Below the pieces are notes generated by a model, which was not told the origin of the DNA, ran no database searches, and saw only the letters and a list, made by a program, of their open reading frames with translations. Below, in pieces: positions 1 through 56,367 of a stretch of 56,367 nucleotides of DNA (the first letter of the stretch is position 1; the number at the start of each line of letters is the position of its first letter). This stretch comes from Alphaproteobacteria bacterium (GTDB taxonomy: Bacteria; Pseudomonadota; Alphaproteobacteria; Puniceispirillales; Puniceispirillaceae): the NCBI GenBank assembly GCA_011524995.1, contig WTJA01000070.1, positions 5,302-61,668 of the forward strand, written 5' to 3'. The translations under genes were made by a program, and so were the position numbers.

Positions 1-147
1 GATGTGAACTTGGCCCTTCGTGAGGCTGGTTTATTGGCTGTGCCAGCGGCTGATAATGTGTTGCGTCTCTTGCCGCCATTGACCATCAGCGAAGATGAGT
101 TGGCGAAGGCTATCACAATTTTACAATCTGTCTTTGCACGGCTATAA
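1..147 (+). CDS. argD: Acetylornithine aminotransferase, C-terminal end (partial)
   Basis: The window opens inside a reading frame that runs from base 1 to a TAA at 145-147. The 48 visible residues (DVNLALREAGLLAVPAADNV, then LRLLPPLTIS) match the C-terminal end of class III PLP-dependent acetylornithine/succinyldiaminopimelate aminotransferases, where the small domain carries a conserved R-L-L-P-P-L stretch. The enzyme makes N-acetylornithine in arginine synthesis. argF follows 38 bases downstream, the usual alphaproteobacterial argD-argF order. The PLP lysine and the start lie outside the window. The call rests on this short tail plus context. Confidence 0.8.
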   Translation, partial: DVNLALREAGLLAVPAADNVLRLLPPLTISEDELAKAITILQSVFARL

Positions 148-185
148 TAGAGCCCCTGCCAGATCTCCCAAAAGGATATGAACTC

Positions 186-1097
186 ATGCGCCATTTTTTG
201 GATTTGAAAGATTTTGATAAAACCCAATTGCAAGCCATGCTTGATTATGGGCTAGAAATGCGCCGCGCCCTCAAAGCTGGGACAAGCCATGATACCCCTT
301 TGGCGGGGCAGCATGTTGGGATGATTTTTGAAAAGCCCTCAACCAGAACGCGTGTGTCATTCGAGGTCGGGATTAGCCAGCTTGGCGGCACACCGATTGT
401 GTTATCAGCCAATGATATGCAGCTGGGCCGTGGTGAGACAATCGCTGATACAGCGCGGGTCTTATCTGGTTATTTGGATGGTGTCATGATTCGCTGCCTC
501 CAGCATGATACGTTAATGGCGCTCGCAGAGCATGCCAGCATGCCGGTGATCAATGGGCTGACCAATCGCTCGCATCCCTGTCAGGTGATGGCTGATATGA
601 TGACAATGATCGACTATCATGGTGGTCTGGACGGACAAGTTGTTACCTGGGCAGGTGACGGTAATAATGTCGCCGTCTCTTGGGTCGAAGCCGCAGCTAT
701 CATGGGATTTGAGCTCCGTCTTGCTTGCCCTGAAGGGTATGAACCACCGGCCGATATCATCGCCTGGGCGCGTCAAGCAGGGGCCAAAATCAGCCTGCAT
801 CAAGATTTAGCTGAGGCGGCAACACAAGCTGATGTGCTCGTGACAGATGTTTGGATCTCAATGGGGGATGAAGAAGGGACAAGATTGCAAGATCTCACCC
901 CCTTCCAAGTCAATGATGCGGTGATGCAACAGGCGGCTCCAGATGCGATATTCATGCATTGTCTGCCTGCTATTCGTGAACAAGAAGTGACAAGCTCAGT
1001 GATTGAGGGGCCGCAATCAGCAGTGTGGGCAGAGGCTGAAAATCGCCTTCATGCGCAAAAAGCCATTTTGGCTTATTGCGCTGGCCAGGTGCTGTAA
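186..1097 (+). CDS. argF: Ornithine carbamoyltransferase
   Basis: Cytosolic arginine-pathway enzyme joining carbamoyl phosphate and ornithine to give citrulline. The 303 residues are the usual length. The carbamoyl-phosphate motif STRTR is at residues 52-56, HPCQ follows near 130, the ornithine-binding SMG loop is in DVWISMGDE near 225, and the catalytic HCLP is at 258-261. The ATG at 186 is preceded by AAGGA a few bases upstream. It sits between argD and hslO, probably one transcript. ArgJ is encoded far downstream in the same window (39257-40468). Nothing looks missing or altered. Confidence 0.97.
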   Translation: MRHFLDLKDFDKTQLQAMLDYGLEMRRALKAGTSHDTPLAGQHVGMIFEKPSTRTRVSFEVGISQLGGTPIVLSANDMQLGRGETIADTARVLSGYLDGVMIRCLQHDTLMALAEHASMPVINGLTNRSHPCQVMADMMTMIDYHGGLDGQVVTWAGDGNNVAVSWVEAAAIMGFELRLACPEGYEPPADIIAWARQAGAKISLHQDLAEAATQADVLVTDVWISMGDEEGTRLQDLTPFQVNDAVMQQAAPDAIFMHCLPAIREQEVTSSVIEGPQSAVWAEAENRLHAQKAILAYCAGQVL

Positions 1098-1136
1098 CTC
1101 GTAAATTTCAAGACTGCGTGACGTGATAAGGGTCCA

Positions 1137-2072
1137 ATGATGACAACAGATATGGTGCTCCCTTTCTATTTGACAGGGGATGAGGGGTCTCAGCCGAAAA
1201 TTAGAGGGCGAATTGCCAGACTCCACACTCAAATGGACCAGATTATTGGCCGTCATGGCTATAGTGACGTGGTATCTGGGTTATGTGCGGAAACACTCGC
1301 ACTGACGTCTGTGTTATCAAGCATGATGTCATTTGAAGGTGTCTTTACCGTTCAGGCCAAAGGCGATGGCGCGGTTCGTACGCTCATGGCTGATATGACG
1401 GATGAGGGCGCGATGCGCTGTTATGCGGCCTTTGATGAAGATGATGCGTTGCTGCAAGGCGCCTATCAAGGGCCGGCTCTTTTACCGCGACTATGCGGGT
1501 CTGGCTATATGGCCTTTACCGTTGATCATCAGGTCACCAATCGCCGCTATCAGGGGATTGTCGAATTGGACGGCCCGCATCTCGGTGATGCCGCAACGAG
1601 CTGGTATAATAGCTCTGAGCAGTTAAAAACCTTAATCATCACCATGGCAGAGAAAACATCATCTGGGTGGGTGTCATCTGCTTTGCTGTTGCAGCATATC
1701 GCAACAAGCGGCGGGAAAATGACAGATGATTTGTATGCCCAGCCAGAAGAGATGGATGAGGCTATGTCAGACCTATGGCATACGGCGATGACGTTATGCG
1801 GGTCCGTCAAATCAGAAGAATTGCTCGAACCATCGCTTGGTCTTGATACGATTATCTATCGCCTCTTCAATGCACTCGGGCCGCATGTCCAGCCTGCGAA
1901 GATGGTAACAGATAGCTGTCGTTGCTCTGATGACAAAGTGCGCGCGATGCTAGAGGGGCTATCAGCCACGCAACGGGCGGATGTGGCTGATGAGGCAGGC
2001 GGGCTAGCGGTGGCGTGTGAATTCTGTAAGACCGAGCGCTCATTCACGCTCTCTGACTTTGCCGCTGACTAG
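1137..2072 (+). CDS. hslO: Redox-regulated chaperone Hsp33
   Basis: Cytosolic holdase switched on by oxidation. The zinc-binding switch is complete: C261-x-C263, 30 residues, then C294-x-x-C297, within the family's usual spacing. The N-terminal core begins with MVLPFYLTG and includes the RGRIARL segment typical of Hsp33. Length is 311 residues. It follows argF by 39 bases on the same strand, a known alphaproteobacterial arrangement. The ATG ATG at 1137 leaves a one-codon ambiguity in the start. Confidence 0.95.
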   Translation: MMTTDMVLPFYLTGDEGSQPKIRGRIARLHTQMDQIIGRHGYSDVVSGLCAETLALTSVLSSMMSFEGVFTVQAKGDGAVRTLMADMTDEGAMRCYAAFDEDDALLQGAYQGPALLPRLCGSGYMAFTVDHQVTNRRYQGIVELDGPHLGDAATSWYNSSEQLKTLIITMAEKTSSGWVSSALLLQHIATSGGKMTDDLYAQPEEMDEAMSDLWHTAMTLCGSVKSEELLEPSLGLDTIIYRLFNALGPHVQPAKMVTDSCRCSDDKVRAMLEGLSATQRADVADEAGGLAVACEFCKTERSFTLSDFAAD

Positions 2073-2141
2073 CTATTTTCCAAAATTGTAAATGATGATA
2101 GGCTCATGACATCATCATTTTGTGAAGGGATGACACGCCTC

Positions 2142-2726
2142 ATGCGCCTTGTATCAACACTCTGTTTTGCGACCCTTTTAGGCATGTTATCAGCCTGCCA
2201 AACAACCCCTGTTGTCGAGCGGCTGGCCCGCTTTGATACGACGCAAGAGGCGCCTTTGGCTTTGAATGCCAGACGCCTTGAGATTACAGATAACTGGTTG
2301 ATGCCTGTCGTGGCACCCTATGTGGAACATGAGCTTAGCCCAACCCCGTCACAATATCTGATTGATTGGGCGTCAGACGTATTACAGCCGCTAGGCGGGT
2401 CTGGTGAGATCATCCTCAATATTTCAGAAGCCAGTGTACAGCTTGAAGAATTACCACCGGCAGAAGGGCTGTTAAATAGCCTGAAAGATAATCAGGAAAC
2501 ACGGATCCGCGTGACATTTGAAGCACAATTACTATGGATTCAGCCAGTGGGGAATTACCAAGGCACGGCGCAGCTTGCGGCGAAAACAACACAAACCTTG
2601 CCTGAATCAGCGACACCGAAAGATTACGATATCGCTATCCAGAATAATCTCAATCGGGCCATTGCGCTGATTGATGAGCAAGCACGTGCCAAAATCGCAG
2701 AGATGGATGGCATCATTTTGCCATAG
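2142..2726 (+). CDS. Putative lipoprotein of unknown function
   Basis: An in-frame start also exists at 2106. I prefer the ATG at 2142 because it gives a clean lipoprotein signal, MRLVSTLCFATLLGMLSAC, ending in the lipobox LSAC, with GAAGGGA upstream. The mature part of about 175 residues has no enzyme motif I recognise. It resembles uncharacterised alphaproteobacterial lipoproteins found downstream of hslO. The C-terminal 40 residues look helical, ending in a run with IALIDEQARAKIAEM. It probably sits at the inner or outer membrane facing the periplasm. It converges on trkH, with 21 bases between the stops. Confidence 0.7.
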   Translation: MRLVSTLCFATLLGMLSACQTTPVVERLARFDTTQEAPLALNARRLEITDNWLMPVVAPYVEHELSPTPSQYLIDWASDVLQPLGGSGEIILNISEASVQLEELPPAEGLLNSLKDNQETRIRVTFEAQLLWIQPVGNYQGTAQLAAKTTQTLPESATPKDYDIAIQNNLNRAIALIDEQARAKIAEMDGIILP

Positions 2727-2747
2727 GGACAAAATCAAGGGCGTTGG

Positions 2748-4193
2748 TTAGCGGCGCCAGAAGCCCGGATGTAACATGACAAGGACGGTAAATAATTCTA
2801 ATCGTCCGAGGAACATACCGACACACATCGCCCATTTTGCAAGCACTGGCAAATCACCAAAATGACCCGATGGGCCAATCATATCGCCAAGGCCAGGTCC
2901 GACATTTGAAATCGCTGTGGCAGCACCAGATAAAGCGGTATCAAAATCAAGGCCTGTCAGGCCAAGCACCGCGGCAAGCACCACAAAGCATAAGATATAC
3001 AGATAAAAGAATCCCATCACGGCATCCATGACAGATTCATTCACAGGCCGTTTATTATAATAGGCCAAGGCGACCCCATGCGGGCGCAAAAGTCGTGAAA
3101 TCTGGACCTTAATTGTCGAGGCTAGCACCTGTAGTCGGAAGATTTTCACCCCACATGTGGTGGAGCCCGCACAGCCGCCAATAAACATAGCGATTAACAA
3201 AATCGTAGTTGCAAAGCCGCCCCATACAGCAAAATTCGCTGTGCCATAGCCGGTGCCGGTGACAATCGAAATGGTGTTAAAGCTTGCCATGCGCAACGCA
3301 TCTGCCGCGCCATAGCCTTGCTGAAATAGGTTAAAACTTACCAATGCGACAAGGCCTAACATGAGAGAGAGGAACCAACGCACTTGTGGATCATCAATCA
3401 AACGCTGCCAGCCGCCTCTTGTCATTGCCACATAATGCGCAAAGGGCAGCGAGCCAACGATCATCCCGCCAATAATAATCACTTCAATCAACCAGCTATC
3501 ATAGGCGCCAATGGATAAGGTGCGCGTCGAATAGCCGCCTGTCGCGATGGTCGTCATCGCATGAGCCAGCGCATCAAACCCAGGCATGCCAGCTACGGCC
3601 AACATGAATGCCCAAAAGGCAGTAAGCGCGGTATAGGCGATAAAAATGCCGCCGGCTAATTGTGTGGCACGCGGGATCACCTTGTCAGCACTATCATAAG
3701 ATTCTGTTTTAAAGAGCTGCATCCCGCCAACAGACAGCATCGGCAAAACCGCCATTGCCATCACAACAATCCCGATGCCACCAAGCCATTGCAGCAAAGC
3801 ACGCCATAATAGGATGCCAGCAGAGGCTAATTCAATATGAGGCAGGATCGTAGAGCCCGTAGTTGTTACACCTGAGACAGATTCAAAAATGGCGTCTGAA
3901 ATCGATAAATCCAAATCTGACAGAAATAGCGGAATCGCGCCAAATAGCCCAATCGATAGCCAGGCCCCATTTGTCAGCAAAAAGGCTTGCCTTAACCCAA
4001 TATCCAATGTGGTTGATTCTTGATTGGCAATCCACAGCCCGACACCGATAAACCCGGTTACAAGCGCGGAAATGGCAAAGGACTGCCAATTATCTGAGCC
4101 TGTGACGATATCTGCTATCATCGGCAACAACATGGTCGCTGCCAATAATGTGAGCAAAATGCCAAGAATATTTAGAACAGGTGTAAATCGCAT
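2748..4193 (-). CDS. trkH: Trk-type potassium uptake protein TrkH
   Basis: Integral membrane subunit of the Trk K+ uptake system. The 481 residues carry the four pore-loop repeats of the family: VTTTGSTI, TGGYSTRT, TGYGTANF and a last one around SNVGPGLGDMIGPSG. The GGCAGSTTCGVKI segment typical of TrkH/TrkG precedes the last pair of helices. The frame stays open 33 bases upstream to 4226, but the ATG at 4193 (MRFTPVLNIL) starts directly before the first hydrophobic segment and fits better. Its NAD-binding partner TrkA is not in this window. folE lies upstream on the same strand with a gap of about 125 bases. Confidence 0.93.
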   Translation of the reverse strand: MRFTPVLNILGILLTLLAATMLLPMIADIVTGSDNWQSFAISALVTGFIGVGLWIANQESTTLDIGLRQAFLLTNGAWLSIGLFGAIPLFLSDLDLSISDAIFESVSGVTTTGSTILPHIELASAGILLWRALLQWLGGIGIVVMAMAVLPMLSVGGMQLFKTESYDSADKVIPRATQLAGGIFIAYTALTAFWAFMLAVAGMPGFDALAHAMTTIATGGYSTRTLSIGAYDSWLIEVIIIGGMIVGSLPFAHYVAMTRGGWQRLIDDPQVRWFLSLMLGLVALVSFNLFQQGYGAADALRMASFNTISIVTGTGYGTANFAVWGGFATTILLIAMFIGGCAGSTTCGVKIFRLQVLASTIKVQISRLLRPHGVALAYYNKRPVNESVMDAVMGFFYLYILCFVVLAAVLGLTGLDFDTALSGAATAISNVGPGLGDMIGPSGHFGDLPVLAKWAMCVGMFLGRLELFTVLVMLHPGFWRR

Positions 4194-4319
4194 CTCATCA
4201 CATATGATAGCTGTCGCCGCTATCACTCATAGCGTCAGGTGTCATATGTATAAAAGTGATAGGCCGGCTTGTCCAGCATTGCCCGCTTACGCGCTGCTAT
4301 GATCCGGCTTTGCGAAACC

Positions 4320-4937
4320 CTATCTGATTTGGATCTGTTTGTAGAATCTATCACGCAAATCAGCATCATCTTGGAAGGCGCCAGTAAATTGCGTTGTGAC
4401 CATAGAGACACAAGGGGACTTGACGCCTCTGGTTGACATGCATTGATGGGCAGCATCGATCATCACAGCCACACCACGAGGCTGCAAAGCTGTTTGGATA
4501 CAATTTGCCACTTGCGCTGTCATGGTTTCTTGCGTCTGAAGGCGGTAGCCATAGCCATTTAACACACGCGCTAATTTGGAAATGCCAACCACACGGCGGT
4601 CAGGCAAATAGGCGATATGTGCCTTACCCGTGATAGGCACCATGTGATGTTCACAATGAGATTGCACGGTAATGTCACGCAGCATCACCATATCTTGATA
4701 GCCTTCGACCTCTTCAAACGTCTTAGCGAGGTGGTGATGGGGATCTTCTTGATAGCCTTTGAAAAATTCTTCGAAAGACCGCACAACACGCGCTGGTGTT
4801 TCACGCAAACCTTCTCTGTCAGGATTGTCACCTGCCCACCGCAATAGCACCTCAACGGCTGCCTCAGCTTCTTCACGAGTGGGGCGCGTTGTTAGCGTCG
4901 TTTCTTCAAGACTCTTTGGAATATCATAAGGTGTCAT
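4320..4937 (-). CDS. folE: GTP cyclohydrolase I
   Basis: Converts GTP to 7,8-dihydroneopterin triphosphate, the first step to tetrahydrofolate. It is 205 residues, a normal length. The zinc ligands are present: C95 and H98 in CEHHMVP, and C166 in HQCMSTRGV. The core segment [20 protein letters not shown] is well conserved. So this is the zinc type (FolE1), not the zinc-independent FolE2. No other folate gene is adjacent; the next genes are trkH downstream and a transporter ATPase upstream, both on the same strand. Confidence 0.96.
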
Positions 4938-5136
4938 GGGAAGGTCCCTATCTGGGGTATTCGTCTCTTATCTCTACATCATACCAGCAAGCAGTTGCAA
5001 AGCCATTATCAGCATTCGCAGATTTGGTCCAGAGTTTACATCACATGCCGGCTGCTGCAAGATTGTTTCATATTAATCTTCTATAATCCCTTACGCACCA
5101 CATTTAGCCCTAGATCATATTCTTAGACTGACTTAC

Positions 5137-5775
5137 CTAGCCTGATGCGGGCCATTCAATGACAGGACCTGTGGCAAAGGCTTTATCATCTTCATGATGC
5201 GAGATTAGCAAAGCGGGAATATCATGAGCTTTGACCTGATCGGCTACAAATTGGCCAAATTGTTGACGCAGCGCAGGGTCAAGCGCTGCAAAGCTCTCAT
5301 CCATCAAAAGGGCATCAGGGCGTGATAACATGGCGCGCATCATCGCCACTCTTGCCTTTTGCCCCCCTGAAAGTGAGGCTGGATCACGTTCGGAAAAATC
5401 TGATAGCCCTGCGATCATCAGGGCATGCTCGATTTGCTCTTGCCTGATGCGGCGCGATATCCCTTGGGGGAGGCCAAAACCGATATTATCGCCCACACTC
5501 ATATGCGGAAATAAAAGCGCCTCTTGGAAGAGCAGGCCAATCTGCCTGTTTTCAACAGCGACGCCAGTGAGTGCGCGCCCCGCTAGCGAGATGTCGCCTG
5601 TCACCTTAAGGTGTGGGGATTGGGTGCCGGCAATGACGCTCAGAAGGGTTGATTTGCCGCATCCTGATGGGCCTTGCAAGACCGCAATCTCTCCCTTTTG
5701 GATGGTAAGAGAAAATGAACTTAGCAAGGGCGGCTGGTCGTCCCAGCCCATAGTGATGTCGTGAAGCGATAGCAT
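5137..5775 (-). CDS. ynjD: ABC transporter ATPase, YnjD/ThiQ-like
   Basis: A 212-residue nucleotide-binding subunit with every catalytic element: Walker A GPSGCGKST at 35-43, Q-loop Q84, signature LSGGQ at 135-139, Walker B ALLMDE at 155-160 and switch histidine H193 in ISHHEDD. It is short, without a C-terminal regulatory domain, as in ThiQ and YnjD. The binding protein and fused permease that complete a YnjBCD importer lie at 6898-9861 on the other strand; this ATPase and the lipoprotein at 5904-6710 share the minus strand. Assignment to that transporter is inferred from location and family resemblance. The substrate is unknown. Confidence 0.82.
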   Translation of the reverse strand: MLSLHDITMGWDDQPPLLSSFSLTIQKGEIAVLQGPSGCGKSTLLSVIAGTQSPHLKVTGDISLAGRALTGVAVENRQIGLLFQEALLFPHMSVGDNIGFGLPQGISRRIRQEQIEHALMIAGLSDFSERDPASLSGGQKARVAMMRAMLSRPDALLMDESFAALDPALRQQFGQFVADQVKAHDIPALLISHHEDDKAFATGPVIEWPASG

Positions 5776-5903
5776 AGCAATCCTATAAATTTATCACGCC
5801 AGAGGGGTGTCACCCTTTGTCCCAGCGATGCTATCGCCTTCTGTTAGAAAGACAATGACAAAATGAGGAGGGAGCCTGAATGAGGAGGGCGCTATCTGCC
5901 TTG

Positions 5904-6710
5904 TTAGGGGGGTTGTTTTTGGCCAATGGCAGCCCCATGAAAGAGGCCTTCTTCAGGCATGAGGCGGAAAAGTAACCCTGATTGAATGGCATCTGGACCA
6001 AAGAAATCACCCAATGCCTCGGCGCTATCATGGGAAAGGGGGGCGCCTTGATAGGAAAACTGACGCACCTCTGAGAGGATTAATCCGCGGCCACTATCTG
6101 GGGACTGCAAGGCAAGCGAGAGGGTAATTTCATCTGTGTGAAGGTGGAAAGATGCGCGCCCCGCCCCTTCATAAGACAGCGTGCCAGCTTTTTGGCCAGA
6201 GGTGGCATCACAGAACTGACAATGCCAAATCACATGCATGTCATAGTGAGCGATGGTGGGGGGTGGTGGGCTCGCCCGTCCCCATAGTAAAAAATGCCCT
6301 GGATCGCGCTGGTAAAAACTATCTTCGGCATCTGTTAATCCGATGCGATGAGCCAAATGGGCCAAGCCAGCATAGCGTGCGGTACCAGATGGCCAGAACA
6401 GGGTTGCCTCTGACAAGGGTGGTTGTTTGGAAAGGAAGCCATACAGGTCGTCCTCTTGGTCAAGCCAGGTAATGTCACCTGTATTGACATCTATGACATA
6501 GCTATGCGGCTCACCTTCCTCAAAGCTATCTAACTGACCAAAGATATAATCAAGCGGCGCCTCTGTGACCGTTGCGACGGCCGCTGGTGCCAGCGTGGGA
6601 GACGACCCACCGCTACCAGCACCAGAACAGGCTGATATCACGCTTGCCGCGAGTAATATCATCCCCCGCCCTAGCGATAAGGTCAGAAGAGGATAGCAGG
6701 GCACTTTCAT
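5904..6710 (-). CDS. Transferrin-binding-protein-like lipoprotein (putative)
   Basis: About 268 residues; starts at 6725, 6710 and 6662 are all possible. A hydrophobic segment ends in ILLAASVISAC, a lipobox, followed by a Gly/Ser-rich linker. The rest resembles the small beta-barrel lipoproteins related to TbpB: a mid-protein SGTARYAG strand, and near the end DFFGPDAIQSG followed by GLFHGAAIGQK, the turn-strand pattern (FxGPxAxExG ... GxxxG) of that fold. A HCQFC pair lies near residue 170, which could bind metal or form a disulfide. It would sit on a membrane facing the periplasm or the surface. It lies between the ATPase and the binding protein of the ABC importer, so a role in ligand capture is plausible but unproven. 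Confidence 0.55.
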   Translation of the reverse strand: MKVPCYPLLTLSLGRGMILLAASVISACSGAGSGGSSPTLAPAAVATVTEAPLDYIFGQLDSFEEGEPHSYVIDVNTGDITWLDQEDDLYGFLSKQPPLSEATLFWPSGTARYAGLAHLAHRIGLTDAEDSFYQRDPGHFLLWGRASPPPPTIAHYDMHVIWHCQFCDATSGQKAGTLSYEGAGRASFHLHTDEITLSLALQSPDSGRGLILSEVRQFSYQGAPLSHDSAEALGDFFGPDAIQSGLLFRLMPEEGLFHGAAIGQKQPP

Positions 6711-6727
6711 AAAACAAGGAAACATAT

Positions 6728-6792
6728 CAGGTCATCTTGCACTATCATGAAAGAGAGAGTGGCCTGTCTCTGATAGTGGGTCTAGTGACCTG
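6728..6792. repeat. Nested inverted repeats in the divergent lipoprotein/ynjB gap
   Basis: Two perfect inverted repeats are nested. The outer arms are CAGGTCA (6728-6734) and TGACCTG (6786-6792). The inner arms are CACTATCA (6740-6747) and TGATAGTG (6771-6778). Small GAGA/TCTC runs continue the inner stem. Together they can fold into one hairpin of about 65 bases. It lies upstream of both the minus-strand lipoprotein gene and the plus-strand ynjB gene, so it could be an operator pair or a structured 5' leader. There is no T-run directly after it, so a simple terminator is unlikely. Confidence 0.6.
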
Positions 6793-6897
6793 TCAGCATT
6801 ACCCTTTTTATTTTTGCTTGTTCAAAAGTGTGAATCAAGGCTAGGTAGAAAGCAGTTTCAGGCCGACCGCACTGCATGCGAAGAAAGGATTTTTGTC

Positions 6898-8124
6898 ATG
6901 TCTCGCAAACATCTTACCGCTTTCAAACATCTTGTCACAGCTGTGGCAATGATGGGGTTTGCGCTATCCTCAGCCGCCGCCATGACAGATATTGCTGCGT
7001 TGGAAGAAGAGGCCAAAGGCCAAACGGTTTATTTTAACGCATGGGGCGGTGATGAAAAAATCAATGCCTATATCAGCTGGGCAGGCCAGCAGATGAAAGA
7101 GCGTTATGACGTGAGCGTGGATCATGTCAAATTAACAGATACCGCAGCGGCGGTCTCTCGTATCTTAGCAGAAAAAACAGCCGGCCGTGCCGATGACGGG
7201 TCGGTCGATTTGCTGTGGGTGAATGGTGAGAATTTTGCCGCCATGAAACGGGCAGGTCTTTTGCAAGATCATGATTGGGTAACAAGCCTGCCAAATTGGG
7301 CTTTGACAGACGCCACAGAATTACCTGCGATCGCCCTTGATTTTGCGGTGCCAACAGACGGACGGGAATCACCATGGGGCCGCGCGCAGCTCGTCTTTTT
7401 CTATGATAGCGCCTATGTCCAAACCCCGCCGCACGATGCCGCCTCGCTAAAAGACTATATCCTCTCCCATCCTGGGCGATTTACCTATCCGCAGCCGCCT
7501 GATTTCATGGGCCTCTCATTCCTCAAACAAATTCTAACAGAAGTGACCGCGATGCCAGAGGCGCTTTATCAGCCTGTTGAGGAAGCTGATTTTGAGGCGG
7601 TTACCGCACCACTTTGGGCCTATTTGGATGAGGTGACACCTGCGCTATGGCGTCGGGGGACAGCCTATCCGCAAAATTATCCAGCCCAACGTCAATTAGT
7701 GGCAGATGGTGAGGTTGATATTTATATTGCCTTTAATCCCGCAGATGCCTCCTCTGCTATTGCACAAGGTGACCTGCCTGATACGGTGCGCTCTTACATT
7801 CATCGTTCTGGCACAATTGCCAATGTGCATTTTCTGGCCATTCCGTTTAACAGCGGCTCATCAGCTGGGGCAAAATTACTAGCCAATCTCTTGCTTTCGC
7901 CAGAAGCGCAGCTTCGCAAAGCTGATCCTGCTATTTGGGGTGACCCCTCTGTGCTATCACAAGCCCGCCTAACAGCTGATATGCAGGCCCAATTTGCGGG
8001 TTTGCCAAAAGGTGTAGCGACATTGGGGCCAGCTGATTTGGCTAAAACATTACCAGAGCCGCATCCAAGTTGGGTCCCACGTTTAGAACAAGCCTGGCTT
8101 GCGCGTTACGGCGCCGCGCAATAA
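6898..8124 (+). CDS. ynjB: ABC transporter substrate-binding protein, YnjB family
   Basis: Periplasmic solute-binding protein of 408 residues. I chose the ATG at 6898, which has GAAAGGA about 10 bases upstream and gives a signal peptide (MSRKHLTAFKH, a hydrophobic stretch, then SAAA cleavage near residue 27). The mature protein opens with the TVYFNAWGGDEKINAYISWA block of the YnjB family, distant relatives of thiamine and iron(III) binding proteins, followed by DLLWVNGENFAAMK. It is joined to the permease by a 3-base gap. The ligand cannot be read from the sequence. Confidence 0.86.
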   Translation: MSRKHLTAFKHLVTAVAMMGFALSSAAAMTDIAALEEEAKGQTVYFNAWGGDEKINAYISWAGQQMKERYDVSVDHVKLTDTAAAVSRILAEKTAGRADDGSVDLLWVNGENFAAMKRAGLLQDHDWVTSLPNWALTDATELPAIALDFAVPTDGRESPWGRAQLVFFYDSAYVQTPPHDAASLKDYILSHPGRFTYPQPPDFMGLSFLKQILTEVTAMPEALYQPVEEADFEAVTAPLWAYLDEVTPALWRRGTAYPQNYPAQRQLVADGEVDIYIAFNPADASSAIAQGDLPDTVRSYIHRSGTIANVHFLAIPFNSGSSAGAKLLANLLLSPEAQLRKADPAIWGDPSVLSQARLTADMQAQFAGLPKGVATLGPADLAKTLPEPHPSWVPRLEQAWLARYGAAQ

Positions 8125-8127
8125 TGA

Positions 8128-9861
8128 ATGATGCCTCCCTTTTTGAGTAAAAGGAAAAGGGGGGCAATTCGCGCAAGCGCTATGATACGTTTTGGGTTTG
8201 TCACTTTTGGCTTATTGCTATTTGCCTTGCCTCTATTAGGGGGGATGGTAGGCGTTTTACTGCCGGCGTTTGGCTATTTTCCGCCGCTAGGATATGAGGG
8301 GATATCACTTCTACCAGCCGCGCTATTTTGGGCGCATCCTCATGCGCTCACAGCCTTATTTCAGTCTTTATATATCGGGCTGACAGCAACGGCTTTGTCA
8401 GTTGTCTTTGTCTTTTTATGTTTGGCGCTTGAGCAAGAACATCGCGCGGTTCACCATATGATGAAGCTTGTGCGTGTGATGCTTGGCCCGCTCATTGCGT
8501 TGCCACATTCCACCATTGCGATTGCTTTATTATTTCTGTTGGCGCCGTCTGGCTGGCTCGCGCGGCTTATCGCACCCGAAATAACGGGCTGGATGCGGCC
8601 GCCTGCTTTTGGATTTGTGCCTGACCAATCAGGGGGGGTGTTAATCCTCGGCTTGATGGCAAAAGAGATACCCTTTCTGTTATTTGTGGCATTAGCACAA
8701 AGCCAGTCTCTGCCGGTAAAGCGCCTTCTGACTTTGGGCCGCCTTCATGGCTATCATGGGGTAGCAAGCTGGCTATATCTCATTTGGCCGCAGCTCTATC
8801 CCCTCCTGCGATTGCCTCTTTTTGCCGTTCTGGCCTATGCGCTATCTGTGATTGATATGACCTTGATTTTAGGGCCCACCTTACCCCCGCCGCTTGCAGG
8901 CCTCATCTTACAAGGCTTTACCGATCCTGACCTGGCGGCGCGCCTCCCGGCCTCTTTTGCTGCCTTTTTGCAGCTCATCCTCATTATCGCAGGGATGATG
9001 ATATGGGTGGGCGTGGCGAAGCTGTGCCGCCTCTGTTCTATCCTCTTGCGCCATCATCAATGGCGAATGCGATCTATCTCACTGGTCACGCTGCCGCCTC
9101 TTATGATTTTGGGTCTCAGCTTTGTTTTATTGGCGTTGGGGCTGATTGCTATTGGGTTATGGGCCTTTGCAAAATCATGGCCATTTTCTGCCAACTTGCC
9201 GCAAAGCTATGGGCTTCATCTGTGGCGTGATAGTGCCGAATGGGGGCTATTATTTGCACAAAGCTTTGTGATTGCTGTGGCGGCTAGCCTCTCTTCGATT
9301 GGCCTATCTATGCTCTGGTTAGAGGGGCGACACTGGCACAGGCGCTCTTTGTCAGTGATGACCTTGTTGCTGTTTATTCCGTTATTGGTGCCGCAAATCT
9401 CGCTCTTATTCGGCTTACAAGTGGCATTGAGCTATCTATATTTGGATGGCAAATTACTCACAGTGATCTGGCTCCATACGCTTTATTGTCTGCCTTATAG
9501 CTGGTTGGTGTTGGCGCCTGCTTTGGTGCATTTTGATAGACGCTATATTACGCTTGCGCGCAGCTTAGGGTCTGGGCCATGGCGTTGTTTTTGGCGGGTG
9601 AAGTTACCGATGATTGCGCCGTCATTGGCGTCTGCCTTTTCAATTGGCATTGCGGTGTCAGTCGCGCTTTATTTGCCAACGCTTTTTGCAGGGGCAGGAC
9701 GCATTGATACGGTGACAACTGAGGCAGTAACGGCGGCAGCAAATGGCGCAAGAGGCGGTGCCGCGCGGGCAGCCCTCATGCAAATGGCGCTTCCTCTATT
9801 GGGTTTTCTGGCGGTCTCTTTCTTTCTACGGTGGCAGCAAGCGCCTAAAAAACAGGCATAA
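8128..9861 (+). CDS. ynjC: ABC transporter permease, YnjC family (fused double permease)
   Basis: A 577-residue inner-membrane protein with two permease halves in one chain, as in YnjC, FbpB and ThiP. The N-terminal half spans about residues 20-310; a second set of hydrophobic segments runs to the end. The EAA-type coupling loop of the second half is visible as ARSLGSGPWRCFWRVKLPM near residue 480. It starts 3 bases after the ynjB stop, so the two are surely cotranscribed. The ATPase expected to drive it is encoded on the opposite strand at 5137-5775. It is longer than E. coli YnjC. Confidence 0.87.
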   Translation: MMPPFLSKRKRGAIRASAMIRFGFVTFGLLLFALPLLGGMVGVLLPAFGYFPPLGYEGISLLPAALFWAHPHALTALFQSLYIGLTATALSVVFVFLCLALEQEHRAVHHMMKLVRVMLGPLIALPHSTIAIALLFLLAPSGWLARLIAPEITGWMRPPAFGFVPDQSGGVLILGLMAKEIPFLLFVALAQSQSLPVKRLLTLGRLHGYHGVASWLYLIWPQLYPLLRLPLFAVLAYALSVIDMTLILGPTLPPPLAGLILQGFTDPDLAARLPASFAAFLQLILIIAGMMIWVGVAKLCRLCSILLRHHQWRMRSISLVTLPPLMILGLSFVLLALGLIAIGLWAFAKSWPFSANLPQSYGLHLWRDSAEWGLLFAQSFVIAVAASLSSIGLSMLWLEGRHWHRRSLSVMTLLLFIPLLVPQISLLFGLQVALSYLYLDGKLLTVIWLHTLYCLPYSWLVLAPALVHFDRRYITLARSLGSGPWRCFWRVKLPMIAPSLASAFSIGIAVSVALYLPTLFAGAGRIDTVTTEAVTAAANGARGGAARAALMQMALPLLGFLAVSFFLRWQQAPKKQA

Positions 9862-10108
9862 GCGGGCTGTCACATTGGTCTTTGATTTGGACTTGCCAAA
9901 TAATATGACCTTGATGTATACCATCGCCAACTTCGGCAGACGATAAATGGTATCCAACCACGCCGACGGTTTGCCAACCCCTCACTTCGGTGACAGAGGT
10001 TCACGAATTAAAGTAACAAGCGCTACACTCTCATCATACCATCCCGCAGCTTAAAGCTGGTGAGGTTTGTAATGAGATAGATAGCCGCATGATTAGGAGA
10101 TAGACCAC
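9862..10108. other. Intergenic gap with competing inverted repeats, possible structured RNA
   Basis: No gene is seen in these 247 bases. ATACCAT occurs at 9918-9924 and again at 10036-10042, while its complement ATGGTAT lies between them at 9947-9953 and can pair with only one at a time. The first pairing encloses GCC/GGC (9926-9928 with 9935-9937). The second encloses a CACTTCGGTG hairpin with a UUCG loop near 9981-9990, flanked by CCTC and GAGG. A third hairpin, CAGCT-TAA-AGCTG, is at 10047-10059. No known riboswitch core is recognised. Confidence 0.4.
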
Positions 10109-10627
10109 ATGGCACAGCACTCGCTTTCAGCTAAGAAAATCGCAATCATGGTATCAGCTGGCTTTGATGAAGCCCAATTCATCGACATCCAGAAATCAAT
10201 GATGGCAAATAATGGATGGCTAAAAGTGGTGGCAAATAAGCCTGGTCTCGTGAATGGCGCACGTGATGGCATGCTAGGCATGGCTTATCCTGTTGATGCA
10301 ACCATCGCGGAAACGCTTGCGATCGATTATGATGGTTTGGTCATCCCTGGCGGCGAAAAGCATATCGCCACCTTGTCAGAAGAGCCGCATGCCTTGCGCA
10401 TCTTGCGCGCTTTCCTGCGTGAATCAATGCCAGTTCTTTTGATTGAAGAAGCGGCCACAATGCTCGATCATATCGAATCAGATGTGACATCGTCTGATTT
10501 TGATGCGTCGCAAGCTATTGATTGTCAGGCATCAATTGCGCGCGCGCAAAAAGATGCTTCAATGACAACATCTCTTGCAGCCTTGGCAGAAATCATGCAT
10601 AGCCAAGAAGAAGAGCAAGCCGCTTAA
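10109..10627 (+). CDS. DJ-1/PfpI-like protein lacking the nucleophilic cysteine (catalase C-domain-like)
   Basis: 172 residues; AGGAG precedes the ATG by 9 bases. The start KKIAIMVSAGFDEAQFIDIQ and the mid-segment YDGLVIPGGEKH give the flavodoxin-like fold of the DJ-1/PfpI superfamily. At the elbow, where active members have IC(H/A)G, this protein reads LLIEEAATML, with E113 where the cysteine should be. Loss of the cysteine is also seen in the C-terminal domain of large catalases such as KatE, which this protein resembles as a stand-alone unit. A protease, chaperone or glyoxalase activity is therefore doubtful. No catalase gene is in the window. It is followed by a DUF1289 gene. Confidence 0.7.
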   Translation: MAQHSLSAKKIAIMVSAGFDEAQFIDIQKSMMANNGWLKVVANKPGLVNGARDGMLGMAYPVDATIAETLAIDYDGLVIPGGEKHIATLSEEPHALRILRAFLRESMPVLLIEEAATMLDHIESDVTSSDFDASQAIDCQASIARAQKDASMTTSLAALAEIMHSQEEEQAA

Positions 10628-10686
10628 CTTGTCTTATCTCTCTTAGGGATAAGGTCACAATATAACCTAAAGGTGGGGGTAATCAC

Positions 10687-10899
10687 ATGACAGATAAATT
10701 AGCCTCACCTTGCATCAGCATTTGCCAGATTAATCCTACTAATGGTGAATGTGTCGGCTGTTATCGGACGAGATCTGAGATTGCCCGCTGGTCTGCGATG
10801 ACCCCTGATGAACAAAAAACACTATTATCAGAGCTTGGCCAGCGCCGCACTGCGGCAACTGGCATTACAAGACGCCAAACCAGACGACGGTCTGCCTAA
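10687..10899 (+). CDS. DUF1289 family small cysteine protein
   Basis: A 70-residue protein with SPCISICQINPTNGECVGCY near its start: C9, C13, C22 and C25 form a likely metal-binding knuckle. The WSAMTPDEQ segment that follows is the family hallmark. The C-terminus is basic (RRQTRRRSA). The function is unknown; the domain is common in proteobacteria as a stand-alone protein. The ATG at 10687 follows AAGGTGGGGG. It lies 21 bases before the homocysteine methyltransferase gene and is likely cotranscribed with it. Confidence 0.88.
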   Translation: MTDKLASPCISICQINPTNGECVGCYRTRSEIARWSAMTPDEQKTLLSELGQRRTAATGITRRQTRRRSA

Positions 10900-10920
10900 C
10901 ATCACAAAAGGAGCTTTCTC

Positions 10921-11931
10921 ATGACCAGCCTTTCCACTCTTCTTAACGAAAAAGGCTGTGTTCTCGCAGATGGCGCGCTTGGCACAAATCTCTTTGCTAA
11001 AGGGCTTGAAACAGGTGATGCGCCGGAATTATGGAATTGCGACCAGCCTGATAAAATCTCTGAATTACTGCATGAATTCATCGAGGCAGGGGCTGATATT
11101 CTCCTGACAAATAGCTTTGGCGCTAATCGGTTTCGCCTCGCCTTACATCAGGCAGATAGCCGTGTTGCAGAATTAAACGCTGCGGCAGTGCGTTTGGCAA
11201 AAAAGGCTGCAGCAACAAGTGACCGCACCATTTTGGTCGCTGGAGATATCGGGCCAACTGGCGAATTATTCGCCCCGCTAGGCGCCTTAACAAAAGATGA
11301 TGCTGTCGCTGCCTTCACGGAACAAGCGACTGCTTTGGCAGAGACAGGGGCGGATCTGTTATGGATTGAGACCATGTCATCTTTAGAAGAGGTCGAAGCC
11401 GCCATCATTGCGGCAAAAAGCACAGGCTTGCCAGTTGTGACAACGATGACCTTTGATACAGCAGGGCGCACCATGATGGGTATTACCCCAGCTGATTTTG
11501 TGGCCCATACCGCTACGCTAGAGGTAGATGCTGTGGGTGCCAATTGCGGCATTGGTCCAGCGGAATTGCTAGATTCTATCCTTCTGATGGCTGAGACTGA
11601 GACAAGCCAAATTCTCATCGCCAAGGGTAATTGCGGCATCCCATCTTATGTCGAAGGGGAAATTCATTATCACGGCACGCCTGAATTAATGGCGGATTAT
11701 GCGTTATGTGCCCGCGCGGCAGGTGCCCGGATTATTGGGGGATGTTGCGGGACAACACCGGCACATCTAGCGGCGATGCGAGAGGCCCTTGATACGCATG
11801 ATGCGACGCAAGTCATGGACAGGGATATGATCGAAGCAAAGATTGGCAAAGGCTGGGCGAACCTGCCTGATAATGCTGCTGATAGCCCGCCAAAAAGAGC
11901 GCGCTCACGGCGCCGGTCACGCAGCGAATAA
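10921..11931 (+). CDS. bhmT: Betaine-type homocysteine S-methyltransferase
   Basis: 336-residue stand-alone methyltransferase making methionine from homocysteine. The three zinc cysteines are present: C209 in GANCGIGP, and C275-C276 in GGCCGTTP. The N-terminal LADGALGTNLFAKGLE is typical of the family. There is no folate or cobalamin domain, so it is not a full MetH. Betaine or a sulfonium compound is the probable methyl donor; the exact donor is inference. The last 14 residues (PPKRARSRRRSRSE) form an unusual Arg/Ser-rich tail beyond the barrel. The ATG follows AAAGGAG. Confidence 0.87.
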   Translation: MTSLSTLLNEKGCVLADGALGTNLFAKGLETGDAPELWNCDQPDKISELLHEFIEAGADILLTNSFGANRFRLALHQADSRVAELNAAAVRLAKKAAATSDRTILVAGDIGPTGELFAPLGALTKDDAVAAFTEQATALAETGADLLWIETMSSLEEVEAAIIAAKSTGLPVVTTMTFDTAGRTMMGITPADFVAHTATLEVDAVGANCGIGPAELLDSILLMAETETSQILIAKGNCGIPSYVEGEIHYHGTPELMADYALCARAAGARIIGGCCGTTPAHLAAMREALDTHDATQVMDRDMIEAKIGKGWANLPDNAADSPPKRARSRRRSRSE

Positions 11932-12117
11932 TACTGTTGAAATCATAGTCTAAAATAGCTGTGCTATCATCAATTTAAGGCCCAGAAAAACCGCGCTTGC
12001 GCTTTATCTGATTTGATGCATACTGCGCGGCAGAACTATCAGGCTGTCTCTTGCGATGAACAGCCCTTTAAAATAAGTGGTGTGGCAGCGATGCCAACAA
12101 CGAAATGAGGCACAGCA

Positions 12118-13896
12118 ATGACACGCTATCGTACCCATAATTGTAATGAATTGACCAAAGACCATGTTGGCCAGACCGTAAAGCTCGCGGGATGGGTTCA
12201 TCGTAAGCGTGACCATGGTGGTCTTGTCTTTATCGATTTGCGGGATCACTTCGGTCTAACACAATTGGTGATTGATACCGATGATGCCTCTTTCGCGGAT
12301 GTTGAAGCCGTGCGGACTGAATCTGTGATTTCTATCGAAGGCCGCGTCAAAGAGCGCACCGCAGAGACAGTAAATGACAAATTGCCGACCGGCGCGATTG
12401 AGGTGGCTATTCTGTCATTTGAGCTATTATCAGCTGCAGATACTTTGCCGCTTCAGGTTAATTCTGAAGAAGATTCTGGCGAAGAGACACGCTTGCGCTA
12501 TCGTTATCTTGATCTGCGCCGCGCCCGTCCTCATGCCAATATTCTATTGCGCTCGCAAATTATTCAATCGATCCGCAACCGGATGGTCTCACAAGGCTTT
12601 ACCGAATTTCAAACACCAATTTTGACAGCCTCATCACCAGAAGGCGCGCGTGACTTCCTCGTGCCTGCACGGATGCATCCTGGTAAATTCTATGCCTTGC
12701 CGCAGGCGCCTCAGCAGTTCAAACAGCTGATCATGGTATCTGGTTTCGATAAATATTTCCAGATTGCACCATGCTTCAGAGATGAGGATAGCCGTGCGGA
12801 CAGATCACCTGGTGAGTTCTACCAGCTTGATTTGGAAATGAGCTTTGTCGAACAGCAAGATGTGTTTGATGCGGTTGAGCCTGTTATTCGCGGCGTGTTT
12901 GATGAATTTTCATCTCGCAAAGTCGAAGATGAGTTCCCGCATATCACCTATGCTGATGCGATGTTGAAATATGGCTCTGATAAGCCTGATTTGCGGATCC
13001 CCATCGAAATTGCCGATGTGACTGATATTTTCGCAGGTTCTGATTTTGCCATTTTTGCAAAAAATATTGAAAAAGGCGCCGTTGTACGCGCGGTACCAGG
13101 TCCGAAATGTGGGTCACGCTCTGTTGCTGACCGCATGAATAGCTGGGCCCAAGGTGAAGGCGCGCCAGGAATGGGTTATATCATTTGGGGTGAAGATGGC
13201 GAAGCCAGAGGCCCGATTGCCAAAGCGCTCGGTGCTGAGAAGACACAAAGCATGAAAGATCGCCTTGGTCTATCAGATGGCGATGCCGCCTTCTTTGCCT
13301 GTGCCAAAGAATCAGACGCAGCCTCATTAGCCGGTAAAGCCCGTCTTCGCCTCGGCCATGAATATGGTTTGATGGATGAGGATATCTTCAAATTCTGTTG
13401 GATTGTTGATTTCCCAATGTATGAGTTGGATGAGACCACAGGTAAGGTTGAATTCTCGCATAACCCATTCTCTATGCCACAAGGCGGCCTAGAAGCGCTT
13501 GAGACACAAGATCCGCTAACCATCAAAGCATGGCAATATGATCTGGTATGTAACGGGATTGAGTTGTCATCAGGCGCCATTCGAAACCATTTGCCAGAGG
13601 TGATGTATAAAGCCTTTGAAATTGCTGGTTATGACAAATCAGTTGTGGATACAGAATTTGCTGGCATGATCTCTGCCTTCCGCTTTGGCGCCCCGCCACA
13701 TGGTGGCATTGCCCCAGGTATCGACCGTATGGTGATGTTGATTGCTGATGAGCCAAATATCAGAGAGGTCATCCTCTTCCCGATGAATGGTAAGGCCGAA
13801 GATTTGATGATGAATGCGCCATCAGAGGTGTCTGATGCACAATTGGCTGAGTTACATATCCGCCGCGCACTGCCTGTCAAAAAAGCATCTGAGTAA
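12118..13896 (+). CDS. aspS: Aspartyl-tRNA synthetase
   Basis: 592-residue class II synthetase of the bacterial type. The N-terminal OB-fold anticodon domain includes [19 protein letters not shown]. Motif 2 reads [19 protein letters not shown]; motif 3 is in [14 protein letters not shown]. The bacterial GAD insertion lies around residues 285-415. The length rules out the short archaeal form. Whether it also charges tRNA-Asn, as many alphaproteobacterial enzymes do together with GatCAB, cannot be told here. It runs alone and converges on ctaA. Confidence 0.97.
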
Positions 13897-13911
13897 GCGG
13901 ACAAAAATATA

Positions 13912-13937
13912 GCAAGCCAGCAAACAAGCTGGCTTGC
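13912..13937 (-). terminator. Hairpin between the convergent aspS and ctaA genes
   Basis: A perfect 10-bp stem, GCAAGCCAGC (13912-13921) with GCTGGCTTGC (13928-13937), and a 6-base loop. Read on the minus strand it is followed by TATATTTTT, so it suits a rho-independent terminator for ctaA. On the plus strand the T-run is weak, though the stem may still slow aspS transcripts. Confidence 0.75.
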
Positions 13938-13959
13938 CGTCTATAGACAGTCATTATAT

Positions 13960-14982
13960 TTAAGACGCCTTTGGCTGGCTTAGCCCATGCGCAACCCATA
14001 AACACGCGCCAAGCAAGAGCACTGCGCCTAATTGGTGCGCGGCACCCATCCAAACAGGCACGCCATGCAATAATGTCATAATGCCAAGCAAGAATTGGCA
14101 AATCACAATCCCGCCCATAATGTGACCGCGAAGCGCGATGGCAGGCTGCGCCTTGGCGCGGCGCCATAATGTAGCAACCCCTATTACGGCTAATAAGGCA
14201 ATCCATCGATGATGGAATTGCGCGGAGGCTGGATTTTCAAAGGGGTCAGACGCGCCTGCCTCACCATATTCCACGGGCACAAAGCCATCTCCCATAAGAG
14301 GGTATTCATTATATAAGAGGCCAGCATCCATACCAGCCACAAAAGCGCCTGCAATGATGGTGATAGCCACAAGGCCAATCACGCCCAGAACATGGCCAGA
14401 GGGGCGTGCCACTTTGCCGTAAAATAATCCAAAGCTTGTCCATAGCAGCATCGCATAAATCAACAGCGCCATGCTCAGATGTGTGGCGAGGCGATATTGT
14501 GAGACAGCTGGGTTATCAACAAGGCCTGACTTTACCATCCACCAGCCAACAGCGCCTTGAAAGCCGCCAAAGGCCAATAGCACAAGAAAGAGCGGGCCAT
14601 AGCCTTGCGGAATCTGGCGCCTAATCGCGAAATAGATCAGAGGGAGCGCAAAGGCTAATCCTAAGAAGCGTCCCCAAAGGCGATGGAAATACTCCCAGAA
14701 GAAAATAAGCTTAAACTCACCAAGGCTCATGCCATAATTAATATCATTATATTCTGGTGATTGCTGATAGAGCGTAAAGACACGCATCCATTCCTCTTGT
14801 GATAAGGGGGGTAATGTGCCCATCAAGGGGCGCCATTCAACCATGGATAGGCCAGACCCTGTTAGCCTTGTAATGCCGCCAATGAGAACCATCAACGCAA
14901 CCAGGACAGCCATGGTGAATAACCAATAGGCAACCGCTTTATGCGATGTTTGATAAGGCGGGGTCATACTATTTTGCATCAT
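13960..14982 (-). CDS. ctaA: Heme A synthase (CtaA/COX15)
   Basis: 340-residue membrane enzyme that oxidises the C8 methyl of heme O to give heme A for aa3-type cytochrome c oxidase. Eight hydrophobic segments are expected and visible. The LIGGITRLTGSGLSMVEWRP block (residues 37-56) is a hallmark, as are EYFHRLWGRFLG, with a heme histidine, and FHHRWIALLAV and AHQLGAVLLLG in the C-terminal half. The length and the MVEWRP type match the alphaproteobacterial/mitochondrial COX15 class. No oxidase subunits or CtaB are nearby. Confidence 0.94.
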   Translation of the reverse strand: MMQNSMTPPYQTSHKAVAYWLFTMAVLVALMVLIGGITRLTGSGLSMVEWRPLMGTLPPLSQEEWMRVFTLYQQSPEYNDINYGMSLGEFKLIFFWEYFHRLWGRFLGLAFALPLIYFAIRRQIPQGYGPLFLVLLAFGGFQGAVGWWMVKSGLVDNPAVSQYRLATHLSMALLIYAMLLWTSFGLFYGKVARPSGHVLGVIGLVAITIIAGAFVAGMDAGLLYNEYPLMGDGFVPVEYGEAGASDPFENPASAQFHHRWIALLAVIGVATLWRRAKAQPAIALRGHIMGGIVICQFLLGIMTLLHGVPVWMGAAHQLGAVLLLGACLWVAHGLSQPKAS

Positions 14983-15288
14983 CTCTCACACTCACTCATG
15001 TCACAGGAGATTATCGCTCAGTCTTGGCTCTGCTGATAGCATGGTGGGGGCGGGAAGGAAAAGAGACAAGCCGTCGCAGGGGTCATGTTTTTCGTCAGTT
15101 TGAAAATTTTCAGAATTTTTTTTCATCGCTTCCTTGACAGGGGCTGGCGCGATGACCACCTATCCTACATAGCTGTGGGGTAGGCAGGTATCAGGGCATC
15201 CTGACATGACCACCATCTCACATAAGAATAAAGGGTAGGTGAGGTAACAGTCCTCATTCTTTTGTCAAACGGAAATGGAGATTGAAGC
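14983..15288. promoter_or_regulatory. ctaA/groES divergent region with palindrome, candidate heat-shock promoter and inverted repeat
   Basis: These 306 bases hold no gene. TGAAAATTTTCA at 15101-15112 is a perfect 12-bp palindrome followed by a T-run. CTTGAC at 15133-15138 resembles the -35 of RpoH-type promoters, with CCACCTAT at 15156-15163 as a weak -10 (17-base spacer). An inverted repeat begins there: ACCTATCCTAC (15158-15168) pairs with GTAGGCAGGT (15180-15189), leaving a small bulge. No CIRCE sequence (TTAGCACTC-N9-GAGTGCTAA) is seen. The groES ribosome site is GGAGA about 10 bases before its ATG. Confidence 0.4.
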
Positions 15289-15576
15289 ATGAAATTCAGG
15301 CCGCTTCACGACCGCGTTGTTGTTCAGCGCACAGAATCTGAAGAAAAGACAGCTGGCGGGATCATCATCCCAGATACAGCCAAAGAAAAGCCGATGCAGG
15401 GCACAGTGATTGCAGTTGGCGCCGGCGCACGCGATGAGCAAGGCAAAGTCCATGCTCTTGACGTGAAAGAAGGCGACACAGTGCTTTTCGGTAAATGGTC
15501 AGGCACAGAAGTTAAGCTTGATGGCACTGACTATCTGATCATGAAAGAATCAGACATTATGGGTATCGTCGAGTAA
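15289..15576 (+). CDS. groES: Co-chaperonin GroES
   Basis: 95-residue 10-kDa chaperonin that caps GroEL. It opens with [14 protein letters not shown] and carries the mobile loop [18 protein letters not shown] (residues 19-36) that docks on GroEL. The end, [15 protein letters not shown], is typical. groEL follows after 86 bases containing a CTCATC/GATGAG stem (15600-15605 with 15624-15629), so the pair forms one operon, probably heat-regulated from the region upstream. Confidence 0.98.
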
Positions 15577-15644
15577 GACACCCTTTGTCCCTTTTCTACC
15601 TCATCTCTCAATGATGTGCAGATGATGAGTGTGCAATAACCTAA

Positions 15645-17309
<1,665 letters not shown>

Positions 17310-17339
17310 GCTCATCCCCTCATATAGAAGGAATAAGAA

Positions 17340-17364
17340 GGGCGCTTTCGGGCGCCCTTTTTTT
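17340..17364 (+). terminator. Rho-independent terminator of groESL
   Basis: GGGCGC (17340-17345) pairs with GCGCCC (17352-17357) around a 6-base loop, followed by seven Ts at 17358-17364. It ends the groES-groEL transcript. The T-run overlaps the last codon of the convergent helicase gene, whose stop is at 17363-17365. Confidence 0.92.
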
Positions 17365-20134
17365 AGGGATGGGGATCTTGCTCAGCCAGGAAGGCCTTCA
17401 CCCCCGCAATGGCCTCAGCCAATCCCACGCGTTCAATAGCAATATCAGGCGGGAAAGCTGTCGTTAATCTTGTCGGAAGGCGGCTATCTAAGATAACAAA
17501 GACACCCTTATCATTCTGGCGTCTGATAAGGCGTCCAAAGGCTTGCCGTAATTTTAGGCGTGTGATGCGGTCAGTCCAGGCTTCGCGTCCCTGCCAGTCA
17601 GCGCGCGCTTTGAATAGCATATCTGGCCGCGGCCATGGCACCCTATCATAGACCATGAGGCGCAAGGCATCGCCCGGCACATCAACCCCATCTCTGACAG
17701 CATCTGTGCCAAGCAAACAGGCATGGCGATCTTCACGGAAGAGCTGAATGAGCGTTGATAGATTCATACGGTCAATATGTTGCGCATAAAGAGGGAGTTG
17801 CTGGTCTGACAAGAGCGGCAGTAATAGCGGATGGACGGCCCGCAATCGTTGAATCGCGGTAAATAGACCAAGCCCTCCACCGCCAGCGGCCCCAAATAAA
17901 GCAGCCATCGCCGCCGCGGTTGCCGCAGGCCTGTCACGTGCCACATCAGTCACAACATATAATTTGGTCGCGCTCTGATAGTCAAAAGGCGAGGGATGGT
18001 ATGACATCAAAGCAGGATGGGAGAGGTGGCTGGCCCCGCTAACTAATTTGGCACTATGCCAATTCAAAGGCGGGAGGGCTGCGGCATCTTGGTCTGGCTC
18101 ATCTTTCGTGACCTCTTGCCTATCGGCGAGTGTCGCAGAGGTCACAGCAACGCCATGAGCGGTCTCTAACACCTCTTTCGCAAAGGGCAAGGTGGGATCA
18201 AGATAATGACGATGCAAGCCGACATCAACATCAAGCCCATCTCGTCTATCAAGCTGGGCCCAATCTATGAAATCATCACGCCCCGCAGATGGCAGATCAC
18301 GCAGCATCACAAGCCAAGCAGCCAAGGGGCCGCTGGCACGACGTTCAAGTGCGCGTGAAGCCCCTTCTAATCGCGCTCTTGTCTGACTATCAAGGCTATC
18401 GGCTTCATCATCTAGTATCTTCAACAAAAGCCGCGCTAACACACCAAGCGGGGTAACAAGCTGTTCAAGTGCGGTGGCAAATTTTGCCCCCGCTTCGATA
18501 AGGGTATCTGAAACAGGGCTAAGAGAGACCTGCACATCAAAGGGGCTTTGGATGTCAGCTGCGCGGTGATAAATCTCGCGCCGCAATTGAAAGAAAAAGG
18601 CCTCACCTGCACCCAGCGCATTATTTTCAGACAGGCGTTTCCGCCAGCCATCACTTGGCAGGCATCTCGCAGCTTCGCTGGCATCTTCAAGCGCGCGGAG
18701 CCCGTCTTCTGAGCCTGCAATTAGCTCTTCCAGCCTTTTGCGCAAGCCTCGTGCGCGGCCACGCCTGCCATCTTCTGCGCCTCTTACCCAGCGTCGTAAT
18801 TCAGCGCCTTCCATGGCTGATAAAATCGCTGAAAAAGCAGAATCAGCGGCATCAAAGACATGATGTCCCTCATCAAAAATCAAACGCGTTGGACGGCTTG
18901 GATCAGCGGTATCACCTAAGGCTGCTTGCACCATCACAAGCGCATGATTGGCAATGACGATATCCGCTTGGCGGGCCCCACGAATGGATTTTTCAACAAA
19001 GCATTTCTGATAATGAAGACAGGCAGAATGGATGCATTCCCCGCGTCTATCTGAGAGGCCTGTTGTCACGCGTGGCCCCATCAGGTCAACCAGCCATGCG
19101 GGGAAGCTGGCGCCGGTGAGGTCACCATCTGGGGTGGCGCTTATCCATCGTGCCATCAAGCCAAGTGCGGGGGCAAGACGCGGTGCCCCTGGCATAGCAG
19201 AGAGCGCTTCTTCAAAATTCAGTAAACAGAGGTAATTTTCGCGGCCTTTGCGCACCACAACCTTATGCGCTTGGTCAGCGCCATAGAGGCGTGTCAGCTC
19301 TTCTGCAATTTGTTGCTGCAGGCTTTTAGTGTAGGTGGACACCCACACCGACCCTTTATTTTGATCCGCCCACAGGCTAGCGGGGGCTAAATAGCCCAAT
19401 GTTTTGCCTGTGCCCGTGCCAGCCTCAGCCAGAACCATAACTGGATTTGTGTCTTCATCAGGGGTTGCAAACATCGCAGAGAGCGCCGCCGCATAATCAG
19501 ATTGACTGGGCCTGATTTCGGCATGCGCGCCCAAGATATGTGCCAATTGTGACCGCGCAGCCTCTGGCATCACAGGTGCGAGGCCAGGTGCGGGGCGCGG
19601 CGGATAATCATCAATCTCGGCGAGCTCTTTAAAGATCATGGCCGCACGCCCATCAGGGGGGGCAGAAAGGGCTGGTGTGATACCACATTTTTGTAAAATG
19701 ATCGGGGAAAAGGGCCAGCCTCCGCGCCCCATCATCTCTGCTAGTCGACCGAGGCGCAGCTTTTCCTCCTCTGGCATGTCATCAATATCATCTAACAGCG
19801 CAAAGGTGGCTTTGCCGATCACAAGGCTTTCATCTTCGCCATTACTAGGTTTGGGAAGGCCAAGGGCTTTGGCAAGACCTGCAGGGGTCGGCAGGCAAAA
19901 GCGGCCTGGCCTAATGAAGGCAAATAGCTCCATGACATCAAAGGCGCCTTCTAATTCAGCGCCTAGACGGCTTGCTGTCCATTTGGCATGGCAGATTAGG
20001 GGCGGATGCGCCACAGCACGCAGCGCGGCATCAGCTAGTGACATCTCCTCAATTTCCCCATCAGCGCTGATCACATAAGCGCTATTCACAAGCGGATAGA
20101 GAATATCGAGGGCATAGATATCGGATTGTGTCAT
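17363..20134 (-). CDS. dinG: DinG/Rad3-like ATP-dependent DNA helicase
   Basis: 923-residue superfamily 2 helicase of the XPD/DinG group. Walker A is AEAGTGTGKT near residues 237-246. The DEAH-type box reads DEGH at 421-424. Between them are four cysteines placed for a 4Fe-4S cluster: C303, C367, C372 and C378. The C-terminal motif VI region, RLKLRQAFGRLIRRQNDKG, is intact. The first 200 residues are alphaproteobacterial-specific and lack an evident exonuclease signature. It probably unwinds 5'-3' at forks, R-loops or damage; the precise role is inferred. It stands alone between groEL and lysS. Confidence 0.9.
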   Translation of the reverse strand: MTQSDIYALDILYPLVNSAYVISADGEIEEMSLADAALRAVAHPPLICHAKWTASRLGAELEGAFDVMELFAFIRPGRFCLPTPAGLAKALGLPKPSNGEDESLVIGKATFALLDDIDDMPEEEKLRLGRLAEMMGRGGWPFSPIILQKCGITPALSAPPDGRAAMIFKELAEIDDYPPRPAPGLAPVMPEAARSQLAHILGAHAEIRPSQSDYAAALSAMFATPDEDTNPVMVLAEAGTGTGKTLGYLAPASLWADQNKGSVWVSTYTKSLQQQIAEELTRLYGADQAHKVVVRKGRENYLCLLNFEEALSAMPGAPRLAPALGLMARWISATPDGDLTGASFPAWLVDLMGPRVTTGLSDRRGECIHSACLHYQKCFVEKSIRGARQADIVIANHALVMVQAALGDTADPSRPTRLIFDEGHHVFDAADSAFSAILSAMEGAELRRWVRGAEDGRRGRARGLRKRLEELIAGSEDGLRALEDASEAARCLPSDGWRKRLSENNALGAGEAFFFQLRREIYHRAADIQSPFDVQVSLSPVSDTLIEAGAKFATALEQLVTPLGVLARLLLKILDDEADSLDSQTRARLEGASRALERRASGPLAAWLVMLRDLPSAGRDDFIDWAQLDRRDGLDVDVGLHRHYLDPTLPFAKEVLETAHGVAVTSATLADRQEVTKDEPDQDAAALPPLNWHSAKLVSGASHLSHPALMSYHPSPFDYQSATKLYVVTDVARDRPAATAAAMAALFGAAGGGGLGLFTAIQRLRAVHPLLLPLLSDQQLPLYAQHIDRMNLSTLIQLFREDRHACLLGTDAVRDGVDVPGDALRLMVYDRVPWPRPDMLFKARADWQGREAWTDRITRLKLRQAFGRLIRRQNDKGVFVILDSRLPTRLTTAFPPDIAIERVGLAEAIAGVKAFLAEQDPHP

Positions 20135-20341
20135 GGGGGATATGGTTAACCATCGCGAGGAGACTGTTCTTATATCTATACTGTGGGAGAGGGGCTGCGC
20201 CTAGCCTTGATGCCAAAAGATATGAAAAGAACGCACAAGATTAGGTATCCTTTCCGCCTTGCGCGCGCAAAATAACTTGATTAAACCCCCTGCTTTGCCT
20301 AGGTTTCGCCTCAGATACTAGCTAGATAAGGACGCGATGAG

Positions 20342-21952
20342 ATGAGCCAGTCATCATTTGATCCGGCACAAGCCGCATTCGCTGCTGATGCCAAAGCATG
20401 GCCCTTTGCAGAGGCCCGCAACGTCTTAAAACGTTTGTCGCAACAAAAAGATGATGACCCAAGCCGTCCGGTCCTATTTGAAACAGGATATGGCCCGTCT
20501 GGCCTGCCCCATATTGGGACATTTGGTGAGGTTGTGCGCACATCAATGGTGCGTAAAGCCTTTGAAGTATTAACAGGCCGTGCGACACGTTTGGTGTGTT
20601 TTTCCGATGATATGGATGGCTTCCGCAAGGTGCCTGACAATGTGCCTAATCAAGAGATGCTTGCCAATTATATCGACCAGCCGCTGACAAAGGTGCCTGA
20701 TCCCTTTGGCGAACATAATAGCTTTGGTGAGCATAATAATGCACGTCTTTGCGCGTTCTTAGATAGTTTTGGTTTTGACTATGAGTTTATCAGCGCAACA
20801 CAGCAATATCAGTCTGGTGCGCTTGATGACGCTTTGCTTCATATCCTTGCGCATCACGATAAGGTCCGAGATGTGATCCTGCCAACCTTAGGCGAAGAGC
20901 GTCGTAAAACCTATTCTCCCTTCTTGCCGCTTTGCCCTGATACAGGCCGTGTCTTGCAAGCCAAAGTCGTAGAGACAAAGCCACAAGAGGGCACGCTTAT
21001 CTATGAAGACCCAGAAACAGGAGCGCATCGTGAGGTGCCTGTGACAGGTGGGGCGTGTAAATTACAGTGGAAATGTGATTGGGCGATGCGCTGGTATGCG
21101 CTTGGTGTTGATTATGAAATGTCTGGCAAGGATTTGATTGATTCTGTGACCTTATCCTCCAAGATTGTACGCGTGCTGGGTAAGGTGCCGCCAACATCAT
21201 TCTCCTATGAGCTTTTCCTCGACCAGAATGGCGAGAAGATTTCAAAATCAAAAGGCAATGGCTTGTCGATTGAAGAATGGTTGCGCTATGGCAGCCCTGA
21301 ATCATTGGCGTTGTTCATGTATGGTCAGCCAAAGCGTGCTAAGCGCCTCTATTTTGATTCTATCCCCAAAGCTGTGGATGAATATTACGCCCATCTTGGC
21401 AAAGCAGCCGCCCAAGAGCCAGCACAGCAATTTGAGAACCCTGCCTGGCATATTCACGAAGGGGACATACCGCAAGATGATTTGCCTGTCAGCTTCTCAC
21501 TCCTATTGAATTTGGCGGCGGTCTGCCAAGCTGAAACAGCAGATGTGATCTGGAACTATGTGACAGATTATGCGCCAGAGGTCTCACAAGACAGCCACCC
21601 TCAGCTTGATAAGATGGTTCAATATGCGGTGAATTATTATCAAGATAGAGTGCGCCCACTTCTGCAACATCGTGCCGCAACTGCTGCGGAAAAAGCGACG
21701 CTCACCGCATTGCGTGCCGCCATTGCTGGCTTGCCTGAAGAGGCGGATGCTGAAACGATTCAATCCGCGGTTTATGCTGCTGGTAAAGAGGCCGGATATG
21801 AAAATCTGCGTGACTGGTTCAGCTGTCTCTATGAAACGATGCTAGGCCAATCACAAGGGCCACGTATGGGCGGCTTTTTCTCGCTCTATGGGCGGGAGAA
21901 AACCTTAGCACTATTTGATGATGTGCTCGCTGATAAGCTTGTCTCGCAATAG
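20342..21952 (+). CDS. lysS: Lysyl-tRNA synthetase, class I
   Basis: 536 residues of the class I (archaeal-type, LysK) enzyme, not the usual bacterial class II enzyme. The HIGH-type motif is PHIG at 56-59 in GLPHIGTFGEV; the KMSKS-type loop is KISKSKGNGLS near 300. Alphaproteobacteria commonly use this form. The C-terminal alpha-helical anticodon-binding part ends with GREKTLALFDDVL. AAGGA lies about 10 bases before the ATG. pyrD follows after 12 bases, so they may be cotranscribed. Confidence 0.95.
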   Translation: MSQSSFDPAQAAFAADAKAWPFAEARNVLKRLSQQKDDDPSRPVLFETGYGPSGLPHIGTFGEVVRTSMVRKAFEVLTGRATRLVCFSDDMDGFRKVPDNVPNQEMLANYIDQPLTKVPDPFGEHNSFGEHNNARLCAFLDSFGFDYEFISATQQYQSGALDDALLHILAHHDKVRDVILPTLGEERRKTYSPFLPLCPDTGRVLQAKVVETKPQEGTLIYEDPETGAHREVPVTGGACKLQWKCDWAMRWYALGVDYEMSGKDLIDSVTLSSKIVRVLGKVPPTSFSYELFLDQNGEKISKSKGNGLSIEEWLRYGSPESLALFMYGQPKRAKRLYFDSIPKAVDEYYAHLGKAAAQEPAQQFENPAWHIHEGDIPQDDLPVSFSLLLNLAAVCQAETADVIWNYVTDYAPEVSQDSHPQLDKMVQYAVNYYQDRVRPLLQHRAATAAEKATLTALRAAIAGLPEEADAETIQSAVYAAGKEAGYENLRDWFSCLYETMLGQSQGPRMGGFFSLYGREKTLALFDDVLADKLVSQ

Positions 21953-21964
21953 GATTTCATTGAT

Positions 21965-23041
21965 ATGGTATGGCGCCTTGCTTCTTATCTGACACAGACA
22001 TTACCTGCCGAGGCAGCGCATAATGTGGCTGTCAAAGCACTGTCTTTGGGGCTGGGGCCGGCGCCCTCTGTGCCTTCGCTTCCTGTAAAAGTTGGGACGA
22101 TGAGATGGCCTAACCCCTTAGGTCTAGCCGCTGGATTTGATAAGAACGCTGAGGCCTATCACGGCGCCCATAAATTGGGGTTTGGGGCGGTAGAAGTGGG
22201 CACGATCACACCGCTTGCCCAGCCAGGTAATCCGAAGCCACGTGTGTTTCGCCTGCCAGAAGATCAGGCGGTGATTAACCGCTATGGCTTTAATGGTAAA
22301 GGCATGGCCTATGCCGCAAAACAGCTAGCAAAGCGCCGGTCTGATATGATCTTAGGGGTCAATATTGGCGCTAATAAGCTGAGTGAGGATAAGGCACAAG
22401 ATTATCATAAAACTGCGGCCTTTCTGGCGGGCTATGCTGATTATATCACGGTGAATATATCATCACCTAACACCCCTGGTTTGCGTGATCTGCAAGATGG
22501 CAAAGCATTGCAAGACACATTGGCAGCCACTTTTGCAGGGCTGGCAGAGGCGGCAGAAACAAAGCCTGTTTTTGTGAAGCTCGCACCAGATTTAACAGCA
22601 ACCGCACTTGTCCAATCTATGGAAGCCGCTTTGCAATTTGATATTGCTGGTTTCATTTTAACCAACACGACCATTGCGCGCCCTGCCCATTTGCAAAGCC
22701 GCTATCAATCAGAACAAGGCGGCTTATCAGGTCGCCCGGTGAAAGCTTTCTCAGAGGCGTCATTAGCAACCGCTATGACATTTATCAAAGAGCAAAATGC
22801 TAGCTGTGATGTCATCGCTGTGGGCGGGATCGAAACCGGGCAAGATGTGCTTATGCGGCTGGCCTTAGGCGCATCTGCCACACAACTTTATTCAGCGCTC
22901 TCTTTGCAAGGGCCTGATTTGCCAGCGCGTATCCTAACCGATATTGCCGCATTTTGTGACCGTCATCATATCACCTCTCTCTCAGAGATTATCGGCACGG
23001 CCGCAACCATAGAAGAGGCTCGCGCCTTCGCCGCGCGTTAG
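21965..23041 (+). CDS. pyrD: Dihydroorotate dehydrogenase (quinone), class 2
   Basis: 358-residue membrane-associated flavoenzyme oxidising dihydroorotate to orotate in pyrimidine synthesis, with electrons going to quinone. The N-terminal amphipathic extension (residues 1-40) and the NPLGLAAGFDKNAEAYHG block mark class 2. The catalytic-loop serine is in NISSPNTPGLRDLQ. FMN-phosphate binding is suggested by AVGGIETGQDVLMRLALGA. AGGA overlaps the lysS stop region. Its last codons overlap the convergent RHH_4 gene by 4 bases. Confidence 0.96.
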   Translation: MVWRLASYLTQTLPAEAAHNVAVKALSLGLGPAPSVPSLPVKVGTMRWPNPLGLAAGFDKNAEAYHGAHKLGFGAVEVGTITPLAQPGNPKPRVFRLPEDQAVINRYGFNGKGMAYAAKQLAKRRSDMILGVNIGANKLSEDKAQDYHKTAAFLAGYADYITVNISSPNTPGLRDLQDGKALQDTLAATFAGLAEAAETKPVFVKLAPDLTATALVQSMEAALQFDIAGFILTNTTIARPAHLQSRYQSEQGGLSGRPVKAFSEASLATAMTFIKEQNASCDVIAVGGIETGQDVLMRLALGASATQLYSALSLQGPDLPARILTDIAAFCDRHHITSLSEIIGTAATIEEARAFAAR

Positions 23042-23457
23042 GAAGCATCTTCCTCGCCGCCAATTGGCGGTGAATGGTCAAGGGCATGGGCAAGCTTTCG
23101 TAACACCCGATGATAACAGGCTTGGGCATGATGATGCGCGGCCTCTGCCAAAGGTAGGGCGGCCATCCCTTCTTGTGACTGTGGGCTAGGCGGCCCAAAA
23201 TCATGGTAGGTTTGGCTAAGCGGCCAGCTTTTCGTCATTTCTTGATAATATAATAAGCAAAATAAGCGGATAGTTTGGGCAAAAGGCGCCGCCCCCTTAT
23301 GCATATAGAGCTGGGTCAGCAGGCTTGGTAAATCACGCGCAATTTCAAAGGCAATATCCTCAAAAGCACGCCACACACATCGTTCCATCGCAAGGCTGGT
23401 GCGATGCGACTGCAAGGTGATATTGCGCTTTTCAATTTCAAAAAGATTATGCTCCAT
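23038..23457 (-). CDS. RHH_4-family ribbon-helix-helix protein
   Basis: 139 residues. Residues 11-72 (RNITLQSHRTSLAMERCVWR onward, then AFEDIAFEIA) match the RHH_4 domain found in alphaproteobacteria, a ribbon-helix-helix fold usually linked to DNA binding. The second half is unusual: hydrophobic LFCLLYYQEM, then a His-rich stretch AAHHHAQACYHR and an acidic end. The ATG follows AAAGGA. Its end overlaps the pyrD stop. It may be a small transcription factor; the target is unknown. Confidence 0.65.
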   Translation of the reverse strand: MEHNLFEIEKRNITLQSHRTSLAMERCVWRAFEDIAFEIARDLPSLLTQLYMHKGAAPFAQTIRLFCLLYYQEMTKSWPLSQTYHDFGPPSPQSQEGMAALPLAEAAHHHAQACYHRVLRKLAHALDHSPPIGGEEDAS

Positions 23458-23542
23458 GATCCAAAAGGATAATCCAAAAGGGTAAATAAAGTCTTAACGC
23501 CAAGGATTTTTTTGAAAAAAATGAAAAAGAGGGGGCGTATCA

Positions 23543-23565
23543 TCTCCTGAAGCGGTATCAGGAGA
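23543..23565 (+). repeat. Inverted repeat in the rpmB leader
   Basis: TCTCCTGA (23543-23550) and TCAGGAGA (23558-23565) form a perfect 8-bp stem with a 7-base loop, about 100 bases before rpmB. It could be an operator for either divergent gene or a hairpin in the L28 messenger leader. No T-run follows on the plus strand. Confidence 0.5.
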
Positions 23566-23662
23566 GGGCAAGATGACTTGAATCAGCTTGATTTTCCATT
23601 GGATATCGTCTACAAAGCCGAACATTCAAAAATTCCACGATTGGATAATAAGGAGCATGGCT

Positions 23663-23947
23663 ATGGCCAAGCGTTGTCAAATTACAGGTAAGGGCGTGAT
23701 GACAGGCAATAATGTCAGCCACGCAAATAACCGCACACGTCGCCGTTTTCTGCCAAATCTTCAGCAGACAAGCATGCAGTCAGAGATTCTAGGTCGCACC
23801 GTATCATTGCGTGTGACAACTAATGCGATTCGCACAGTTGAAAAGCATGGCGGTCTTGACGCATTTTTGATGCAGGCACGTAATTCAGAGCTAGCAGACG
23901 AAGCACGCGCATTGAAGCGTGAGATGCTTGCCGCACAATCTGCCTAA
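23663..23947 (+). CDS. rpmB: 50S ribosomal protein L28
   Basis: 94-residue ribosomal protein. The frame is open upstream to 23588, and an ATG at 23657 also exists, but AGGAG at 23651-23655 is too close to that one. The ATG at 23663 has the right spacing and gives [20 protein letters not shown], the standard L28 start. The central [12 protein letters not shown] and [20 protein letters not shown] are well conserved. It is a single-gene unit with its own terminator. Confidence 0.97.
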
Positions 23948-23975
23948 AGAGTGATAGCTTTCAGTGATAAGAAAT

Positions 23976-24000
23976 GCCCCGCTTTTGCGGGGCTTTTTTT
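23976..24000 (+). terminator. Rho-independent terminator of rpmB
   Basis: GCCCCGC (23976-23982) and GCGGGGC (23987-23993) pair around TTTT, followed by seven Ts. It closes the rpmB transcript and separates it from the convergent cobT. Confidence 0.93.
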
Positions 24001-24047
24001 ATGTCCAAAAAAGGTGGTGTCGTGATGGTGGCACGCTTGCAAACAGG

Positions 24048-25901
24048 CTAGCGCCGGCCGCCGCCGCGCTTATCTTCATCAAACATATCTGCTAGCTGTG
24101 ACATCACAGCGCCGCCTAATTGATCAACATCTGTAATTGTCAGAGCGCGGCTATAATAGCGGTTCACATCATGCCCGATCCCAATGGCAAGCAATTCAAC
24201 AGGGGAGCGGGTTTGAATATAGTCAATCATCAAGCGTAAATGCTTCTCAAGATAATTGCCGCTATTAGATGATAGGGTGGAATCATCAACAGGTGCCCCA
24301 TCCGAGATCACCATCAAAATCCGGCGATCTTCATTGCGCCCTAACAGCCTGTCATGGGCCCAGGCTAGCGCCTCCCCATCAATATTTTCTTTCAAAATGC
24401 CTTCACGCAGCATAAGGCCAAGTGATTTGCGGGCACGGCGCCACGGCGTATCAGCGCCCTTATAGATGATATGGCGCAAATCATTTAGCCGGCCTGGCTT
24501 TTCTGGCTTGCCGGCAACTTGCCAGGCTTCTCGTGATTGTCCGCCTTTCCAAGCCTTTGTTGTAAAGCCCAGAATTTCAACTTTAACGCCGCATCTCTCT
24601 AATGTGCGCGCTAAAATATCCGCTGTTACAGCCGCAATGGTAATGGGCCGGCCGCGCATAGAGCCTGAATTATCAAGAAGTATTGTCACCACCGTGTCAC
24701 GGAATTTCATATCCTGTTCTTGCTTATAGGATAAGGGCGATAGGGGTTGTGAGACCACGCGATGCAACTTGCCCGCATCAAGGATCCCTTCTTCTAGGTC
24801 AAAATCCCACGACCGGTTTTGATAGGCCAATAATTTTCGTTGCAAACGGTTGGCTAATTTCCCGATGACGGCATGCAGATTATCTAAATGCCTGTCGAGC
24901 ATATCACGCAAGCGATCTAATTCTTCGGCATCACAGAGCTCTGCAGCATCAATCACTTCGTCATACGCATTTGTGAAGACCTGATAGGATTCGGCTATGG
25001 TATCACCCGGCGGGCGCTGTCCTTGTGGGTCGCCGCCGGGGGATTCGCCATCTGCCATCCCATCCATATCTGGTTCGCCATCCATCTCAGAGCCATCTTC
25101 AGATGACATCGCGGCCGCATCACCATCTTGGTCTAATGATTGGCTATCTTCGGCATCTGACTCATCTTCGCCAGTGGCGCTTTCCGCATTATCATCCGGC
25201 TGCTCATCGCTGTCTTCAGGGTTGTCTTGACCCTGATTCTCTTCATCAGTCTCATCACCATCTGAATCAGAGGCGTCCCCTAAATCTGTTTCCAACGCCC
25301 CAATGAGTTGGCGCGCTAACTTGGCATAGGCGGCTTGGTCGGTTTCACTACCTTTGATTTGCTCTAACAAATCACCAGCCCGTGCTGTAATCCAGGGGCG
25401 CCATAATTCCATCGCCATCGCTGTTGTGGCTGGTGGCTTATCACCTGTTAACACTTCACGCAATGTGAGGCGCACCGCTTCGGCAAGGGCGCTATCATCG
25501 CCAGAATCAGGGCTGCCAATCGTGCGCCCTTGATATTGCATATTGAGCTTTTCGGTTAGGTTCTGGCGTACACCTTCCATTTGGTTCGCGCCAATAGCCT
25601 CAATGCGGGCTTGTTCAGCCGCTTCAAAGATTGCCTTTGCCCCGGCCAGTTGCGGGCAATGTTTGCCATGCATCATCTCATTGTGATGGGCAAGCCACAA
25701 GCCAGCTGAATCACTCGCGCCGCGCAATTTGCTCATGGATTGGCTAAGCCCTTCACGTGCTAATGACGGCAGTCTTACCTCTTGTTCGCCAACATGCGTG
25801 TCATGGCCGGCATAGCGCACCTGCACCTGCTTCCCGCCAGCGAGGGCTCGCATAGAAGCGGCATTGGCTTTCAGAAATTCTGATTGCTTATCTGACATCA
25901 T
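24048..25901 (-). CDS. cobT: CobT-type cobaltochelatase subunit (VWA protein)
   Basis: 617 residues. The N-terminal part is helical. A long acidic linker (about residues 220-305, rich in D, E and S) follows. The C-terminal von Willebrand A domain carries a MIDAS motif D410-N-S412-G-S414. CobT normally pairs with the AAA+ protein CobS and the large subunit CobN to insert cobalt into hydrogenobyrinate a,c-diamide in aerobic B12 synthesis. cobS lies 27 bases upstream on the same strand. No CobN or other B12 gene is in the window. Many alphaproteobacteria carry this pair in just this neighbourhood, so another role is possible. Confidence 0.93.
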
Positions 25902-25928
25902 TCACGCCTAAGAGCTGTGGCTTACGGG

Positions 25929-26921
25929 CTACGATAGGGTTTCACCGCTTTCAAGCTGGATTCCAAATACGCGCTGATAATATTCCGCCAAAACAGGGCG
26001 TTCAATCTCATCACATTTATTCAAGAAGCTCAAGCGGAAGGCCAAGGTGATATCATTGAAGATCTTGGCGTTTTCTGCCCATGTCAACACTGTCCGTGGT
26101 GACATCACTGTTGACAGATCGCCCGCCATAAAGCCTTTTCTGGTCATATCTGCCAAACGAACCATCTGGTCGATTTGCTTCTCACCTTCTGGGTTCTGAT
26201 AATCTTTTTGCTTTGATAGCACGATGTTCACTTCGTCATCATGCGGCAAATAGTTCAAGCTTGAGACGATAGACCATCTATCCATCTGACCTTGGTTAAT
26301 TTGCTGTGTGCCGTGATACAAGCCTGTTGTATCACCGAGGCCAACGGTATTGGCTGTGGCAAATAGACGGAAATGCGGATTTGGATGGATCACTTTGTTG
26401 TTATCAAGCAAGGTTAATTTGCCATCCACTTCAAGCACACGCTGAATCACAAACATCACATCAGCGCGGCCTGCATCATATTCATCAAAGACAAGCGCCA
26501 CAGGGTTTTGCAAGGCCCATGGCAAGAGCCCTTCTCTAAATTCTGTCACTTGCTTGCCATCGCGTAGGATGATCGCATCTTTACCAATGAGGTCAATACG
26601 GCTGACATGGCTATCAAGGTTGATACGCATGGTTGGCCAATTCAGGCGTGCTGCGACTTGTTCGATATGCGTTGATTTACCTGTGCCGTGATAGCCTTGG
26701 ATCATCACGCGGCGGTTATGCGAAAAGCCAGCAAGAATAGCGAGCGTTGTATCTTTATCAAATTGATAATCAGGATCGAGATTTGGCACATAATCAGACG
26801 GCTCTGAGAACCCTGCCACAGTCATATCGACATCAATACCAAAGGTCTCTCTGACATCAAATGTTGTATCTGGGGCGCCAATATGGTGGGCTGCTTTGCC
26901 ATGGACCGTATCTGCTGACAT
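25929..26921 (-). CDS. cobS: CobS-type cobaltochelatase AAA+ ATPase
   Basis: 330-residue MoxR-like AAA+ ATPase. Walker A is GYHGTGKST at 76-84; Walker B is [10 protein letters not shown]. Sensor 1 is [20 protein letters not shown], a block typical of CobS. It acts with CobT as the ATP-driven part of cobalt chelatase. The two genes are adjacent and in order cobS-cobT. The upstream neighbour is a J-domain protein on the same strand. See cobT for doubts about B12. Confidence 0.94.
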
Positions 26922-26964
26922 GTCTTACTCCGCTTATCGCTTTTAACTTCTTTTGAGTGCCTAT

Positions 26965-27555
26965 TTACGAGCTAACGAGCTTGGTACGCAAGTAAGAATA
27001 GGCAAGATTGATTTCTTTTAGTTTTTCCTCAGCCGCCTGATCACCGTGATGGCGGTCTGGATGATGCTGTTTCACGAGCTGTTTATATCTTTTGGTCACG
27101 GCTTTGATGTCTTCGGTGGGGTCGATGGCAAAGACGGCCCAGGCTGCCCGTTCCTCTGCGGGGAGCTGCGCGGTACGAGCCGCTTGTGGCGAGGCCGTCT
27201 CTTCTTCGAAAAACCCAAATACATCGGTGAAGTCATCAGGCGATGGCGCGGTTTTGCCACCGGTGCCAAACTTCCATGAGGGGCGTTCCCAGGTAGAGGC
27301 ATCACGAATGGCTTTTTCCAGCGCTGCGCCGCCTAGTCCTGAGAAATAATTCCATTGCTTGTTATAGGCGCGCACATGGTCAAGACAGAAATAATGGTAA
27401 TCTCTGATGTTATCGCGGCTCTTTGGGGCAGGGAATGCGCCTTCTTCGCAACAATCTGCCGCATCACATAAGCGCAATTCTGCCTTTGGCTTCGCGCTAT
27501 CATTGGCAAAGCTAATATCTGGCATTTTCACATCATTGGCTTTTGAATATCTCAT
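26965..27555 (-). CDS. J-domain protein with N-terminal cysteine region
   Basis: 196 residues from the ATG at 27555; a longer frame would run into the divergent bolA start. The C-terminal 60 residues form a J domain with the HPD motif in QHHPDRH and a following helix ending YSYLRTKL. The N-terminal part has LCDAADCCEEGAFPAPKSRD and YFCLDHVRAYN, suggesting a small metal or zinc site. There is no Gly/Phe or zinc-finger region like DnaJ, so it is a class III J protein that should recruit DnaK to a specific client. It is 43 bases upstream of cobS. Confidence 0.85.
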   Translation of the reverse strand: MRYSKANDVKMPDISFANDSAKPKAELRLCDAADCCEEGAFPAPKSRDNIRDYHYFCLDHVRAYNKQWNYFSGLGGAALEKAIRDASTWERPSWKFGTGGKTAPSPDDFTDVFGFFEEETASPQAARTAQLPAEERAAWAVFAIDPTEDIKAVTKRYKQLVKQHHPDRHHGDQAAEEKLKEINLAYSYLRTKLVSS

Positions 27556-27618
27556 GGGTAAGAGTATAAGGGGGTAAGGGTTGAAAACAAGTTCATAGGC
27601 GACAAAAGGAGCGGTAAA

Positions 27619-27876
27619 ATGCGAGTAGCAGAGCAAATCCAAACCATCTTAACAGACCGCTTTGCCCCGACCATTTTGGAAATTGAAGATGTGAGCCACC
27701 ATCACGCGCATCATGCTGGTGCGCCGGCCGGTGGTGAGAGCCATTTTGAGCTGACAATACAAGCAGAAGCGCTCTCTGAGATGAGCCGCATTCAAGCGCA
27801 TCGTGCGATTAATCAAGCGCTTGCCGATTTACTTCGCGGCCCGATCCACGCCTTGCAGATTAAGATTGTAAAATAG
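27619..27876 (+). CDS. bolA: BolA family protein
   Basis: 85 residues with the BolA fold: an N-terminal helix MRVAEQIQTIL, the central strand SHFELTIQAEAL with a conserved segment before it rich in His (SHHHAHHAG), and the class-defining RIQAHRAINQAL helix. BolA proteins partner monothiol glutaredoxins in iron-sulfur handling and may bind DNA. AAAGGAG lies about 9 bases before the ATG. It is divergent from the J-domain gene and ends 2 bases before the convergent DUF2889 gene. Confidence 0.93.
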   Translation: MRVAEQIQTILTDRFAPTILEIEDVSHHHAHHAGAPAGGESHFELTIQAEALSEMSRIQAHRAINQALADLLRGPIHALQIKIVK

Positions 27877-27878
27877 GC

Positions 27879-28439
27879 TTAGCCTCCGCCAGTTCCGTTT
27901 TCAATCGCGCCCTCACGCCCTTCGGTTAGCGCATAGCAGCTATTGAGTAGGCTGGCAGATTGGTTCTGTTTTGCCTCATCTTTGCTTGTCCCAGCCTCTC
28001 TTGCTTGTTTGGCGCGCTCACCATAGATGGTTTGAAACGCAACCGTCGCAACTGGGCCCATTAATTCAGTGATATGTGTGCAGCCCTCACTGCCACCAAT
28101 CGCTTTTTGCACGATACGCTTCCAGCCGGGCTGGATCTTTGCGCCAATCAAATGGCGGATATTCAGCGCGCCTTGCGGGCAGATGTGATAGGGGCCAGCT
28201 ATTGTAACAGCAACGGCATCCTGTACTTCCATTTCTTCGCTAATGGTCACTCTCACTTGCATGTGATGCAAGGGTTCATCTTTTTCGATAAAGCCGCGCG
28301 CTTTGGAGGGAAAGCCATAATCTTTCACATCAATAAGCTCCGCTTCAATATCATAGAGCCCATCCTCTCTGGCATAGCCTTGCAGAGTGATACGCCGCGT
28401 ATGAGAAAGGCGGCGCTTCGCTGGTTCTGGTAGAGACAT
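27879..28439 (-). CDS. DUF2889 family protein
   Basis: 186 residues. The family pattern is clear: RRITLQGYAREDGLYDIEAE at 15-34, then PLHHMQVRVTI, and GWKRIVQKAIGGSEGCTHI with a conserved cysteine and histidine near 135. The function is unknown; no signal peptide or membrane segment is seen. It lies 37 bases downstream of the CorC-like gene and is probably part of the aroK-aroB-corC-DUF2889 transcript. Confidence 0.88.
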   Translation of the reverse strand: MSLPEPAKRRLSHTRRITLQGYAREDGLYDIEAELIDVKDYGFPSKARGFIEKDEPLHHMQVRVTISEEMEVQDAVAVTIAGPYHICPQGALNIRHLIGAKIQPGWKRIVQKAIGGSEGCTHITELMGPVATVAFQTIYGERAKQAREAGTSKDEAKQNQSASLLNSCYALTEGREGAIENGTGGG

Positions 28440-28476
28440 GACGGCTCCTTCCCGAAATTGGTGACAATGGCAAGTG

Positions 28477-29781
28477 TTAGGCAGAGGCTAAGCCAGTTTG
28501 GGCTTCTGCGTCTGTTTTATGTTGGCCTGAATCAATGCTAAGGCGCAATTGCGTGAGCCGTGTGCCATCTCGGTCTAAGACTTTAAAGCGGATTCCGTGG
28601 AATCGAAATTCTTGGCCCACAGCAGGAATGATGCGTGATTCTGTTAAGACCAAACCTGCGATGGTTGAGGCTTTGTCATCTGGTAATTCCCAATCAAGGA
28701 TACGGTTCAAATCGCGGATGGTTACTGTGCCATCAACCAGCCAGCTACCATCATCTTGCGCCGTACATCCAGCCAATGCGATATCAGTCTCATCATCAAT
28801 ATCGCCAACAATCTCTTCCAAAATATCCTCAAGCGTCACAATGCCTTGGAACACGCCATATTCATCAACCACAAGGGCGAAATGTTCGCGTCTTTGGCGG
28901 AAGGCTTGTAACTGCTCAAATAAGTCAGTGCGTTCCGGCACAAAATACGGGTCTTGGGCAATATCCTGGATGTTAATATCCCTCAGCGTTTGGTCTTGGG
29001 CGCTATTTTGCAAGGCGAGCAGCAAGGCTTTCACATGCAGGACCCCAATAATATTCTCCGGGCTATCTTCGTAAATTGGGTGCCTTGTGTGAGGTGAGGT
29101 TAAGATAAAGCGTAGGATATCTTCGATGTCATCTGCAGCATTGACCATCGATACCGAGGCACGATGCGTCATAATCTCTTCAACTTGCACATCACCTAGA
29201 TCGAGGACAGATGAGAGCATAGCCTTGGTCTCTTTGCCCTCAGCATCGCTATTCTCACCATGAAGTTCGATCATCCCCCGCAATTCTTCGGCAAGGGCAT
29301 CTTCATTTTCATGCGATTTACCAAGGATAAGAGTCGTGAGCCAACGCACAATGGCGGCAAGAGGCGTCAATAAAAAGACAACCGCTTGGATAGGGCGTGC
29401 AATGCGCAAAGCAAACCTGTCAGCATGATTAAACGCATAGGTCTTTGGCAAGACTTCGGCAAAAATCACAAGCAAAATAGTCATGAATAAAGTAGCAAGC
29501 ACCAAACCGCCTTCGCCAAAAAGCGAGATGGCAAAAGAGGTCGCTACCGCCGAAGCCATCACATTCACCGCATTATTGCCGATGAGAATGGCGCCGATTA
29601 GCTTTTCTTTATTTTGGCGCAACCGCTCCACAATCTGCGCGCGTTTTGAGCCTTTGCGCGCTAATTGGCGCATGCGCGCATCAGAGGCAGCCGTTAAGGC
29701 GGTCTCAGCGCTTGAGAAAAAGGCCGATAATAAAATCAAAAATAAGATGGCAGCCAGTAATTCTAAGAGCGAATCAGCCAT
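28477..29781 (-). CDS. HlyC/CorC family transporter (CNNM-CBS-CorC)
   Basis: 434 residues in the usual order: an N-terminal CNNM/DUF21 membrane domain (about 1-185, with SAFFSSAETALTAAS), a CBS pair (about 200-325, with EEIMTHRASVSMV and PIYEDSPENIIGVLHVKALL), and a C-terminal CorC_HlyC domain (about 345-420). Relatives move or sense Mg2+ or Co2+; haemolysin is a historical name. Its ATG overlaps the aroB stop by one base (TAATG), so the two are translationally coupled. Confidence 0.92.
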   Translation of the reverse strand: MADSLLELLAAILFLILLSAFFSSAETALTAASDARMRQLARKGSKRAQIVERLRQNKEKLIGAILIGNNAVNVMASAVATSFAISLFGEGGLVLATLFMTILLVIFAEVLPKTYAFNHADRFALRIARPIQAVVFLLTPLAAIVRWLTTLILGKSHENEDALAEELRGMIELHGENSDAEGKETKAMLSSVLDLGDVQVEEIMTHRASVSMVNAADDIEDILRFILTSPHTRHPIYEDSPENIIGVLHVKALLLALQNSAQDQTLRDINIQDIAQDPYFVPERTDLFEQLQAFRQRREHFALVVDEYGVFQGIVTLEDILEEIVGDIDDETDIALAGCTAQDDGSWLVDGTVTIRDLNRILDWELPDDKASTIAGLVLTESRIIPAVGQEFRFHGIRFKVLDRDGTRLTQLRLSIDSGQHKTDAEAQTGLASA

Positions 29782-30908
29782 TAGGCTTGGTCCTTCAAAA
29801 AGCGGTCGACAGCATCAGCTGGGATGTCAGATGCCACATAGGCGGCGCCGATTTCCTTCACCAAAATAAAAGTCAGAGACCCATCTTTGGTTTTTTTATC
29901 CTTCATCATATGATGAATAATTGTCTCTTCGCTAGCGCGGCCCGCCGGTAATGTTGCCAAAGAATAGGGCAGCCCCATTGCTTTGAGATGTGATTTCACA
30001 CGCGCCGCATCTTGGCTTGTGGTCTCTCCTAAAAAGGTTGAGAAATCAAACGCCAGCGCCAGGCCTGCCCCTACAGCTTCGCCATGAAGCAGGCGGCCAT
30101 CATAACGTGCTTCTGCTTCAAATGCATGGGCAAAAGTGTGCCCTAAATTAAGCAAAGCGCGCTTGCCGGCTTCTGTCTCATCTTGCGAGACAATGGCAGC
30201 TTTCGCCTCACAGCTCGTCATCACAGCATGCGAGAGGGCATCAAGATCGCCTGCTAAAACACGGGCACCATGCTGTTCAAGCCATTCAAAAAAGCTGGCA
30301 TCACCTAAGAGCCCATATTTCACAATTTCCGCATAGCCGGCGCGCATCTCACGAGGGGAGAGGCTTGCCAATACATCCATATCAGCAAGAACTAATTTTG
30401 GTTGGTAAAAGGCGCCGATGAGGTTTTTGCCAGCTGCGGCATTGATGCCTGTCTTGCCACCCACAGAGCTATCAACTTGGGCCAAGAGACTTGTGGGAAT
30501 TTGGATAAAATCAACACCACGCAATAAGCTTGCAGCAGCATAGCCGACAAGGTCGCCAATGACCCCGCCGCCAAGCGCCACCAAAACAGCCTTGCGGTCA
30601 ACTTGGAGGGCCAAGATATCATTCATCAAATCAGCGAATTGAGACAGAGATTTTGACGCTTCCCCGGCGGGGACTGTCAAGCAATCCACCTTGCGGGCGA
30701 TGGGCAGGAGTGATGCGGCAAGCGCCTCCTGATAAAGCGGGCCGACAACGCTATCTGAGATGATGATCACATGCCTATCTGTGATAAAGGGCGCCATATG
30801 CGTCTCAGCCTCTTGGAGGAGGCCTGCGCCAATTTTGATCTCATAGGACCGATCGCCGAGGGCAACAGCAACGCGTTTATAAGGATGTGAGGGGTCTTGC
30901 TTTGTCAT
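29781..30908 (-). CDS. aroB: 3-dehydroquinate synthase
   Basis: 375 residues from the ATG at 30908 (MTKQDPSHPYKRVAVALGDR). The frame is open upstream to 31049 but that part overlaps aroK and is not expected. The enzyme uses NAD+ and a metal to cyclise DAHP. The NAD/substrate loop GGGVIGDLVGYAAASLLRG and the PTSLLAQVDSSVGGKTGIN block are complete, and the metal histidines lie in LNLGHTFAHAFE and LLHGEAVGAG. It is 37 bases after aroK, the normal aroK-aroB order. Confidence 0.97.
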   Translation of the reverse strand: MTKQDPSHPYKRVAVALGDRSYEIKIGAGLLQEAETHMAPFITDRHVIIISDSVVGPLYQEALAASLLPIARKVDCLTVPAGEASKSLSQFADLMNDILALQVDRKAVLVALGGGVIGDLVGYAAASLLRGVDFIQIPTSLLAQVDSSVGGKTGINAAAGKNLIGAFYQPKLVLADMDVLASLSPREMRAGYAEIVKYGLLGDASFFEWLEQHGARVLAGDLDALSHAVMTSCEAKAAIVSQDETEAGKRALLNLGHTFAHAFEAEARYDGRLLHGEAVGAGLALAFDFSTFLGETTSQDAARVKSHLKAMGLPYSLATLPAGRASEETIIHHMMKDKKTKDGSLTFILVKEIGAAYVASDIPADAVDRFLKDQA

Positions 30909-30945
30909 TGGTCTATCTTCAAAGGGAAGTAAAGCATAGCTGGTG

Positions 30946-31506
30946 TCAACTTGCAAAATGTGATGAGGGGTGTGTTGTGTCTGTGTCGGTAATATGGGCT
31001 GACAAAGCAGCTGTGACTTTATCAGCTGCCGCCCGAAGCGACAGGCCATCTGTATCTACAATGATATCGGCTTTGGCATAGTCGTTAAAGCGCGCCTCAT
31101 GCAGCTTTTGCAAAATAGCGAGTGGATTATCGCCAGCTAGTAAAGGGCGCGTTGACAGGTTATCCATGCGCGAGAGAAGTGTTTCCGGTGTCGCACGTAG
31201 CCATAGGCTTGTGACTTTGCCAGCAACGGCGTCTCTGACTTTGGCTTGGGTAAAGGCACCGCCACCTGTGGAGATGATCTGTGGTGCCGCAGCGACAAGA
31301 CGCGAGATGATACGATGTTCCATATCTCGAAATTTCGCTTCGCCATAAAGCTCAAAAATATCAGTGATGCGCAGACCAGCTTCATCTTCAATAACTTTGT
31401 CTGAATCAGTGAAGTCGCGGCCTAGCTGCTGGGCCATCAGGCGCCCGACAGCTGTTTTGCCTGATCCCATTAACCCAATGAGCAATACTGATTTTTGTAA
31501 TTCCAC
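30946..31506 (-). CDS. aroK: Shikimate kinase
   Basis: 186 residues. Walker A is LMGSGKTAVG (residues 12-21), preceded by a hydrophobic strand. DSDKVIEDEAG holds the shikimate-binding aspartate; STGGGAF is the Walker-B-equivalent glycine triplet; RPLLAG forms the lid with its arginine. It phosphorylates shikimate on the way to chorismate. It starts the minus-strand unit aroK-aroB-corC-DUF2889 and is divergent from the genes starting at 31744. Confidence 0.97.
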   Translation of the reverse strand: MELQKSVLLIGLMGSGKTAVGRLMAQQLGRDFTDSDKVIEDEAGLRITDIFELYGEAKFRDMEHRIISRLVAAAPQIISTGGGAFTQAKVRDAVAGKVTSLWLRATPETLLSRMDNLSTRPLLAGDNPLAILQKLHEARFNDYAKADIIVDTDGLSLRAAADKVTAALSAHITDTDTTHPSSHFAS

Positions 31507-31743
31507 GAATGATACCTTAACAACAAAGCGGTGTGATGCGGCAATAATCTGGCCTCATTATAACCAAGAATGATATGATTTTGATAGTCACAAAACACGC
31601 CATTCAATAGAATATCAGCCTCTTTTCTTGCTATTTCTTTTGCAACAATGCCAAATTAAGGCCATAATTCGATGTCATGTGATACGACCGCCTATTTATT
31701 CAGGGAATTGATAGAGGCGATGGGATTTGGTGAGGAAAATATC

Positions 31744-31881
31744 ATGAAACAATCAGCTATTATTTTCTTGGTTGTTGTTGGCCTTGGCCTTTTGGGTATG
31801 GGCTATTTATCAACAGTTCAGATCCCGGCGCCTGAAAAAACGGTATCCAAAGTGATACCAAACGAGCAATTGCCGCGATAA
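31744..31881 (+). CDS. Small single-pass membrane peptide
   Basis: 45 residues from the ATG at 31744, preceded by GAGGAAAA. A hydrophobic helix (residues 4-22, IIFLVVVGLGLLGMGYL) is followed by a short periplasmic-type tail, PAPEKTVSKVIPNEQLPR. The P-x-P-x-K-x-V-x-K-x-I-P-N pattern recalls small alphaproteobacterial proteins of unknown function near this locus; that comparison is from memory. It precedes the exported 690-residue protein by 48 bases, likely the same transcript. Confidence 0.65.
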   Translation: MKQSAIIFLVVVGLGLLGMGYLSTVQIPAPEKTVSKVIPNEQLPR

Positions 31882-31929
31882 GGCAGAGCGCTGCGGCTAG
31901 CGCTGGTTATCACATAGGATGTAAGTGTA

Positions 31930-34002
31930 ATGGTTTTTGTGTCTCGTCATCTTTCATATCTGCTGGTAGGGTCCGCTTGTTTGTTTGGCCCAACCTCTCT
32001 TGTTTTGGCGCAAGAGACTGAGACGCCCGTTGATCTGACCATTCTCTCAACCAATGAAGAAAATGTGAGCTTTGTGGTGGTAGAGGATGCGGATAATGGG
32101 AGTGTTTCAGCTAATGTTGAAACTGTCACGACGCCTGCTGATATCATTATCGAAGATAATTTAACGGCCATTATTGAAGCCTTTGAAGCCGCTGACAATG
32201 CCTCTGTTAGTGAGGGCGTGAGTGAGGATGCCACGGCAACCACCATCGCGGAAGACCCCCAAGCAACAGAAGATGCAGCCAGCCCGTCGCTCATAGCCGA
32301 GGTCGCTGAAGAAGAGGGCGTATCTACAGAAGCTGAAGCAGGCACCGCTACTGCGCCAGAGATAGGGTCTGAAGAGGATAGCACAAACTCAGCACCAGCT
32401 TTGGTCACGCGTATTGAGAGACGAGCTGTTAAAGATGTAGGGCTAGCATCCATTGGCATTGATAAGGATTCAACACCACTTATCGCAACTGACAGCCTCA
32501 TGTGGCGTGGCACAGATGTGGCGCGTGCGCGGTTGCTGATTGACCAAGCGCGTCTGTCACAAGAGTCAGCGGCATTACGCCAGCTGACGGTCCATGTCAT
32601 TGCAGCCGAAGCTGTCCCGCCGGATGGGGCATCTGAGGATCCCGCCGCGCTCCTGCAAGCACGCATGTCATTTTTGGCAGAGGCTGGCCGGTCTGATGCG
32701 CTGGCTGCGATTATCCGCCAGCTTCCTGAAGATGATCAGTGGCAAGACTGGAAAACATGGCTCATCTTTTATGATTTGATGATGCGTGAAGATGCCAAAG
32801 CCTGCGCCCAAGCAGCGGAGCAAGCCACACAATCGCTCGAACCGTTCTGGCAACAAACCAATTTGATTTGTCAGATCCTCACCGGCAATAGCAATATGGC
32901 TGCCTTTTCAGCGGATGTGCTCAAAGCATCAGGCCTGATTGATGATGAGTTGTTTTTTGCGCTGGTTGATAGGCTGCTCGGCCGCGATGTGCCATTGCCG
33001 GATTATCCTGACCAGCTCTCTTTGATGCATGTGATTTTGCTTGATGCAGCCTATATTGACATCACGGCTGCACAGGTTTCCCAAATTGATACAAGCTATC
33101 GTCAGGCCATCGGGTCTTTACGTTACATGAGTGATGAGGCACGCCATCTCTTAACCTTGGCCAATTTACAATCAGGTTTGGTTGACCAAGAGGCTGCGCG
33201 CCAATTATTTCTCGCCGCTGATCGCCAAAGTGATGATCCGCTCAAAGCCATTGCGCGCCGGCTAGACGCACAAACAGATAGCAGCTCTGTACAGCTTTAT
33301 GTCGCGTTACATAAGGCCCTTGCACAGCAAAGCGCCTCAGATAATGGTACGGCAGAGACCGATCCAAGCGAGATAGCCCTATTTATCAGCCAGGCATTTC
33401 AACGCGAGGTCGCAGAAGGGCAAGGCCGCTTATGGCTTCCTTTCTATGCGCCGCTTATGAAGCGTGCGCTGGATGATGAGACACTTGCCACTCTTAGCGC
33501 TGAGGATCAAGGTGCCTATGCAGTGATGATGGCTTTGACTGATAATGCGCTCGGCGCCATGCCAACAGATGGCAGTGCGATTATCATCGCTGATCAGGTG
33601 CGCGTCCTGCGTGACGACACTAGCAGCGAAGCCGATAAGGTGGCCGCCGCCGCCGCGCTTGGTCTTAGTGATATGCTGCCTCTGATTGCGGGTGAGGCCA
33701 CAAATCAGGATTGGCTGACCCTTCATATGCAGGCCGAAGCAACAAGCCAGCCTGCTTATCAGCCTGTATCAGCCTTTGGTCTGCGTGCGGCTAGCAATGC
33801 GGCGACCTTGAAACAGGTGGCTGAGGCTGCGCTGGTCATTAGTGTTGCGCTATCGCAAACCGCTTTGCATCAGATTGCCCCGCGTGACATGGCAGAGGTG
33901 CTTGCGATTTTGCAAGAGGCCGGTTTGTCAGATGTCGCATCACTCTTGCGCCAAGAAGCAATTGATGCCCATATTATAAATCGTGTCCTAGCACGCTCGT
34001 AA
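31930..34002 (+). CDS. Large exported protein of unknown function upstream of xerD
   Basis: 690 residues. A signal peptide (about 1-28, ending LVLAQ) is followed by an acidic, low-complexity stretch up to about residue 160 (rich in E, A, T, S), then a helical body of about 500 residues rich in Ala, Leu and Gln, which looks like repeated helix pairs of the TPR/solenoid sort, though no canonical repeat can be read with certainty. No enzyme motif is seen. It is a periplasmic candidate. It is 25 bases before xerD. Homologues of this size next to xerD are familiar in alphaproteobacteria but uncharacterised. Confidence 0.8.
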   Translation: MVFVSRHLSYLLVGSACLFGPTSLVLAQETETPVDLTILSTNEENVSFVVVEDADNGSVSANVETVTTPADIIIEDNLTAIIEAFEAADNASVSEGVSEDATATTIAEDPQATEDAASPSLIAEVAEEEGVSTEAEAGTATAPEIGSEEDSTNSAPALVTRIERRAVKDVGLASIGIDKDSTPLIATDSLMWRGTDVARARLLIDQARLSQESAALRQLTVHVIAAEAVPPDGASEDPAALLQARMSFLAEAGRSDALAAIIRQLPEDDQWQDWKTWLIFYDLMMREDAKACAQAAEQATQSLEPFWQQTNLICQILTGNSNMAAFSADVLKASGLIDDELFFALVDRLLGRDVPLPDYPDQLSLMHVILLDAAYIDITAAQVSQIDTSYRQAIGSLRYMSDEARHLLTLANLQSGLVDQEAARQLFLAADRQSDDPLKAIARRLDAQTDSSSVQLYVALHKALAQQSASDNGTAETDPSEIALFISQAFQREVAEGQGRLWLPFYAPLMKRALDDETLATLSAEDQGAYAVMMALTDNALGAMPTDGSAIIIADQVRVLRDDTSSEADKVAAAAALGLSDMLPLIAGEATNQDWLTLHMQAEATSQPAYQPVSAFGLRAASNAATLKQVAEAALVISVALSQTALHQIAPRDMAEVLAILQEAGLSDVASLLRQEAIDAHIINRVLARS

Positions 34003-34027
34003 CCAGATAAGCGAAAGGCTTGTTGTC

Positions 34028-34960
34028 ATGGGGGGAACTCCTGACCATCAGCATGACCATATCTCGGCTTTTTTAGCTGCTCTTGCCGCAGAAACAGGGG
34101 CGGCACCGCTGACAATTACAGCCTATGAAAATGATTTGCGCCAATCAGATGAGATTTGCCGCGCACGTGGTACCGCGCTATCTGCTGCGACATCTGAGGA
34201 TATTAGAGGCTTGCTTCATCATTGGCATGACCGGCAATTAGCCGCCAGCACAACAGCAAGGCGCCTATCTGCGCTTCGCCAATTTTTTGCCTTCCTTTCT
34301 TCAGAGCAGTTGCGTGAGGATAATCCGACCTCTTGGATTGATAGCCCGAAAACACAGCGCCAACTGCCTGATAGCCTATCTGAGGAAGAGGTGGTGCGCC
34401 TCATCGATGCCGCGTCGAAGCTAGCCGATGAGGGGCAGGCGCTGATGATGTCTGCCGCGCTAGAATTGCTCTATGCAACAGGGCTCCGCATCTCTGAATT
34501 ATTGGCGTTGCATCGCGCTGATATCACATCTCATACAGACCAGTTGATTATCAAAGGCAAAGGCGGCCGTGAGCGGCTCGTTCTCCTGACTGCGTTGGCA
34601 AGAGAGCGTGTCCAGCTTTGGCTTGCGTGGCGTGACCAACAAAAGGTGGATATCACCGAAGAGGCGCTTTTCATCGCCAAGGCTAAGCGGATGCATCGCA
34701 CAAGCTTTGCGCGTCTGTTAAAGGATATTGCCCATCTGGCGCAGATAGATGCCACTAAGGTCAGCCCTCATAAATTGCGCCATGCCTTTGCCACACATTT
34801 GTTAAATCGCGGTGCCGATTTGCGCAGCCTGCAAACATTATTGGGGCATGCGGATATTTCAACGACTCAAATTTATACCAAAACCCGTAATGATCGGCTG
34901 CAAGGGCTGGTCAGTTCGGCCCATCCTCTTGCCAGCAAGGGTGATGGTACGCTAAAGTGA
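34028..34960 (+). CDS. xerD: Tyrosine recombinase XerD
   Basis: 310 residues with all catalytic positions: R154 in TGLRISELL, K178 in IKGKGG, H248 and R251 in HKLRHAFATH, H274 in LLGHADIST and Y283 in IYT. The N-terminal SAM-like domain covers about residues 10-100. It resolves chromosome dimers at dif with a partner Xer protein. Being next to accA favours XerD over XerC, a distinction I cannot settle from the sequence alone. No integrase-type extra domain, so it is not a mobile-element gene. Confidence 0.88.
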   Translation: MGGTPDHQHDHISAFLAALAAETGAAPLTITAYENDLRQSDEICRARGTALSAATSEDIRGLLHHWHDRQLAASTTARRLSALRQFFAFLSSEQLREDNPTSWIDSPKTQRQLPDSLSEEEVVRLIDAASKLADEGQALMMSAALELLYATGLRISELLALHRADITSHTDQLIIKGKGGRERLVLLTALARERVQLWLAWRDQQKVDITEEALFIAKAKRMHRTSFARLLKDIAHLAQIDATKVSPHKLRHAFATHLLNRGADLRSLQTLLGHADISTTQIYTKTRNDRLQGLVSSAHPLASKGDGTLK

Positions 34961-35009
34961 TGATAACTCTAATACCCATCACGCTGATAGACGATAGAGA
35001 TTACAGATT

Positions 35010-35963
35010 ATGAGCCATTTTCTTGATTTTGAAAAACCAATCGCTGCCCTTGAAGGAAAAATCAAGGAGCTACGGCATCTCACAGATGAGACTGATATCA
35101 ATATCGCTGAGGAAATTGGCAAATTACAGACGCGCATCGAAAAAGAACTCACCCAAACCTATAGCCAGCTTGGCCCTTGGGAGAAAGTACAGGTAGCGCG
35201 TCATCCTGAACGTCCAAAATTATCACAAATTATCGCCCAATTAACCGATGAATTTATGCCACTTGCCGGGGATCGTAACTTTGCAGAAGATTACGCCATC
35301 ATTGGTGGCTTGGCTAAATTCCGCGGCCAAGATGTTGTGATTATGGGCACCGATAAGGGCGCGAATACCGAAGAGCGGATTAAGCGCAATTTTGGTATGG
35401 CGCGACCGGAAGGATATCGCAAAGCTATCCGCCTCATGCAGTTGGCTGATAAATTTAACCTGCCAGTGCTGACATTTGTCGATACAGCCGGGGCTTATCC
35501 TGGACGCGGCGCTGAAGAAAGAGGCCAGGCAGAGGCGATCGCACGGTCTATTCAAACTTGTTTGAATTTGTCTGTCCCTATGGTGACAGCCATCACAGGC
35601 GAAGGCGGGTCTGGCGGTGCGATTGCATTGGCTACTGCGAACCGAGTTGTGATGTATGAACATGCTGTTTATTCAGTGATCTCGCCAGAGGGATGCGCCT
35701 CTATTTTGTGGCGGTCATCAGACTATGCCCAGAAAGCAGCCGAGGCGTTGCGCTTAACAGCAAAAGATATGTTAAAATTAGGTGTCATTGATGCGATTGT
35801 CCAAGAACCACTTGGCGGCGCCCATCGTGATGTCACAGCGGCGATTGCCAGCCTTGGCGATAATGTGCAACGTCAATTAGATGATATGGCGTCTTTGTCT
35901 CCGGACGCGCTGAAAGCTGATAGACGGGCAAAATATATCGCCATCGGTGACAGAGGCCTGTAA
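35010..35963 (+). CDS. accA: Acetyl-CoA carboxylase carboxyltransferase subunit alpha
   Basis: 317 residues. The enzyme moves the carboxyl group from biotin to acetyl-CoA at the first step of fatty acid synthesis, with AccD. It opens with FLDFEKPIAALEGKIKELR. The crotonase-like core has TFVDTAGAYPGRGAEERGQA and ITGEGGSGGAIALATANRV, the oxyanion-hole glycines. SVISPEGCASILWR is conserved too. The 49-base gap to xerD allows cotranscription. AccD is elsewhere. Confidence 0.98.
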   Translation: MSHFLDFEKPIAALEGKIKELRHLTDETDINIAEEIGKLQTRIEKELTQTYSQLGPWEKVQVARHPERPKLSQIIAQLTDEFMPLAGDRNFAEDYAIIGGLAKFRGQDVVIMGTDKGANTEERIKRNFGMARPEGYRKAIRLMQLADKFNLPVLTFVDTAGAYPGRGAEERGQAEAIARSIQTCLNLSVPMVTAITGEGGSGGAIALATANRVVMYEHAVYSVISPEGCASILWRSSDYAQKAAEALRLTAKDMLKLGVIDAIVQEPLGGAHRDVTAAIASLGDNVQRQLDDMASLSPDALKADRRAKYIAIGDRGL

Positions 35964-35992
35964 GGCGCGGCTATCGCCTCATCACATATCGC

Positions 35993-36802
35993 CTAATCAA
36001 AAAAGCGCTGGGATGACCAGGCGCTGAGAGCTTGGCGTGCGCGTGCGACCTCTGCAAAATCGATTGTCGCCAGCGCCATCTCACCTGTGGGTCCAGCATC
36101 AGCGAGAACACGCCCCCAGGGATCGCAAATCAGCGCATGACCATAGGTCTGTCTGCCATCATCATGGGTGCCGGTTTGCGCGGCCGCAATGACGAAGGCC
36201 CCTGTTTCAATGGCACGGCTGCGCTGTAAGACATGCCAATGCGCCTCGCCTGTCACTTTGGTGAAGGCGGCAGGTGTTAAAATCATCTCTGCCTCAGCTT
36301 TGGCATAATGATGGAATAAGCCAGCAAATCGTAAATCATAACAGATAGATAATCCTGTTTTATGACCGTTAATTTCGGTCACAACAGGCGTTGTCCCCGC
36401 TTCAAAATGGTCTGACTCTCGATATTGTTTGCCATCACCTACATTGGCATCAAACATATGTATTTTATCGTAGCGTGCGGTGATGTCCCCATTGGGGGCA
36501 ATAATATAATGGCGATTAGCAACTTTAGCGCTGGTCTCATGGCGCATGAGGCAAGACCCCAAAGAGAGCCAGCATCCATGATGACGCGCCTTGTCTCGCG
36601 CCATAGCGAGAAATAGGGCGCTCTCTTCATGTTCTGCCTTTGCCATGAGGCTATCACGCGAGGCGCTTAGGAAATTCGCACATTCTGGTAAGGTGATGAA
36701 GGCCGCCCCTTCACCTGCCGCCGCATCAATGAGGGTAGCAGCGCGATCGGTTGTGACAGCGATATCATCACGCGAGCTATATTGTAGTGCGGCAATTTTC
36801 AT
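35993..36802 (-). CDS. Carbon-nitrogen hydrolase (nitrilase superfamily, Nit1-like)
   Basis: 269 residues with the full catalytic triad of the superfamily: E40 in TLPECANF, K113 in RYDKIHMFD and C154 in SICYDLRFAG. The sequence around these sites matches the Nit1/Nit2-YbeM group, which includes deaminated glutathione amidase and omega-amidase. It probably cleaves an amide such as deaminated glutathione. The gene lies 42 bases downstream of the glutaredoxin gene on the same strand, which fits a glutathione-related job; that link is inference. Confidence 0.87.
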   Translation of the reverse strand: MKIAALQYSSRDDIAVTTDRAATLIDAAAGEGAAFITLPECANFLSASRDSLMAKAEHEESALFLAMARDKARHHGCWLSLGSCLMRHETSAKVANRHYIIAPNGDITARYDKIHMFDANVGDGKQYRESDHFEAGTTPVVTEINGHKTGLSICYDLRFAGLFHHYAKAEAEMILTPAAFTKVTGEAHWHVLQRSRAIETGAFVIAAAQTGTHDDGRQTYGHALICDPWGRVLADAGPTGEMALATIDFAEVARARQALSAWSSQRFFD

Positions 36803-36843
36803 TGGCTTTGTTGTCTCCCTCGCCCTGCCTCACCATGGCGCCC

Positions 36844-37107
36844 TCACGCAGATAAATCTACCAATTTATGCAAATTACCAGCGCGATGTAAGGCTGCCAG
36901 ATCATCAGAGCCGCCCACATGCATATCATTGATAAAGATCTGAGGGACAGAGGTCCGGCCGCCGGCACGCTGTGTCATCTCCTGGCGGAGCTGGCGTGAG
37001 GCACTCACATCAATTTCGTGATAGCTGATTTGTTCTTGGTCAAGTAACCGCTTGGCCCGAATGCAATAAGGACAAATCATTGTGGTGTAAATCTCAACTT
37101 TAGCCAT
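36844..37107 (-). CDS. grxC: Glutaredoxin 3 (GrxC)
   Basis: 87 residues from the ATG at 37107 (MAKVEIYTTM); the open frame upstream is not needed. The dithiol active site is CPYC at 12-15, with TSVPQIFINDMHVGGSDDL carrying the cis-proline and the glutathione-binding glycine pair. It reduces disulfides and mixed disulfides with glutathione in the cytosol. It sits between comF and the nitrilase gene, a known alphaproteobacterial order. Confidence 0.95.
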   Translation of the reverse strand: MAKVEIYTTMICPYCIRAKRLLDQEQISYHEIDVSASRQLRQEMTQRAGGRTSVPQIFINDMHVGGSDDLAALHRAGNLHKLVDLSA

Positions 37108-37172
37108 TGCTATCCTCGTTGCTAATGCGTCTCTGTGTCCCTGATATGGGTCATGGCACAGCATAATACAAG

Positions 37173-37916
37173 CTATCTCACTCGTAAAAAACATAAACCA
37201 CTGACACGAGCAGCGCCTGCTTTTCGCAATGTGCGGGCAGCGCTGGTCATCGTTGTGCCTGTGGTCATCACATCATCAATCAACAGAATATGTTTGCCTG
37301 CAATCAGGGGCCGTGTTTCTTCGCGTACCGCAAAAGCGCGGCGCAAAATATGTCTGCGCTTGGCCAACCCAAAACGGCCTAGGGATGCGGTATGGTGCTG
37401 CCGATAGAGATGACCTGCCATGAATTTCTGTGAGGCACCGGCATGCCGACATAAAAGACGCGCTATCTCTGCTGATTGATTATAACGGCGAGACAGGCGC
37501 CGCCAGAGATGTAAGGGGATAGGCATCACCATATCACTTTCGGTGATGAGAGGTGTGGCCAATTCTTGCATGAGGCGGGCAATCACCGGAATGAGATCAA
37601 GCCTATCGGCATATTTCACCTGAAGAATAATATCACGCCCCGCCCCGTCATAATAAAGCGGCGCTCTTATCTGATGTAACAGCGGAGGGTGATGAAGGCA
37701 GGCCCCGCAAAGGCGCACAGGGCCAGAGGAGGGTAGATGTCTGCCGCAACTCTCGCAAATTGGTTCGCTGACAAAGGTCAGGCTGTGCCAACAGATGTGA
37801 CATAGGCCGGCTTGTGTCATTTCGCGATAACAGATTGGACAATGATGCGGGATCACCCTATCTATCAAAAAGCGTGTAAGAGAGGTAAGTGACGCAGATA
37901 AGTTAACTGGTTTCAT
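37173..37916 (-). CDS. comF: ComF family phosphoribosyltransferase-like protein
   Basis: 247 residues from the ATG at 37916; the frame is open upstream but would cross the divergent methyltransferase start. The N-terminus has four Cys-x-x-Cys pairs (C26/C29, C39/C42, C54/C57, C70/C73), a double zinc-binding region. The C-terminal phosphoribosyltransferase domain has the PRPP loop IDDVMTTGTT at 213-222. ComF proteins take part in DNA uptake in competent bacteria; in others the role is unsettled. It is upstream of grxC on the same strand. Confidence 0.92.
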   Translation of the reverse strand: MKPVNLSASLTSLTRFLIDRVIPHHCPICYREMTQAGLCHICWHSLTFVSEPICESCGRHLPSSGPVRLCGACLHHPPLLHQIRAPLYYDGAGRDIILQVKYADRLDLIPVIARLMQELATPLITESDMVMPIPLHLWRRLSRRYNQSAEIARLLCRHAGASQKFMAGHLYRQHHTASLGRFGLAKRRHILRRAFAVREETRPLIAGKHILLIDDVMTTGTTMTSAARTLRKAGAARVSGLCFLRVR

Positions 37917-37973
37917 AGAAGACCCCCGCAAGTCATGTGTCTGCTCAGCATAAAGAGAAGAGATTAAGAAAAG

Positions 37974-38843
37974 ATGAAGGCCCCTCAGATTTTTAATAAT
38001 GCCCAAATTTGCCATATGCGGGAGCGTTATGCGGCGCAGATGGGAGAGGTGGATTTCTTGCATCAGCTCGCAGTTGATCGTTTGATTGAGCGGCTTGATC
38101 TCATTCGTCGTGATTTCTCGCATCTAATCGATGTTGGCGCGCATAATGGGTTTGCGGCAGAGGCGCTACAAGGCCATGAGAAAGTTGGCACTGTGTTAAG
38201 TCTTGATCCTGCCCCCTCCTGTGTAGCGGCCGCATCGCAGTATGGCGAAGCGCGCATGATGGATGTTGAGCGGCTTCCCGATGATCTCCCTAAAACAGAT
38301 GCTGTGATTTCCTTACTATATTTGCATCAGGTGAATGATGTGCCTGGCCTGATCCAGCAAATGGCACGCCAGCTTCGTCCAGATGGCCTCTTCTTTGCCA
38401 TTTTATGTGGTGGCCGCACTTTGCAAGAATTACGCGCCTCTATGACGCAGGCCGAAGAAGAAATCATGGGCGGGGTGAGCCCGCATATTGCACCTATGGC
38501 AGATATCAAAGATGTCGGTGGGTTGTTGCAGCGCGCAGGCCTCGCGATGCCTGTCGCAGATAGTGAATTGCTGACCGTGACTTATTCGTCAGTCTTTCGC
38601 CTTATGTCAGAGTTGAAATTAATGGGGGAAGGCAATGCCCTTCAGGGGCGGCGTTCCTCTTTCACACGCCGTGATGTGATGATGCGGACCGCTGAGATCT
38701 ACACCCAAAAATATGGGACAGAGGATGGCCAGATTCCGGCAAGTTTCGAATTAATCAGCCTGACAGGGTGGTCACCAGATGCCAGCCAACCAAAAGCCCT
38801 GCGCCCCGGTTCTGCAAAATCCTCGATGACAGATTTATTTTAA
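37974..38843 (+). CDS. SAM-dependent methyltransferase, BioC/NDUFAF5-like
   Basis: 289 residues. It opens with QIFNNAQICHMRERYAAQMG and FLHQLAVDRLIERLDLIRRD, the pattern of the mitochondrial complex I assembly factor NDUFAF5 and its alphaproteobacterial relatives. The SAM-binding motif I is LIDVGAHNG (residues 42-50), with a VLSLDPAP strand end after it. NDUFAF5 is known to hydroxylate an arginine of a complex I subunit, so methyl transfer is not certain. A role in complex I assembly is inferred. Its stop abuts the convergent mutT stop with no spacer. Confidence 0.8.
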   Translation: MKAPQIFNNAQICHMRERYAAQMGEVDFLHQLAVDRLIERLDLIRRDFSHLIDVGAHNGFAAEALQGHEKVGTVLSLDPAPSCVAAASQYGEARMMDVERLPDDLPKTDAVISLLYLHQVNDVPGLIQQMARQLRPDGLFFAILCGGRTLQELRASMTQAEEEIMGGVSPHIAPMADIKDVGGLLQRAGLAMPVADSELLTVTYSSVFRLMSELKLMGEGNALQGRRSSFTRRDVMMRTAEIYTQKYGTEDGQIPASFELISLTGWSPDASQPKALRPGSAKSSMTDLF

Positions 38844-39251
38844 TTACAATAAATCTTGTAAGGCAGCCACGAGCGGCATATTCGCCTCTGGCATCTCAAA
38901 ATCGCGCAAACGAGGCGCTCTAACCCATTGCAGGGTGCCGCCTTCAACCGGCTGGGGGCTGCCCCACCACCGACGGCAAATATAGAGCAACATCACAAGA
39001 TGGAATGTCTCATAGCTGTGACTTGCAAAGCTAAGAGGGGCTAGGCAAGAGGATTTCGTATCAATCGACAGCTCTTCTTGCAATTCCCTGATAAGGGCCG
39101 CTTCGGGCGTCTCTCCGGCTTCTATTTTGCCGCCAGGAAATTCCCATAATCCTGCCATTGGCTTATCATCGGGGCGCTGTGCTAATAACACACGGCCATC
39201 AACATCAACCAAAGCCGCCGCGACAATATATTTCGTTGGTAAGTCAGCCAT
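38844..39251 (-). CDS. mutT: 8-oxo-dGTP diphosphatase MutT (Nudix)
   Basis: 135 residues. The Nudix box spans 41-63: G41, E47, R55-E56-L57 and E59-E60 are in place, within GGKIEAGETPEAALIRELQE. The start KYIVAAALVDVDGRVLLAQR and the GLWEFPGGK segment match MutT. It removes oxidised dGTP from the nucleotide pool. It is 5 bases downstream of argJ on the same strand, the known alphaproteobacterial argJ-mutT pair. Confidence 0.94.
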   Translation of the reverse strand: MADLPTKYIVAAALVDVDGRVLLAQRPDDKPMAGLWEFPGGKIEAGETPEAALIRELQEELSIDTKSSCLAPLSFASHSYETFHLVMLLYICRRWWGSPQPVEGGTLQWVRAPRLRDFEMPEANMPLVAALQDLL

Positions 39252-39256
39252 ATCAA

Positions 39257-40468
39257 TTAGCTACGATAATCAGCATTAATCGTGATATAGCCATGGGTCA
39301 GATCACATGTCCAAATGCGCGCTGTCCCTGTGCCAAGACCAATATCCACCGCAATATGAATCTCATCAGATGTCATATGGGCGGCGACAGGCGCCTCATC
39401 ATAATCAGGGCGGCGCTGGCCTCTTTCGGTAATGTGGTGTCCGCCAATCGCGATATCTAATTTATCACGATCCGCAGGCTCGCCTGCTTTGCCAACGGCC
39501 ATGACAATCCGCCCCCAATTGGCATCTTCGCCGGCAATGGCCGTTTTCACCAAGGGCGAGTTGCCAATGGCAAGACCAATCCGATGCGCAGAGGCATCAC
39601 TTACCGCCCCTGTCACATCAATGGTGATAAGCTTGCTGGCACCCTCGCCATCTCGCACAATTTGGATGGCCAAATCCTGCATGACTGACTGCAAAGTTTG
39701 GCAGAATATCGCTAAATCAGCGTCAGAGGTCACAGCGACATTTTGGCCAGTTGCGGCAAGATAGACAGAATCGCTGGTTGATGTATCACTATCAACCGTG
39801 ATGGCATTAAAGGAGCGATCACCGGCTGAGGCACAGGCTTTTTGCAAGGCAGCAGGGGTAATAGCCGCATCTGTCACAATAAAAGCAAGCATGGTTGCCA
39901 TATCTGGTGCAATCATGCCAGAGCCTTTGGCAATGCCGGAGATGGTCACTGTCTTGCCCGCGATTTCGCAAGTCGCACTTGCCCCTTTGGCAAAGGTGTC
40001 TGTGGTGCGGATGGCATTGGCAGCCTCTTCCCAGCTGGCTGTGCTAGCTGTGGTGAGGGCTTCAAATTGTGAGATGAGGCATGAGGTATCAAGCGGCTCA
40101 CCAATCACACCTGTGGAAGAGGTGGCAATCTGTGTTTCAGGTACATGTAATTTCGCGGCAAGGGCAGAGGTCAGTGTTGATACCGCCTCATCACCTACTT
40201 GGCCTGTGAAGGCGTTCGCATTGCCTGCATTCACCAACAGTGCGCGGATATAACCGCCAGCGACAATCTCGCGAGATGATAACACGGCTGCTGAGGCTGT
40301 CGCAGATTTGGTAAAGATACCAGCTAGCGTGGTACCTTCGCAAAATTGCATCAGCAGCATGTCATCTCTGCCTTGATATTTCATCCCAGAGGCTGCCGTG
40401 GCAAGGGTAACCCCTGCCGGCAGCGTCATAGCCGGAAATGTTGGCGGCGCTAAGGGTGAGCGTTCCAT
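39257..40468 (-). CDS. argJ: Bifunctional ornithine acetyltransferase / N-acetylglutamate synthase
   Basis: 403 residues. ArgJ moves the acetyl group from N-acetylornithine to glutamate, completing the cyclic arginine route. The self-cleavage site is A191-T192 in KGSGMIAPDMATMLAF; T192 becomes the nucleophile of the beta chain. The oxyanion-hole element TGVIG is at 119-123. N82-A-G-N-A-N is typical of the family. It pairs functionally with argD and argF at the left end. It lies between the parvulin and mutT genes on one strand. Confidence 0.96.
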   Translation of the reverse strand: MERSPLAPPTFPAMTLPAGVTLATAASGMKYQGRDDMLLMQFCEGTTLAGIFTKSATASAAVLSSREIVAGGYIRALLVNAGNANAFTGQVGDEAVSTLTSALAAKLHVPETQIATSSTGVIGEPLDTSCLISQFEALTTASTASWEEAANAIRTTDTFAKGASATCEIAGKTVTISGIAKGSGMIAPDMATMLAFIVTDAAITPAALQKACASAGDRSFNAITVDSDTSTSDSVYLAATGQNVAVTSDADLAIFCQTLQSVMQDLAIQIVRDGEGASKLITIDVTGAVSDASAHRIGLAIGNSPLVKTAIAGEDANWGRIVMAVGKAGEPADRDKLDIAIGGHHITERGQRRPDYDEAPVAAHMTSDEIHIAVDIGLGTGTARIWTCDLTHGYITINADYRS

Positions 40469-40493
40469 AGTAAGATAACCTATTTGGCGTTAG

Positions 40494-41369
40494 TTACTGG
40501 GCGTCACGCTGGGCAATAGCATCCGCACGCACATCTTCAAAGCTGCGCGCTTCAATCGTGGCATCAGCGCGCATTTCTTCAATCAGCCGCGCTAAGGCTT
40601 GTTGCGACAAGGCCGTGCCAATTTGTTCACGCATCTCTTCGAGGCTGGCTGGTTGGGCTGTCCGCTTATCTTCTAGCAAAATGACATGCCATCCAAATTG
40701 CGTTTGCACAGGGGCTGACGTGTAAGTGCCAATCTCGAGATTAAACGCTGCCACTTCAAAATCTGGCACCATTTGGCCGCGACCAAAATAGCCTAATGCG
40801 CCACCATTTGGACCAGACGGACCTGTTGAGAATTCTTTGGCTAACTCAGCAAAATCCGCGCCTTCTGACAGCTTTGTAATCAAGCCTTTGGCTTCTTCTT
40901 CTGTATCCACAAGAATGTGACGTGCGCTCACTTCTTCACGGCTGTCAGCATCAGAGACAAAGCGATCATAGGCGTCCTTGATTTCCTCTTCTGTTACCAT
41001 TTCGCGAACTTCAACGGCCATGTAGGCTTCGGCGAGGATGCGGTTTGTGGCAATGGCGATAGCGCGTTGCAAGAGGGGGTCTTTATCAAGGCCGTCTTCT
41101 TTTGCGGCTGTTGCAGCTAGCCTTGTGTTCACGACCTCATCAATTAATTGATCGAAATAGGTGTCAAGCGGCTGTCTGCGATATTGCTCTGGCAGATTCT
41201 CTGCTACCTGCATGACCTCATCCAAATAAATGGTTTGGTCATTTACAGTGGCAACGCTCACATCTTCTTGTGCGATAGCAAGGCTGCTATTGGCTGCGAC
41301 CAAAATCACTGAGGCAGCAGCAAGCCGCTTCGTTGCATATGATATGTGAGACAAGGTAAGATGTGCCAT
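40494..41369 (-). CDS. Periplasmic peptidyl-prolyl isomerase (parvulin type)
   Basis: 291 residues. A signal peptide ends near residue 33 (SSLAIAQ). A SurA-like helical N-domain follows, then the parvulin domain at about 140-235, with VSARHILVDTEEEAKGLITK, FSTGPSGPNGGALGYFGRGQ and TQFGWHVILLEDKR. It folds outer-membrane or periplasmic proteins by proline isomerisation. It sits head to head with secA, across a shared gap of about 240 bases, and upstream of argJ: a coherent export neighbourhood seen in alphaproteobacteria. Confidence 0.92.
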   Translation of the reverse strand: MAHLTLSHISYATKRLAAASVILVAANSSLAIAQEDVSVATVNDQTIYLDEVMQVAENLPEQYRRQPLDTYFDQLIDEVVNTRLAATAAKEDGLDKDPLLQRAIAIATNRILAEAYMAVEVREMVTEEEIKDAYDRFVSDADSREEVSARHILVDTEEEAKGLITKLSEGADFAELAKEFSTGPSGPNGGALGYFGRGQMVPDFEVAAFNLEIGTYTSAPVQTQFGWHVILLEDKRTAQPASLEEMREQIGTALSQQALARLIEEMRADATIEARSFEDVRADAIAQRDAQ

Positions 41370-41508
41370 AACGGACCTCTGTAGGAATGAATAGGTTAAA
41401 ATTGCTGCCCTATCCTAGCTTGGTTATGGCAAAGGGCAAAGACTTTATCACCTTTGTGTGATGCTGTTTTTTACCAGTGCAAAAACGGTGGCAAATTAGG
41501 CTTGCGAA

Positions 41509-41537
41509 TTGACAAACCGGCTCGCAATGCCTATCTG
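41509..41537 (+). promoter_or_regulatory. Candidate promoter for secA
   Basis: TTGACA at 41509-41514 is a perfect -35 box; 17 bases later TATCTG (41532-41537) is a poor but possible -10. It lies about 75 bases upstream of the secA start and just before the leader hairpin, so the hairpin would be transcribed. Confidence 0.4.
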
Positions 41538-41541
41538 CATT

Positions 41542-41586
41542 AAAAGGCGTTTTTTACCCTGTTTCAGGTGAAAATGGCCTCCTTTT
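41542..41586 (+). other. Long hairpin in the secA 5' leader
   Basis: AAAAGG (41542-41547) pairs with CCTTTT (41581-41586). Inside, TTTT-T-ACC (41551-41558) pairs with GGT-G-AAAA (41567-41574), with CCTG-TTT-CAGG possible at the tip. About a dozen pairs can form between the candidate promoter and the secA ATG. It does not look like a terminator. SecA synthesis is self-regulated in E. coli through SecM; no arrest-peptide frame is visible here, so a leader structure may do the work. The function is inferred. Confidence 0.45.
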
Positions 41587-41610
41587 AATTGATTCATTTG
41601 GTTGTTTATA

Positions 41611-44211
41611 ATGCTGGCCTCTCTTGCTAAATCCATTTTTGGTGATTCTAATGATCGCGAGATCAAAAAATTAAAGGGCCAGGTTGACGCCATCAACGCC
41701 AGAGAAGCTCATTTCCAAGAGATGAGTGATGAGGGGTTGCGCGAGGCAACCGCTGAGATGAAGGCTGCCATTGCGGCAGGCACCTCACTTGATGAATGTC
41801 TTGTCGATGCTTTTGCGCTGGTGCGGGAAGCTGCCAAACGGACCCTTGGTCAGCGCCATTTCGATGTGCAGCTCATGGGCGGCATTATTTTGCATAGTGG
41901 CAAAATCTCGGAAATGAAAACAGGTGAAGGTAAAACGCTTGTGGCGACATTGCCCGTCTTTTTGAATGCGCTGACAGGCAAAGGGGTGCATGTCGTTACC
42001 GTGAATGATTATTTGGCAAGCCGTGATGCAAGCTGGATGGGTCAGGTTTATGAATTCTTAGGACTAACGGTCGGCTGTATCAAAGGCGGGCTTGATGATG
42101 AAGCGCGCCGTGCAGCCTATCAATGTGACATTACCTACGGCACGAACAATGAATTTGGCTTTGATTATCTGCGCGATAATTTGAAATTCGAAATTGCGGC
42201 CATGGTGCAGCGTGACCATCATTTTGCGATTGTCGATGAAGTTGATTCAATCCTCATTGATGAGGCGCGGACTCCGCTTGTAATTTCTGGTCCGGCAGAG
42301 ACAGCTGCTGATTTATATCAAGCCGCAGATAAGATTGTGCCGCATTTCGGTGAAGGTGATTATGAGGTAGATGAAAAGGCACGCTCTGTCACGCTCACGG
42401 AAGAGGGTGTCCTTCATGCCGAAGAATTGCTGCAGCAAGCTGGCTTGATGGAAGCGGGCTCACTTTACGATTCAGCCAATATCTCGTTATTGCATCATAC
42501 GACGCAGGCGTTGCGGGCCCATAAATTATTCAGCCGTGATACTCATTATATGGTGCGCCAAGGCCAGATTGTGATCATTGATGAATTTACCGGCCGTGCG
42601 ATGGATGGTCGCCGGTTCTCTGATGGTCTACATCAAGCGCTAGAAGCCAAAGAGCTGGTCGAAATCCAAGCAGAAAACCAAACATTGGCGTCTGTCACCT
42701 ATCAGAATTATTTCCGCCTCTATGAAAAATTGGCAGGGATGACAGGAACGGCGCTGACAGAAGCTGGCGAATTCTCTGAGATTTATAAATTAGATGTCAT
42801 CGCGGTGCCGACGAATAATCCTGTCGCCCGTATTGATTATGATGATGAAGTCTATCGGACGTCGCAAGAGCGCGATGACGCCGTTATCACTTTGATAGAA
42901 GAGAGCCGCGCCAAGGGCCAGCCTATCCTTGTGGGCACGGTGACGATTGAAAAATCAGAAAGCCTATCAGCGGCGCTGAAAAAGAAAAAGATTCCGCATC
43001 AGGTTTTGAATGCGCGTTTCCATGAAGAAGAAGCGCAAATCATTGCCGAGGCAGGTGTGCCAGGGGCCGTTACGATTGCCACGAATATGGCGGGACGTGG
43101 TACAGATATTCAGCTGGGCGGGAATCTCGCGATGCGTCTGGCAGCTGAAGGATTGGCCGCGGATGATCCAAAAGCGGCAAAGATTGTGGCTGATGTTGAA
43201 GCCAAGAAAGAACAAGCTTTGGCCGCTGGTGGCTTATATGTCATCGGCACAGAACGTCATGAATCACGCCGGATTGATAATCAGCTTCGGGGTCGTACTG
43301 GTCGTCAGGGTGACCCGGGCGCTTCAAAATTCTTCCTATCACTCCAAGATGATTTGATGCGTATTTTTGGCTCAGAAAAACTTGATGGCATGTTACAGAA
43401 GCTTGGTCTTGAAGAAGGCGAAGCCATCACGCATAGCTGGATCAACAAGGCGGTTGAAAAGGCGCAGTCAAAAGTAGAAGCGCATAATTTCGAAATCAGA
43501 AAGCAGCTATTGCGCTTTGATGATGTGATGAATGATCAGCGTCAGGTCATTTTTGCCCAACGCAAAGACATCATGCAATCCAAAGATGTGCATGATACCG
43601 TTGTTGATATGCGTCATGAGACCATTGAAGTCATCATTGATAATGCGATCCCGCAAGGCAGCTTTGTTGAAAATTGGGATGCGACCAAATTCAAAACACA
43701 AGCTATGCAATATCTCGCGCTGGATATCCCAGCCGAAGAGTGGTTTGCCGAAGATGGCATTGCAGAGATTGAATTATCAGATCGCTTGATCGCCAAATCA
43801 GATTCCTACATGGCTGATAAAGCAGTGCGCTTTGGCCCTGAAGTGATGCGTGTGGCAGAAAAATCTCTATTATTGCAAGTGCTTGACCAACAATGGAAAG
43901 AGCATCTGCTTGGGCTTGACCAGTTGCGCCAAGGCATTGGTTTGCGCGCCTATGCGCAAAAAGATCCGCTGAATGAATATAAAAAAGAAGCCTTTGGTAT
44001 GTTTGAAGGCATGCTTGATAAGATGCGGATGACAGTGACTTTGGCTTTGTCTCATGTGGAGTTGCGCCAACCAGAGGCGGCTGAAGCCGCGCCATCACCA
44101 GCCCCAGCCGCGAAGCCTGCTGCGAAGCCGGCAGCTGAGAAAGTGGGTCGTAATGCGCCTTGTCCATGTGGTTCGGGTAAGAAATATAAACATTGTCACG
44201 GGCAGCTCTAA
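41611..44211 (+). CDS. secA: Preprotein translocase ATPase SecA
   Basis: 866 residues from the ATG at 41611; a TTG at 41602 is also in frame. The motor has Walker A in [14 protein letters not shown], Walker [16 protein letters not shown], and motif VI in [15 protein letters not shown]. The C-terminal tail ends with the zinc knuckle [13 protein letters not shown], which binds SecB and lipids, after an Ala/Pro linker. It drives secreted proteins through SecYEG. No strong Shine-Dalgarno is seen before the start, in line with possible translational control. DUF1178 follows 45 bases later. Confidence 0.98.
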
Positions 44212-44256
44212 TCTGTCCGGGCTTTGACATTAGCAGCAATTGGTATTGTCTAAGAG

Positions 44257-44742
44257 ATGATTAAATATCATTTACAATGCGATCAGCATCATGAATTTGA
44301 GGCGTGGTTCTCCACATCCTCAGCCTATGATGACCAGCGTGAAAGAGGCCTTGTAAGCTGTCCCATTTGTGATAGTGGCGCAGTTTCAAAACTGCTATCT
44401 GCCCCGAATTTAAATAGCCCGAAATTACGCAAAACGCCTGAACCCCAGATGCCAGCGCCATCAGCCACTGTGACAGCGCCGCCACAACCTATGCCCCAAT
44501 TGAATGATGAGCAGGCGGAAATGGTCGGCAAGGCGATGAAGGCGTTAAAGGATTTACATAAGCGCGTGAAAACTGACTTTACCAATGTCGGTGACAAGTT
44601 TGCTGAAGAAGCGCGCAAAATGCATTATGGCGAATCAGAGGCAAAACCTATCTATGGGAATACCACCAAAGATGAAAGAGAGGAATTGGCAGATGAAGGC
44701 ATTGATGTCTATGAGTTGCCTGATTTGCCCTCAGAACAATAA
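44257..44742 (+). CDS. DUF1178 family protein
   Basis: 161 residues. It starts MIKYHLQCDQHHEFEAWFS and carries LVSCPICDSGAVSKLLSAPN, so C8 plus the C-x-x-C at about 36-39 suggest a zinc ribbon. The end, KPIYGNTTKDEREELADEGI, is strongly conserved in the family. The function is unknown. Members occur across alphaproteobacteria, often near nitrilase or glutaredoxin genes; here it is next to secA. It converges on ubiG. Confidence 0.9.
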   Translation: MIKYHLQCDQHHEFEAWFSTSSAYDDQRERGLVSCPICDSGAVSKLLSAPNLNSPKLRKTPEPQMPAPSATVTAPPQPMPQLNDEQAEMVGKAMKALKDLHKRVKTDFTNVGDKFAEEARKMHYGESEAKPIYGNTTKDEREELADEGIDVYELPDLPSEQ

Positions 44743-44753
44743 CTGAGAGTCCT

Positions 44754-45491
44754 TTATTTGCCTTTTCGTCCAGAAACGGCGTAGTTAATCCCTTGAAATC
44801 GTGTCTGGCAAAAGCCACCCTTCGGTGAGGGGGCAAAGCCGGTATTATGGTCAACAAGCAACCCGTGCGCGGCACATTCTGCTGTCAGCTCGGCCGGTGT
44901 CACAAATTTCGCATAATCATGGGTCCCTTTGGGGATCATCTTCACAATATATTCAGCGCCAATCTTGATGGTGGCCAGGGCCGCCATTGTGCGATTGATG
45001 GTCGTGATAACAAATAGCCCGCCTGGTTTCAGGAGCTGAGACATCGCTGTCAGGAAGATAGCGCGGTTTGCCACATGTTCGATCACTTCTGAGCTATAGA
45101 CGATATCGAATTCTTCTCCAGTTTCGGCCAAATCCTCGGCCAAGCAATGGCGATAATCAATCGAAAGGCCCTTTTTTGCCGCATGGTCTGTGGCAGCCTT
45201 AATCGCGGCTTGTGAGGCATCAATGGCTGTCATATCTGCGCCAAGCTGCGCTAGCGGTTCTGCGAGTAAGCCGCCGCCACATCCAATATCCAAAATACGG
45301 CATCCTTGCAGAGGTAGGGCGGCCCCTTTTGTGCCAAATCCTGCGCGGTTTGCCATCTCTTGGATGTAGTCTATCCGCACTGGCGTGAAAGCATGGAGTG
45401 GCGCCATCGGGCCAGAGGCGGCCCACCAGGCATCACCAAGCGCATCAAATTGCGCCGTATCTTGATGATCTTGACTGCTCGCTTTTGACAT
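44754..45491 (-). CDS. ubiG: Ubiquinone biosynthesis O-methyltransferase UbiG
   Basis: 245 residues from the ATG at 45491, which has AAGGAAA upstream; a longer frame to 45557 is not supported. It does both O-methylations in ubiquinone synthesis. The start AQFDALGDAWWAASGPMAPLH is characteristic. Motif I is ILDIGCGGGLLAEPLA, and IVYSSEVIEHVANRAIFL is motif II. VITTINRTMAALATIKIGAE is the UbiG-specific membrane-associating stretch. It is divergent from lysC, a common alphaproteobacterial pair. Confidence 0.96.
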   Translation of the reverse strand: MSKASSQDHQDTAQFDALGDAWWAASGPMAPLHAFTPVRIDYIQEMANRAGFGTKGAALPLQGCRILDIGCGGGLLAEPLAQLGADMTAIDASQAAIKAATDHAAKKGLSIDYRHCLAEDLAETGEEFDIVYSSEVIEHVANRAIFLTAMSQLLKPGGLFVITTINRTMAALATIKIGAEYIVKMIPKGTHDYAKFVTPAELTAECAAHGLLVDHNTGFAPSPKGGFCQTRFQGINYAVSGRKGK

Positions 45492-45661
45492 TATGCAGGT
45501 TTCCTTACAGCTGAATGAGGCGCTCATTAGGGACGCCTTTATCCTTATATGCCTCATTATTATCTTGTAAGCGGCATGTCGCTTCTATATGACAGGGGCC
45601 AGATAAATGCGCCAAATGGGGCGTGCACTCCTGATAAGCAAAATAGAGTGACATCAGTATA

Positions 45662-46882
45662 ATGGCAAGAATAGTTCAAAAATTTGGCGGCACATCTGTT
45701 GGTGATTTGGATCGCATCCGGAATGTCGCACAACGCGTCAAAGCCGAGGTAGATGCCGGTCATGAGGTTGCTGTGGTTGTCTCTGCCATGGCAGGCACAA
45801 CAAATCAGCTGGTGCAATGGTCAAAAGATATTGGCCCCCTTCATGATGCGCGGGAATATGATGCGATTGTTGCCACAGGCGAGCAGGTTACTGTTGGCTT
45901 GCTCGCTATCGCATTACAAAATATCGGTGTTGATGCGCGCTCTTGGCTGGGCTGGCAAGTGCCGGTAAAGACAGATTCAACGCACGGATCAGCGCGCATT
46001 GAAGCGATTGAAGCTGATGATATTGATGCCCGCTTATCCCAAGGGCAGGTTGCTGTTGTGGCTGGCTTTCAAGGCATCAGCGAAGAAGGCCGTATCACCA
46101 CATTAGGACGTGGGGGATCTGATACATCGGCTGTGGCATTGGCAGCCGCGTTGAACGCAGATAGGTGTGATATTTATACAGATGTAGATGGGGTCTATAC
46201 GACTGACCCTCGCATTATGCCAACAGCGCGCAAGCTTGATCAGATCACATTTGAAGAGATGTTAGAGATGGCCTCTGCTGGTGCGAAAGTGTTGCAGACA
46301 CGCTCTGTCGCTATGGGCATGCGCCATAATGTAAAAATTCAAGTCCGTTCAAGCTTTAATGACACACCAGGAACATTGGTGGTTGATGAGGATACTCAGA
46401 TGGAAAGACAAAAAATCAGTGGCATTGCCTATAGTGCCGATGAAGCAAAAATCACTGTGGTAGGTCTTGATGACAAGCCAGGCATCGCAGCTGTGATGTT
46501 CGAAGCGCTAGCACATGATAATGTGAATGTTGATATGATTGTGCAATCAGCTTCAACAGATGCAAGCCGCACAGACATCACATTCTCAGTGGCAGCCGGC
46601 GATGCAGACAAAGCGCTATCTGTGCTCGAATCTGTGAAAGATAAGCTGCCTTACCAACGGGTAGATGCCGCGTCAAATATCGCAAAAGTTTCAATCATTG
46701 GCACCGCGATGCGCACACAAGCCGGTATCGCCAATAAGATGTTTGCCTCGCTTGCCGAAAAGGGTGTGAATTTGCAGGTCATCTCGACGAGTGAAATTAA
46801 AATTTCAGTGTTGATTGATTCTGCCTATACAGAATTGGCTGTGCGGACGTTGCATGATGCCTTTGAGCTTCATGAGGCCTAA
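45662..46882 (+). CDS. lysC: Aspartate kinase
   Basis: 406 residues. The kinase domain opens with KFGGTSV (7-13) and has ATGEQVTVGLLAIAL and TLGRGGSDTSAVALAAAL. Two C-terminal ACT domains (about 265-400) bind feedback inhibitors, lysine and/or threonine. The monofunctional form feeds lysine, threonine and methionine synthesis. No lysine riboswitch is seen in the 170-base gap to ubiG; TTGTAA-N17-TATGAC in it (near 45568) is a possible promoter. It leads the long plus-strand series to prmC. Confidence 0.97.
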   Translation: MARIVQKFGGTSVGDLDRIRNVAQRVKAEVDAGHEVAVVVSAMAGTTNQLVQWSKDIGPLHDAREYDAIVATGEQVTVGLLAIALQNIGVDARSWLGWQVPVKTDSTHGSARIEAIEADDIDARLSQGQVAVVAGFQGISEEGRITTLGRGGSDTSAVALAAALNADRCDIYTDVDGVYTTDPRIMPTARKLDQITFEEMLEMASAGAKVLQTRSVAMGMRHNVKIQVRSSFNDTPGTLVVDEDTQMERQKISGIAYSADEAKITVVGLDDKPGIAAVMFEALAHDNVNVDMIVQSASTDASRTDITFSVAAGDADKALSVLESVKDKLPYQRVDAASNIAKVSIIGTAMRTQAGIANKMFASLAEKGVNLQVISTSEIKISVLIDSAYTELAVRTLHDAFELHEA

Positions 46883-47052
46883 ACAGATTAGCCAATTGGA
46901 TGGGTGATGAGGGTAAATTGCCGAAAAAAACAGCTTTTTACCTTCTTTTTTGACAAAAAGCCTAATTTTGACGCAATTTTGGGTAGTATTCCACCTCAAA
47001 ATTTGCCTATAGTTTTGAGAGATATCGTTTTTTGGGGCTCCGGTGGGAAAAT

Positions 47053-48150
47053 ATGGCAAGCAAGACTGGTATAGACGGTAAGCTGTCACAGGAAGATCAG
47101 ATGGATTTGCCTGGCACTGATGCAGGCGGCGCGGTTCTGCGTGCGGCTCGTTTGGCCAAGGGCCTTGAAATTGCTGATATCGCCAATGAATTACGCATCC
47201 CAAAACTATATTTAGCAGCGCTTGAATCTGAAACCTATGATGAATTGCCTGGTGCCACTTATGGCCATGGCTATATCAAGAGCTATTGTAAAATGCTTGG
47301 CATTGATGCGACGCCTCATCTTGATAAATATAAGATGATGGTGGCCCGCAATCAGTCACAACCATCCTACCATTTCCCTGATGAAGTGTTAGAGCCACGC
47401 ATGTCTGGCGCGATGTCAGCGATGCTTGTGGTGCTTGTGCTCTTTGCGGGTTATCTTGGCTGGCAGGTATTAGACGCCTATCAGCTAAACCCGCTTACCT
47501 CGCCGACATTAACGCAAGAAGTTGCTGAGCAGGATGCCCCAGCGGTCGAAGCGCCAGCTATTCCTGTTGCGCCCACGCTTACCAATCAAGAGGTTATCGC
47601 CGCAAATGATAGCGATAAGCCATCAGAAACAAGCGATGTCGTAGAGGAAGCAACCCCTAGCGAAGATGAGACGCCAGCGCCTGCTGTTGCCGAAGTTGAA
47701 GAGACTGTAATCGCGCAAACGCCAGCTGCGGAGGAAGAGGTTGCACCTGCCAGTGAGGCCCCGGCCGTTGCTGATGAGGAAGAGGTTGTTGTGGCTGAAG
47801 TCACAGAAGAAGTAGATGAGGCCCCTGCCGCCGCGACAAGTGTCTCTGCACTTGCCACAGCGCGCGAGCCAGAAGATGAAGTGATTTTATCTGTCATCGC
47901 ACCATCATGGGTTGAGGTTGTGCGTGAAAATGGCGATGTTTTGCTGTCCAAATTATTCAAGCCTGGCGATCAATATATCGCGCCAGCGAATGAGAAATTA
48001 TATCTATCAACTGGGAATGCGGGCGGCCTTGTGCTGACATTACCTGGTCTGAATGAATTTACGATGGGCGAGGTTGGGGAAATTATCCGTGATGTCCCAC
48101 TTAGCCGTGATTCATTGCGGGCACGCCGCGCAGCTAGCCTAAATCAATAG
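47053..48150 (+). CDS. RodZ-like membrane protein (HTH_25 and DUF4115)
   Basis: 365 residues from the ATG at 47053, preceded by GGTGGGA; a TTG at 47032 is also in frame. An N-terminal helix-turn-helix (about 26-85, with RAARLAKGLEIADIANELRI) is followed by one membrane segment at about 120-140, an acidic Ala/Glu/Pro-rich periplasmic linker (about 150-270), and a C-terminal DUF4115 domain with SWVEVVRENGDVLLSKLFKP. This is the RodZ plan, linking cytoplasmic MreB to the wall machinery. Some alphaproteobacteria carry it before ispG, as here. Whether it acts on cell shape here is inferred. Confidence 0.87.
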   Translation: MASKTGIDGKLSQEDQMDLPGTDAGGAVLRAARLAKGLEIADIANELRIPKLYLAALESETYDELPGATYGHGYIKSYCKMLGIDATPHLDKYKMMVARNQSQPSYHFPDEVLEPRMSGAMSAMLVVLVLFAGYLGWQVLDAYQLNPLTSPTLTQEVAEQDAPAVEAPAIPVAPTLTNQEVIAANDSDKPSETSDVVEEATPSEDETPAPAVAEVEETVIAQTPAAEEEVAPASEAPAVADEEEVVVAEVTEEVDEAPAAATSVSALATAREPEDEVILSVIAPSWVEVVRENGDVLLSKLFKPGDQYIAPANEKLYLSTGNAGGLVLTLPGLNEFTMGEVGEIIRDVPLSRDSLRARRAASLNQ

Positions 48151-48280
48151 CGACTTTATGTAGCTCACATAGCTATGGCACATTGTTTGGCCATGGCAGG
48201 GCTAGTCATATATTGAAAAAATGATTATATCCCATATGTCGGCAGCGCCTACGCGCTTAGCACTGATATAAGAGAGTAGA

Positions 48281-49405
48281 ATGTCACAGATTAGACCATA
48301 TCGTATGATTGAACGGCGGAAATCTCGCCAAATTCAAGTCGGTTCAGTCGCGGTTGGTGGTGATGCCCCGATTTCGGTGCAAACCATGACAAATACACTA
48401 ACCACTGACATCACAGGCACGCTTGACCAAATTCATAAAGCCGCTGATGCAGGGGCCGATATTGTGCGGGTATCTTGCCCTGATGAGGATTCAACAGCGG
48501 CCCTTCATACTATTGTGAAACAAAGCCCTGTGCCGATCGTGGCTGATATTCATTTTCATTATAAAAGAGCGATTGAAGCTGCGGCTGCAGGGGCGGCTTG
48601 TTTGCGGATTAATCCTGGGAATATTGGCAGCGAAGATCGCGTGAAAGAAGTCATTCGCGCGGCGCGTGATAGCGGGGCCTCTATCCGTATTGGTGTCAAT
48701 GGCGGGTCGCTCGAAAAGCATTTGCTTGAAAAATATGCTGAGCCATGTCCAGAGGCTTTGGTTGAATCAGCCTTAGATCATGCGCGGATTTTGCAAGATC
48801 ATGATTTTCATGAATTTAAAATTTCGGTAAAGGCGTCTGATTTATTCTTGGCCGTGGCTGCCTATCAGCAATTAGCCGAACAAATTGATTGCCCGCTCCA
48901 TATTGGGATCACAGAAGCGGGCGGCCTGCGCGCGGGCACAGTGAAATCTGCGATTGGGTTAGGCAATTTGTTATGGGCCGGTATTGGTGATACCATCCGT
49001 GTTTCTTTATCAGCTGACCCGGCTGAAGAGGTCAAAGTCGCTTATGAGATGCTAAAATCTCTTGGGCTGCGTCGGCGCGGGGTTACTGTTATTTCTTGTC
49101 CGTCATGTGCTCGTCAGCAATTTGATGTGATCAAAACGGTACAAGAAATTGAAGAGAAATTAGATCATATTGATGTCCCGCTGACCGTATCGATCATTGG
49201 CTGTGTGGTAAATGGTCCTGGGGAAGCCCGCGAAACTGATATTGGTTTAACAGGGGGCGGACGTGGCACGCACCAGATTTATATTTCCGGGATGGCTGAT
49301 CATCGCTTGAGCCATGATGATATTGTGAGCCATGTTGTCTCTCTTGTCGAAGATAAGGTCGCTGCGATTAAAGCGGCGGACCAGACGCTCAGCCCTTCCT
49401 CATAA
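48281..49405 (+). CDS. ispG: 4-hydroxy-3-methylbut-2-en-1-yl diphosphate synthase
   Basis: 374-residue iron-sulfur enzyme of the MEP isoprenoid pathway (GcpE). The cluster ligands are C273 and C276 in [11 protein letters not shown], and C308 in [12 protein letters not shown], with the fourth-site glutamate in PGE. The TIM-barrel start [19 protein letters not shown] is clear. The length excludes the insertion-bearing plant or chlamydial form. It lies between the RodZ-like gene and hisS, a common proteobacterial order. Confidence 0.97.
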
Positions 49406-49423
49406 CCTTTTACACTGATAGAG

Positions 49424-50671
49424 ATGAATATGCGTATCCTTCAGCCAGCCAGAGGCACGAGCGATTTACTCCCCGGCGATAAAGCGCGTCATAATAAAGT
49501 CGTTGCTACGGCGCAAACGATCAGCGCGCGCTGTGGTTTTCAGGATATGGCGACACCGATCTTTGAGTTTACGGATGTGTTTCGGCGCCCGTTGGGTGAT
49601 ACCTCTGATGTGGTGTCAAAAGAGACCTATTCATTCGAAGATAGAGGCGGCACAGAATTAACCCTGCGCCCTGAAAATACAGCCTCGGTGATGCGGGCTG
49701 TGATCTCTAATGGTCTCACGCAAACGCTGCCGCAAAAATATTTTTATGCCGGTCCCATGTTCCGCTATGAGCGTCCGCAAAAAGGGCGCATGCGGCAGTT
49801 CCACCAAATTGGTGTGGAGCTGATTGGCCCAGCCTCTCCCTTGGCAGATGCTGAGGTGATTACATGCGGGGCAGATATTCTTGAAGAATTAGGGGTGTTG
49901 TCAAAATGCACATTGCATCTCAATAGTTTGGGAGATAGTGAAAGCCGCCAAGCCTATCGCGCGGCCCTCATTTCATATCTGACACAATATCAAGATGCCT
50001 TGAGCGACGACAGCAAGCGCCGACTCTCTCAGAACCCGCTTCGCATTCTAGATTCAAAGGATGAAACAGATCGCGAGATTATAGCGGATGCGCCCGTCCT
50101 GTCTGATTATTTGAATGAGGCATCTCGTGCCCATTATGATGTGCTCACAAATGCCTTATCCAAAGCTGGCATTACTTTTGTGGCAGATCCGCGGCTCGTG
50201 CGTGGTCTTGATTATTATTGTCATACCGCTTTCGAATTCATCACAGATGCGCTTGGGGCCCAAGGCACTGTATTAGGCGGTGGCCGCTATGATGGATTGG
50301 CGGAAATGTTAGGCGGGCCAGCTTTGCCAGCGGTTGGGTTTGCCGCAGGGATTGAAAGGCTGTCTCTGTTAATTGATGAGCCAGCGGCTGAGAGCGCTGA
50401 TCTAATGGTGATCTCGCTTGATAAGGAATTAGACGCTGATGCATTTGCTGTGGCTAGTCAATTACGCCGCGCTGGGTACCGTGTCGACGTACCATTTTCA
50501 GGGAATCTCGGCAAAAAGCTGAAGCGGGCTGATAAAATTGGCGCGCCGCGTGTGATTTTGCTGGGCACTGATGAATGGCACAATAATCAACTTCAGGTTA
50601 AATCTCTCGCGACAAGTGATACAACGCTTATCGCGCGCGATGACCTGCTTTCATTTCTTGCCTCTTTTTGA
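49424..50671 (+). CDS. hisS: Histidyl-tRNA synthetase
   Basis: 415-residue class II synthetase. It starts RILQPARGTSDLLPGDKARH. Motif 2 is in GPMFRYERPQKGRMRQFHQI; the histidine-specific loop is LVRGLDYYCHTAFEF; motif 3 is in AVGFAAGIERLSLL. A C-terminal anticodon domain (about 325-415) follows. The ATG at 49424 is preceded by GATAGAG; the second ATG at 49430 is possible. 18 bases separate it from ispG. Confidence 0.96.
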   Translation: MNMRILQPARGTSDLLPGDKARHNKVVATAQTISARCGFQDMATPIFEFTDVFRRPLGDTSDVVSKETYSFEDRGGTELTLRPENTASVMRAVISNGLTQTLPQKYFYAGPMFRYERPQKGRMRQFHQIGVELIGPASPLADAEVITCGADILEELGVLSKCTLHLNSLGDSESRQAYRAALISYLTQYQDALSDDSKRRLSQNPLRILDSKDETDREIIADAPVLSDYLNEASRAHYDVLTNALSKAGITFVADPRLVRGLDYYCHTAFEFITDALGAQGTVLGGGRYDGLAEMLGGPALPAVGFAAGIERLSLLIDEPAAESADLMVISLDKELDADAFAVASQLRRAGYRVDVPFSGNLGKKLKRADKIGAPRVILLGTDEWHNNQLQVKSLATSDTTLIARDDLLSFLASF

Positions 50672-50693
50672 TTTCAGTTAGGGTTTCGTCACC

Positions 50694-51770
50694 ATGTCAC
50701 TAGAAGAAAATATGGATAAGGTGCTCGCGCGCCGGGCTGAGATTGAAGATAAATTGGCCAGTGGCACGCCAATGTCACCTGATGAGCTGACAAAATTGTC
50801 ACGTGAATTGGCTGATGTGAGACCTGTGGCTGAACAAATTCTAAAAGTGCGTGGCCTGACGCAAGCGATTGAAGATGCCAAAGCGATTATCGCTGAGGGT
50901 GACACTGATAAAGATATGATTGAGATGGCAGAGCTTGAGATTGAAGAGCTCACATCGCAAATCCCTGATGAAGAACACGCGCTTAAATTACTGCTTTTGC
51001 CAAAAGATGCCGATGATGCGCGTAACGCAATCCTAGAAGTGCGGGCTGGCACAGGTGGTGATGAAGCCGCCTTATTTGCCGGCGATTTATTTGGCATGTA
51101 TCAGCGTATGGCCACCCGTTATGGTTGGCGGTTTGAGGTGTTGGAAGTCTCAGAAACGGGCATTGGCGGCTATAAAGAAGCAGCGGCAACGATTTCTGGG
51201 CAAGATGTGTTTGCGAGATTGAAATTTGAATCAGGTGTGCACCGGGTACAACGCGTACCAGAAACAGAAGCGGGTGGCCGTATTCATACCTCAGCTGCTA
51301 CTGTTGCGGTTTTGCCGGAAGTGGAAGATGTTGATATTGAAATCAACGAATCTGATTTGCGGGTTGATGTGTTCCGCGCCTCTGGTCCTGGTGGCCAGTC
51401 TGTGAACACCACTGATTCCGCGGTGCGTATCACGCACCTGCCAACAGGGATTGTGGTCAGTCAGCAAGATGAAAAATCACAGCATAAGAACCGTGCTAAG
51501 GCGATGAAGATTTTGCGGGCGCGCATTTATGATGCCGAACGCGCGAAGCAAGAAGCAGAGCGAGCCGCCTCTCGGAAAGGTCAGGTCGGATCTGGTGATA
51601 GATCAGAACGCATCCGGACCTATAATTTCCCGCAAGGGCGTGTCACAGACCATCGAATCAATTTAACTTTATATAAGCTAGATAAGATTCTCGCCGGGGA
51701 AGCGATTGATGAAGTGATTGATGCGCTGGCATCTGAAGATCAGGCGGCCCGTCTCGCTGAAGGCATGTAA
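50694..51770 (+). CDS. prfA: Peptide chain release factor 1
   Basis: 358 residues. The GGQ motif is at 233-235 in [16 protein letters not shown], and the stop-codon recognition tripeptide PxT appears as PET at 189-191, which marks RF1 (UAG/UAA) rather than RF2. [20 protein letters not shown] is conserved. No programmed frameshift is present, as expected for RF1. Its stop overlaps the prmC start by one base (TAATG), so RF1 and the enzyme that methylates its GGQ glutamine are coupled. Confidence 0.98.
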
Positions 51771-52633
51771 TGCGTGAAGCGCGGCATCTCCTAAATGAGA
51801 TATCCAAACAGCTAGAAGAGGCGGGTTGTGCCTCACCGCGGCTAGATGCGAATTTATTATTGCAAATGGCGCTGCAAACAGAAGAGCGTATTTTGATGCA
51901 TCATGATGTGTCACTATCGCCAGACCAAGACGCACATCTTCGCACATTGATTCAGCAGCGCCAGGCAGGCTGTCCCGTGTCACGTTTGCGGGGCTGGCGC
52001 GAATTTTATGGTCTGACCTTTGTGATTAATGATGCCACTTTAGATCCGCGCCCTGACTCCGAATGTCTGGTAGAGGCTGTCCTGCGCAGTGATGTAGATC
52101 ATGAAGCACCCCTTCAGATAGTTGATTTTGGTACGGGGTCTGGCTGTTTACTCCTCAGTCTTTTGCATCATCGCCCGCAATGGCACGGGTTTGGCATTGA
52201 TATCTCGCCAGAGGCGCTTGCCATTGCACAACAGAATGCGGTCGCCCATCAGCTTCAAAATCGCGCTCACTTTCTACAGTCAGACTGGGATGGGAGCCTT
52301 GCGGATGAGACCCAATTTGATGTGATTATCTCCAACCCACCTTATATTGCTGAGGCTGACAGAGGTGCGTTGGCGCCAGATGTTGTCAATTATGATCCAG
52401 AGACGGCTCTATTTGCTGGCGAAGACGGGCTTGCAGATTATCGAAAGCTGATGCCCATTTTAGCAAGGCGGCTGTCGCCACAGGGCCGCGCCTTCTTGGA
52501 GATCGGCCAGCATCAAGAAACAGATGTGGTGGCATTGGCAAGAAAGGCGTCTCTGGCTTTGCGCCACCAGCATTGTGACCTATCTGGCACGATCCGATGC
52601 TTGGAATTTACCAGAGGGTCAGATTTTGCCTGA
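51770..52633 (+). CDS. prmC: Release factor glutamine methyltransferase PrmC
   Basis: 287 residues. It methylates the glutamine of the GGQ motif in RF1 and RF2. The SAM motif I is IVDFGTGSGCLLLSLLH; the substrate-glutamine motif NPPY is in IISNPPYIAEAD. An N-terminal helical domain (about 1-85) recognises the release factor. The downstream gap of about 150 bases before DUF4167 holds no recognisable gene or strong terminator. Confidence 0.96.
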   Translation: MREARHLLNEISKQLEEAGCASPRLDANLLLQMALQTEERILMHHDVSLSPDQDAHLRTLIQQRQAGCPVSRLRGWREFYGLTFVINDATLDPRPDSECLVEAVLRSDVDHEAPLQIVDFGTGSGCLLLSLLHHRPQWHGFGIDISPEALAIAQQNAVAHQLQNRAHFLQSDWDGSLADETQFDVIISNPPYIAEADRGALAPDVVNYDPETALFAGEDGLADYRKLMPILARRLSPQGRAFLEIGQHQETDVVALARKASLALRHQHCDLSGTIRCLEFTRGSDFA

Positions 52634-52784
52634 TGGACTAGCTTTTTACTTGATAAAAGGGCGCAAAAGAGGCTAGGGTAGAGACTACAGAGATGCTGCT
52701 AACAGAATAGCACACCTGTTTTCTCCGTTTATGAAACTTATAAAAATTTAGCTGTCATTTGACGGCGCAGACTAACGGATTGTT

Positions 52785-53249
52785 ATGAGACAAAATCAAA
52801 ACGCGAAACGCTCAAGAGGCCGTGGCCGTCGCTCCTCAAATATGGGGCAAAATAACATCAATCGAAATACAACATTTGATTCGAATGGCCCAGAAGGACG
52901 CTTGCGCGGCAATGCCCAGCAGCTGTTTGAAAAATATACAGCTCTTGCCCATGATGCCCAGGCCTCTGGTGAGCGTGTGTTATTTGAGGCGCATAGCCAA
53001 TTTGCCGACCACTATTATCGGATCCATCAATCGATTTTGGCAAATGCTGAACAGCGTCGTTTGAATGAAGAACGCTCGCAGCGTCGGCGCCAAGATGCGA
53101 AATCTGAGGCCGAAGAGGGTAAGGCAGAAGACGCATCAGCTGACAGCTCATCTGACGAGGTCGTAACAGAAGAAAGCCAAGCGGCAGAAACAGCCTCTGA
53201 AGCTGAGGCAAGTGAAGACACAGCAGACATCGTTGCTGAAGCCTCTTAA
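52785..53249 (+). CDS. DUF4167 family protein
   Basis: 154 residues. The N-terminal half starts with a basic, Arg/Gly/Asn-rich stretch (KRSRGRGRRSS), then SNGPEGRLRGNAQQLFEKY and FADHYYRIHQ, hallmarks of the family. The second half is an acidic low-complexity tail (EAEEGKAEDASADSSSDEVV). The basic head may bind RNA or DNA; that is a guess. It follows prmC here as in many alphaproteobacteria. It converges on the MOSC gene with a 2-base gap. Confidence 0.92.
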   Translation: MRQNQNAKRSRGRGRRSSNMGQNNINRNTTFDSNGPEGRLRGNAQQLFEKYTALAHDAQASGERVLFEAHSQFADHYYRIHQSILANAEQRRLNEERSQRRRQDAKSEAEEGKAEDASADSSSDEVVTEESQAAETASEAEASEDTADIVAEAS

Positions 53250-53251
53250 GG

Positions 53252-54019
53252 CTATCGCTCTTCTTCGATAATTGACATCTGGTCACCGACAGCGATGTGA
53301 CCAGATGCAACAACCATCGCAAACACCCCCATATCAGGCGCGCCCGTGGCAGCCGTTAAATCTGCAACGAGACCCTTGCGTCTCGTCGCTGTTTTGGGGT
53401 CGACCTCAATCGCAGCGCATCTCCCCACTGGTTCGGTAAAGCGAAGGATGGCATCGCCGATACGGGCGTGCTTGCCAATCAGGTCATATTCGGCAAAGGC
53501 TTCAAGCCCTTCAAATAAAATATTAAGGCGATAGCGGCGCGAATCAGAGCGGATGCCCATTTTTGTATCGGCCGCGATGAGTGAGGCGCGGTTGCCTAGC
53601 GAAATAAAAGGCGTCTTTGTATCTGAAAACCCACCATCTGATAGACGAAACAGACGTGATTCGCCGGGCTCTTTGCCAGCAAAGCCAGAAATAATGTCAC
53701 AGAATCGCTGGCTAGTCTCTGGCGTGGCTAATGTATCTGAAAATAATATCTCATTGTTATGGGTGATGACCGCCTGATCTGTCACCGAATCATAAGATAC
53801 ATCTAATGCGGCAAGTGATTCATATGTCATTTGCTGCAGAAAATGCGCTTTCTTCAACCACGAATCAGGCGCGGCCTCTCTGCTTGCCGCTGTGCCAGCG
53901 CTGATTGCGAACTGACGATCGCCTGATAATAGTGATTCGGATGTCAGAGTGGTATGTGGCAACGCCTGCCCTGAGAGACCTTTCACAGGATAGATCGTAA
54001 TATCGGTGATTCGAATCAT
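53252..54019 (-). CDS. MOSC domain protein (YcbX-like)
   Basis: 255 residues. An N-terminal beta-barrel domain begins RITDITIYPVKGLSGQALPH, as in YcbX and mARC. The C-terminal MOSC domain has a conserved CAAIEVDPKT segment; C near residue 219 is the candidate molybdenum-cofactor-binding cysteine. Such proteins reduce N-hydroxylated compounds with a molybdenum cofactor. There is no ferredoxin domain fused, unlike E. coli YcbX. It lies just 6 bases downstream of the M23 peptidase gene, perhaps by read-through. Confidence 0.85.
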   Translation of the reverse strand: MIRITDITIYPVKGLSGQALPHTTLTSESLLSGDRQFAISAGTAASREAAPDSWLKKAHFLQQMTYESLAALDVSYDSVTDQAVITHNNEILFSDTLATPETSQRFCDIISGFAGKEPGESRLFRLSDGGFSDTKTPFISLGNRASLIAADTKMGIRSDSRRYRLNILFEGLEAFAEYDLIGKHARIGDAILRFTEPVGRCAAIEVDPKTATRRKGLVADLTAATGAPDMGVFAMVVASGHIAVGDQMSIIEEER

Positions 54020-54025
54020 AGGGGC

Positions 54026-55444
54026 TTAATTGCTGTTTGCGGCGAAAAGGACCTGACCACGGCTGGCCACTTCCTGTTCAATCGAATCAACAATCGTCGC
54101 AAAATCGTCTAGCTCATCTGATTCGAGACCTTCTCCAGATGGCAATTTGACGGTGAGCGGATTGACCTGCTTGTTATTCACGAGCACTTCATAATGAAGG
54201 TGAGGGCCCGTTGACCGGCCGGTTGAGCCGACATAGCCAATGATTTGACCTTGGCGTACGCGCGCGCCTGCGGTAATGCCATCTGCGATCCGTGTCATAT
54301 GGGCATAGGCTGTGGCATAGCGGCCTGTATGGCGAATCCGAACATAACGGCCATAATTACCAAACCAGCCTGATTTCTGTACCACACCAGACCCAGCCGC
54401 AATAATCGGTGTGCCCTTCGGTGCCGCAAAATCAATGCCACGATGCATGGCATTATAGCCTGTTACAGGGTGGCGTCTCATCCCATATTTAGAAGAAAGT
54501 TTTGCGCCAGCGATAGGTGTGCGCATCAATGTGCGAACCGCTGATTGTCCGTCTCTGTCATACCAGCCAACAATTCCGTCGCTATTTTCAAAACGGAAGA
54601 ATGACATGGTATCGCCAGAAAGACGCAAACCTGCATAATGTAAGGTGCCGGTGTTTAAATCATCTCCTGTGAGCTGATCAATTTCACGCTCATAGAGAAG
54701 CTCAAACTCATCGCCGCTTCTGACTTCTCTTTGGAAATCAACTGAGAATCCAAGCACCCGGATGAATTCATCAAGGGCCGAATTTGGTACATCTTGGTCT
54801 TCCACCGCATTATAGATGTTATTTTCAATCGTGCCGCTGGCATAGACAAGATAGCGTTGGACAGGGCGAACCGTGCGGAACGCAAACCATGATAAGGCGT
54901 CATCAAAAACCAGATAATGGTCAAAATTCGATTTATCTTTGAAGTGGATCCCAACCGGCGACAGATCGCCACTCTGTGAGTCGGTATGATAGGCGATGGC
55001 AAAAGTCATGCCAATCTGTAGCCGGCGCACATTGATTCGCTGTTGCATAAGCGAGATTACATTGGCTGCCTCGCGTGAGGAAAAGCCGCCACGCTTGAGG
55101 AGGCTTGCCAAGGTATCACCACTTTGCAGTGTCAGCGTTTTCTCCGATGTGGCGCGGCTAGTTGATTCGCGTGCCACCATTTCGCTAACGGTAGCAGTCG
55201 ACACACCAAAGGCCTCTTCCGGAGACGGGCGGGGTGTTGGCTGCGCAATCGACACATCCGTTGTGCCGTAGGATAGGGTGGGGTCTGGCCGTGTGGTCGG
55301 GATAGGTGCGATATTCAAGCGCTGCCCCTGATCATCATAGAGCATATCATCAGGAATTGCGGCCATTGCACTAGGCATAAGGAAGCCGCTGACCAGTGAT
55401 GCCAGGCAAATCATCCGCGCATATGACCGTAATAGATCTCTCAC
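54026..55444 (-). CDS. M23 family metallopeptidase (LytM-type murein hydrolase)
   Basis: 472 residues from a GTG at 55444; the next in-frame ATG at 55414 would leave MICLASLVSGFLMPSAMA as signal. A LysM/OapA-like domain near 105-150 (LQSGDTLASLLKRGGFSS) precedes the LytM domain. Zinc ligands are present: H334 and D338 in HRGIDFAAP, H417 in HLHYEV, with H415 catalytic. So it should be an active periplasmic endopeptidase cutting peptidoglycan cross-bridges. The GTG overlaps the stop of a possible 29-codon frame upstream. Confidence 0.92.
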   Translation of the reverse strand: MRDLLRSYARMICLASLVSGFLMPSAMAAIPDDMLYDDQGQRLNIAPIPTTRPDPTLSYGTTDVSIAQPTPRPSPEEAFGVSTATVSEMVARESTSRATSEKTLTLQSGDTLASLLKRGGFSSREAANVISLMQQRINVRRLQIGMTFAIAYHTDSQSGDLSPVGIHFKDKSNFDHYLVFDDALSWFAFRTVRPVQRYLVYASGTIENNIYNAVEDQDVPNSALDEFIRVLGFSVDFQREVRSGDEFELLYEREIDQLTGDDLNTGTLHYAGLRLSGDTMSFFRFENSDGIVGWYDRDGQSAVRTLMRTPIAGAKLSSKYGMRRHPVTGYNAMHRGIDFAAPKGTPIIAAGSGVVQKSGWFGNYGRYVRIRHTGRYATAYAHMTRIADGITAGARVRQGQIIGYVGSTGRSTGPHLHYEVLVNNKQVNPLTVKLPSGEGLESDELDDFATIVDSIEQEVASRGQVLFAANSN

Positions 55445-55530
55445 TTGTTCAAAATCCCCATCTCAGCAAGCTGATATCCAATCCTCGTGGCTATCATTAT
55501 CGCGGCAAGCCACCCCATAGCCGTTAGCAT
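55441..55530 (-). CDS. Possible 29-codon frame coupled to the M23 peptidase
   Basis: An ATG at 55530 starts MLTAMGWLAAIMIATRIGYQ, ending LAEMGILNK, then TGA. The TGA overlaps the GTG start of the peptidase as GTGA, a typical coupling arrangement. The peptide has one weakly hydrophobic stretch. Upstream (TTATGGT...) no clear ribosome site is seen, so it may not be translated. It may simply be chance. Confidence 0.3.
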   Translation of the reverse strand: MLTAMGWLAAIMIATRIGYQLAEMGILNK

Positions 55531-55813
55531 AAAACCATTATTTGAAGTGAGAGAAAACCCTAAAACAACACACTATATATACATAAGCTACTTTTTTGCT
55601 GACTATTTCCCTCAGACCAGCAATGAAAACACAAGTTACCAGATTAAGGCTTGATTATATGAGCATATTGTCGTACCCTATGCCTCCTGTCGCAAGACAA
55701 GCTCTTTTCTGAGAGTATCCCCTAAAGCAAAAGCGCTAAGCCTTTGATTTCAGAGGAAAAATTGGAAAAATTAAAAAAATATCAAAAAAAATGAATTTTT
55801 TTGAAAATAGGGT
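55531..55813. other. Gap upstream of the rRNA promoter
   Basis: No gene is recognised here. It is AT-rich and contains TTGATT (55651-55656) and TACCCT (55674-55679) with a 17-base spacer, a weak second promoter candidate, and TGTC-GCAA-GACA, a small tetraloop hairpin near 55687-55698. A/T tracts at 55757-55810 lie directly before the strong promoter and could act as an UP element. Confidence 0.4.
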
Positions 55814-55842
55814 TTGACAGTGGGAGGAACGAGGCATATAAC
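55814..55842 (+). promoter_or_regulatory. Strong sigma-70-type promoter of the rRNA operon
   Basis: TTGACA (55814-55819) is separated by exactly 17 bases from TATAAC (55837-55842). A-tracts and T-tracts upstream resemble an UP element. It points to the 16S gene 250 bases away. A transcript start around 55849 is expected. Confidence 0.8.
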
Positions 55843-55850
55843 ACGCCTCA

Positions 55851-55874
55851 CCGCAGCGGAGAACGCCGCTACGG
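55851..55874 (+). other. Hairpin at the start of the rRNA leader
   Basis: CCG-C-AGCGG (55851-55859) pairs with CCGCT-A-CGG (55866-55874), leaving one mismatch and a 6-base loop. It would begin within a few bases of the expected transcript start. Confidence 0.5.
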
Positions 55875-55968
55875 ATTACCGGAAAGCAAAGAGATTTGAT
55901 GACCGGTCGCTGATTGAAAAAGTTGATAATTTGGAAGGGATTCGTGGACAGCGGATTAGCAGAGACAT

Positions 55969-55980
55969 CGTTCTTTGTAA
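55969..55980 (+). promoter_or_regulatory. BoxA-like antitermination site in the rRNA leader
   Basis: CGTTCTTTGTAA resembles the BoxA sequence (TGCTCTTTAACA) where NusB-S10 load for rRNA antitermination. Its position, about 120 bases before the 16S gene, fits. The match is partial. Confidence 0.45.
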
Positions 55981-56064
55981 TATTATGCAGTCTAAAGAAT
56001 CCAAGATGAATCATATATTGAATGTAATTCAATGTAGCTCATGGATAAACTTTGGGCAGGCTTT

Positions 56065-56084
56065 CTTGACTATTTATAGTCAGG
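56065..56084 (+). other. Hairpin immediately before 16S rRNA
   Basis: CTTGACTA (56065-56072) pairs with TAGTCAGG (56077-56084), one G-T pair, around TTTA. It ends about 6 bases before the expected mature 16S 5' end, and could guide processing or sit beside the long RNase III stem. Confidence 0.5.
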
Positions 56085-56090
56085 TTCGTC

Positions 56091-56367
56091 TAACCTAAGA
56101 GTTTGATCCTGGCTCAGAACGAACGCTGGCGGCATGCTTAACACATGCAAGTCGAACGCTATTTTATAGAGTGGCGCACGGGTGAGTAACACGTGGGAAT
56201 CTGCCCTTCTCTGCGGGACAACAGTTGGAAACGACTGCTAATACCGCATACGCCCTCTGGGGGAAAGGTCCGCCGGAGAAGGAGGAGCCCGCGTCTGATT
56301 AGCTTGTTGGTGGGGTAATGGCCTACCAAGGCGACGATCAGTAGCTGGTCTGAGAGGATGATCAGCC
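56091..56367 (+). rRNA. rrs: 16S ribosomal RNA, 5' part (cut by the window edge)
   Basis: AGAGTTTGATCCTGGCTCAG lies at 56098-56117, followed by GAACGCTGGCGGCATGC and the V1/V2 region. GGCGCACGGGTGAGTAACAC and the GGCGACGATCAGTAGCTGG segment (near E. coli 275-300) are also clear. The mature 5' end is placed at about 56091 from E. coli numbering. The short V1 loop and the ACTGCTAATACCGCATACGCC stretch suit an alphaproteobacterium. The rest of the operon is beyond the window. Confidence 0.97.

Follow-up and report, generated by a model that had tools for sequence, protein, structure and literature searches.

The window, that is, the whole stretch of 56,367 nucleotides that was analysed, belongs to an alphaproteobacterial genome assembly of 1.96 Mb (98% complete); among named genomes, those of the SAR116 cluster and of Candidatus Puniceispirillum are its closest relatives. 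At 2.7-12 kb it carries, in this order, trkH, folE, ynjD and a lipoprotein gene, here called lipoX, on the minus strand, and ynjB, ynjC and the gene for a DJ-1 protein on the plus strand; downstream of DJ-1 follow a homocysteine methyltransferase-like gene and then aspS (plus strand). The features are:

4320..4937, minus strand: folE (GTP cyclohydrolase I), a flanking gene
5137..5775, minus strand: ynjD-type ABC ATPase (PF00005, E 2.7e-30; named YnjD by synteny)
5904..6710, minus strand, open reading frame to 6725: lipoX, a predicted TbpB-fold lipoprotein (profile, AlphaFold2, Foldseek)
6711..6897, no strand: intergenic gap from which lipoX and ynjB diverge, about 187 bp
6898..8124, plus strand: ynjB, periplasmic solute-binding protein (NF008633, 534.7 bits)
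8128..9861, plus strand: ynjC, fused ABC permease of 577 amino acids (PF00528, E 6e-7)
10109..10627, plus strand: DJ-1/PfpI protein (PF01965, E 1.8e-11), a flanking gene

The four genes from ynjD to ynjC lie at the positions and on the strands given in the original prediction, with the ATPase and the lipoprotein divergent from the binding protein and the fused permease. Among the motifs to which it drew attention, FFGPDAIQSG and GLFHGAA are indeed found within the lipoprotein, while HCQFC, which had been placed between the transporter genes, is inside the lipoprotein as well and is no separate inter-gene element. The genes lipoX and ynjD run in the same direction at a spacing of 128 bp in the window and of about 90-110 bp in genome G045, so their co-regulation is possible. 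The divergent gap gave no Rfam match that would point to a riboswitch, and no shared regulatory motif was found in the divergent gaps of 14 genomes. Elsewhere in the window, a small conserved lipoprotein without a Pfam match is encoded at 2106-2726 (plus strand) between hslO and trkH, the site that it also occupies in almost every family genome read (identity 35-66%), and the 5' end of a 16S rRNA gene lies at 56091-56367 (plus strand), truncated by the window end.

The YnjBCD importer and its substrate

YnjBCD (COG4134-4136) is described as uncharacterised (PMC9207381), and the E. coli genes are arranged in the order ynjA-ynjB-ynjC-ynjD (PMC2731931). In the window, YnjB scores far above the curated cut-off of the NCBIfam model NF008633, which is 203 bits. 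YnjC has its PF00528 domain in the C-terminal half and gives partial matches to fused ThiP and to PhnU2, and ynjC always adjoins ynjB in the loci compared. The ATPase has a Walker A motif (GPSGCGKS), a signature motif (LSGGQ) and an ABC_tran match, its identity as YnjD coming from linkage alone. The identification of a YnjBCD importer is borne out by the NF008633 match and the fused permease. Unlike the arrangement in E. coli, the ATPase gene here is divergent from ynjBC and lipoX lies between them. In the ten genomes that have lipoX at one place and ynjBC at another, ynjD mostly diverges from ynjB across an empty gap wherever the flank is readable, as it generally does in this family. In the genome G105 of family f3 (f1, g1 and the like are working labels for families and genera, not taxon names), the search found no ATPase with more than 38% identity, and YnjBC may work with a different ATPase there.

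In the importer, YnjB would capture a periplasmic solute, which the pump formed by YnjC and YnjD would then import. The AlphaFold2 model of YnjB (pLDDT 91.4) matches 4r6y in Foldseek with E 9.8e-17, and its fold neighbours with similar scores are a putative 2-aminoethylphosphonate-binding protein and binding proteins for polyamines, metal-citrate, ferric ions, thiamine and sugar phosphates. PotD, AfuA, FbpA and MctA share the fold (Foldseek E 1e-17 to 1e-13) at an identity of 14-18%, and the YnjB profile gives weak matches to 4r6y and PotD. Reading the substrate from the fold was rejected because binders of polyamines, metal-citrate, iron, thiamine and sugar phosphates all match alike, and reading it from the neighbours of ynjBCD in other genera was rejected because these vary by lineage and form no consistent pathway. 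E. coli YnjB is tabulated among polyamine-transporter homologues (PMC9397018).

The original prediction had proposed a metal or metal complex as one possible substrate. Ferric binders of the FbpA/FutA type carry tandem tyrosines as iron ligands. Such a tandem (YY) is absent from 27 of 29 YnjB sequences, that of the window included, and lipoX has a single CxxC, so a metal substrate is not supported.

Sequence and predicted fold of lipoX

The start codon of lipoX at 6710 (ATG) is equally as good as the longer start at 6725. In the numbering of the longer open reading frame, the lipobox VISAC ends in Cys33 and the CxxC is at 169/172. A pattern search finds a lipobox-like motif in all 17 lipoX sequences, in which the lipobox cysteine and one CxxC are invariant and no further cysteine follows the lipobox. 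Columns of the form G..FG..(6)G, together with CxxC, are invariant in 15-17 homologues, and dN/dS in closely related pairs is 0.13-0.31; these motifs are therefore conserved beyond chance, and the gene is under purifying selection.

Searches of Pfam and NCBIfam and with PF01298 gave no match to the window's lipoX, and the Pfam model TbpB_B_D likewise did not match it and reached only one of 15 homologues, at E 0.005. A profile of eight lipoX homologues, however, matches PDB chains of TbpB with E 2.9e-5, and the match runs through GGxFGPxxxExG, a motif with which each of the two barrels of TbpB ends. The AlphaFold2 model (mean pLDDT 78.6, core above 90) has eight C-terminal strands at residues 159-270, and its best Foldseek match is TbpB (E 1.6e-6, probability 1.00), followed by matches to LbpB, the C-terminal domain of NHBA (6cuj, TMt 0.65), hemophilins and fHbp. 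Given the confident AlphaFold2 core, the Foldseek matches and the profile, the earlier suggestion of a transferrin-binding-like barrel was right.

LipoX shares with TbpB, LbpB, NHBA, fHbp and hemophilin the eight-strand C-terminal barrel, the GGxFGPxxxExG motif, the lipobox and a flexible G/S-rich linker. It differs from them in having a single barrel and an invariant CxxC hairpin, in lying below Pfam detection, in not standing beside a TonB receptor and in being confined, among the genomes searched, to a single order; TbpB proper, in contrast, has two lobes, binds transferrin and is paired with TbpA. LipoX represents a real, slightly novel family of TbpB-fold lipoproteins missed by Pfam and NCBIfam. 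The predicted protein would have a small N-terminal alpha/beta region atop the eight-strand barrel, and its CxxC lies in the model within the hairpin that joins barrel strands 1 and 2. Since these two are the only cysteines of the mature body apart from the one to be lipidated, the hairpin is most simply, and most likely, read as a disulfide staple.

Export and maintenance of lipoX

LipoX would be exported by Sec, lipidated at the lipobox cysteine and transferred to the outer membrane. Cargo of the type 11 secretion system (T11SS) consists of a C-terminal eight-strand barrel and a variable N-terminal domain (PMC12282271, PMC8406197), and the characterised barrels of the TbpB kind are Slam/T11SS cargo (PMC5449769, PMC8406197, PMC12282271). 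The fold of lipoX matches such cargo, and the protein diverges fast, with a within-genus identity of 32-36% as against 91% for AspS, both of which would suit a surface-displayed Slam cargo such as a hemophore or a metal co-receptor. We nevertheless assign this explanation a very low probability, because Slam (PF04575) was found in none of 61 family genomes, the window genome included, and not in the single-contig genome G124, while the positive control worked, giving 19 matches above the cut-off in 190 class genomes. In addition, lipoX has a single barrel and no adjacent TonB receptor. In family f4, PF04575 was detected in one of 11 genomes (G125), where Slam-like genes lie at C108:16696-17259 and C92:2896-4018, one contig having two in tandem. 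A detectable Slam is thus absent from 16 of the 17 lipoX carriers, a count to be read with the reservation that the Pfam model could overlook remote exporters. Since no Slam exporter was found, lipoX more likely faces the periplasm, or takes another, non-Slam route to the surface, and would bind a partner in the envelope or at the surface. In its predicted structure lipoX resembles a TbpB barrel; as Slam cargo it is at most a candidate.

Within the order SAR116/Puniceispirillales, lipoX is present in 17 of 136 genomes, and in 8 of the 61 genomes of the family. A profile search of 385 sampled class genomes gave no true homologue outside the order, and a scan of genome contigs with the lipoX query gave no match; the candidate G481 was rejected because its match spans the signal-peptide region only. 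This patchy distribution, the losses in G046, G001, G003 and G008, and a broken remnant in G033 (C109:10306-10422, interrupted by stops, between folE and DJ-1) might suggest a decaying gene without function. Such decay is barely credible in view of the dN/dS values and of the invariant CxxC and G/F positions in the carriers.

LipoX and YnjBCD across genomes

We consider it probable that the locus holds two functionally separate units on one old gene order, and that lipoX is co-located with YnjBCD while being no part of the importer. The genes, the predicted fold, the distribution, the gene order and the selection form the established part of this explanation.

YnjB is encoded in 107 of the 136 order genomes. 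It occurs in 15 of 17 lipoX carriers and in 92 of 119 non-carriers (p = 0.53), and a placement test gave p = 1.0; both values count related genomes and are descriptive only. The co-occurrence of the lipoprotein with YnjB homologues, on which the original prediction had proposed a survey, is therefore not apparent. YnjB is nevertheless encoded by every carrier whose locus is complete and uninterrupted. LipoX adjoins ynjB in five carriers, namely G000 and G045 (f1, g1) and G124, G125 and G126 (f4). It lies between folE and DJ-1 with no ynj gene in G004, G005 and G006 (g2), G032 (g7) and G009 (g3), and is directly divergent from DJ-1 in genus g20 of f4 (G129-G134). Ten of these genomes, from two families, have ynjBC elsewhere, out of 15 carriers with resolved loci (in G044 the locus ends at a contig edge). 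DJ-1 is its constant neighbour. Conversely, about 90 genomes have YnjB and no lipoX, most YnjBCD loci, and those of most genera, lack it, and among 80 YnjB loci of GTDB genomes only three have it, all in SAR116/Puniceispirillales. The DJ-1 locus itself has ynjBC without lipoX in G046, which belongs to the window's genus and has ynjBCD at the same place, in G059, and in the f3 genomes G105, G110, G069 and G075.

These data bear on the ligand-capture partnership that had been suggested, in which lipoX would work at the outer membrane, binding either the substrate or a carrier of it for delivery to YnjB and then to YnjCD, as one capture-and-import system. TbpB and hemophilins use the same fold for ligand capture, the interleaved order is common to G000 and G045 and recurs, with ynjD displaced, in G124 and G126 of the other family, and the divergent lipoX-ynjB pair is also found in G125, so that two families have this pair, which seems to be ancestral. 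We regard such a system as unlikely all the same, given the separation in ten carriers, the many YnjB genomes free of lipoX, the missing co-occurrence signal, and G046 and G059, which keep ynjBC at the locus without it; moreover, no TonB receptor or Slam gene is present at the locus. At least two lineages (g2/g3/g7 of f1 and g20 of f4) have retained lipoX under selection with ynjBCD elsewhere, dN/dS being 0.13-0.21 where it is not adjacent to ynjB, which argues against an obligate partnership. A related and distinctly doubtful proposal is that in SAR116 bacteria a Slam-independent lipoX, placed in the outer membrane or the periplasm, serves YnjBCD as a loading partner, with a CxxC hairpin sensitive to redox or metal; if true, this would be a capture device new for this importer.

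In the explanation by two separate units, the position of lipoX within the YnjBCD genes would be inherited gene order. The ynjD-folE and lipoX/ynjBC-DJ1 junctions recur in f4, so the order trkH-folE-ynjD-lipoX/ynjBC-DJ1 looks ancestral and later broken; insertion of ynjBCD around lipoX in the window genus was dropped for the presence of both junctions in f4. In G124 a ynjD-like ATPase gene lies beside folE and trkH, 76 kb from lipoX/ynjBC-DJ1. That of G126 also adjoins folE and is separated from lipoX by 7 kb of one contig. The displacement of this ATPase from an ynjBC that adjoins DJ-1 is seen in G124 (C1), G126 (C92) and G059, the two parts being on different contigs in G059. Furthermore, the window falls with g5/g6/g9/g10 in the YnjB tree (94/93), but with g2/g7/g11 in the tree of AspS (91/86); because of this conflict, which has moderate support, horizontal replacement of ynjBCD in the window genus is possible. 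Lipidation, location, the disulfide and the lack of a joint function are the parts of this explanation that we infer.

These results also show that YnjBCD does not need lipoX, so that an attractive though weak hint at what the importer takes up falls away. LipoX is the more novel of the two units, a TbpB-fold family that is restricted to one order and has no detectable Slam in nearly all of its carriers. The TbpB-barrel lipoproteins thereby gain a fast-evolving family, missed by Pfam and NCBIfam, from free-living marine bacteria mostly without a Slam exporter, which raises the question of where TbpB barrels are located, and which partners they bind, outside hosts.
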